NCBI GenBank assembly: GCA_016934335.1
Contig: JAFGTC010000227.1
Location: 1 to 34,919 of the forward strand
Length of the DNA: 34,919 nt
Direction: 5' to 3'
From: Candidatus Omnitrophota bacterium
Lineage (GTDB): Bacteria > Hinthialibacterota > Hinthialibacteria > Hinthialibacterales > Hinthialibacteraceae
Part shown: positions 1-34,919 of the stretch, in pieces
Position numbering within the stretch: the stretch's first letter is position 1
Layout: the number at the start of each line of letters is the position of its first letter
Position numbers and translations under genes: made by a program
The notes under the pieces: generated by a model
Database searches by the model: none
What the model was told of the DNA's origin: nothing
Seen by the model: only the letters and a program-made list of their open reading frames with translations

Positions 1-1267
1 AATACTCTTGGATGTCAACCAGCAGCTGGCGGGAAATCTGCCCCGCCTCCTGCCAGATCCAATTGGCGCGGTACAAGGTCGCCGTATAAATCAGGATGAT
101 CGCCGTCAGGACTCCAAGCGCGCCCCATTGCCGGCGCCGCAGAAGAACATCGCACAGGCAGACGATCAGCAGAACGGCGAAGACGCTGGGCCAGTAAATG
201 AACCGCTCGCCCAGCGAGGTTCCCAGGTGAACGCCCAGGTTGATGACCGGCAGCAGCGAGAAAAGATACATGCCCGCCAACATCCAGAACCACTCCGGTA
301 AAAACAGGCGGCGGATGGAATCGCCATCCTTCGCTCTGCGGCGGAATAGAAGTTGAACGATTCCCAAACTGGCCGTCATCCACAAGATGATTTTTCCATA
401 AAACAAGACGGATTCATGAATGCGCCACTCGCCCACCGGCAGAACGGTTCGAGTCGTATAAAAGAGGAGGTTGCGAATCCAGAACGGCCGGTCGAACCGC
501 ATGTGGATCGATTCGCCGTATCCTCCAATGATCGCGCCCAAAACCGCCCAGCGCGCCGCGCCGTAAAGGAGCACAACGGCGATATAGCCGGCGGCGGGCG
601 TCCAGCGCCGAATGTTCGATGAAGGCGGATTGGGTGAAAATCGCTCCAGCAGGAGGATGATCAGGGGCAGGGTGATCATCGATTCTTTACTTAACAGAGC
701 CAGCCCGAAGAGGCACCATGCGCCCGGCAGCCACAGCCTCCGCCCCGAGGAGCGCCAGCGCAGATAAGCGAGCAGCGAACTCAATCCCCAAAAAACGGCC
801 AGCACATCCGATCGCCCCGATATCCAGCTGACTGCTTCGGTATGACTGGGATGGACGAGAAAGATCAATCCCGCCAGCGGGGCGAGCCATTGCGCCCGCA
901 GAGAATCCCAGCCGTTCTGTTTCAGCCAGAATTCAGCCAGCGAGGCGACAAGCAACGCGTTCAGGGTGTGAAAGAGAACATTGGTTAGGTGAAATCCCCA
1001 GCCATTCAGCCCCCACAGGGTGGAATCCCACCAGAAACTCCCCATGACCATGGGGCGCAGGAAATCTCGAGGAAAGCACGTCCAGGCGGCCTTCAAGCCT
1101 TGTTCGCGTACATACGACAAGAAAAAGAAATCGTCCGCCAGGAAAAAGGCGTTGAAGGCGGGTCGATAGGCCAACGCCCCCACGACAAAGAAGCCGAACA
1201 CCATCAACCATTGACGCCATCGGGGGCTCATATTCGAATGCAATCCTCTCTCCATCATGAAATGCAT
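1..1267 (-). CDS. TMTC-like membrane glycosyltransferase (partial, C-terminus outside window)
   Basis: An open frame runs leftward from an ATG at 1267 (in-frame ATGs also at 1258 and 1255) and leaves the window at base 1 with no stop, so at least 422 residues of the N-terminal part are present. The protein is a polytopic membrane protein with many hydrophobic helices. Near residue 45 it has an acidic pair in a first-loop motif (LADDFFF), and near residue 140 the motif HPSHTEAVSWISGRSDVLA. That HP-x-H-x-EAV-x-WISGR pattern is characteristic of TMTC/GT105-type O-mannosyltransferases and related GT-C enzymes that use polyprenyl-phosphate sugars, with the acidic pair as catalytic candidate. TMTC-type proteins usually carry C-terminal TPR repeats; whether this one does lies outside the window. 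Family call is fairly safe; the substrate is unknown. It lies downstream of a terminator that closes the neighbouring gene, so it is probably transcribed separately. Confidence 0.75.
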   Translation of the reverse strand, partial: MHFMMERGLHSNMSPRWRQWLMVFGFFVVGALAYRPAFNAFFLADDFFFLSYVREQGLKAAWTCFPRDFLRPMVMGSFWWDSTLWGLNGWGFHLTNVLFHTLNALLVASLAEFWLKQNGWDSLRAQWLAPLAGLIFLVHPSHTEAVSWISGRSDVLAVFWGLSSLLAYLRWRSSGRRLWLPGAWCLFGLALLSKESMITLPLIILLLERFSPNPPSSNIRRWTPAAGYIAVVLLYGAARWAVLGAIIGGYGESIHMRFDRPFWIRNLLFYTTRTVLPVGEWRIHESVLFYGKIILWMTASLGIVQLLFRRRAKDGDSIRRLFLPEWFWMLAGMYLFSLLPVINLGVHLGTSLGERFIYWPSVFAVLLIVCLCDVLLRRRQWGALGVLTAIILIYTATLYRANWIWQEAGQISRQLLVDIQEY

Positions 1268-1373
1268 GCTGCTTCTCGTCACACAATACGAACCGATTCG
1301 ATGCTGTCAAGACGCAGCTTTTCACGCCGTCCATTTGTATGAAGGATTATCCTCTCCTTACGGGTGAATCGAC

Positions 1374-1400
1374 AAAAAACGGGCCGCGATATGCGGCCCG
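1374..1400 (-). terminator. Rho-independent terminator of the 1479-2231 gene
   Basis: An 8-bp GC-rich perfect stem (1380-1387 with 1393-1400, loop GATAT) is followed on the minus strand by six T (1379-1374). It lies about 80 nt past the stop codon of the minus-strand gene at 1479-2231. Confidence 0.85.
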
Positions 1401-1478
1401 GGTGAGTCAATCTCGTGAACTCTCGGTCTCAACGATCTTCTGCGCTTTCAACCATGCGGGAAGATCAGGGCGTCTCCC

Positions 1479-2231
1479 TTATTTCAATTCCTTCAAGATG
1501 GCTTCCAAAATTAGTTTATGGATCTTGTCGGGATTGATTTCCTTCATGATGTGCTTGTGGATTTCTTCGGGATTGATCTGTTTTTCGATATCCAGGCGAA
1601 TCTCCTCTTTTTCGCACTCTTCCTCGTCATCATCCTCGTCGTCATCTTTCATCTCTTTGCGTTCTTTTTCGCGGGGAGGCTTCTTGTAATCGGGTTTTTC
1701 GGGTGGAGCGGCGGGCTTCGGCGGGGCGGGCGGCATGGCGTTCATCATAATCTGCTTCTGGACCATATCCATGATTTCCTTGCCGTGCGATTCCATGAAT
1801 TGGTTGCCGAGAAACGCCGCCATGAAAAAGCAGCCTTTGGGAATGCGAAACTCGATATCCGGTTGATTTTCGCCGGCCGGATCGATGTCAAACTGGACGA
1901 AATTGGCCTCGACGGGGTTGTCGTCGTCCACCTCATCGACGGAGATCTGAACGTTGCATCCATCCATCTCCACTTCAAGCAGACTTTCTCCCTCGAGCGA
2001 GCAGAGGTCGCCAATCAAGCCGTCCACCAATTCGTTGAATCTATCTTTATCTTTCACTATGGCGCTGAGGCCGGATGTCTTGAGCGCTTCGATTACTTGA
2101 ACCGGGATGCTGAATTCGATCTCCGTCCCATCGGGAATCGCCGCCGCGCCGCGAATCAGTAAATCGCCCGCAAACGCCCCCGATGTTAATGATACTACGA
2201 CTAAACAACTGAGAATACTGGATTTGAACAT
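1479..2231 (-). CDS. Exported acidic protein of unknown function
   Basis: 250 residues. A good Sec signal peptide occupies residues 1-21 (hydrophobic core, then SGAFA-GD), so the product is exported. Residues 22-165 form a compact domain rich in Asp and Glu with three cysteines. A Pro/Lys-rich hinge (about 168-190) leads to a highly acidic run with DDDEDDDEEE near 200. The C-terminus is amphipathic and contains two related segments, INPEEIHKHIMKE and INPDKIHKLILEA, suggesting a duplicated helix. A strong Shine-Dalgarno (AGGAGAGG) sits 7-8 nt before the ATG. It is a single-gene unit: terminators lie on both sides. I recognise no family. A periplasmic or outer-surface metal- or protein-binding role would fit the acidity but is not shown. 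Confidence 0.8.
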   Translation of the reverse strand: MFKSSILSCLVVVSLTSGAFAGDLLIRGAAAIPDGTEIEFSIPVQVIEALKTSGLSAIVKDKDRFNELVDGLIGDLCSLEGESLLEVEMDGCNVQISVDEVDDDNPVEANFVQFDIDPAGENQPDIEFRIPKGCFFMAAFLGNQFMESHGKEIMDMVQKQIMMNAMPPAPPKPAAPPEKPDYKKPPREKERKEMKDDDEDDDEEECEKEEIRLDIEKQINPEEIHKHIMKEINPDKIHKLILEAILKELK

Positions 2232-2376
2232 TGTTTTACCTCTCCTTTACCGATAGTTTTTTGCCATATAACTCTTATACGATGCGAAGAGGAAATATTT
2301 TTAATCCGAACCTGCGGGAAGATGACAATTCTTTTCTGATCAGAGTGCGGGGCGGGGAATCGGCTTTGTTCAACGC

Positions 2377-2400
2377 GGAGAGGCCTCTTGCGGCCTCTCC
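2377..2400. other. 9-bp perfect hairpin in intergenic region
   Basis: GGAGAGGCC at 2377-2385 and GGCCTCTCC at 2392-2400 form a perfect GC-rich stem with a six-base loop. No T-tract follows on either strand. It sits between the terminator of the reductase gene and the start of the 1479-2231 gene, so it could be a second transcription-end hairpin or a leader structure of the latter. Confidence 0.5.
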
Positions 2401-2430
2401 TTATCGAACGGTTATGTATAAACAGAATAA

Positions 2431-2470
2431 AAACAGACTAAAAACACGGAGACGCCGACATTCCGTGTTT
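2431..2470 (-). terminator. Rho-independent terminator of the enoyl reductase gene
   Basis: A 9-bp stem (2462-2470 with 2442-2450) is followed on the minus strand by a T-rich stretch (2444-2431). It starts 10 nt past the stop codon of the 2480-3475 gene. The loop of 11 nt is longer than ideal. Confidence 0.75.
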
Positions 2471-2479
2471 GGAAATCGC

Positions 2480-3475
2480 TTAATTACGATGATTCATTTC
2501 AAAGAGGATCTTGCCGTTCCGGCTTCCTTTCGAAGCATGCTGGATGGCGGCGACGGCCTCTTCCAAGGGGTAAGTCGCTTCGACGGGAACCTGAAGCTTC
2601 CCCTGAGCGGCCATGCCCAAAATGGCGTCGAACATCTCCTGATTCTGCTCGCGCGAAGAGTTTTGACTCCAAATTTTCAACCAGAATCCCGCAAACGTGA
2701 TGTTCTTGAAAATAAGCAGTCCGTTGGGAATTTTCATGGGGCGCATCCCCATGGCGCCGACCGTGACGATCGTACTCTGCGGAGCAAGCGCCTTGGCCAT
2801 CTCCACGACGCTTCGGCCGCCCACCGCATTGATGCCCAGATGAATTTCCGCCCCGCCGGTGCGGTCCAGAATGTCGGTCATTCTTGGATCTTCGGATGCA
2901 ATGACCGTGGTCGCGCCGAGTTTCATCAACGGCTCGATCAATTCCTCCCGCCGCACGAGATTGCAGGTTTTCAATCCCAGATAATGGGCTATTTGAATGA
3001 CGCACTGGCCCAAGGCCGAATTGGCGGCGTTTTGAACCACCCAATCGCCCGGCTTCAAATCGATGAAATCGTGCAGGAGACGCCAGGCCGTGGTTGGATT
3101 GACGGACAGCATGGAGGCGGTATGAAGCGGAATATCATCGGGGACGGGGATGACGTCGCGGCTGTCTTGAATCTGCGCCTCGCACCAGGAAGTCGATTTG
3201 GGGCCCGGGATGACGGCCTGCCCGACTCGAAGCCCCTCCACCTCGCCGCCGACCTGCGCGATTCGGCCGATCCCTTCGTTTCCAGGAATCAACGGAAACG
3301 AGACCGGCACCGGATATTTGCCCTCGATCAGGTTGATGTCCGCCGGATTGATGGGAGAAGCGTTCATCTCGATCAGCACGTCGTGTGGATTCAAATGCGG
3401 CAGTCGCAACGGTTCAATCCGGATTACATCGTTCGGCGCACCATGTTCATGAATGCAAAGGCCTTTATAATTCAT
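2480..3475 (-). CDS. Zinc-independent MDR oxidoreductase, MECR/ETR-like 2-enoyl thioester reductase
   Basis: 331 residues from ATG 3475; an in-frame GTG at 3484 is less likely because the AAGGTG Shine-Dalgarno overlaps it and is correctly spaced for the ATG. It is a medium-chain dehydrogenase/reductase. The N-terminal GroES-like domain has the motif SPINPADINLIEGKYP, with no catalytic or structural zinc cysteines. The Rossmann domain has NAANSALGQCVIQIA near residue 150, the hallmark of mitochondrial-type trans-2-enoyl-CoA/ACP reductases that reduce C2-C3 double bonds with NADPH. The expected role is fatty-acid synthesis or detoxification of enoyl thioesters; a generic quinone oxidoreductase is the alternative. 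It is monocistronic, with a terminator 10 nt after the stop. A perfect 12-bp palindrome (3495-3506) lies 20 nt upstream of the start. Confidence 0.85.
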   Translation of the reverse strand: MNYKGLCIHEHGAPNDVIRIEPLRLPHLNPHDVLIEMNASPINPADINLIEGKYPVPVSFPLIPGNEGIGRIAQVGGEVEGLRVGQAVIPGPKSTSWCEAQIQDSRDVIPVPDDIPLHTASMLSVNPTTAWRLLHDFIDLKPGDWVVQNAANSALGQCVIQIAHYLGLKTCNLVRREELIEPLMKLGATTVIASEDPRMTDILDRTGGAEIHLGINAVGGRSVVEMAKALAPQSTIVTVGAMGMRPMKIPNGLLIFKNITFAGFWLKIWSQNSSREQNQEMFDAILGMAAQGKLQVPVEATYPLEEAVAAIQHASKGSRNGKILFEMNHRN

Positions 3476-3494
3476 GTCATTCACCTTATGATTT

Positions 3495-3506
3495 AATTGA
3501 TCAATT
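3495..3506. promoter_or_regulatory. 12-bp palindrome upstream of enoyl reductase gene
   Basis: AATTGATCAATT is a perfect palindrome 20-31 nt upstream of the reductase start codon in the intergenic region shared with the divergent csaA gene. Its place near the expected promoter fits an operator, but the sequence is AT-rich and short, so chance is possible. Confidence 0.3.
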
Positions 3507-3672
3507 TAAATTAGATTATCGTTAACCTGCATGATTATATTCGAAAGATACTTGACTGCAAAGGTAAATTTTCCGATTCCAGCAGTAATTTTGCTAAGAT
3601 GGATCGAAGAATCGATCGAAAAGGAAAGAATCATTCGGCGGCCGGTGCGGAAGGAACAATAACGTAAGCATC

Positions 3673-4008
3673 ATGAAAACAATTACTTGGCAGGAATTTG
3701 AAAAAGTCGACATCCGGGTGGGAACCATCATTCGTGCGGAAGAATTTCCCGAAGCGCGAAATCCGGCCTATCAATTATGGATCGATCTGGGAGAGATGGG
3801 CGTCAAAAAATCCAGCGCCCAAATTACCAGCCTCTACACTCTGGACGATCTCATCGATCGCCAAGTGCTCTGCGTGGTAAACTTCCCCCCCAAGCAAGTC
3901 GCCAATTTCATGTCGGAAGTTCTGGTGACCGGATTCTACCTCGAAGACGGATCCGTCGTCCTGGCGAAGGTTGACGGGAAGATCCCCAACGGCTTGAAAC
4001 TGGCTTAA
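3673..4008 (+). CDS. csaA: CsaA-type tRNA-binding/chaperone-like protein
   Basis: 111 residues, the usual length of CsaA. The whole protein is one OB-fold tRNA-binding domain like those of MetRS C-termini, Arc1p and EMAP II. Visible family signatures are [11 protein letters not shown] at residues 9-19, KKSSAQIT near 46-53, the [19 protein letters not shown] block at about 76-94 and the terminal IPNGLKLA. CsaA dimers bind tRNA and were described as export-related chaperones in Bacillus. It stands alone and divergent from the reductase gene. The Shine-Dalgarno is weak: AAGGAA is far upstream of the ATG. Confidence 0.92.
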
Positions 4009-4095
4009 TATTGCTTTGAAACTGGATTGAAAGCCCGGAGACGGCGTCTCTTGCTTCCCCCCGCATTGAACACACTGAAGAACTTCCTTTATCTA

Positions 4096-4557
4096 TCAAG
4101 CATCCATCACCTTTTGAATTTCCCGGATCAAATCCTCTCCCGCGATGGGTTTGGTCAAGTACGCGTCGGGCTTTTCGACCTGGCCTCTCGCAGAGACGCG
4201 GTTGAAGAACTCGTTGTAGCTGCACAGCCCTTGTGAATCGGAATCCACCCCGGTCAGAATCACGATTTTTGTGTTTTTCAACTGCTGGTTGGTTCTGAGT
4301 TCTCTGTACAACTTGATCCCGGTTTTATCGGGCATCATCAAATCCAGGGTGATTAAGTCAGGAGTGTCATGATGGATGAAATACAATGCTTCTTTCGCGT
4401 TCAATGCGATGGTCGCCCGGTAGCCGTTGTCTTCCAAAACGACCTGGATGAAGCGCGCGAAAGGCAGATCGTCCTCGACGATAAGGGCGGTTTTCGTCTG
4501 AACAGGGGGTTGTTTTTGTTGGCTGATCGGTGTTTCGAGTGATGTTGCGCGGCTCAT
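4096..4557 (-). CDS. Single-domain response regulator (CheY-like receiver)
   Basis: 153 residues. After a disordered N-terminus of about 22 residues the protein is one receiver domain. It has the acidic pair in VEDD near 27-30, the phosphorylatable Asp in LITLDLMMP near 75, a Thr in ILTG near 101 and the conserved Lys in YLTKPI near 135. No DNA-binding or output domain follows, so it must act by protein contact, or as a phosphate relay or sink. The insert between beta-4 and beta-5 (about 102-128) is longer than in CheY. It is the last gene of a minus-strand run and lies 39 nt after the histidine kinase, its obvious partner. The Shine-Dalgarno AAAGGAAAG is good. Confidence 0.92.
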   Translation of the reverse strand: MSRATSLETPISQQKQPPVQTKTALIVEDDLPFARFIQVVLEDNGYRATIALNAKEALYFIHHDTPDLITLDLMMPDKTGIKLYRELRTNQQLKNTKIVILTGVDSDSQGLCSYNEFFNRVSARGQVEKPDAYLTKPIAGEDLIREIQKVMDA

Positions 4558-4596
4558 GATTTCTTTCCTTTCTGATGACCTTCAGGATTTGCGATT

Positions 4597-5967
4597 TTAT
4601 GAATATGTGGATCCCTGATGCGCAATCGGCGATAAAGAAGCGTGCGATTGATTGGGCGGCCGATCCAGGATCGGGAGGCGCATGACGACTCGGCACCCGC
4701 CTTGATGACCGGATTGAATGTCTATCTCGCCTCCGTGCTCCGATACGATCTTATCCGTGACGGCGAGTCCAAGACCGGTGCCTTTTTCACCTTTCGTAGA
4801 GAAAAAAGGAGAAAGCGCCTGCGATTGGATTTCGGGAGGGATGCCCGGCCCATTGTCTTCGACGTATAAATCGAACAGACCGTTTGTTCCGGCGTTCGAT
4901 CCGATCGTAACCACGCCCCGGTCGGCTTCACAGGCGTCGAGGGCGTTGTCGGTCAGATTGATCAACGCCTCGCGCATGCAGGCGGCGTCGACGACCACTC
5001 GCGGCATTGAATCGTCGAGCGCAGCAACCATACGAATTTTTTTGGATTGAGCTTTCGTTTGCATAACGGCCAGAACGGAATCGACCACTTCAGATAGTTC
5101 GATCTCTTCGTATTGAGGTTCGTGCTCCCGGCATAACGTCAACATTTTTACTACCAAATCCGAAATATAGCGATTCCCGTTTTTGACCATCTCCCACCCC
5201 TCACGGGTGCGATCGGGTAAATTCTGGGATAATCCGCTTTCGATGAGATATTCGCCGCCTTTGATCATGCCGAGGATGTTTTTAATGCTATGGGCGATGC
5301 CGGCGACCGTTTCACCGAGGGTGGAGAGGCGCTCGTGCTGCAGCATTTGTTTGTGAATCTGCTGCCGCTCCCGCGCGGAATGGCGGAGCCGGTGGACGGC
5401 GTTGTTGAATGAATCCACTAGGCTGATCAACTCATCGCCGCTGTGCGTCTTATAAACCCTGCAGTTCCGGCAGTCCGCGATTTTATTCGGGAAGCGTTCT
5501 TGAAGCGTCCCCGTACAGAGAGTGTTATCGACGAACCAGCATTTCTCCTCGTCATTTCCGAACGCGGGGCAGTCGCTGCGTTTGCATCCCAGAATTTCCC
5601 AACAGCGGACGTTTGGGCATGCATCGATCCGCACATCGTAATCGCCTAAACTGAACCGCTCTGCGGCTCGATTCACGTTCTTTAAGACGCCGAGCAGCCG
5701 ATTCGAAAATCTCCACGTCGCCAGCAAAACGATCGAGACCGTCAGCAAGGTTATGGCTTCCCATAAAGGAAAGTCGTTTGTATTTTTGTCAATAATTTTC
5801 GAAGCAATCCCGGCTAACGACAACAGGGCCGGCGCTGATAAAAAACAGATGAAAAAGAAAAGTTTTTCCCGTATCGTTTGTTTTCTCCAATGTCTCTCCA
5901 TCCGCTCGATCAACGGGATTCGAGTCAGGTGACGCCGGGGAAAAACTGTCGAAGACTGGGAATGCAT
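4597..5967 (-). CDS. Membrane histidine kinase with Cys-rich insert inside its HAMP domain
   Basis: 456 residues. Two transmembrane helices (about 36-57 and 68-85) are separated by only some ten residues, so there is almost no periplasmic sensor. HAMP helix 1 (about 87-113) is followed not by the usual short connector but by a Cys-rich insert: C117, C122 (in CWE), C128, C133 (in CPAF), C143 (in CW), C151, C166 and C169. HAMP helix 2 (DELISLVDSFNNAV) follows. This matches the so-called two-CW pattern. The kinase core has H226 in AGIAHSIKN, an N-box (LTDNALDACE), a G1 box (DNGPGIP), an F-box (FFSTKGEKGTG) and a G2 box (GLGLAV). The cysteines are placed to bind metal, an Fe-S cluster or haem, or to react to redox state on the cytoplasmic side. 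The gene follows the redox-complex genes by 16 nt and precedes the receiver gene. Confidence 0.92.
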   Translation of the reverse strand: MHSQSSTVFPRRHLTRIPLIERMERHWRKQTIREKLFFFICFLSAPALLSLAGIASKIIDKNTNDFPLWEAITLLTVSIVLLATWRFSNRLLGVLKNVNRAAERFSLGDYDVRIDACPNVRCWEILGCKRSDCPAFGNDEEKCWFVDNTLCTGTLQERFPNKIADCRNCRVYKTHSGDELISLVDSFNNAVHRLRHSARERQQIHKQMLQHERLSTLGETVAGIAHSIKNILGMIKGGEYLIESGLSQNLPDRTREGWEMVKNGNRYISDLVVKMLTLCREHEPQYEEIELSEVVDSVLAVMQTKAQSKKIRMVAALDDSMPRVVVDAACMREALINLTDNALDACEADRGVVTIGSNAGTNGLFDLYVEDNGPGIPPEIQSQALSPFFSTKGEKGTGLGLAVTDKIVSEHGGEIDIQSGHQGGCRVVMRLPILDRPPNQSHASLSPIAHQGSTYS

Positions 5968-5983
5968 GGCCCGTTTCCTATCC

Positions 5984-7657
5984 TTACCGATGGCAGTAGG
6001 TACATTCGCTCATCGCTGCAATATTGCGTTTAGGACCTTCTTGATCGTGGCAGGCGATGCAGCGTGTGTGGTACGCTTCTTTCAAGCCGATGGCGCCCGA
6101 TTCCACATTCGATCTGTACATATCGTTATGGCAGTACGCGCAGGGTTTGAAGTCTTCGTTGGAATCGATCTGGATTCCCTGTTCCGTACCGCAGTGGCAT
6201 AAAATGCACGAATCGTCTCCGCCGAGCGCGTCGATCAGTTTTTGATGGGGAAAATCGCGGACGTCCTTGCCCATCCTGTCTCCGTTCAATGTGATGACAT
6301 CGGGCGCTTCTCTGTAAATATACGATCCGCCGGCGTCAGTGTATTGGCGTTCGACAGACGGCTTGACAGGCGACGATAGAATCCTGCGCCCGTGTACGGC
6401 GACGCTCGGAACCGCGGCCGCCGTCAGCCCGATTCCGAGGACGACGATCAATGACAAACGGTACAATCGTTGATAGCCGGCGTGCCCGGGGATGTAAAAA
6501 GCCGTTTGCCGCTCCTCCGGGGGCATCGCTTTGACGTATTGATGGGAATCGTTTTGATCGATGAAAACGGGAAAATGTTTGACGATGGCGTTGAATATCA
6601 ATACGGACATGGCGACCAGCATGAGGGAATACGAGATTTCCATCCATGTCGGAAAGTAGGTGGAGCCGGTCGCGGCAAAGGTTCCCACGAGCCCCACGTT
6701 CATTCGGTTCAGAACCGTTCCGGCGATAATGAAAATGCCGATGTATATGACCGCCCTTTGGCTTCGGCGAATCGAACGGAAAGAGAACAGGATAGCGGGC
6801 GCCAAGGCGAACACCAGCAACTCGATGAGAAAGAGCAGGCTGTTGCCCGAACCGTCCCACAATCTTGCAAGACTTCCGCGTACAGCCAGATCGATGATTT
6901 TCAGGAATATGTATCCGTATAGAATGAACGATATGAATAACGCTAGCGGCGAATAATCATCGGGGCCGAATTTCCGCTTCCATCGCCGGGCCGAGGCGAT
7001 TCCCAGCAGCATGACGACCGTGATTCCCGCCGATATGGCCGAGAGAAGAAAGAAAAAAGGAAGCATCTGCGTATGCCAGAGAGCGTCGAGTTTTCCTTTC
7101 GTGATCAGAAACAACGCGCCTAGAGAAGATTGATGCAGCGTGGACAGCGCCACCCCGGCAATGACGACAGGCAAGGTTAATTTCTTGAAAAATCGCTCCA
7201 GACGCCGCCAGCCCGCCCCCTCGCAAACGACGGGAGTGAATTCGAAAAACAGGACGGTCATGTATAGAATGACGCACCAGGCGACTTCGAAGAGCACGGA
7301 GTGGATTTGGGGATAGATCAGGATGTGCCAGAATCGCTCCGGGCGGCCCATATCGAAAGCCAATCCCACGCAGTAAAGACCGTAGCCCAGACAAGCGCTG
7401 AGAACGGCGAGGCGAGCGACCGGTTTATAGCGTTTGATCTGAAAAATATAAACGACGGCGGCGATCGTGAAGCCGCCCGCCGCCAGGGCGATTCCGCAGG
7501 CCACGTCGAACACGACGCCCAATCCCCACGGCGTCACGTCGTCCAGCCGGGTGACTCCTCCCAATCCTCTCCAGAATCGGAAGAAAGCGACTGTCGCTCC
7601 CACTGCGACGATGAACCAGCAGATTTCATTCAGGTAAGAACGCTTTTCTTTATACAT
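5984..7657 (-). CDS. NrfD/HybB/DsrP-like integral membrane subunit fused to a tetrahaem cytochrome c domain
   Basis: 557 residues from ATG 7657, which has a GGAGGGG Shine-Dalgarno and overlaps the previous stop by 8 nt; a longer frame starting 39 nt upstream is less likely. Residues 1 to about 440 carry roughly ten hydrophobic helices of the NrfD/HybB/HmcC/DsrP family, which exchanges electrons with the menaquinone pool. After the last helix (about 405-425) a hydrophilic tail contains four CxxCH haem c motifs: CILCH near 484, CAYCH near 506, CIACH near 533 and CTYCH at 552-556. Family members normally end after the helices and use a separate cytochrome (DsrJ, HmcA). Covalent haem c attachment occurs outside the cytoplasm, so the tail should face the periplasm. 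The gene is in an operon with the ferredoxin, cytochrome b and CCG subunits. Confidence 0.92.
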   Translation of the reverse strand: MYKEKRSYLNEICWFIVAVGATVAFFRFWRGLGGVTRLDDVTPWGLGVVFDVACGIALAAGGFTIAAVVYIFQIKRYKPVARLAVLSACLGYGLYCVGLAFDMGRPERFWHILIYPQIHSVLFEVAWCVILYMTVLFFEFTPVVCEGAGWRRLERFFKKLTLPVVIAGVALSTLHQSSLGALFLITKGKLDALWHTQMLPFFFLLSAISAGITVVMLLGIASARRWKRKFGPDDYSPLALFISFILYGYIFLKIIDLAVRGSLARLWDGSGNSLLFLIELLVFALAPAILFSFRSIRRSQRAVIYIGIFIIAGTVLNRMNVGLVGTFAATGSTYFPTWMEISYSLMLVAMSVLIFNAIVKHFPVFIDQNDSHQYVKAMPPEERQTAFYIPGHAGYQRLYRLSLIVVLGIGLTAAAVPSVAVHGRRILSSPVKPSVERQYTDAGGSYIYREAPDVITLNGDRMGKDVRDFPHQKLIDALGGDDSCILCHCGTEQGIQIDSNEDFKPCAYCHNDMYRSNVESGAIGLKEAYHTRCIACHDQEGPKRNIAAMSECTYCHR

Positions 7658-8507
7658 CCGATTCCCCTCCTTCCGATTCCGGTTCGCCGTTTGCAAGCTG
7701 ATTGCGCCGTTGTATGATCCAGCATAAACCGGTCATTCCAATTGCCGCGCCCAGTCCAATGGTTGGCACTTTGGCCAGCCATTTGTGCGTGTACAAGGGC
7801 AATGGATCGACCCCCAGCCTGTCTTTGAATCCCAAAAAGTCGAGTGGCGCCTCCGGCTTGGTAATATAGAGAACCGATGTTCCTCCCGCCTCGGTCTCCC
7901 CGTAGACGTGGTTCATGTAGCGGCCCGGGTGGTCTTGAATGCGGCGGTGCGCCTCTTCCAGCAGTTCTTCGCGCTCTCCGAAAATGGTGGCTTGTTCGGG
8001 GCAGGCTTCGGTGCAGGCCGGCTTCTCTCCATCCTGCAGGCGTTCAAAACATAACGAACATTTTTGGACGATGGGAAACGGCGTCCCCCATTCGTAACGG
8101 GGAATGCCGAAGGGGCATGCGTACATGCAGTAACGGCACCCGATGCATTTGTGAGATTCGTACACGACTGCGCCGGTCTCTTTATCTTTTCGGAAGGCGC
8201 CGACCGGACAGACGGAGACGCAGGTGGGATTGAGGCAATGGAGACATTGTTTGCGAACGAAAGCAGACTGCTCGAATTCTTTGACATTCTTATCGGTGAC
8301 GTTGGGAGGGTTGTCGTATTCTCGTCCGGGGACATAGACGCGGCCGTGATCGTACAGGACGACTGTCGTCCAGTTCATTTCGGAAAGATCGTCGCCTGCG
8401 TCTTGGCTGGGATGCGTGATTTCACCCTGGTTGTGGAGCGAATAACAAGCCTCCTTACATTTGTCGCATCCAATGCAGCGAGTGACGTCGGTTAGAATTC
8501 CTTTCAT
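7650..8507 (-). CDS. Four-cluster ferredoxin subunit with C-terminal membrane helix (DsrO/HmcB/HybA-like)
   Basis: 285 residues. Sixteen cysteines form four [4Fe-4S] motifs as in DsrO, HybA, NrfC and PsrB: CIGCDKCKEAC near residue 11, CLHCxxxxCVSVCP near 88, CIGCRYCMYACP near 121, and CSLC paired with CTEACP near 150-168. A hydrophobic helix near 248-266 (PTIGLGAAIGMTGLCWII) can anchor the C-terminus. Unlike DsrO or NrfC there is no Tat signal: the protein begins MKGILTDVTRC. The side of the membrane is therefore uncertain; it is either cytoplasmic or carried out with a partner, as FdnH is. Start and stop overlap the flanking genes (ATGA overlap with cytochrome b; 8-nt overlap with the NrfD gene), so translation is coupled. 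It probably wires the NrfD subunit to another redox module. Confidence 0.92.
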   Translation of the reverse strand: MKGILTDVTRCIGCDKCKEACYSLHNQGEITHPSQDAGDDLSEMNWTTVVLYDHGRVYVPGREYDNPPNVTDKNVKEFEQSAFVRKQCLHCLNPTCVSVCPVGAFRKDKETGAVVYESHKCIGCRYCMYACPFGIPRYEWGTPFPIVQKCSLCFERLQDGEKPACTEACPEQATIFGEREELLEEAHRRIQDHPGRYMNHVYGETEAGGTSVLYITKPEAPLDFLGFKDRLGVDPLPLYTHKWLAKVPTIGLGAAIGMTGLCWIIQRRNQLANGEPESEGGESDV

Positions 8508-9202
8508 GATTCAGTTCCTTTCGCCAGAGGGGATGTGTAAGTGTAGTCGCAGTCTGTGACCAGTTTTGAACCTAATTCCGCGCAAACGCGGCTGAAAGGA
8601 AAGAAGATGCAGTGGGATAATTTGGTGAACGGGATTGCAATCATGAGCGCTTCGGCGCTGAGAATATGAAGCAGCAGCATGAGGTTGTATGAAAAAGGAT
8701 TCCACGAAGCGCTCGCTGCGTATCCTGTCAGGAAAGGAAGTAGGATCATCACAAGAACGACTATATCTTCGGTCCGCGTGAAGGTTCGAACCAACCGTGA
8801 CGTTAGGCGAACGACCAGCAAGATCGAAACGCCTGCAATGGTGAGGATCGTCAGAACATCGGCGATCCCGTTTGGCAGGGCCGGCAATGTTATTCCCGTC
8901 GAAGCGGCCCACAGACTCACATGCTCGGCAAGAAAGAGAGGAACCAAAACAAGCCCGATATGAAACACATAAGATATGACCGTAAACACGTCCTGGCTGC
9001 GCCAGGCTTGATGAATGGGAAACAACCATATGGCGATGTCTCGAACGATCGCCTTCCGGTTCAGCGATCGATCCCTCGAACGCCTCCAGGCAATGACGGC
9101 CGGCCATAAAATCAACACAAACCGCCGGAAGAGCCCCGCAACAAGCAGTGCGAAAGCCAAACGGAACAACGGACCTTGCGTAAATTGTAAAATCTCTTCC
9201 AT
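8504..9202 (-). CDS. NarI/DsrM/HmcE-like dihaem cytochrome b subunit
   Basis: 232 residues from ATG 9202. An in-frame ATG at 9211 directly abuts the AAGGGG Shine-Dalgarno, so the second ATG, 9 nt on, is preferred. Five or six hydrophobic helices are visible. Histidines lie at positions expected for haem b ligands in the NarI family: PIHQAW, YVFHIGLV, EHVSLW, LLLHIL and KLSHCIF. Such subunits oxidise or reduce quinol and pass electrons through two b haems to or from a cytoplasmic partner, here the CCG protein encoded 23 nt upstream. The stop overlaps the ferredoxin start in an ATGA. NarI, DsrM, HmcE and TmcC are all related; the neighbouring CCG gene favours the DsrM/HmcE/TmcC group. Confidence 0.9.
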   Translation of the reverse strand: MEEILQFTQGPLFRLAFALLVAGLFRRFVLILWPAVIAWRRSRDRSLNRKAIVRDIAIWLFPIHQAWRSQDVFTVISYVFHIGLVLVPLFLAEHVSLWAASTGITLPALPNGIADVLTILTIAGVSILLVVRLTSRLVRTFTRTEDIVVLVMILLPFLTGYAASASWNPFSYNLMLLLHILSAEALMIAIPFTKLSHCIFFPFSRVCAELGSKLVTDCDYTYTSPLAKGTES

Positions 9203-9225
9203 CAGATTCATCCCCTTTAATCACT

Positions 9226-10605
9226 CTATGCGACGGCCGTTTCGATGTGCGAAGGCTTCTCTTCGGATAAGGCTTTCGCCATCAAATCGTGGATTCCCAC
9301 AACGCTGACGGGCAGTTTGTAATAATCCACCACTTCGCGCAGCATCTTTTTGCAGTTGGCGCAGGGCGCGCACACGATTTCCGCATTGGATTCGGCGATC
9401 TGTTTCGCTTTTACTTTGCCGGGAACTTCAAGCCGGAACTTCTCCTGGTCTTCGGTGATGACGATTCCGCCGCCGCCGCCGCAGCAGTAGTTGTATCGCC
9501 CGTTGGGGCGCATCTCGACGTATTCCATGCTGCACGCTTCCAAGATCTCTCGCTGCGGTTTGAAGATGCCGCATCCGCGGACGATATTGCATGGATCGTG
9601 GAGAACGATTCGTTCTGGATTCTTTTCGCGTTTCGGGGAAACGACTCCCTGCTGGATGGCCTCGGAGGTGACTTGCAGGATGCTTTTTACTTCGATGCCG
9701 CCGGCGTGCAAATGAGATTTCCAATATCCCAAAGCCGCGCGAGTGGCGTGACCGCATTCCCCGATAATGACCGTTTTTACCTTCAACCGCCGCGCTTCCT
9801 GGATGATCTTGTCGAGCACGGACATGAGAACGCGGTCGTCGTAAAAAAGTCCGTAATTGATGGCGTCGCAATACTCTGTGCTGACCGTCCAATCGACGCC
9901 CATACGGTCCAGCACCATGGAGATTCCCATCAGCGTTTCGGCTTCCATCATGTAGTCGCTGACGGGCGCGAGCATGAGATAATCTGCGTTTTGCTTGTCT
10001 CTGGGGATCGTGCATTTTACGCCATAGGTGTCATAAATATCCTCTTCGAGAAAATCAAGCGTATCGACGATGGCCGCTTTTGGAAATGCGCTGGTGTTCC
10101 CAATGCCGAAAATCTGCTCGAGGGTGCTTTTCCCCATGTTTTGAGGGACAAGACCCATCTCGCTGAGAACCTGACGCCCAAAACGCGCCACCAGCCGGTG
10201 GTCGATTCCCATCGGGCAGCTTTCCGTGCACCGCCGGCATAAGGTGCAGCGATACAGGCTTTCGATCAGGTCTTTTAAGTTGAACTGCTTTCGTTCTTCC
10301 ATCGTACTCGAGCGGTGGAGAATGGAGTTTCCGTTGCTTTCGGGAAGGAAGAATTCTCGATAGAGACGGATAATCTCTTCCGTCCGGAAATGCGGCGTAT
10401 CTTTGAAATCTCCGGTTTCCTGAAACACTTGACATTCGCGGGAGCATCGCAGGCAGCCCGTGCAGGTTTGCGAGTAGATGGAGAGAGGCAAACCATAATT
10501 GCTGTCGCACAACACCTTGTCCATTGCGCGAATGAATTCATCCAGCGTATCGTCTTCCACAGGCTTCATCAATCGCGGCCAGTATTCAACTTTTTCGCCC
10601 ATCAT
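9226..10605 (-). CDS. CCG-domain Fe-S protein (DsrK/HmcF/TmcB/HdrD-like)
   Basis: 459 residues. Two N-terminal [4Fe-4S] motifs are visible: C48-C51-C54-C58 (CTGCLRCSREC, not followed by Pro) and C120-C123-C126-C130 (CTLCRRCTESCP). The C-terminal half carries CCG domains. The first is degenerate (GECGHA near 285). The second is complete, with HDPCN near 340, NYCCGGGGG near 380 and CAPCANC near 423. In heterodisulfide reductase HdrD and in DsrK such motifs bind the special catalytic [4Fe-4S] cluster. DsrK-type proteins are cytoplasmic and bind the DsrM-type cytochrome b; their natural acceptor is a thiol/disulfide or DsrC trisulfide in sulfur metabolism. No DsrC gene is in the window. This is the first structural gene of the complex, 24 nt after the HTH gene. 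Confidence 0.93.
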   Translation of the reverse strand: MMGEKVEYWPRLMKPVEDDTLDEFIRAMDKVLCDSNYGLPLSIYSQTCTGCLRCSRECQVFQETGDFKDTPHFRTEEIIRLYREFFLPESNGNSILHRSSTMEERKQFNLKDLIESLYRCTLCRRCTESCPMGIDHRLVARFGRQVLSEMGLVPQNMGKSTLEQIFGIGNTSAFPKAAIVDTLDFLEEDIYDTYGVKCTIPRDKQNADYLMLAPVSDYMMEAETLMGISMVLDRMGVDWTVSTEYCDAINYGLFYDDRVLMSVLDKIIQEARRLKVKTVIIGECGHATRAALGYWKSHLHAGGIEVKSILQVTSEAIQQGVVSPKREKNPERIVLHDPCNIVRGCGIFKPQREILEACSMEYVEMRPNGRYNYCCGGGGGIVITEDQEKFRLEVPGKVKAKQIAESNAEIVCAPCANCKKMLREVVDYYKLPVSVVGIHDLMAKALSEEKPSHIETAVA

Positions 10606-10629
10606 ACGTCTTCCTTTTCATGAGAATGT

Positions 10630-11103
10630 TCATTCGATTTTCACGTGCGGCTTCATCTCGACTTCTTGCGTTTCCATATCGAGCGATTGAACGCTCTCCT
10701 GCATTTCGACTCCCGCCCACTTTTGAAAATATGCGCATTCATTACAGTTGGAACAAAGCCACTCCGCCTTGGGGATCAGGGATCGCAAATAAAAGCAATT
10801 GAAAGCCATGGATTGAAACACCGGACATCTTTCGCATTTTGAATCGGGCGTTGGCTTCCCGCATCCCGAATGCGATTCCCAACAGTAACAGCGGGTTTCC
10901 AATTCCTGATCCAGCAAATCCGTGCTCATCCCATGACGTCTCATGAAATGATGAAGATCGTCAACCAGAATCCGAAACTGGCCGCCGACCGTTCGCTGCG
11001 CCGGCAGGCAATCCGCCTTGATCCAATTCGCGATCGTATCGGATGACACGAAGCAATAACGGGCCGCCTGGCCGGTTGTTAATGCAAGAAGATTCTTGTC
11101 CAC
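10630..11103 (-). CDS. Cys-rich helix-turn-helix (excisionase/MerR-like) regulator
   Basis: 157 residues from a GTG at 11103 (AGG about 11 nt upstream). Residues 8-55 form a winged-helix fold of the excisionase/BldC type: LTTGQAARYCFVSSDTI, then IKADCLPAQRTVGGQFRI. The rest is a Cys-rich module with C72, C74 (in CWE), C81, C90, C93 (in CP-x-F), C103, C117, C120 and C123 followed by AYFQKW. The same order of motifs (CWE, C, CP-x-F, then C-x2-C and an aromatic-Lys end) occurs in the HAMP insert of the kinase at 4597-5967. It is the first gene behind the predicted sigma-54 promoter and lies 24 nt before the CCG gene, so it is likely an operon-encoded redox- or metal-responsive regulator. Target and ligand are unknown. 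Confidence 0.85.
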   Translation of the reverse strand: MDKNLLALTTGQAARYCFVSSDTIANWIKADCLPAQRTVGGQFRILVDDLHHFMRRHGMSTDLLDQELETRCYCWESHSGCGKPTPDSKCERCPVFQSMAFNCFYLRSLIPKAEWLCSNCNECAYFQKWAGVEMQESVQSLDMETQEVEMKPHVKIE

Positions 11104-11237
11104 TTCTCTTTACCTGTTCCTCAAACCATTGGTTTCTGTCGAATCCATTGTTTACCTTCTTTTTCGCTTTCTGCTTCTTTGGGGATTTTTTACGCTTTCC
11201 CTTGAATATCTGCTTTCGGCCTTTTCGGCGTTTCAAT

Positions 11238-11253
11238 AGCATCGCGCGTGCCA
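11238..11253 (-). promoter_or_regulatory. Sigma-54 (-24/-12) promoter of the redox operon
   Basis: On the minus strand TGGCACGCGCGATGCT reads as TGGCACG-N4-ATGCT. Against the RpoN consensus TGGCACG-N4-TTGCT it has one mismatch, and GG and GC are separated by exactly 10 bases. It lies about 135 nt upstream of the first gene of the operon (start 11103). The next gene upstream encodes a sigma-54 activator. Confidence 0.75.
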
Positions 11254-11326
11254 ATTGTTTATTGGAAAATTGGCGAGAATGGAAATCAAATAATGGTAAG
11301 AGGTTAATCAGGAGATTATGACAAAT

Positions 11327-11364
11327 TGCATCGCAAGATAGCATGAAAAATCTTGCAGAATGCA
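11327..11364. promoter_or_regulatory. Dyad repeat, candidate upstream activator site
   Basis: The left arm TGCAT-C-GCAAGAT (11327-11339) and the right arm ATCTTGC-AGA-ATGCA (11350-11364) are inverted copies with small interruptions. A third GCAAGAT lies at 11395-11401. The dyad centre is about 90-100 bp upstream of the -24 element, a normal distance for a sigma-54 enhancer site. An IHF-like sequence with one mismatch (AATCAA-N4-TGG, 11284-11296) lies between the dyad and the promoter. Confidence 0.55.
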
Positions 11365-11455
11365 CGATCAGGGGAGGTTATTCTCTTGTATAATGCAAGA
11401 TTCAATGGCTGGAATCCGAAGTTTCTATAATCCGGGAAAAGAGGTAAAAACGATC

Positions 11456-12790
11456 CTATGAATCGGATTCGGGTTCTTTCAGTTCGTATAGTTTGATTTT
11501 TCGCCAGAGGGTTGACGGATCAATATCCAACTCGGACGCCGTTTTTTGGCGGTTCCACTGGTTTCGGTTCAGAGCGTTGAATATATGATGCGCTTCGATC
11601 TCGGCCAACGTCGCGGAATGCATGTCTTCGTGAGTTTCGTGTTCGGAAAAGATTCGCGGCAGGTGATGCAGTTCGATTTGTCCTTCCTTGCATAGAATAA
11701 AAGCGTGTTCGATTGCATTTTCCAGTTCGCGGATGTTGCCGATCCATTCGTGGTGCATGAAGCGATTCAAGACGCAGGAACTGATCCCTGTAATTTCCTT
11801 CCCTTTCAGATGATTGAAACGGGTTATGAAATGTTCAGCGAGTAAAGGGATGTCTTCGAGGCGTTCGCGCAGAGGCGGAAGAGTCACTTCGATCACGTTG
11901 ATTCGATAATACAGGTCGGAGCGGAATAAATCTTCTTGAACGAGCGACAGCAGATTCTTGTTGGTTGCGGCGAGAACTCGCACGTCTGCATGGATCGAAT
12001 CCGTCCCCCCCAGAGGTTCATACCGTTTTTCTTGCAGCACGCGAAGCAGACGCACTTGGAGGGCGGGCGACATATCGCCGATTTCATCCAGAAACAATGT
12101 CCCTCCCTCGGCTAATGAAAAGCGCCCCACTTTTTTCTTTTTGGCGTCCGTAAAGGCGCCTTGTTCGTATCCGAATAATTCGGATTCCAACAGCGTGTCG
12201 GGAAGCGCGCCGCAGTTGAGAGAGATGAAAGGCTTGTCCTTGCGAGGGCTGAGTTGATGGATGGCCTTCGCCACAAGTTCTTTCCCCGTGCCGCTTTCTC
12301 CTTGGATTAAGCACGTCGAATCGCTTTCCGCTATTTGCGGCAGTAGAGCGGCGATCTCGCGCATCTTCACGTTGCTGCTGACGAGATCGCCGATTTGAAA
12401 CTCCTTGCGCAGTTCTTTGCGCAGCGCCTCTATGATCGATCGGTCGCGGAACGTCTCGACGCCGCCGATGATCTCGCCTTTTTCATTCATAAGCGTTGAT
12501 GTGCTGATGCAAACGGGAATGACTTTCCCGTTGCGGGTATGGATCGTCACGTGTTTGTTGACGATTGGCTTCCCCGTTAGGATCGATTCTTTGAGAGTGC
12601 AGTTCTGCCTGCAGATGTTGGCTTGGAAGATTTCACAACAAGGACGATAGAGAGCTTCTTCTTTCGAAATTCCCGTAATATGTTCGGCGGCGCTGTTGAA
12701 CCAGGTGATGCGGAAATCTTCATTGACCGTAAAAATGCCGTCGGCGGCGGAATCTAATATTTGTTGCATTAAAGAAGAGTGGTTTTTCAT
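11456..12790 (-). CDS. PAS-containing sigma-54-dependent activator (NtrC family)
   Basis: 444 residues. A PAS domain (about 5-115) carries a cysteine cluster, C51-C52, C60 and C64, followed by TLKESILTGK. The AAA+ domain (about 135-365) has Walker A GESGTGKE, a loop-1 motif GAFTDA instead of the common GAFTGA, Walker B GGTLFLDEIGDM, and the R-finger region DLFRSDLYYRINV. A Fis-type HTH closes the protein (about 400-438, NRQKTASELDIDPSTLWRKIK). Such proteins open sigma-54 promoters using ATP after a sensor-domain signal. There is no receiver domain, so control is probably direct through PAS. It lies directly upstream of the predicted sigma-54 promoter at 11238-11253, its likely target, and 122 nt downstream of the phosphatase gene. 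Confidence 0.95.
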   Translation of the reverse strand: MKNHSSLMQQILDSAADGIFTVNEDFRITWFNSAAEHITGISKEEALYRPCCEIFQANICRQNCTLKESILTGKPIVNKHVTIHTRNGKVIPVCISTSTLMNEKGEIIGGVETFRDRSIIEALRKELRKEFQIGDLVSSNVKMREIAALLPQIAESDSTCLIQGESGTGKELVAKAIHQLSPRKDKPFISLNCGALPDTLLESELFGYEQGAFTDAKKKKVGRFSLAEGGTLFLDEIGDMSPALQVRLLRVLQEKRYEPLGGTDSIHADVRVLAATNKNLLSLVQEDLFRSDLYYRINVIEVTLPPLRERLEDIPLLAEHFITRFNHLKGKEITGISSCVLNRFMHHEWIGNIRELENAIEHAFILCKEGQIELHHLPRIFSEHETHEDMHSATLAEIEAHHIFNALNRNQWNRQKTASELDIDPSTLWRKIKLYELKEPESDS

Positions 12791-12912
12791 GAAATCTTCC
12801 GAATGAATTATGGGGTTTTGCTTTGTCTTTAGTGTAACATCAGATTGGAAAGGAGCATCGGTGATTTACGGATTGTTTCTGAAGACGCCGGATGATCGCC
12901 GGTCCCCGGTCT

Positions 12913-14031
12913 CTAATCGCCGGTATAGTGAATTTCGATCATGGTGAGATCATCTTCCAAACGGATTTGATCGGAGTAATGGAGCAAGGCTTTTTCGACG
13001 GCCTCCAACGAAACCGCGGTTTGCGGATAATCCATGGATTGAAGCAGATCCACCAACCCATCCGTATCCAAAAGACAATGATCGGCGTCAAAGATTTCCA
13101 ATGCGCCGTCGGTGACAAAAAGAAGACGATCGCCTTTTTCAAGGTACAGATAGATGGACTCATACTTCGAATTTTCTTTCATCCCCAGCGCAAAGCCGGA
13201 GCAGCGTATTTCCCGGAAGCGCCCGCTTGGGCTGATATGCAGCGGGCAGGGATTTCCCGCGCTGACAAGAGTCAACCGGCGGGCGGCGAGGTCAATGTGG
13301 GCGTACATCGCCGTGGCGAAGGATTGATTGTCGCGAAAGAGCTTATACATGCGATTGTTGATGGTTTCTACGAATTGATCCGGGGATGAACAGAGATGTT
13401 TATACTCTTCATACAGCGATTTGAAATGCATCGTGTACAAAGCCGATGATATTCCATGCCCCTTTACGTCGGCCAGGAGAACGCCGTATCGATCCTGGTC
13501 GATCGGTTCGATGGCGTAGAAATCTCCTCCCACAAGATTATGGGGGATATAGTGGGTGCGAATGCGGATGCGCGGATCTTCGGGAACATCAAAAACAAGG
13601 GCTTGCCGCTGGATCTTTTGCGCGTGCTGCAGTTCTTTGAATAACTCGCTATAGTTCCGGAAGTTTTCGATGCCGCCTACGATCTCTCCCGCCTGATTTC
13701 GAATGGGCGCTACGCTCACTTGCACCGGGATGCGCGGCCCTTTTTTCGATTGCGCGAAAATCAGCAGAGGCGAAGCGCTGCTTTTTCCTGTGGCCATGGC
13801 GCGATGCAGGGGGCAGAATTCCTCTCCGCAAAGAGCGTGATTATCTTTATCCACATGGTTCAAGAGGTTGTCGCCGCATTTGCGGCCGACGACCTCATTG
13901 GCGCTCCAGCCTGTGATCGCTTCGGCGGAGCGGCTCCAATAGAGAATTCGCCTCTCGAGATCGGTGACATAAATCCCGTCGTTGATGGAGTCGAGCACTC
14001 TTTGGAAGGGAAAATCAGCTGAAAGAGACAT
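12913..14031 (-). CDS. PAS-SpoIIE/RsbU-type PP2C serine phosphatase
   Basis: 372 residues. A PAS domain (about 6-125) has cysteines C52, C68 and C73 (in CPLHRAMATGK), a pattern close to that in the neighbouring sigma-54 activator. A short linker helix (about 126-145) leads to the SpoIIE phosphatase domain (about 150-370), with metal-binding signatures LVGGDFY, LLADVKGHG, FVTDGALE and LEDDLTMIEI. Such enzymes dephosphorylate anti-sigma-factor antagonists in partner-switching systems. No STAS or anti-sigma kinase gene is in the window, so the target is unknown. It is the first gene of the minus-strand regulatory run and is divergent from the prepilin gene. Confidence 0.92.
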   Translation of the reverse strand: MSLSADFPFQRVLDSINDGIYVTDLERRILYWSRSAEAITGWSANEVVGRKCGDNLLNHVDKDNHALCGEEFCPLHRAMATGKSSASPLLIFAQSKKGPRIPVQVSVAPIRNQAGEIVGGIENFRNYSELFKELQHAQKIQRQALVFDVPEDPRIRIRTHYIPHNLVGGDFYAIEPIDQDRYGVLLADVKGHGISSALYTMHFKSLYEEYKHLCSSPDQFVETINNRMYKLFRDNQSFATAMYAHIDLAARRLTLVSAGNPCPLHISPSGRFREIRCSGFALGMKENSKYESIYLYLEKGDRLLFVTDGALEIFDADHCLLDTDGLVDLLQSMDYPQTAVSLEAVEKALLHYSDQIRLEDDLTMIEIHYTGD

Positions 14032-14191
14032 TTAGGCTTTGTCCTTCCGTTGAATAAGAATGGGATGTTATGCCATCATACAAGATAAATCTCTCTCTGT
14101 GTATTTATCTGATTCAATTCCAGGGAATTTGTTCGTAGATTAGCAGGCGGCTTTTAACCGGAATAGACATCACAGACGACACAGAATATGA

Positions 14192-14220
14192 TTGACGAAA
14201 GAGAATGTTTTGTGTAAAAA
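14192..14220 (+). promoter_or_regulatory. Putative sigma-70 promoter of the prepilin gene
   Basis: TTGACG (14192-14197) and TAAAAA (14215-14220) are separated by 17 bases; matches to consensus are 5/6 and 4/6. The expected transcript would have a leader of about 78 nt before the ATG at 14305. Confidence 0.45.
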
Positions 14221-14304
14221 TTGATTCGAAGGATCGGGTGTGTAATTTCATTTCAAACAAAGGAATCGATGAAATTTGTAGATTCGGAGATCGGAGAATA
14301 GGGC

Positions 14305-14973
14305 ATGATGCGCAATCATAGGGGATTTACGCTCATCGAACTGTTAATTGTCGTCGCCATTATCGGCATCTTGGCGGCCATCGCCGTCCCTAATTTTTTG
14401 AACGCTCGAACGCGCGCCAATCTGGCTCGGGGGTATTCGGACGTCAAAATGCTGTACGATCAGAACATGATCCGCAAATTGGACATGAATCTCTGGATGT
14501 TGGACGGCAACGACGAGGGAGCGCAAGGAACCGGAGATCCTGCAGATTGCACGCTCTCTAAATGGGGGGCGGCTCGTTGGGGGAAGACATGCGCGGAGGC
14601 GGGCGCTCCACCATGCTACGACGTCAATAACGACGGGCGCATTTACGCGCAGTTAACCACGCCGGTCAGTTACATTAGCTCCATACCGACCGAGCCCTTT
14701 GTGAAAGGCGTTTTTTATTGGTATGGAACCAGTCACTGCCCCAATGGCTCGCTGGGGGCTTATTGGGTGTTTGTTTCTTCGGGCACGGACCGCGATTTTG
14801 ACGATGTGGCGTGGACGATCGCCGCGGGCGCTTCGATTCCCTACATCGCTTCCAACGGTTTGATCTCCAACGGCGACATCTGGATCTCGCATCCCTTGAA
14901 AGATCAAAGCCAAGATTCCACCGCCCGCAGTTACAACGTATCGTTCGGACAATACGCGAACACCTTTTTCTAA
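14305..14973 (+). CDS. Type IV/II prepilin-like protein (pseudopilin)
   Basis: 222 residues. A class III prepilin leader of seven residues ends in G7, followed by F8-TLIE with Glu at +5 of the mature protein and a hydrophobic helix (IVVAIIGILAAIAVPNFL), so prepilin peptidase should cleave after Gly7. Behind the helix lies a large globular domain of about 180 residues with paired cysteines near 82, 95 and 102, several Asp-rich loops (GDPADC, DVNNDGR, SSGTDRDFDD), and strongly aromatic segments. DVNNDGR resembles a calcium-binding loop. It is larger than a typical GspG or PilA subunit. No secretion or pilus machinery gene is beside it, so it may be a specialised minor pilin or an exported protein displayed by a machine encoded elsewhere. 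The DUF218 gene follows after 46 nt. Confidence 0.9.
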   Translation: MMRNHRGFTLIELLIVVAIIGILAAIAVPNFLNARTRANLARGYSDVKMLYDQNMIRKLDMNLWMLDGNDEGAQGTGDPADCTLSKWGAARWGKTCAEAGAPPCYDVNNDGRIYAQLTTPVSYISSIPTEPFVKGVFYWYGTSHCPNGSLGAYWVFVSSGTDRDFDDVAWTIAAGASIPYIASNGLISNGDIWISHPLKDQSQDSTARSYNVSFGQYANTFF

Positions 14974-15019
14974 AGCGGTTTTCTAAACCGACTTCCTCAA
15001 CGAAGCAGAGTCAGTTGCC

Positions 15020-15781
15020 ATGGAATCGGCGCAGTCTTCTCAGTCAAAGTCGAATCAAGCGATCCAACCGGATCAGGAAATGGAAGCCGCCTTTTCTGAG
15101 ATGGACTTGTTGGTAAAGAATCTCAAAATGCCGAGACGGCGGCGTAGAGTTTTCCGTTGGATCGTTGTTCTTACCGGGCTGATCGCATGTGTTTCTCTCT
15201 TGGTTTACTTTAAGCGGCCTTTGTTGACGGCGGCGGGCCGTCTTTTGGTATACGAATCGGAACTCAAACCCGGCGACGTTGTGGTTGTGTTGACCGGCGG
15301 AGGAACCGCCCGGCTGGAGCGCGCCATCGAATTGTTGAAGGCCGGGATGGCGCCCAAAATTTTGATGACGCTTCCGGAAGTCGTCCCCAGAGACGCGGCG
15401 TATTATGATTTGTACACTACCGAAAACACAATGTGCAAAGCGGTCATGGAATTTCGTGGAATCCCGCCGGAGCAAATCGCATGGAGCGATCAAGCCTTTT
15501 ACAGCACCTACAGCGAGGCCGTTTTTCTTCGAGATTGGATGAAGCGGAATCAATGCCGGTCGGCGATCGTGTCGTCGGGCTATTTCCAGTCGCGGCGCGC
15601 CAAATGGTCGATGGATCATGCTTTTCGCGGGAGCGATTTCACGATTCAAATCGCTCCCGCACCGGAGGAATTGTACTCGGTGGAGGAATGGTGGAAAAAC
15701 GAAGAAGGCATCATCATGGTGGAAAATGAATACCTGAAAACGGCCTATTATTGGGTGAAAGGGTTGATCGGCCGCCCTTGA
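15020..15781 (+). CDS. YdcF/DUF218-family membrane-anchored protein
   Basis: 253 residues. A cytoplasmic N-terminus of about 45 residues is followed by one transmembrane helix (about 50-68, WIVVLTGLIACVSLLVYF) and a DUF218 domain (about 85-240) with DVVVVLTGGGTARLERAIELLKAG, the glycine-rich nucleotide-fold start typical of YdcF/SanA/ElyC. An acidic/tyrosine segment (TYSEAVFLRDW) and SAIVSSGYFQSRRAKW match later family blocks. ElyC and SanA act in envelope or peptidoglycan precursor homeostasis; the biochemical reaction is unsettled. It lies 46 nt after the prepilin gene on the same strand and may share its transcript. The stop is adjacent to the stop of the convergent yjbQ gene, with no intervening base. 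Confidence 0.85.
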   Translation: MESAQSSQSKSNQAIQPDQEMEAAFSEMDLLVKNLKMPRRRRRVFRWIVVLTGLIACVSLLVYFKRPLLTAAGRLLVYESELKPGDVVVVLTGGGTARLERAIELLKAGMAPKILMTLPEVVPRDAAYYDLYTTENTMCKAVMEFRGIPPEQIAWSDQAFYSTYSEAVFLRDWMKRNQCRSAIVSSGYFQSRRAKWSMDHAFRGSDFTIQIAPAPEELYSVEEWWKNEEGIIMVENEYLKTAYYWVKGLIGRP

Positions 15782-16198
15782 TTATTCTCCGATAATCTTC
15801 ACCAGGACGCGCTTTTGACGCCGCCCGTCAAACTCCCCATAAAAAATCTGCTCCCACGGTCCAAAATCGAACCGCCCCTCCGTAACGGCGACAACCACCT
15901 CCCGGCCCATGATCTGGCGCTTCATGTGGGCGTCGGCGTTGTCTTCGCCGACGTTGTGGCGATACTTGGAGACCGGTTCGTGCGGAGCGAGTTTTTCGAG
16001 CCATTCATCGTAATCTTGATGCAGCCCCGATTCATCGTCGTTGATAAAAACGCTGGCTGTGATATGCATGGCGTTGCACAAAAGAAATCCTTCCCGGATT
16101 CCGCTCTCGCGAAGACATTCTTCACAGTCCGGCGTAATGTTGATGAAGCCTCGACGGCGGGGTACGTTGAACCACAATTCTTTGCGATAACTTTTCAT
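15782..16198 (-). CDS. yjbQ: YjbQ/UPF0047 family protein
   Basis: 138 residues, the usual length. Signature blocks of the family are complete: [57 protein letters not shown] and YGEFDGRR. Members form trimers with a conserved His/Asp pocket, and some show weak thiamine-phosphate synthase activity; the physiological role is not settled. It is monocistronic and convergent with the DUF218 gene. AGGAGAAG lies just upstream of the ATG. Confidence 0.93.
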
Positions 16199-16648
16199 GG
16201 CGCTTCTCCTGTTTTGATATGAACCGATATAATAAATTCTTCTGATTTCGGATCCAACGGCGAATGACTTGAAGCCTTTTCAGTTTGATTTCGCCGATCT
16301 AAACATAATAAGTCGTTTCGATGGCGCGGTTTTTCAACTTTGATTTTTTTTACTTTCCAATATTGCTTAGATTATCAATGATTGCCAATACCAGTATATA
16401 TCCATAAAATTCAACGAATTAGATGCATCCAGCCTGTTTGGAAACGAAAAAGCAATGAAAATTCCATTGACAAACCCGATAAATTTTAATTGTATCGGTT
16501 AATCTGACTACCGAAAAAATAGGTGATTTTTTTTATGACCTCCGTATTTTTTCTTTTTCCTTTTTGATAAGATTGTATAAAATAGCTGACGTAATTTGTT
16601 ATGCCATCATCAATCAGGGATGTTTCCCGATAAAAAGGAGGAAACAAA
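16199..16648. other. 450-bp AT-rich divergent intergenic region
   Basis: The stretch lies between yjbQ (minus) and citrate synthase (plus). It is visibly more AT-rich than its surroundings. I recognise a promoter candidate at 16467-16495 and a strong Shine-Dalgarno (AAGGAGG) just before 16649. No ORF, RNA gene or repeat was found. Confidence 0.6.
16467..16495 (+). promoter_or_regulatory. Putative sigma-70 promoter of citrate synthase
   Basis: A perfect TTGACA (16467-16472) is followed after 17 bases by TTGTAT (16490-16495), a weak -10. A second -10-like TATAAA occurs near 16576 without a good -35. The leader would be about 150 nt. Confidence 0.4.
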
Positions 16649-17968
16649 ATGTCAAGACTGAAAGAAATGCTCGCTCAACGAATGCCTCAGTTCCGTGAAA
16701 TACGGGCGCGCATCGCCAAACAATACAAAGATATTCAGGTGAGTGAAGTATCAGTGGGGCAAATCTATGGAGGTTTGCGAGGGGTCAAAGGATTAGTCTG
16801 CAATACGTCGTCAGTGCAGCCGGATGAGGGATTGAAAATCCGCGACATCCCCATCAAGGATTTGACGGATAAACTCCCGGAAGAGATTTTGTTTTTGTTG
16901 TTGACGGGATCGATGCCGGACGAAGAAGATATCAAGGATCTGCAGCAGGATTTAGGACAGCGAAGCGAAGTTCCCGACTATGTTTGGGACGTCTTGAAAG
17001 CGATGCCGGCCGATTCGCATCCCATGGCCATGTTCAATACCGCCATTCTTGTGATGCAGAGAGAATCGCTGTTCGCGAAAAAGTATGAGGAAGGTATGCC
17101 CAAACTTGATTTATGGGAGCCGGCCCTGGAAGACGCATTGAATATTCTCGCCAAACTGCCGGCCATCGCAGGTTTTGTCTACCGGTTGCGCTTCGACAAA
17201 GGTCCGCGCATTGAAACTGATCCGGCGCTGGATTGGGGAGCGAATGTCGCGCGGGCATTGGGAGAACTCGATCCCAATAGTAAATTCACCGACTTGATGC
17301 GTCTCTACTTAACCCTGCATTCAGATCACGAAGGCGGCAATGTCAGCGCCTATACCAGCCGGGTTGTAGGATCGGCTCTGTCGGACGCTTACTACGCGTT
17401 GTCTGCCGGTTTGAACGGTCTCGCCGGCCCCTTGCACGGCTTGGCCAATCAGGAATGCCTGCGTTGGGTGGAAATGCTGCGAGAACAATTCGGCGGCGTC
17501 CCGACCGATGAGCAGCTGCGCGACTTCGCATGGGAAACCTTGAACAGTGGACAGGTAATCCCCGGCTACGGTCACGCCGTTCTGCGCGTCACCGATCCGC
17601 GATACGAAGCGCTGCTTGCATTCGGCCGAAAGCATTGCATGGATGATGAGATCTTCCAGATCGTCTCGAAGATTTTCGATATTGTCCCCGACGTCTTAAA
17701 GCAGGTTCATAAAATCAAGGATCCATGGCCCAATGTCGATGCCGGCTCCGGCGCGCTGCTCTACCATTATGGATTGAAAGAATATCCCTTCTATACGGTG
17801 TTGTTCAGCGTATCGCGGGCTATGGGAATTCTCTCACAGTATGTGCTGGCTCGCGGCATCGGGCGTCCCATCACTCGCCCGAAGTCGATTACCATCAAAC
17901 AACTGATCGACATAATCGAACAGAAGACGGGAGATAAAATCGATCGCGGCATTTACGCCGAAATCTAA
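16649..17968 (+). CDS. gltA: Citrate synthase, mitochondrial (eukaryote-like) type
   Basis: 439 residues, close to mitochondrial enzymes. It condenses oxaloacetate and acetyl-CoA to citrate. Catalytic residues of the pig enzyme can be placed: His in LHSDHEGGNVSA near 229-233, His in GYGHAVLRVTDPR near 308-311, and Asp in NVDAGSGALL near 362. The sequence style (HSDHEGGN, SDAYYALSAGLNGLAGPLHGLANQE) is that of eukaryotic type I citrate synthase, also known from Geobacter, not the NADH-inhibited hexameric GltA of enterobacteria. The AAAGGAGG Shine-Dalgarno is very strong, suggesting high expression. The gene is monocistronic and ends in a strong terminator. No other TCA-cycle gene is adjacent. 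Confidence 0.96.
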   Translation: MSRLKEMLAQRMPQFREIRARIAKQYKDIQVSEVSVGQIYGGLRGVKGLVCNTSSVQPDEGLKIRDIPIKDLTDKLPEEILFLLLTGSMPDEEDIKDLQQDLGQRSEVPDYVWDVLKAMPADSHPMAMFNTAILVMQRESLFAKKYEEGMPKLDLWEPALEDALNILAKLPAIAGFVYRLRFDKGPRIETDPALDWGANVARALGELDPNSKFTDLMRLYLTLHSDHEGGNVSAYTSRVVGSALSDAYYALSAGLNGLAGPLHGLANQECLRWVEMLREQFGGVPTDEQLRDFAWETLNSGQVIPGYGHAVLRVTDPRYEALLAFGRKHCMDDEIFQIVSKIFDIVPDVLKQVHKIKDPWPNVDAGSGALLYHYGLKEYPFYTVLFSVSRAMGILSQYVLARGIGRPITRPKSITIKQLIDIIEQKTGDKIDRGIYAEI

Positions 17969-17992
17969 TCTCTGCAAGTTTTCACCGGAATC

Positions 17993-18038
17993 AACGGAAA
18001 AGCGGCCCGATGAAGCCGCTTTTCCGTTCTGTTTTTTT
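17993..18038 (+). terminator. Rho-independent terminator of citrate synthase
   Basis: A 14-bp perfect stem (17993-18006 with 18015-18028) with an 8-base loop is followed by seven T (18032-18038). It starts 24 nt after the stop codon. Confidence 0.95.
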
Positions 18039-18058
18039 AGGGCGAGAAAAAAACTTTA

Positions 18059-18958
18059 TCACGGGAAAATTTGCTTCAGGGCGTCATCGATCGGAGTCAA
18101 TCGCAATAGACAGGTTCGCTGAATCAAGGAAGAATCCAGGGAGGCGTCTCGCGCGCGGAGAGAGGCGAGGTTCATTTCTTCCAATGTGACTTCATGAATG
18201 CACGAGTCGTCGAATCCGCGCATCTTCGCCAGCCTCTTGCCAAAATCGGCTCGTGAGATGCGCTCCGGCCCCCCGATATGATACGTGCGATAGTGAATCT
18301 CGCGTCGGATCAGATCCTGCACGGCTCGGACGACGTCGCCTACATAGGCGGGCGTTCGATATTCATCGCTGAACAGATTTAATGGTTCGCTGCGCTGCAG
18401 CCCTCCATCCAGCCATTGTAAAAAAGAGCCCCGTCCGAAAGGATTGGAAGGACCGTAGAGCAGGGCGGTTCGTAAGATGATATGATTCGGCCATAATTTC
18501 CTTACGGCGCGCTCCGCTTCTAGTTTGGAAAGACCGTAAACGCCGATAGGGTGCGCATCATCTTTTTCGCGGTAGGGAGCATGTTCGCCGTCAAAAACAA
18601 GATCCGTCGAGATGTAAACAAAGAGCGCTCCTGGATTTACGATGGAGCGGAGCAGCCGCTCTGCGCCCCGTACATTGACATTGCGGGCGGCGGTGAAGTT
18701 CTGTTTGCAGGCCGTCGTGTTGGCCATCGCCGCCGCGTGAATGATGATATCCGGATTGAAGCGAGTCAGGCAATTTTTAATGGTAAAAGGTCTCTCCAAA
18801 TCAAGTTGAAATACTTGACAAGTCGGTATGGATATTTTTCGGGAACGGTAGGTAACGGCGACATGATGCCTTCTCGATAAATGGACGGCCAAATGCCAGC
18901 CCAAGAAGCCGCTTCCGCCGGTAATCAGAATTTTTTTCGGTTGGGGATGATAAAGCAT
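18059..18958 (-). CDS. RmlD-like extended SDR (NAD-dependent sugar epimerase/reductase)
   Basis: 299 residues. An N-terminal Rossmann motif ITGGSGFLGWHLA (about 11-23) is followed by DLERPF, IIIHAAAMAN, VYISTDLVFDG and the catalytic YGLSKLEAE (Tyr-x3-Lys, near 138-146). These match dTDP-4-dehydrorhamnose reductases and related SDRs. TDLVFDG, PYRE and RTALLYGP are RmlD hallmarks. No other rhamnose gene (rmlA/B/C) is beside it, so the substrate is unproven; a methionine adenosyltransferase beta-like or other nucleotide-sugar role remains possible. AGGAA lies upstream of the ATG. It begins 23 nt after mazG and is likely co-transcribed with it. Confidence 0.85.
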   Translation of the reverse strand: MLYHPQPKKILITGGSGFLGWHLAVHLSRRHHVAVTYRSRKISIPTCQVFQLDLERPFTIKNCLTRFNPDIIIHAAAMANTTACKQNFTAARNVNVRGAERLLRSIVNPGALFVYISTDLVFDGEHAPYREKDDAHPIGVYGLSKLEAERAVRKLWPNHIILRTALLYGPSNPFGRGSFLQWLDGGLQRSEPLNLFSDEYRTPAYVGDVVRAVQDLIRREIHYRTYHIGGPERISRADFGKRLAKMRGFDDSCIHEVTLEEMNLASLRARDASLDSSLIQRTCLLRLTPIDDALKQIFP

Positions 18959-18981
18959 CGATAGAATTCCTATGAGTTTTG

Positions 18982-19785
18982 CTAATCTAAATTATTCTTT
19001 TCAAGTCTTTTAGCCTCATCCCAGAGCGCGTCCATTTCCTGCAGGGAGGCCTCTTCGAGCGATTGGCTGCGTTTTTCGATTTCCTGCTCGATATAAAGGA
19101 ATCGGCGCAGGAATTTCTGGTTGGTTTTGGTAAGCGCCTGCTCGGGATCGACCTGGATGTACCGGGAGATATTGACGAGAGCGAAGAGCAGATCGCCCAA
19201 TTCTTCCTCCATGCGCTCCCTGTTTTGCTCTCTATGCGTTTCGTGGAATTCGCCCCATTCTTCTTCGAATTTAGCGAAAACCTCTTCAATTTTTTCCCAA
19301 TCAAAACCGACGCGCGCGGCGCGATCCTGTATTTGATGGGCCTGCATTAAAGCGGGAAGCGATTTGGGAACGCCGTCAAGAATGGAGCGCCGCTCGGGCT
19401 TCTCTTTTTGCTTGTCCGCTTCCCAATTGCGAAGCACTTCTTCGGCGGAATTGGCGTCCCGGTCGCCAAAGACATGCGGGTGCCGGTGAATCAATTTGTC
19501 GCATAAGACTGTAAGCACGTCTTCGATGTTAAAGCGCCCTTCTTCTTCGGCGATGCGGGCGTGAAAAACGACCTGAAGAAGGACGTCGCCGCATTCTTCG
19601 ATGATGGCCTTATCCTCTCCTGCGTCGATGCTTTCCAATAGTTCGTACGCTTCTTCGATCAGGTATTTTTTTAAGGAGAGATGCGTTTGTTCTTTATCCC
19701 ACGGGCATCCGTCCGGCGATCGCAGCCGGGCCATGATTTGCACCAGTTTCATAAATTTTTCTGAAATAGCATTAGATTCGGACAT
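18982..19785 (-). CDS. mazG: MazG nucleoside triphosphate pyrophosphohydrolase
   Basis: 267 residues, the full two-domain length of E. coli MazG. The first domain has LRSPDGCPWDKEQTH, then LIEEAYELLESI and EECGDVLLQVVFHA, where the EExxE...ExxD metal-binding motif is intact. HRHPHVFGD and NWEADKQKEKPER follow. The second domain repeats the acidic motif with EEEWGEFHE and EEELGDLLFALVNISRY. The enzyme hydrolyses dNTPs/NTPs to the monophosphate and pyrophosphate, cleaning the pool of aberrant nucleotides. GAGGAG precedes the ATG. It lies upstream of, and probably in operon with, the SDR gene. Confidence 0.96.
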   Translation of the reverse strand: MSESNAISEKFMKLVQIMARLRSPDGCPWDKEQTHLSLKKYLIEEAYELLESIDAGEDKAIIEECGDVLLQVVFHARIAEEEGRFNIEDVLTVLCDKLIHRHPHVFGDRDANSAEEVLRNWEADKQKEKPERRSILDGVPKSLPALMQAHQIQDRAARVGFDWEKIEEVFAKFEEEWGEFHETHREQNRERMEEELGDLLFALVNISRYIQVDPEQALTKTNQKFLRRFLYIEQEIEKRSQSLEEASLQEMDALWDEAKRLEKNNLD

Positions 19786-19928
19786 GAGAACTCCTCGGAT
19801 TTGCGGTTGCGCGTCGAGTCAAGTTTGATTTGGCCCGTTTGGGAAGAAACATATAAAACCATAGCCCGTTTTGGACGAAAATGAAATGAAGCCGGCGTGG
19901 AAAAGCGAAGGAATGAAATTTGCTTTGA

Positions 19929-19947
19929 TTATCATGTCAGATGATAA
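19929..19947. promoter_or_regulatory. Perfect 7-bp inverted repeat just before the ribosome binding site
   Basis: TTATCAT (19929-19935) and ATGATAA (19941-19947) flank a five-base loop and end where the AAAGGAG Shine-Dalgarno of the next gene begins. It may be an operator or a leader hairpin influencing translation. Confidence 0.45.
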
Positions 19948-19964
19948 AAGGAGAAATTTTTGCC

Positions 19965-20624
19965 GTGTTGAACGGGAAAGCATTTGTTTGTTCATTCATC
20001 TTTCTATGGATGGGATGGCTGGCGATGGGATATGAGTCGCAGGCCGACCTGGTTTTATTCCATAACGGCGATTACTGCTATGGGAAAGTCCGGGAACTTT
20101 CCGATGGCAGGATCCAGGTTGAGGCGAATGATTCGGTCAAGCAATATAAAAAAAGTCAAATCAGCAATATAGAGTATGGTTTGAACGAACCGAAAAACGG
20201 TGAAACGGTTTCCATGGGCGATTTTACCCACGTGGGAGGCGCTTCCATCCTTTCCGTAACCGGCGAGGATGTGCAACGATCCGAAGTGGAGATGATCAGC
20301 GGGAAAAATTTGACGCTGGAAGTAGAGAATGGCTTCGGAATACCCGTCATCCATATTTTTCCAACGCGACTTCCGTTTTACAATCGTAAAGGATGTTTTG
20401 TCGCCGGGATCCTGGTGAATTCCAGCACTCGCACATGGTCGTCTTTGGAGATGCGGGCTCATCTGTATGGCGGTAAAAACAGGGTCTTAGCGTCAAAGGA
20501 TTTTTATATTTTCAAAATTCCTCCTGATGCGCCTCAATCTTCCGGCCGGCGCAAATTTGAACTGAATTTTCCCGACATCGATTATCAGTCTGTTAATCGG
20601 ATGCGGATTGTCAGAAAATTTTAG
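19965..20624 (+). CDS. Exported protein of unknown function
   Basis: 219 residues from GTG 19965, chosen because AAAGGAG lies 11 nt upstream. The in-frame ATG at 19941 has no Shine-Dalgarno and sits inside the inverted repeat. A signal peptide is clear: a hydrophobic core CSFIFLWMGWLAMGY, then ESQA-D. The mature part begins with DLVLFHNGDYCYGKV, like the short beta-stranded repeats of LSM/SH3-like periplasmic domains of planctomycete-type proteins. Its C-terminal half resembles an immunoglobulin-like strand pattern with VAGILVNSSTRTWSSLEMRAHLYG, reminiscent of FxLYD/DUF3426-type domains. Function is unknown. It is divergent from mazG and convergent with the flavodoxin gene. Confidence 0.75.
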   Translation: MLNGKAFVCSFIFLWMGWLAMGYESQADLVLFHNGDYCYGKVRELSDGRIQVEANDSVKQYKKSQISNIEYGLNEPKNGETVSMGDFTHVGGASILSVTGEDVQRSEVEMISGKNLTLEVENGFGIPVIHIFPTRLPFYNRKGCFVAGILVNSSTRTWSSLEMRAHLYGGKNRVLASKDFYIFKIPPDAPQSSGRRKFELNFPDIDYQSVNRMRIVRKF

Positions 20625-20674
20625 GCAGAAAGTTCTAGGCAGGAAATTTTAGATAGATAGTTGAAATAAAGAAA

Positions 20675-20711
20675 TGAGCATCCTATGTGCTGAAAAGAAA
20701 TAAGATGCTCA
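20675..20711. terminator. Weak hairpin in convergent intergenic region
   Basis: TGAGCATC (20675-20682) pairs with GATGCTCA (20704-20711) across a 21-base loop, in the gap between two converging genes. There is no clean T-tract, so a terminator role is only likely from position. Confidence 0.35.
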
Positions 20712-20741
20712 CGATTCATTCAGATTTATTATTCAGTTTAT

Positions 20742-21275
20742 TCAATCATATAATTTATGGGCGACTTCGGCGACGCGCCGGCCCAACTGGCGGGCCACTT
20801 CTAAATCTTCGGATGGCATCATACTGGGCTGGCGTCCCAAGACGCTGGTTCCCACGCCGTGAGAGTAGCCTAATTCCTTGTTTTCGGGTATTGACATCGG
20901 CGGAAGACTGACGAGGGTCATGCCGAGTTGAAACATGGTTATCTGCAAAGCCAGCAAGGTGAATTCCTTGTCGCCGTGAAGAGCGCCGCTGCTGGTGAAG
21001 GCGGATCCGACGACGCCGGGAATGCCTCCCTTCATCCAGACTGCGCCGAGGACTTCATCCATGAATTTTTTCATCGCGGAGCTGACGTTTCCCATGTGAG
21101 TCGGGCAGCCAAGCACTAAACCTTGACACGATGTAACATGCTGTTCCGCGGCCTGTTCGACGGGAATGATCCGGGAAGAGCATCCGCCGATGCCATCCAC
21201 TCCTTGGGCGATCGCTTCGGCAAGGCGTTCGGTGTGTCCTCGATCACTGTGATAGATGATATGAATAATAGCCAT
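20742..21275 (-). CDS. Flavodoxin-like NAD(P)H:quinone oxidoreductase / NADPH-dependent FMN reductase family
   Basis: 177 residues, one flavodoxin fold. The FMN phosphate loop is IIYHSDRGHTERLAEAIAQG (residues 6-25). GLVLGCPTHMGNVSSAMKKFMDE (about 52-74) and GVVGSAFTSSGALHGDKEFTLLAL (about 87-110) match the WrbA-type core, and the later HGVGTSVLG segment resembles the WrbA GA-x-T region. WrbA proteins are somewhat longer and reduce quinones by two electrons, protecting against redox cycling. A promoter with TATACT as -10 (21316-21321) and an FNR/CRP-type box (21351-21364) lie upstream. The gene follows the AGE epimerase gene on the same strand after 85 nt. Confidence 0.85.
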   Translation of the reverse strand: MAIIHIIYHSDRGHTERLAEAIAQGVDGIGGCSSRIIPVEQAAEQHVTSCQGLVLGCPTHMGNVSSAMKKFMDEVLGAVWMKGGIPGVVGSAFTSSGALHGDKEFTLLALQITMFQLGMTLVSLPPMSIPENKELGYSHGVGTSVLGRQPSMMPSEDLEVARQLGRRVAEVAHKLYD

Positions 21276-21315
21276 TATTTTCTCGATTGTAGTTGAAATA
21301 AGTCAAGTCTACACA

Positions 21316-21364
21316 AGTATAGGCGGTCTATCGTGCTACGGAAGGTCGTTTTGATCAAGATCAA
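21316..21364 (-). promoter_or_regulatory. FNR/CRP-type box with -10 element upstream of the flavodoxin gene
   Basis: TTGAT-CAAG-ATCAA (21351-21364) matches the FNR consensus TTGAT-N4-ATCAA perfectly. A -10-like TATACT lies at 21321-21316 on the minus strand with no clear -35, as expected for an activator-dependent promoter. The box centre is about 48 bp upstream of the inferred start point, not the ideal 41.5. The box overlaps the stop codon of the preceding gene. Confidence 0.45.
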
Positions 21365-22674
21365 GATAGTTCCTGGATGATTTGGATGCATTCCATCATA
21401 GCGCGGCCGTTGTGGTAGGGCGATTTCCAGGGGCCGGCCTTATCGCCTGCGCCTTGGCCGTTTTCTCGAACCAGCGCGAACCATTCGCCGCGCCGCCAAT
21501 CGATTTGATGACGGTTGATCCAGTCGAGCATTTTGTGGAAGCAGGTTCGATAAAGATCTTCGCCTGTTTTTTGATACATCCGCAGTGCGGAGACCAGCGC
21601 TTCCGCTTGCACCCACCAATCCTTGCCGCGCCGATCGGCCATGCCGTTAAAAGGGCCGCTGTTGTAAAAACCGCCCTGCTCGGCGTCGAAGCCGTATTGA
21701 AGGGAATACGCAAAGAGCTCCGTGAACAAATCCATCAATGGGCCGTCCGGCGAGCCTACAGCGCTGCAAGCGTCCATGAGCAGCCAAATGTTTTCCAAAT
21801 CGTGTCCATAGGAGACGCGGTCGTAGTCGGGGCCTCGCAAGGGCGTCCAGTCTCGTTCGTATCGATCGGTGCAGGCGCCGACATTTTTGCGCAGGACGGA
21901 ATTGCTTTGAATGCGGATCAATTCGATGAGCCGCTCCCGAACGGTTTGATCTTTGCAGGCATTGTAGAAGGTTGTGAAGGCTTCCATCAGGTGTAGGTGG
22001 GTGTTCATCAACTTGATGTTATGCGGCGCGCTCATGTAACTTCTTTCTTTCTCGGGCGGCTGGGTCCATTCCCGCCGGAAGGATTCGATGTAGCCGCCGT
22101 ACGCCGGATCGTAGGCGAAATATTCCAGAATGCTGAATAATTTGCGCGCCAAGGCAAGCGCTTCCCGGTCGCCGGAGGCCAAATAATACTCGGAGAGCGC
22201 ATAAAGGCCGAACGATTGCCCGTACAAATGCTTGTCGGGCATGGTCGCCGCCTCTCCCGCCGCGTCGATTTCCCAATAAAAGCCTCCGTATTGTTGATCC
22301 CACAAGTGATCGCGGAGAAATTCGAAGCCGATTTGAGCGGCGTCCAGATGTTCTTTCGAACCGAATCCTTTGCGGAAGAGGTGAGAGTAGAACCACACGC
22401 AGCGCGCCTGGACGACCAGCCGCTTGTTCGATTCGCCTTTGTATTTTCCCTGAATATCGTGGTTGAGCTGGTAAACTTTCCGCTCGAGATCGACGGTATT
22501 CGGATGCCAGAACGAAAGAATATTTTTATGGAGAATGCGTTGGAGCAGTTCGCTGACGTCAGGCCAATCTGAAAAAGCACTTTGAGCCGCCGCCGATGAA
22601 GCTTGAATGCGAACCAGGGGGGCGGCCATGGAGGCGGCGCCCAGGCAAGTCAGGAATGAACGACGTGACAACAT
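21361..22674 (-). CDS. AGE-family (cellobiose 2-epimerase-like) enzyme with a Tat-type signal
   Basis: 437 residues from ATG 22674, which has a GGAAGGAG Shine-Dalgarno 8 nt upstream; the frame extends 20 codons further without one. The N-terminus MLSRRSFLTCLGAASMAAP has a twin-arginine motif and hydrophobic h-region, so the protein is probably exported folded by Tat. The rest is an (alpha/alpha)6 barrel of the N-acylglucosamine 2-epimerase superfamily. Signature blocks are MNTHLHLMEAFTTFY, SYGHDLENIWLLMDA, KDWWVQAEAL and KSPYHNGRAMMEC, with the histidines proposed for acid-base catalysis. These resemble cellobiose 2-epimerases and mannose isomerases. Known members are mostly cytoplasmic, so periplasmic location is unusual. 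The sugar substrate is unknown. Confidence 0.88.
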   Translation of the reverse strand: MLSRRSFLTCLGAASMAAPLVRIQASSAAAQSAFSDWPDVSELLQRILHKNILSFWHPNTVDLERKVYQLNHDIQGKYKGESNKRLVVQARCVWFYSHLFRKGFGSKEHLDAAQIGFEFLRDHLWDQQYGGFYWEIDAAGEAATMPDKHLYGQSFGLYALSEYYLASGDREALALARKLFSILEYFAYDPAYGGYIESFRREWTQPPEKERSYMSAPHNIKLMNTHLHLMEAFTTFYNACKDQTVRERLIELIRIQSNSVLRKNVGACTDRYERDWTPLRGPDYDRVSYGHDLENIWLLMDACSAVGSPDGPLMDLFTELFAYSLQYGFDAEQGGFYNSGPFNGMADRRGKDWWVQAEALVSALRMYQKTGEDLYRTCFHKMLDWINRHQIDWRRGEWFALVRENGQGAGDKAGPWKSPYHNGRAMMECIQIIQELS

Positions 22675-22836
22675 AAGTATGACTCCTTCCAAGGAACGAT
22701 TCAAAACCATCCAGCTATTCTTGGTGAAGATCAAGAGTTACAGCCCGAAAATCTCCATGGCTGCCTTGTATGGATTCAATAGACATATACAACTTGCAAG
22801 AGTTACAATCGTTCAATCCTTGGAAAGGAGATCTCG

Positions 22837-23541
22837 ATGAACTTTCCATCTACCGATAAAAAACCCATGCCCTATCGACGAGTGATTCTTCGAGGCGTCT
22901 TGGGAGTTTTCATTCTGATCGGCATTCTCTTCGGATTTGCGGGTCGTTGGAATTTCTGGCAGGGATGGGCGATTCTGGGAGGGACGATGGCCTATATGGC
23001 GGCGATCTTGATTCTCTTCAGAAATAAGATGGATTTAATCCGCGAGCGCATAAAACCGGGCCCCGGAACCAAATGGTGGGACAAGGTCTTTTTTGCAGTG
23101 TATGCGCCCCTGTCTTATGCGATTGTTATTGTGGGATCTCTCGATGCGGGCCGGTTCGGCTGGACGGATTCGTTTCCATGGTGGGGTTATGGGATCGGAT
23201 ATTTTCTCTACATAGGATCATTGTGCTTGATATTGTGGGCGATGTGGGTGAACAACTTTTTCTCGAGCACCGTCCGGATTCAAACCGATCGGGGGCATTC
23301 CGTTTGTCAGGACGGCCCGTACGCCTATATCCGGCATCCCGGATACGCATTCGCCATGGTTCTGATGGTCGGCCTGGCACTCTGCCTCGGCTCTCTTTAC
23401 GCCCTCATTCCCGCCGCCGGAGTATGGGCGGCGATTATCGTTCGAACCGGGCTGGAAGACGCCGTGCTGCATAACGAGCTGCCCGGATACAAAGAATACG
23501 CGGAAAAAGTGCGATGGAGACTGCTGCGAGGAATTTGGTGA
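22837..23541 (+). CDS. Isoprenylcysteine carboxyl methyltransferase (ICMT)-like membrane protein
   Basis: 234 residues. About five hydrophobic helices (16-36, 42-62, 84-102, 112-135, 165-200) and the motif GPYAYIRHPGYAFAM near 160-174 place it in the ICMT/PEMT-like family. The RHPxY block plus the C-terminal LEDAVLHNELPGYKEYAEKVRWRLL (E-x3-L-x7-Y-x2-Y) binds S-adenosylmethionine. Bacterial members methylate unknown lipids or small molecules, since bacteria lack prenyl-cysteine proteins of the eukaryotic type. The Shine-Dalgarno GGAAAGGAGAT is strong. It stands alone, divergent from the epimerase gene. Confidence 0.88.
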   Translation: MNFPSTDKKPMPYRRVILRGVLGVFILIGILFGFAGRWNFWQGWAILGGTMAYMAAILILFRNKMDLIRERIKPGPGTKWWDKVFFAVYAPLSYAIVIVGSLDAGRFGWTDSFPWWGYGIGYFLYIGSLCLILWAMWVNNFFSSTVRIQTDRGHSVCQDGPYAYIRHPGYAFAMVLMVGLALCLGSLYALIPAAGVWAAIIVRTGLEDAVLHNELPGYKEYAEKVRWRLLRGIW

Positions 23542-23692
23542 TATGATGTTGTGTTTTGGAGGGAGTGGAAAAAGACTTCACAGGCATGTCTCGGCACAAT
23601 GATATCCAACGCGGGCGCCGGGCATACTCTCGATATTTCTCAAATCGCTTACCATTCAAAATGGATCGAGCCGTTTCGATAGTTTTAACCTC

Positions 23693-25033
23693 TCACACCT
23701 TCGTTGAATACCAATCGATTTTTCTCGTCAGGTACATGATGGCCGCGAGGATCAGGAACAATCCGATCGAGCCGATCAGAAGCGCATAATCCTGGTTCAT
23801 CAGCAAAATGTATAAATAGCCGTATAAAACCGTTGTGACGGCGGCAATGATCGCCGCGCGCCTTTTTCCTTTCAAAACCGCGATGCAATAAGTGGATACT
23901 AGCGTGATGACGGATGCGCTCGCGCAGACATACGCCGGAATGAAGCCGATATGTTCGGCGAGCGACAATTCCAGCAAATAGAACATGCACATCCCCACGC
24001 CGACGAGTAGATATTGAACCGAATGGATTCTTACGTGGATGAGTATTTCGAAGAGCCAGAAGGCGGCGAAGGTCAACACCAGGAAGAGAATCTCGTATTT
24101 GATGCTTCGCTGCGCCATCCGGTAATGATCCACCGGCGCGATAAAGCGCACGCCGAATAAAGAGGACGCGATCTTCTTTTCAATGCCGGAGTCTTTCCAC
24201 CATTTCTGGGGATAATCTCTGCCCAAAAAGGGAATATTCCATGCGGCGTTGAATCCCTGGTCGCTGAAATCTCGTTGAGTAGGAAGCCAGTTGCCCTGAA
24301 AACTCGGGGCGCTCCAATTCGATTGAATCTCGACGGTCGTATCGCGTCCGAAGGGCGCGAAAAAGGCGCTTTGACTGCCGTTTAATTTGATGGGAAAAGA
24401 GAAGGAATAGCGGTCTTCGGTTAAAAAGCCTTTCAGGTTGGCATGGATGCCGGTATATTCGCCGCCGAAATCCCCCGCTCCAGGCAAAAATTCGATCTTC
24501 TCGTCATTCCACGCGAGCTGAATCTGGTCTGTGATGGCCCGCGCATCGGAAATGCGCACTGTCAGATGGGCGCGATCCCATAGTATTTTATCCGATTCCA
24601 TCCCCCAGTCGGAAAAATCAGGGCGGGCGAATTGCCCGGACGCCAACAGATCCATGCGATAGATGGGGACTTTATAGATTCCCCGATACCGGACTTCACA
24701 GTCGATGCTTCCGGAAATGTGAAGATCTTCCGGCAGAAAATCAGCTTTATGCAGTTCTCTACGAATCGAAACATTGCCGTCTTCATCCTTTTCCGGGATC
24801 TCGACCAGATAAGGAACCGTAATCATAGGCCCGATGATGGTTTGTTGATTTCCCCATTTTGAGGTGACGTCCTCGTTCGCCTCCCAGCGTCTTGACTGCC
24901 GTTCGCCGATGACGCGGTCGATCATGGAGATAGGTATTTGGAGCAGAAGGATTAAAAAAGCGATCAGAAGAATTCGAAGAAGAGGCGATTTCCAAAAAGA
25001 TTGCAGAAGGCTTGCGATTCCGCCGTTTTCCAT
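23693..25033 (-). CDS. creD: CreD-family inner membrane protein
   Basis: 446 residues from ATG 25033. The in-frame ATG at 25042 abuts the AAAAGGG Shine-Dalgarno directly, so the later one is preferred. One helix at the N-terminus (about 17-37) is followed by a periplasmic domain of about 270 residues. This has the CreD signatures RVIGERQSRRWEANEDVTSKWGNQQ (about 41-65) and GPMITVPYL. Five C-terminal helices follow (about 320-440). CreD in E. coli and Stenotrophomonas is controlled by CreBC and affects envelope integrity and beta-lactam or colicin tolerance. Its biochemical activity is not known. No creBC pair is adjacent here. Confidence 0.93.
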   Translation of the reverse strand: MENGGIASLLQSFWKSPLLRILLIAFLILLLQIPISMIDRVIGERQSRRWEANEDVTSKWGNQQTIIGPMITVPYLVEIPEKDEDGNVSIRRELHKADFLPEDLHISGSIDCEVRYRGIYKVPIYRMDLLASGQFARPDFSDWGMESDKILWDRAHLTVRISDARAITDQIQLAWNDEKIEFLPGAGDFGGEYTGIHANLKGFLTEDRYSFSFPIKLNGSQSAFFAPFGRDTTVEIQSNWSAPSFQGNWLPTQRDFSDQGFNAAWNIPFLGRDYPQKWWKDSGIEKKIASSLFGVRFIAPVDHYRMAQRSIKYEILFLVLTFAAFWLFEILIHVRIHSVQYLLVGVGMCMFYLLELSLAEHIGFIPAYVCASASVITLVSTYCIAVLKGKRRAAIIAAVTTVLYGYLYILLMNQDYALLIGSIGLFLILAAIMYLTRKIDWYSTKV

Positions 25034-25195
25034 TGTATACATCCCTTTTCCATTACATAAGAAATTGATTGAAGGCTTTGGAACTATTGATGAAACGATT
25101 TCTCTTCAATCGGGTAACAGAGTAGCGCCGTTTTTTTTTGACAATAACGGGAGCGGATCGTTGGCGATTTTTTCTATTATTTCTACTACCAAAAG

Positions 25196-25224
25196 TTGAC
25201 AATGGAGTTTGAATTAAATACTGT
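25196..25224 (+). promoter_or_regulatory. Putative sigma-70 promoter of the SGNH hydrolase gene
   Basis: A perfect TTGACA (25196-25201) is followed after 17 bases by TACTGT (25219-25224), a weak -10. The start codon is about 55 nt downstream. Confidence 0.4.
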
Positions 25225-25283
25225 AGTAATGATGTGAAATACCATCTTTGCGAGAGCAGCTCTCATCAATGGGGGGGATCTCC

Positions 25284-26681
25284 ATGGGCAAAAAATATTG
25301 GCGATTTTTTGTGGCTGGATTTTTGATCGCACTCAGCATCGCAGCCGCTCTTTTTTTAGTCGAGTTGGTTTTCCGTTTCTATCTATCTCATTTCTCGCTG
25401 GAGACGAATCGGAGAATCAAATCTTTGCAGAAAGCCGTTAGTCGAAGCCGGGATGCAAAAGTTCGGTTTGAGCCCCATCCCTATTTATCCTATTTTCCTT
25501 CCGATATTCAATTGACGGATGACGGCTGCATCATTTGCAAGGATGAATTTTCTTTTACGCCGCCCCCGGACGTCTTTCGAATTGCTTGCCTGGGCGGCTC
25601 CACAACCATGCGGTCTTATCCCACGCATTTGGCTCAGGCTTTGCAGCCTTGCTTTCCAGGCGTCAACATCGAAGTTATGGATTGGGGGTGTTCAGGCTGG
25701 ACCATCGTGGAATCGTTGATTAATTACAATATACGCGGACGCTTGTTTCATCCCGATCTCGTGATTCTTCATCATGGAATCAACGATCTTGCGCCTCGAT
25801 TCAGGAATTCGTTCCGCTTTGATTATTCGCACTATCGCAAATCAGCCCGAAATTTTCATATTCCCAAGATCTTTTATTGTCTTAATCCGAGTAAATTCAT
25901 GGTATGGCTGCTTTTGCGGATGAATCTTCATGCGGCGGATTTGGATAGACTGACGGTGCAGCCCTGGGAGAAAGAGATGGGTTGGCCGGGAGGAATCATT
26001 CCCGAGAAAACGGATATTACGTTCAAAGAAGCCGTCCATGCGCTGGGAGCGCTTTGCAAGGGAGAAGGGACTTCATTGCTGCTTGCCGGGATGATCTACA
26101 ACGTAACCGGTCGGTTGAACGCCGATAACGCCCAAATCATCGATGCTCACAATGCGATTTTGAAAGAGTATGCGGCCCGCAATCATGGCGCTTATGTCCA
26201 TGCGCAAGACTATTTTCGTTTGCATAAGAAATATTTTGTCGATGAGGCTCACCTTGTCTACTGGGGGGATCGAATCAAGGCCAATCTCTATGCCAACGCC
26301 ATCGCGCGAATCATGGACGCCTCTCCGCGCATTTGGGTGACGGATGATCGGAAAAGTTCCGACGATCTTGTCGGCAAAAGCGATGAAGATGCTCCTGATG
26401 AGAGAGAAATGGCGATTCACTGGGATCAAACTCCCGAGGGAACCGCCGAAACTCATATTTATGTCACTGTCGATGGAATCGAAGAAAAATTTCTGGGCCA
26501 TACATCCAACGGTGAACATACCTGTCTCTCATGGCGGCCGGGATGCGATTACATCCACAAAGAGTTTCGCGATGGACCTCAATTCGGCCGCCGCTATTCG
26601 TTCGCCGCCTGGTTTGTTCATCCAGATGTCATCATGCCGCTTGTGACGCATGAACCGGTAACGTTTCTTTCATCGCCGTGA
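25284..26681 (+). CDS. Membrane-anchored SGNH/GDSL-type hydrolase
   Basis: 465 residues from ATG 25284 (GGGGGGA upstream); an ATG at 25269 and a TTG at 25248 are in frame. One transmembrane helix (about 8-30) anchors an extracytoplasmic domain. SGNH blocks are IACLGGSTTM (nucleophile Ser near 106), a Gly block DWGCSGWTIVES near 135, HHGINDLAPRF (Asn near 166), and the catalytic Asp-x2-His in VDEAHLVYWGD near 325. Such enzymes are esterases or O-acetyl hydrolases of polysaccharides and lipids. A C-terminal segment (about 380-465) after a charged linker looks like a small beta domain. The substrate is unknown. The stop lies 17 nt before the convergent gene. Confidence 0.9.
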   Translation: MGKKYWRFFVAGFLIALSIAAALFLVELVFRFYLSHFSLETNRRIKSLQKAVSRSRDAKVRFEPHPYLSYFPSDIQLTDDGCIICKDEFSFTPPPDVFRIACLGGSTTMRSYPTHLAQALQPCFPGVNIEVMDWGCSGWTIVESLINYNIRGRLFHPDLVILHHGINDLAPRFRNSFRFDYSHYRKSARNFHIPKIFYCLNPSKFMVWLLLRMNLHAADLDRLTVQPWEKEMGWPGGIIPEKTDITFKEAVHALGALCKGEGTSLLLAGMIYNVTGRLNADNAQIIDAHNAILKEYAARNHGAYVHAQDYFRLHKKYFVDEAHLVYWGDRIKANLYANAIARIMDASPRIWVTDDRKSSDDLVGKSDEDAPDEREMAIHWDQTPEGTAETHIYVTVDGIEEKFLGHTSNGEHTCLSWRPGCDYIHKEFRDGPQFGRRYSFAAWFVHPDVIMPLVTHEPVTFLSSP

Positions 26682-26698
26682 TCGCTTCTTGGGGCGAT

Positions 26699-29101
26699 TT
26701 ATCGATACGGCCTTACGATCCGGAAGCCCGTGTCGAAATCAAAGGCGTCAGGCGACCAGTAATCGCGATAAGCCGAGCGGCAGATATATGAGTAATTCAG
26801 CCAGCTTCCGCCTCGTATAATGCGATCTAAGCCCGATTCCTGGCTGACGGGATCCACTACGTCGCCCGCCGGGTAGTCGGCGTATCGATCCTGGCACCAT
26901 TCCCAGACGTTCCCGCTCATGTCGTAAAGCCCCCAGGCGTTCGGCTTTTTCAGTCCGGCCTGCTGCGCGCCCTCGACCTCCGCGTGGGGATTCGTCCAGA
27001 ATCCTTCGTCCGCATTTTTTTCGTACCAGCAATACTGCTTCATGACGATTTCCGAGCCGCTGTCGCCCCAATAAAATCGCGTCGTCGTTCCGGCGCGGCA
27101 GGCGTACTCCCATTCGGTTTCGGACGGCAGGCGGAAGCCGTTCGCATTCCGATCGATCTGCCAAGAGTTCTCATCGTAAACGGGCGTCAATCCTTCCAGC
27201 GCGCTCAGGGCATTGCAAAATTGCGCGCAGTCATACCAACTGACGTTTTCAACCGGATTGTCGGGATTTCCCGCATAATAGGATGGATTGCTTCCCATGA
27301 CCGCTTCCCACTGCGATTGGGTTATTTCGTACTTCCCCATGTAAAAGCCAATCGTGAAGGTCACGTTATGCAATACCTCGTCCTCATAACGCTCCACTTC
27401 GTCGAGTGGAGATCCCATGGAGAAACTGCCGGAGGGGATCCACGCCAATTGAAGGGGCAGGCTGTCGGAGGGCTGTTCCGGTAAATCGATTTCGATGAGT
27501 TGGTCTACCGTGCTTTCATCGAGAGTCGGTGTAGGAGTTGGAATCGTCGTGGCCGTCGCCGTCGGCTCGGGCGTATCCGTCGGCTCGGGAATCGGCGTGG
27601 GTGATGGCGGTTCTTCCATCAGCGTCGGCGTACTGGTCGGCTCGACAGAAATCGGGGTGGGGGAAGGCGGTTGTTCTGTGCCCGTAGGAGTTGCTTCTCC
27701 CGCTGTGGGCGTCTCGGTCATGGTCGGCGTGGAAACAACAGGCGCTTCTGTGGGAGACGGGGTGAGAGTCGGCGTGAGAGTCGGCGTGGGAGTCGGTGGA
27801 AACGTGAAGACGGGCGTCGGCGTGGTTGTCGCCGTCGGAGTGATTGTCGGCGTTGGCGTTATGTTCGGTGTCGGAGTGTTATTCGGTGTCGGAGTGGGCC
27901 AGACATCGAAAGAGGCGACAAACGAATTGTTCGTTTCATCCAACTCGGCGATGGCGTTTTCCGGATCGGCGACCGCGGTTCTCTCAGGGAGAAAGCCGGC
28001 GCCGGCGTCCGCTAATCTGAGTTCGATCGATTGGTTCGCATCCAAACCGCCGACCTGCCATTCGTGAACCGTTTCCGACATTTCCTGCACGATCACTTTG
28101 AACGAACCCGCCCGGGCGCTTCCTTGATTGGCGACGTTGACGACGAAGGCGTCGCCTTCGGGATTCGAGGCTGTCCGCTCGGTGTAAAAGTTCAGGATGA
28201 CGATGTCGGGCTTGAGGTTGGGGTCGCTGGGCGAATCCCCGTCATCGAGAAAAAAATCGACAGGCCCCGCCTCCATTCGGAAACTCCCGCCTCCGTTGAT
28301 GAGGCAAAACACGCGAAACCAGTACGAGACTCCATCCTGCGGGCCGTCGATGTATTTCTCATCCTGCGAGAATGTCTGGTTGCCGTCAAAGCGGAAAAAA
28401 TAGAGATCTTCGGCGCCGGTTTGGCCCAGAAAATCGAATGTCGCGCCGTCCGTGCTGGCGTAGATGTGGGTGTTGAAGATATCGAGCTCGCCGGGATTGA
28501 ATTTGACGGCCAGGGCCCGCTCCATGAGCGAGTCCGTATCGCTCGCTCCGCTCAGGTCGGTTCCATGGAACAGATCGTCGGTGACGATCGCCGTCTCTTC
28601 GGGGATGTCGTCGGGATTGGCGATGGTTTTCAGTTTGATTTCATCGCCGCCCGCCAGGTTATAGCCGAACGGCTCTTTCTGGCTTAACACGACCAATCCC
28701 CCGGCTTCTTTGATGCCCCAAACGCGCAATTGGTATTGGATGTTGACGTCGGGATTGATCCATGTATAGGCGCTGCTCGATCCGCTACGGGTGCGATCCA
28801 GGTAGAAGAAGCCGCCATCCCCTTTTTTAAAGTAGACATGCCAGTCTTTAATCGCTTCGCCGCCGGTGTAATTCCAGCGCACGACGATTTTCCGGTCGTC
28901 CAACTGGTCGAAATCGGTCGTTCCGGCAAGCGGCTGTTCGCTGGCTTCATCGTCGTAGGCCTCTACCGTGTTTGGAGATACGTTCAGGCTCGCGACGTCC
29001 ACGTATGCATCGGCGGGGGCGGAAACGTCTCGGGAATAAAGGGGATGATTCCAAACGATCAGGCAAGTCAAAAATAGAAGAAAAAAAGTCGATCTCTTCA
29101 T
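26699..29101 (-). CDS. Exported multidomain protein: CARDB, Pro/Thr linker and FGE/SUMF1-type domain
   Basis: 800 residues. A signal peptide (about 1-23) leads to an N-terminal region of about 300 residues with fibronectin-like strands (KIVVRWNYTGGEAIKDWHVY, IQYQLRVWG). A CARDB-like domain follows (about 298-400, KPDIVILNF ... ANQGSARAG ... DETNNSF). Residues about 402-526 are a low-complexity Pro/Thr linker. The C-terminal 255 residues are an FGE/SUMF1 C-type-lectin-fold domain: GSFSMGSP, GKYEITQSQWEAVMG, NPVENVSWYDC, RLPSETEWEYACRAGT, NVWEWCQDRY, RIIRGGSW and GFRIVRPY. True formylglycine-generating enzymes need two active-site cysteines in the region after RGGS; here only one (SYICRSAYR) is visible, so formylglycine activity is doubtful. 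A surface-binding or effector role is more likely. Confidence 0.9.
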   Translation of the reverse strand: MKRSTFFLLFLTCLIVWNHPLYSRDVSAPADAYVDVASLNVSPNTVEAYDDEASEQPLAGTTDFDQLDDRKIVVRWNYTGGEAIKDWHVYFKKGDGGFFYLDRTRSGSSSAYTWINPDVNIQYQLRVWGIKEAGGLVVLSQKEPFGYNLAGGDEIKLKTIANPDDIPEETAIVTDDLFHGTDLSGASDTDSLMERALAVKFNPGELDIFNTHIYASTDGATFDFLGQTGAEDLYFFRFDGNQTFSQDEKYIDGPQDGVSYWFRVFCLINGGGSFRMEAGPVDFFLDDGDSPSDPNLKPDIVILNFYTERTASNPEGDAFVVNVANQGSARAGSFKVIVQEMSETVHEWQVGGLDANQSIELRLADAGAGFLPERTAVADPENAIAELDETNNSFVASFDVWPTPTPNNTPTPNITPTPTITPTATTTPTPVFTFPPTPTPTLTPTLTPSPTEAPVVSTPTMTETPTAGEATPTGTEQPPSPTPISVEPTSTPTLMEEPPSPTPIPEPTDTPEPTATATTIPTPTPTLDESTVDQLIEIDLPEQPSDSLPLQLAWIPSGSFSMGSPLDEVERYEDEVLHNVTFTIGFYMGKYEITQSQWEAVMGSNPSYYAGNPDNPVENVSWYDCAQFCNALSALEGLTPVYDENSWQIDRNANGFRLPSETEWEYACRAGTTTRFYWGDSGSEIVMKQYCWYEKNADEGFWTNPHAEVEGAQQAGLKKPNAWGLYDMSGNVWEWCQDRYADYPAGDVVDPVSQESGLDRIIRGGSWLNYSYICRSAYRDYWSPDAFDFDTGFRIVRPYR
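27523..27898 (-). repeat. Degenerate Pro-Thr coding repeat
   Basis: The stretch encodes alternating Pro and Thr in short variable units (TPTPT, SPTPI, PTSTPT) with many imperfect DNA repeats of the form GGCGTGGGAGTC. It forms the interdomain linker of the 26699-29101 protein and is a likely site of length variation. Confidence 0.85.
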
Positions 29102-29267
29102 AACGCGGTCACCTCTTCCATGCTATGGGGCGCTGCCCAGGCCGGGTTTTTCATTCGTTTCTTGATTATGGATGAATTTCTTCTTAAGGATAGATGATTC
29201 TTGCGAAAAAGTGAAAGAGTTATTTTCTTTATTTTTCAGCGATTTTCTCCCGAATTTTTGTCAGGAG

Positions 29268-29304
29268 AAAAACCACAGCCCACCCGGGGGAAGGATGGGC
29301 TGTG
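29268..29304 (-). terminator. Rho-independent terminator of the C-type lectin gene
   Basis: CACAGCCCA (29274-29282) pairs with TGGGCTGTG (29296-29304), and five T follow on the minus strand (29272-29268). It lies about 30 nt after the stop of the 29332-31170 gene. Confidence 0.85.
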
Positions 29305-29331
29305 AGGAGATGGATGAGGGGGGGCAGGAGA

Positions 29332-31170
29332 TTAGTTTTTGAATAGAATTAAATCATCCACGATAACTGAGACCTCTGCTCCAGGTCCGCCAATCTGGAC
29401 AAAAACGCTTACGGGAATGTTGGGATTGTCAACGCTGAAATCGCCGCCGATCATTAAATGATCTTCCCCATCATTCACGTCATTAATTTCATCTGCCTTG
29501 CGGAAAACGCCCAAATTCTGAAAACCGTTTGTTAGAACTATCGCGGCCATGCCCCCGCCTGGCAGACTTTCTCTTTTAATATTGACTTGACCCAAAACAC
29601 GAAGCGGGAATTGATCTTCGAGTCGTACGCAGAATGTTCCGATGTTGGCGGCGGTATTCGCCGGTTTGAGCGACATTCGGATGGCAATATCTGTCATCGA
29701 TTCAAAGATGGGAAGGACGATGCCGTCGTCTCCGTTGATATTGGATATTATATTTTGGAGGCCTCCTTCAAAATTTCCATTTTCAGCCAAAGGTAAAAAT
29801 ACGGCTTCTTCCTGCGGTTCGAAGGCTTCCACTTCGATGTTGTCGATCCAAATGGTTGTGGATAGGGAAGAAAAAGGGCTGTTTACGGCTTGTATTGCGT
29901 ATTGAAAGTTGCCGGAAGGCGGCGCGAAAATAAGATGGAATTGTTTATAATCGTCTATGGGTACTTCATCAGCGCGAACGTTTGTATAAGCAACCTGTCC
30001 ATCAATGGGGCTATTCAATCCAATCAAGGCGATTTCCGCTTCTTGATTGCTGGCTTTGACATATCCAGATAGATGAACATATGAGGGAAAGGAGAATTGT
30101 TGAAGCGATGTTATGAATGCGCCTTGCCCCGGCATTAATTTAATTTCTAATCCCTTCCCATCCGAGCCTACACCGGTAGGGATGTCGTTTATTTTAATGA
30201 TTCCTTGTTCGTATCCCTTTGGCGCACCGGCGATTAATTGGTTTTCTTCGATTGTATCGCCATTAAGCGACGACCAATTTTTAAGTGTTGGTTGATCGAA
30301 TGTTGGAAAATGATCAAATTCAATTAGACAGGGATGCTCTAAATTGTCGGGGCGATCATTCCATCCATAACCTGTCTCTTCTGCAAAATCACCGTCTCCA
30401 GATGGCTCGCCAGATATCCAATTTGTGTAAGTAACTGGATCTCCATTGATCCAAATCCAAGCATTATTTTCAAAGATAAGTCCCGTCCAATAAAAGGGGT
30501 AAAATGATTCGTGAATCCATTCCAATTCTTGCTCGTCGTTAATGGCGACTAAGTAACCGCCAAGATTATCCGCTTCTTTATTCGAATCATGCCATGAAAA
30601 ACTTTCTGAACTATAGGCATAATAATGTCCATTGTTGGGATTGTATTTCCATTGGTAACCTTCGGGAAAAGAAATGGGACTTTCAAGTTCAATAACAGAA
30701 TTGTAGATATGATCTTTTTTTATGTCATTCCATCCTCCGTCTTCATATACTACAGTACAGTATTCATTCAAGTCGTAGTTATTTGGCTCTCCCGGCCTCC
30801 AGTTCGTATATTGTAAATTTTCGTTGTTTTCCCATACCCAACGGTTTAATTCATAGGAAAAAGTGAGTCCGATGAAGAATTTCACCGAATTATTGGTGAC
30901 ATTTTCTAGAATCCAATTGTTTTCTTCTTCGGAATTTATCGTGGCTAGATACCCCCCAAAAGAAATAGCGATTGATTGCGCGCCATACCACGTTGTCGAT
31001 TCAAACAACGCATAATAATGCCCGTTGGCGGGGTTGTATTTCCAATCGAGGCCTTCAGGCAGGATGTGCGTTGAGCTTGCGTCTGTTTGGGCGGCGGCTG
31101 TTTGAATCGCGATGCAGAAAAAGACTCCCAACAGGAAACGTATTCTTGTGATTGTAGATAAAATTGGCAT
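29332..31170 (-). CDS. Exported protein with two C-type lectin domains
   Basis: 612 residues from ATG 31170, which has a GGGGAG Shine-Dalgarno; the frame extends 17 codons further. A signal peptide (about 1-28, LLGVFFCIAIQTAAAQ) is followed by two tandem C-type lectin-like domains. The first (about 40-160) has GHYYALFES, GGYLATINSEEENNWI and WRPGEPNNYD with GGWNDI. The EPN and WND motifs are those of calcium-dependent mannose-type binding. The second (about 168-285) has GHYYAYSSES, GGYLVAINDEQELEWI and WISGEPSGDGD with GYGWND. Two beta-sandwich-like regions without recognised family follow (about 295-460 and 470-612), the latter with VLGQVNIKRES. The coding region is visibly more AT-rich than its neighbours, which may mark transfer. 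A sugar-binding surface role is likely. Confidence 0.88.
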   Translation of the reverse strand: MPILSTITRIRFLLGVFFCIAIQTAAAQTDASSTHILPEGLDWKYNPANGHYYALFESTTWYGAQSIAISFGGYLATINSEEENNWILENVTNNSVKFFIGLTFSYELNRWVWENNENLQYTNWRPGEPNNYDLNEYCTVVYEDGGWNDIKKDHIYNSVIELESPISFPEGYQWKYNPNNGHYYAYSSESFSWHDSNKEADNLGGYLVAINDEQELEWIHESFYPFYWTGLIFENNAWIWINGDPVTYTNWISGEPSGDGDFAEETGYGWNDRPDNLEHPCLIEFDHFPTFDQPTLKNWSSLNGDTIEENQLIAGAPKGYEQGIIKINDIPTGVGSDGKGLEIKLMPGQGAFITSLQQFSFPSYVHLSGYVKASNQEAEIALIGLNSPIDGQVAYTNVRADEVPIDDYKQFHLIFAPPSGNFQYAIQAVNSPFSSLSTTIWIDNIEVEAFEPQEEAVFLPLAENGNFEGGLQNIISNINGDDGIVLPIFESMTDIAIRMSLKPANTAANIGTFCVRLEDQFPLRVLGQVNIKRESLPGGGMAAIVLTNGFQNLGVFRKADEINDVNDGEDHLMIGGDFSVDNPNIPVSVFVQIGGPGAEVSVIVDDLILFKN

Positions 31171-31199
31171 GAAAAAATCTCCCCTTTTTTCGTCAATGG

Positions 31200-31238
31200 A
31201 ACAGAATTGCATGATGCGCACGCATCCCCGATTCTGTT
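31200..31238. promoter_or_regulatory. Nested palindrome in the leader of the lectin gene
   Basis: The outer arms AACAGAAT (31200-31207) and ATTCTGTT (31231-31238) enclose the inner arms GATGCG (31213-31218) and CGCATC (31221-31226). The site lies 30-68 nt upstream of the start codon, between the candidate promoter and the Shine-Dalgarno. It could be an operator or a leader RNA hairpin. Confidence 0.45.
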
Positions 31239-31297
31239 CACTTTGTTCAAACCATCAAAAGTATGATTGAAAAGCCGAAATTCCTAACCTATCTTCT

Positions 31298-31325
31298 ACT
31301 ATATCACAATAAGATATGAACGCAA
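31298..31325 (-). promoter_or_regulatory. Putative promoter of the lectin gene
   Basis: On the minus strand TTGCGT (31325-31320) and TATAGT (31303-31298) are separated by 16 bases. The -10 matches 5/6 and the -35 is poor. The leader would be about 120 nt and include the nested palindrome. Confidence 0.4.
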
Positions 31326-31555
31326 TAAGAAAATTTATAAATGCACGAAAAATATTTCGCATCAAAATCACATCAAAAAGACGCCGCGTTTCCCGCGTTA
31401 AAACAGGCGCCTGAACAAAAAAACTGGTTGCGGGATAGTAAGATATCCATTATTAAAGACATAGAATTAGGAAAGGGTTCTCATAAGGAGCCCTATGATT
31501 TGTTTGTTGGGATCATCGAAGCGAATGCGCTTGACGCTGCTGTCTTCCGTTTTCT
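31326..31555. other. Intergenic stretch without recognised gene
   Basis: AT-rich sequence between the lectin promoter and the end of the hydrolase-cupin gene. A short plus-strand frame (31341-31616) overlaps the neighbouring gene and has no coding support. A weak hairpin (AGGG-TTCTC-N5-GAG-CCCT near 31474-31494) might end the hydrolase gene. Nothing else is recognised. Confidence 0.5.
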
Positions 31556-33181
31556 TTATTCCAGAGTTTTTTCCCATTCTGGATTGACGGTGCGCGCGAA
31601 TTGGCGAGCCGGGTGATCCGCCGGAAGTTCGCGCAGAAAGAAGGGCGAACCCTCCTTGTTCTGGCTTTCCAAATCACCCTTCAGCCTGCGCAGATAATCG
31701 AGAAATTCATCATCGCTCCAATCGGAGCGATGGCTTTTAAAGATGAGAATATAGGACGGTTCGTCGAAGGGAACTTCGTAGCCGGTTGGAATGTTCCGGG
31801 CGAAATGAAAGAGGGTTCCGGGCTTCATCAGTCTGCGATGCCCCGCGCGGCAGAGCACCCATTGCCCTTTGACGGTATAGATGATGCTTTCGGTGCTATG
31901 GGCGTGTTCGGGCGTATATTGACCGGGGATCATTTCGATATAGTGGCATTGGGATTCTTCCGCCTTCATCAAGGGGCCAATGCGTCCTTCGAGAGTTTCC
32001 ACGCCGGGGCATTCCCGGGGATCGGTGATATCGTCAATCACGCGGACGCCGCCCCATGCCTGGGTCTGGTTGTCAAGGCCGGCCTCGGCGGGAAAACGAT
32101 CGGCGAGCCAATGGAGGATTTCTCCGTAAAACGCTTCGTTGTAAGGATTGCGCAAACTGGCGAAGCTGAAGCGTTCTTTGATGCGCTCGTCAAAGGTCTC
32201 CGGCGACATTTGGAAATTATGATCGCAGTTGGGGACATCGACGGCGGCTGCGTCCAGGCTGCCGGCTTTTTTCATCCTCTCCACCGCTCGCCGATTGTCT
32301 CCGGGCGGGACGTTCATATCGAGTTGGCCTTGGATGGCCAGAGCCGGTTTGAGGATGTATTGGTAGAGTTCCCCCGGTTCGTTGTCGAGTTCTTCGCGCT
32401 TGCGTTCAAGCGGCATGCGCCAGTCCTGTCCGTCAAGAGAGAACGTAAACGATTTGAGGCCGTCGCGGGCCGCTTGAAACATGTCTTGATAACCGTATCC
32501 CAGGCGTAAATCGTGAAACGCATGCCGCTTCGCCCAATCCATATTGGCTTCGCTTTGCTCCGCCCATTCTTTGAGGCGGCCGAAATTATATGCGTACAAT
32601 TCCGGCGATGAACTCGATAATCCTCCCAAAAACATATACCCATCGGCATGGACTTTATCTTTGGCCGCCAGACAGGCGAGATACGCCCCCGCGCTCTCTC
32701 CCGCGACAAGGACGGTCAGAATATCCGCCCGGTGGCGGGCGAAGAGCATGGCGGCTTTCAAATCATCGGCCTGATCCTGATAGGAAGCGGGATTTTGGGG
32801 CTGGCTGGATTTTCCATAACCCCGTTTGTCGAATCGCAGGGTTGCGTACCCCGCTTCAATCAGCCGATCCGACAATCGCTTCAAGGCGTCGCGTTTGGGG
32901 GCTTGGGGATGAAGAAATTCCCCGTCGCGAGTATGCGATAATGTGCCGCCGGCGAGAATCACGCAGCAATAAGGGCCGCCGGCTTCGGGAAAGGAGAGTT
33001 CTCCGGCGATGACGACTCCTCCGGAAGAAGCGAAAGAGACTTCCAGAATTGTTTCATCCGCGGAGCGCTCGTGGTCGTGATAACGATGCGCAAAAACCTG
33101 GGGCGCGGTCGTCAAGATACTCCACATAAAGATCCAAACTAGTTTCGATGAAGCGATGCGTCGAAGATGATTTTTTTTCAT
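31556..33181 (-). CDS. Exported alpha/beta hydrolase fused to a cupin domain
   Basis: 541 residues from ATG 33181 (GAGG three nt upstream, rather close); the frame extends 18 codons further without a better site. A signal peptide (about 1-31, ending in QVFA) precedes a His-rich mature start (HRYHDH). The alpha/beta-hydrolase domain (about 45-365) has a nucleophile elbow VAGESAGAYL with Ser near 163, RFDKRGYGKS near 116-125, the acid Asp in GQLDMNVPPGD near 288 and His in NCDHNFQM near 321, so the triad is complete. A cupin (about 377-485) follows with IEMIPGQYTPEHAHSTES and KGQWVLCRAG, where HAH and Glu are probable metal ligands. Esterase activity is likely; the substrate is unknown. It is divergent from the FG-GAP gene. 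Confidence 0.88.
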   Translation of the reverse strand: MKKNHLRRIASSKLVWIFMWSILTTAPQVFAHRYHDHERSADETILEVSFASSGGVVIAGELSFPEAGGPYCCVILAGGTLSHTRDGEFLHPQAPKRDALKRLSDRLIEAGYATLRFDKRGYGKSSQPQNPASYQDQADDLKAAMLFARHRADILTVLVAGESAGAYLACLAAKDKVHADGYMFLGGLSSSSPELYAYNFGRLKEWAEQSEANMDWAKRHAFHDLRLGYGYQDMFQAARDGLKSFTFSLDGQDWRMPLERKREELDNEPGELYQYILKPALAIQGQLDMNVPPGDNRRAVERMKKAGSLDAAAVDVPNCDHNFQMSPETFDERIKERFSFASLRNPYNEAFYGEILHWLADRFPAEAGLDNQTQAWGGVRVIDDITDPRECPGVETLEGRIGPLMKAEESQCHYIEMIPGQYTPEHAHSTESIIYTVKGQWVLCRAGHRRLMKPGTLFHFARNIPTGYEVPFDEPSYILIFKSHRSDWSDDEFLDYLRRLKGDLESQNKEGSPFFLRELPADHPARQFARTVNPEWEKTLE

Positions 33182-33217
33182 TACCTCAATCCATCCCTTT
33201 CTTGGCTTTGTTGTCCA

Positions 33218-33242
33218 TGTTACGATTTTTTGCATCGTAACA
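33218..33242. promoter_or_regulatory. Perfect 9-bp inverted repeat in a divergent intergenic region
   Basis: TGTTACGAT (33218-33226) and ATCGTAACA (33234-33242) flank seven bases. The site lies about 40 nt upstream of the hydrolase-cupin start on one side and 30 nt upstream of the FG-GAP start on the other, in a 90-bp gap. It is well placed as an operator serving both genes. Confidence 0.55.
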
Positions 33243-33271
33243 CCATATACAAAATTTACAAGGAGTTCACC

Positions 33272-34522
33272 ATGAGATTTTGGAGTTTGAATGCAGCAGT
33301 GCTTGGATTGGCGTTAGCGGCTTCAGCAGGGGCGCATGCTATGGAAAACCAGAAATTTGTGTATCGCGCCGCTTCATTGGATTTGCCGGATTTTCTTACG
33401 GAGGGGCGTCTGTTTCTGGATCCGGAAATGGCTTTCGGCAATTGGTTCGGCGGAGGGGTGACAGTGGGGGATTGGGATCGGGACGGTTATAACGATATTT
33501 TTATTTCCTCGTTTTTGGCCGATCCGGATGGAGTGGAGAACGCGGGCGCGATTTATGTATTTTTGGGGCCGGATTTTACTGAGACGGAACGAATAACGGC
33601 TCTCCCCGAGCCGGAAGAAGGCGATAATTTCGGCATGCAGATTGAATTTGCCGACATGAATGGAGATTCGAGCCAGGATTTAGTCACGACCTGTCTTCGC
33701 AGCCGGTGGGTATCCAGCGACGAGAGTCTAACGATGGATCAGGCGGGCAGTTTTCGCATTGTGTGGGGGCCGGATTATGCCGGCGGCATCCGTTTGTTTG
33801 ACGAGTATCCTGAAGCGGGCGCGACGCTGGGGCGCGGTCTTGCCGCCGCCGATTTCAACATGGACGGCAATATGGATCTTGCCATAGGCGGAATTGGCGC
33901 ATACGGCGCTTTGGGGAAAGTCATCTTTCGCTATGGCCCCGATTTCAACGAACAATCTGAAATCTTATCGCCGATCATCGAGAATGGAATGCGATTCGGG
34001 GTTAGTTTGGCTGCCGGGGATTGGAACGCGGACGGCTATGTGGATTTAATCGCAGGCGCCGACAAAGTCTCGAGCGAATCAGGCTTGGACAAAGCGGGGC
34101 AAGTGCAAATCTGGCTTGGCCCCGACTATCGGGAAGATCAAGTGATTATTTTCGAAGAATCCAATCCTGAGGTGGATCGGAATTTCGGCGCTTCCGTGGA
34201 TTTTGGCGACTTGACGGGAGACGGCGTTCCCGATTTAGTCGTCGGCATAAGCAACGCGAAATGGGAAAACAAAAGCTGGGTCGGTCAAGTGCAGATTTAT
34301 CCCGGCCCCGATTATGAAGAAATGATTGAACTCAATTCACCCATCCGGGAAGAAAATTCCATTTTCGGTTCGGAAATCAAAATCGCCGATGTCAACGGAG
34401 ACGGCTGCAGCGATTTAGTCGTCGGCGAGTATTATGCAACCGTGGATGGACTCAGCATGGCAGGCCGGGCGTGGTTGTTCCTTGGCGTAAAAACGGAAGT
34501 CGAAACTTGGTCTTTGTTTTAA
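33272..34522 (+). CDS. Exported FG-GAP/VCBS-repeat (integrin-alpha-like beta-propeller) protein
   Basis: 416 residues from ATG 33272 with AAGGAG upstream; the frame extends 35 codons further but overlaps the divergent gene. The signal peptide (1-22) ends AGAHA. The mature part consists of about six FG-GAP repeats with calcium loops of the form D-x-D/N-x-D-G: DWDRDGYNDI, DMNGDSSQDL, DFNMDGNMDL, DWNADGYVDL, DLTGDGVPDL and DVNGDGCSDL. Each is preceded by a phrase like GPDF or GPDY about 35-40 residues away. This gives a seven-bladed beta-propeller fold. Such proteins bind ligands or act as adhesins at the cell surface. No enzymatic motif is seen. It is a single-gene unit closed by a strong terminator. 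Confidence 0.93.
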   Translation: MRFWSLNAAVLGLALAASAGAHAMENQKFVYRAASLDLPDFLTEGRLFLDPEMAFGNWFGGGVTVGDWDRDGYNDIFISSFLADPDGVENAGAIYVFLGPDFTETERITALPEPEEGDNFGMQIEFADMNGDSSQDLVTTCLRSRWVSSDESLTMDQAGSFRIVWGPDYAGGIRLFDEYPEAGATLGRGLAAADFNMDGNMDLAIGGIGAYGALGKVIFRYGPDFNEQSEILSPIIENGMRFGVSLAAGDWNADGYVDLIAGADKVSSESGLDKAGQVQIWLGPDYREDQVIIFEESNPEVDRNFGASVDFGDLTGDGVPDLVVGISNAKWENKSWVGQVQIYPGPDYEEMIELNSPIREENSIFGSEIKIADVNGDGCSDLVVGEYYATVDGLSMAGRAWLFLGVKTEVETWSLF

Positions 34523-34610
34523 ATTGATACCTATCTTGCATGCGCCAGAGGAAAAATTCGACCATGTATGAGATTTATGCATATAAAAATTATAACAATT
34601 ATATGAAAAC

Positions 34611-34640
34611 CCCCGGGAGGATTCTCCCGGGGATTTTTTT
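34611..34640. terminator. Bidirectional rho-independent terminator
   Basis: CCCCGGGAG (34611-34619) pairs with CTCCCGGGG (34624-34632), followed by seven T on the plus strand (34634-34640) and a shorter T run on the minus strand. It serves the FG-GAP gene and the convergent gene at the window end. Confidence 0.93.
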
Positions 34641-34657
34641 GCGATTCGTTTTGCCTG

Positions 34658-34919
34658 TCAGTAGGGGCGTCCGATGCGGCCCGGCAGGGGCTTGTCGTGC
34701 AAGAGGCCTCGAAGCGTGTACAGCTGAATCAAGCCGCTGTTGATCAGGCGCTCGCCGGTTCCCAATTCGGCGAGTCCGGAATCGCTGGCGCCATATCCGC
34801 CGCGGGCCGCCGATTGAATATCGGGGAAGTAATATTCCGGCCAATCCTGCGGGGCGTTGTCGCAATAGCCGGCCAGGTAAGCGTGGGGCAGGCCGGATTT
34901 TTCGCGTACATCCAGTTGA
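34658..34919 (-). CDS. C-terminal fragment of an unidentified protein, possibly ceramidase-like (partial)
   Basis: The frame enters from the right edge and ends in TGA at 34660-34658, giving 86 residues. It contains HAYLAGYCDNAPQDWPEYYF, then ARGGYGASDSGLAEL, GTGERLINSG and LIQLYTLRGLL. The order of a Gly-Tyr-x-Asn segment, an aromatic stretch, a Gly-Gly-Tyr and a Gly-Glu-x-Leu helix resembles the end of the neutral/alkaline non-lysosomal ceramidase-type N-terminal domain found in many bacterial exported proteins. The match is by pattern only and the catalytic part is outside the window. A bidirectional terminator follows the stop by 18 nt. Confidence 0.6.
   Translation of the reverse strand, partial: QLDVREKSGLPHAYLAGYCDNAPQDWPEYYFPDIQSAARGGYGASDSGLAELGTGERLINSGLIQLYTLRGLLHDKPLPGRIGRPY

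Follow-up and report, generated by a model that had tools for sequence, protein, structure and literature searches.

The route by which electrons reach DsrC is an open point of sulfate-reduction bioenergetics, and the current picture rests on Desulfovibrio models, in which periplasmic hydrogenases, free cytochrome c3 and the Qrc, Hmc and Tmc complexes take part. For Hmc and Tmc the proposed role is electron exchange with cytochrome c3 on one side and DsrC or ferredoxin on the other (PMC4215793). Here we describe an operon that resembles DsrMKJOP and Hmc in its subunit types, and in which the NrfD-like subunit is fused to a multihaem cytochrome domain. It lies in a window of 34,919 nucleotides, the whole stretch of DNA analysed, which is the entire contig C19 of a 5.96-Mb assembly (94.3% complete, 4.4% contaminated) filed under Candidatus Omnitrophota. 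A closely similar operon is found in SURF_12, which belongs to the OLB16 lineage, formerly misfiled as Omnitrophota (PMC10066038) and equivalent to Hinthialibacterota (PMC11382960); through SURF_12 we infer that the window genome has the same affiliation.

Architecture of the operon and its subunits

The four tightly packed genes recognised in the initial annotation, encoding a CCG protein, a NarI-like cytochrome b, a ferredoxin and an NrfD-like protein with c haems, are indeed present at 5984-10605 on the minus strand. A gap of 14 nt separates the CCG and NarI-like genes, the NarI-like and ferredoxin genes overlap by 4 nt and the ferredoxin and NrfD genes by 8 nt. We set the start of the NrfD fusion at ATG 7657; the longest open reading frame opens at TTG 7696. 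The features of the region are as follows.

9226..10605, minus strand: CCG (HdrD/DsrK/TmcB-like) cytoplasmic Fe-S subunit, 459 aa (Pfam Fer4_8 and CCG; NCBIfam; Cys conservation; tree)
8504..9211, minus strand: NarI/TmcC/HmcE-like dihaem cytochrome b membrane subunit, 235 aa (NCBIfam; conserved His)
7650..8507, minus strand: HmcB-like ferredoxin with four [4Fe-4S] clusters, no Tat signal and a C-terminal tail anchor, 285 aa (HmcB model; 16 Cys; tail flanks)
5984..7657, minus strand: NrfD/HmcC-like fusion of ten helices, helix 11 and a periplasmic tetrahaem cytochrome, 557 aa (HmcC model; helices and haems; ActC fold match)
6395..6451, minus strand: extra helix 11 of the fusion, residues about 403-421 (hydropathy; K+R count; AlphaFold helix 394-416)
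5987..6340, minus strand: tetrahaem c3/c7-like domain, CxxCH at residues 484, 506, 533 and 552 (PF02085, PF14522; alignments)
4597..5967, minus strand: sensor histidine kinase, adjoining the operon downstream (HATPase_c)
4096..4557, minus strand: single-domain response regulator (Response_reg; best NCBIfam match the DVU0259 family, 80 bits, under cut-off)
10630..11103, minus strand: HTH_17/excisionase-type DNA-binding protein, adjoining the operon upstream (PF12728)

SURF_12 carries the same operon (locus L001) at 69-71% identity, so the arrangement is not an accident of assembly. The downstream histidine kinase is a probable regulator, judging from its position, and the HTH_17 protein a possible one. 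An HTH_17-type gene also lies upstream of the SURF_12 operon (L001:6432-6971), and by eye kinase- or response-regulator-like reading frames occur near the related operons L002, L004, L006 and L007.

The CCG subunit contains two ferredoxin-type cysteine clusters (C48/C51/C54/C58 and C120/C123/C126/C130) and the motif C339-x34-CC-x39-CxxC (C339, C374-C375, C415, C418), whose non-cubane cluster cysteines are conserved in the homologue alignment. Four histidines of the NarI-like subunit (His84, His97, His182 and His200) are invariant in all 22 homologues compared, which points to two haems b spanning the membrane. The 16 cysteines of the ferredoxin are likewise invariant in 22/22 homologues. No Tat signal is present in this protein, in which the first cluster begins at residue 11 and no RR is found, or in the ferredoxins of the other fused operons, whereas the reference HmcB proteins do bear one; HmcB has been described as Tat-integrated and tail-anchored (PMC10924467). 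The flank C-terminal to the tail anchor nevertheless has the same charge bias in both groups (3.6 K+R in the Tat-less and 3.3 in the Tat-bearing proteins), a likeness to HmcB that conflicts with the missing signal, and a quinone site like that of QrcD would call for a ferredoxin on the outside. The protein may be a cytoplasmic ferredoxin whose tail is inverted, or one that is exported along with some partner protein.

In the NrfD fusion ten NrfD helices are followed by an eleventh helix and then by four CxxCH motifs, and the membrane part gives a fold match to ActC. The positive-inside count (21 versus 9 K+R) puts the N-terminus inside, which, together with helix 11, predicts that the tetrahaem domain is in the periplasm. 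Nine residues have been proposed for the proton path of QrcD (PMC6303296); after confirmation that the alignment reference was QrcD, seven of these proved identical in the window NrfD and an eighth, a Glu, can be aligned by eye; at the ninth position (N100) both fused and Hmc proteins have Arg. The AlphaFold model of the fusion has a mean pLDDT of 58 and falls mostly below 50 in the haem domain, which is too poor for haem geometry, and none of our statements on haem ligands rests on it.

The window genome also encodes a paralogous fused operon with six haems, and the tetrahaem domain aligns with haems 3-6 of this paralogue (score 110, against 48 for the first module); loss of internal haems 2-3 was considered and rejected on this alignment. 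Two of the distal histidines of the six-haem form persist near haems in the four-haem form (FPH and AYH), and CxxCHH of the former is replaced by CxxCHC in both four-haem members, the window and SURF_12. The homology of this last Cys is uncertain, as alignment programs may pair it with the first Cys of another haem.

Phylogenetic separation from DsrMKJOP and Hmc

Every comparison with the curated NCBIfam models fell below its cut-off (given here in brackets). The CCG subunit matched DsrK best, at 274.7 bits (400), ahead of TmcB at 191 (735) and HmcF at 162 (750), and the NarI-like subunit gave 156 bits with TmcC (240) and 147.5 with HmcE (275). Scores were 238 bits for the ferredoxin on HmcB (420) against 106 on DsrO (200), and 294.5 bits for the NrfD part on HmcC (550) against 43 on DsrP (350). 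The likeness to both DsrMKJOP and Hmc that had been noted from the sequence thus divides: the membrane part is Hmc-like and not Dsr-like, and it is the CCG subunit that scores best on a Dsr model.

In a tree of CCG proteins the window and 17 others from the same operon type form one clade (support 92/91), which stands apart from DsrK (100/100) and from TmcB/HmcF (99/99). When the four subunits were concatenated, full support (100/100) separated the 18 fused operons from four Hmc operons, and the four-haem pair, the window and SURF_12, was sister to the other sixteen. The spacing of the first CCG-subunit cluster fits this placement, since CxxCxxCxxxC is common to the window, SURF_12 and Hmc, and the fourth Cys is shifted in the six-haem group. 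Trees of the CCG and NrfD subunits had been put forward in the initial annotation as the check on its proposal of a new branch of the family. The former places the window in the clade of fused-operon proteins; the NrfD tree taken alone leaves it unplaced, being compatible with a single fused clade (p-AU 0.42) and with the window beside HmcC (p-AU 0.21). On the CCG and concatenated trees and the failed cut-offs, that proposal is borne out, and these sequence comparisons support the view that the operon lies outside both DsrMKJOP and Hmc, as a separate branch of their superfamily.

Assignment to an established Hmc or Dsr complex was rejected on the same evidence. An Hmc or DsrMKJOP complex in which only the gene order has been shuffled would explain why the subunit types are the same and why all four find a match among the Hmc or Dsr models, and the NrfD tree on its own would permit adjacency to HmcC. 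We regard this as highly improbable, given the failure at every cut-off, the separate clades, the full-support split from the Hmc operons, the operon's want of an HmcA, HmcD-like or DsrJ gene, and a ferredoxin devoid of a Tat signal. The fusion of NrfD to haems and the unusual gene order also hold up as distinguishing features, the fusion having no counterpart in those Hmc and Dsr reference loci that were examined.

Eighteen operons, drawn from several phyla, keep the CCG-NarI-FeS-NrfD order, with representatives in Acidobacteriota, Calditrichota and further bacteria. The window operon shares the traits of this clade, namely the gene order, an NrfD protein extended by helix 11 and a multihaem domain, and a Tat-less ferredoxin. 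Nearly all members carry six haems, and four are found only in the window and SURF_12. There are exceptions to the arrangement: the haems of L005 are on a separate reading frame, the contig of L091 ends inside NrfD, and in L007 the NarI-like gene runs into the ferredoxin reading frame. A six-haem operon and a four-haem operon occur together in the window genome and in G003, which is from the same family. G036 is a reference sulfate reducer that carries Tmc, Hmc and Qrc, and in its phylum a full-length fused match was obtained in 2 of 395 genomes, one of which has the four-gene operon; the wider sampling around G201 comprised two genomes only. We found no description of an NrfD-multihaem fusion in the open papers that were searched, and our verdict is that the fused operon is a variant of the Hmc/Dsr superfamily that is apparently new within the literature so covered.

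Host genome and candidate partners

The initial annotation described the complex as having no cognate partner enzyme nearby. This is true of the window, which holds no dsr or hydrogenase gene, but not of the genome, where a search by protein family, the whole-genome check then recommended for dsr genes and hydrogenases, located dsrA, dsrC and dsrMKJOP on contig C196 and two NiFe hydrogenases. A missing partner pathway was accordingly rejected: C196 encodes the sulfate-reduction pathway, with matches to dsrA (604 bits), aprA (933), sat (396), qmoC (451), dsrK (731) and dsrP (487), and its DsrC keeps both expected C-terminal cysteines (ending GACKIAGLPKPTGCV). The remaining dsr, apr and qmo genes of this contig were named by size, sequence and order only, and the gene called QmoB by position matches HdrA-type models. 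Full sets of Dsr-pathway genes have already been reported from OLB16 genomes (PMC10591310, PMC9040765).

Besides dsrMKJOP the genome encodes three further DsrK-like CCG proteins (C196, C169 and C19). The two hydrogenases are Mvh/Hdr-like and Hox-like, respectively, by their neighbouring genes, from which both are probably cytoplasmic. The search recovered just two molybdopterin oxidoreductases, one of them part of a nuo operon and the other ActB-like. In this 94% complete assembly we detected no formate dehydrogenase, no periplasmic hydrogenase, no QrcD above cut-off and no free cytochrome c3. Contig C17 carries a multihaem cluster in which proteins with 9, 4 and 11 haems flank a secreted protein of 464 aa; this protein is without haem, has no Pfam match and could be a porin.

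Among 386 sampled genomes the fused operon, or its NarI-FeS-fused-NrfD part, occurs in 10, of which 7 have dsrA, compared with 27 of the 376 others (Fisher p = 2e-6, uncorrected for kinship). DsrK-type matches were present in all nine fused-operon genomes tested, seven of them over cut-off, and DsrK exceeded the cut-off in all three that have no dsrA. In one of these, G037, a cluster of dsrMKJOP type lies close to the start of a contig; the DsrK matches in G019 and G306 are weaker and only fragmentary.

Proposed function and comparison with known systems

With a probability of roughly 0.6, we propose that the operon encodes one complex, a menaquinone/cytochrome c:CCG oxidoreductase whose CCG subunit most likely has DsrC as its partner; we infer its assembly, partner, direction and use of menaquinone. 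On its cytoplasmic face such a membrane complex would deal with a thiol/disulfide partner, most likely DsrC, which acts in sulfite reduction; electrons would pass between this partner and periplasmic c haems, menaquinol, or both. The tetrahaem domain would be the entry or exit for periplasmic electrons, standing in for HmcA or TmcA, and the NrfD part would bind menaquinone and draw protons from the cytoplasmic side. Transfer across the membrane would fall to the dihaem cytochrome b, which would hand electrons on to the CCG subunit, the non-cubane cluster of which could carry out two-electron chemistry on DsrC. That exchange between menaquinone or cytochrome c and DsrC is likely follows from models put forward in the literature for Hmc, Tmc and Qrc (PMC4215793, PMC6303296). 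In weighing this reading we counted for it the order kept in 18 operons, the conserved Cys and His residues, the QrcD residues, the predicted periplasmic position of the haems and the co-occurrence with dsrA, and counted against it that no obvious periplasmic donor enzyme was found and that the ferredoxin gives conflicting signs of its side of the membrane, and hence of its role.

The direction of flow may be the reverse, from reduced ferredoxin or DsrC through the CCG subunit, cytochrome b and periplasmic haems to periplasmic or outer-membrane cytochromes, as in extracellular electron transfer. We consider this doubtful, although no source of inward electron flow (periplasmic hydrogenase, formate dehydrogenase, Qrc or free c3) was detected in the genome, the C17 cluster offers multihaem cytochromes with a candidate porin, and the Hmc of D. 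alaskensis has been proposed to act from ferredoxin to cytochrome c3 (PMC4215793). The candidate porin lacks a Pfam match, and direction is not fixed by sequence, the QrcD-like NrfD residues suggesting periplasm-fed quinone reduction as readily. It seems unlikely that the complex serves ferredoxin, an HdrABC/Mvh-type disulfide couple or some other cytoplasmic partner in place of DsrC. The genome does contain Mvh/HdrA-like genes, and since a dsrMKJOP is already available for DsrC, not all of the additional DsrK-like CCG proteins need serve it; against this, DsrK is the nearest curated model for the CCG subunit and operons of this type are over-represented among genomes with dsrA.

A further speculation, to which we give little credence, is that the clade constitutes an unrecognised class of transmembrane complex wiring outer-surface or periplasmic multihaem cytochromes directly to sulfite reduction. 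In its tetrahaem subtype the customary distal His is gone from two of the four haems, and the conserved Cys of CxxCHC occupies the position of a c3 ligand, so that a thiolate-ligated haem with a periplasmic sulfur chemistry of its own can be imagined. Thiolate ligation is offered here purely as a hypothesis; Cys-ligated haems are known from TsdA and SoxA-type proteins (PMC9562282, PMC4423706).

None of the components of the Desulfovibrio models named at the outset was detected in the window genome, yet it has the sulfate-reduction pathway and two fused complexes. In several uncultured phyla of sulfate reducers the fused complex, if true to its parts, could be the membrane link that has been missing. 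The NrfD-cytochrome fusion provides a one-polypeptide handle for testing.

The operon shares with the NrfD modules of Qrc, HybB and Nhc-Ohc a ten-helix protein with conserved quinone and proton-path residues. Neither a CCG nor a NarI-like subunit is part of those complexes, in which the cytochrome or hydrogenase is a polypeptide of its own (PMC6303296). With Tmc (TmcABCD) it has in common a CCG and NarI-like pair and a small c3-type cytochrome, but it adds the ferredoxin and NrfD that Tmc lacks, and its TmcB and TmcC scores are below the cut-offs. DsrMKJOP combines a CCG protein, cytochrome b, ferredoxin, NrfD and c haems, as does the window operon, in which, however, the membrane subunits are Hmc-type, the CCG subunit belongs to another clade, the gene order is not dsrMKJOP, and four haems fused to NrfD are found instead of a separate triheme DsrJ; the genuine DsrMKJOP sits elsewhere in the same genome (C196). 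Hmc (HmcABCDEF, Desulfovibrio) has corresponding CCG (HmcF), NarI-like (HmcE), ferredoxin (HmcB) and NrfD (HmcC) modules, and again a periplasmic multihaem cytochrome and a tail-anchored ferredoxin. The window operon differs from it in the subthreshold scores of these four modules, in having no visible HmcD-like gene, in its Tat-less ferredoxin and in its CCG-NarI-FeS-NrfD order. The reference Hmc loci (L054, L055, L056 and L061) hold genes for cytochromes with 15-16 haems, that of L056 scoring 389.6 bits on HmcA, just under the cut-off of 400. Where Hmc has a separate 16-haem HmcA, the window operon has a four-haem domain fused to NrfD.

Related operons and CCG proteins

A second operon of the same type as that in the window, in its six-haem form, is present on another contig of the same genome (C169, L029:8451-13268), and the CCG subunits of the two copies share ~43% identity. 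An additional CCG protein of this genome is encoded within the sat-apr-qmo-dsr island of contig C196 (L027:17087-18520). This protein scores 352 bits against the DsrK model, below the cut-off of 400 bits, and in the CCG tree it is sister to the fused clade, in which the haems are carried on NrfD; in front of its gene lie one kinase-like and two response-regulator-like ORFs, and behind it an ORF resembling an FAD-type oxidoreductase. A separate, tight clade of DsrK-like proteins (support 100/100), mostly of ~535 aa, is found in dsr-bearing genomes of several families, and the two members scanned score 332-334 bits, also below the DsrK cut-off:

L003:198-1802, L034:10116-11732, L095:3035, L096:14334, L100:6908 and L097:4068, DsrK-like proteins

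Ferredoxin-NrfD pairs that lack both a Tat signal and CCG neighbours occur at seven loci, and the Tat-less ferredoxin therefore extends beyond the fused clade; NrfD carries three fused haems at L069 and L071:

L069:8695, L071:7412, L089:9124, L090:6827, L092:5710, L093:6784 and L113:10108, ferredoxin-NrfD pairs

Genes flanking the operons

The gene immediately upstream of the six-haem operons (L002:5992, L004:6093, L006:1258) resembles, by eye, the NifX/dinitrogenase-cofactor family (IAVPCFxEEVAPLF), and is replaced at the corresponding place in the window by an HTH gene. Other putative regulatory genes flank the window operon:

4597-5967, minus strand, sensor histidine kinase directly downstream
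11456-14031, minus strand (as the operon), upstream genes for a PAS-sigma54 activator and a PAS-SpoIIE phosphatase

In the kinase, a stretch rich in Cys (CWEILGC..CPAF..C..C..CRNC) links the membrane portion to the catalytic domain and may sense redox state or metals. A PAS-type regulator-like ORF likewise lies upstream of the four-haem SURF_12 operon.

Other electron-transfer genes of the genome

On contig C17 (L120:191-5113), cytochromes with 9, 4 and 11 haems flank a 464-aa secreted protein that has no Pfam match, and this cluster may represent a porin-cytochrome conduit. Genes resembling ActB and NrfD/ActC, together with a pentahaem cytochrome, lie at the ends of contigs C277 and C212 (L117, L076). 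They suggest an alternative complex III, and for this reason aerobic respiration is possible in this sulfate-reduction genome.
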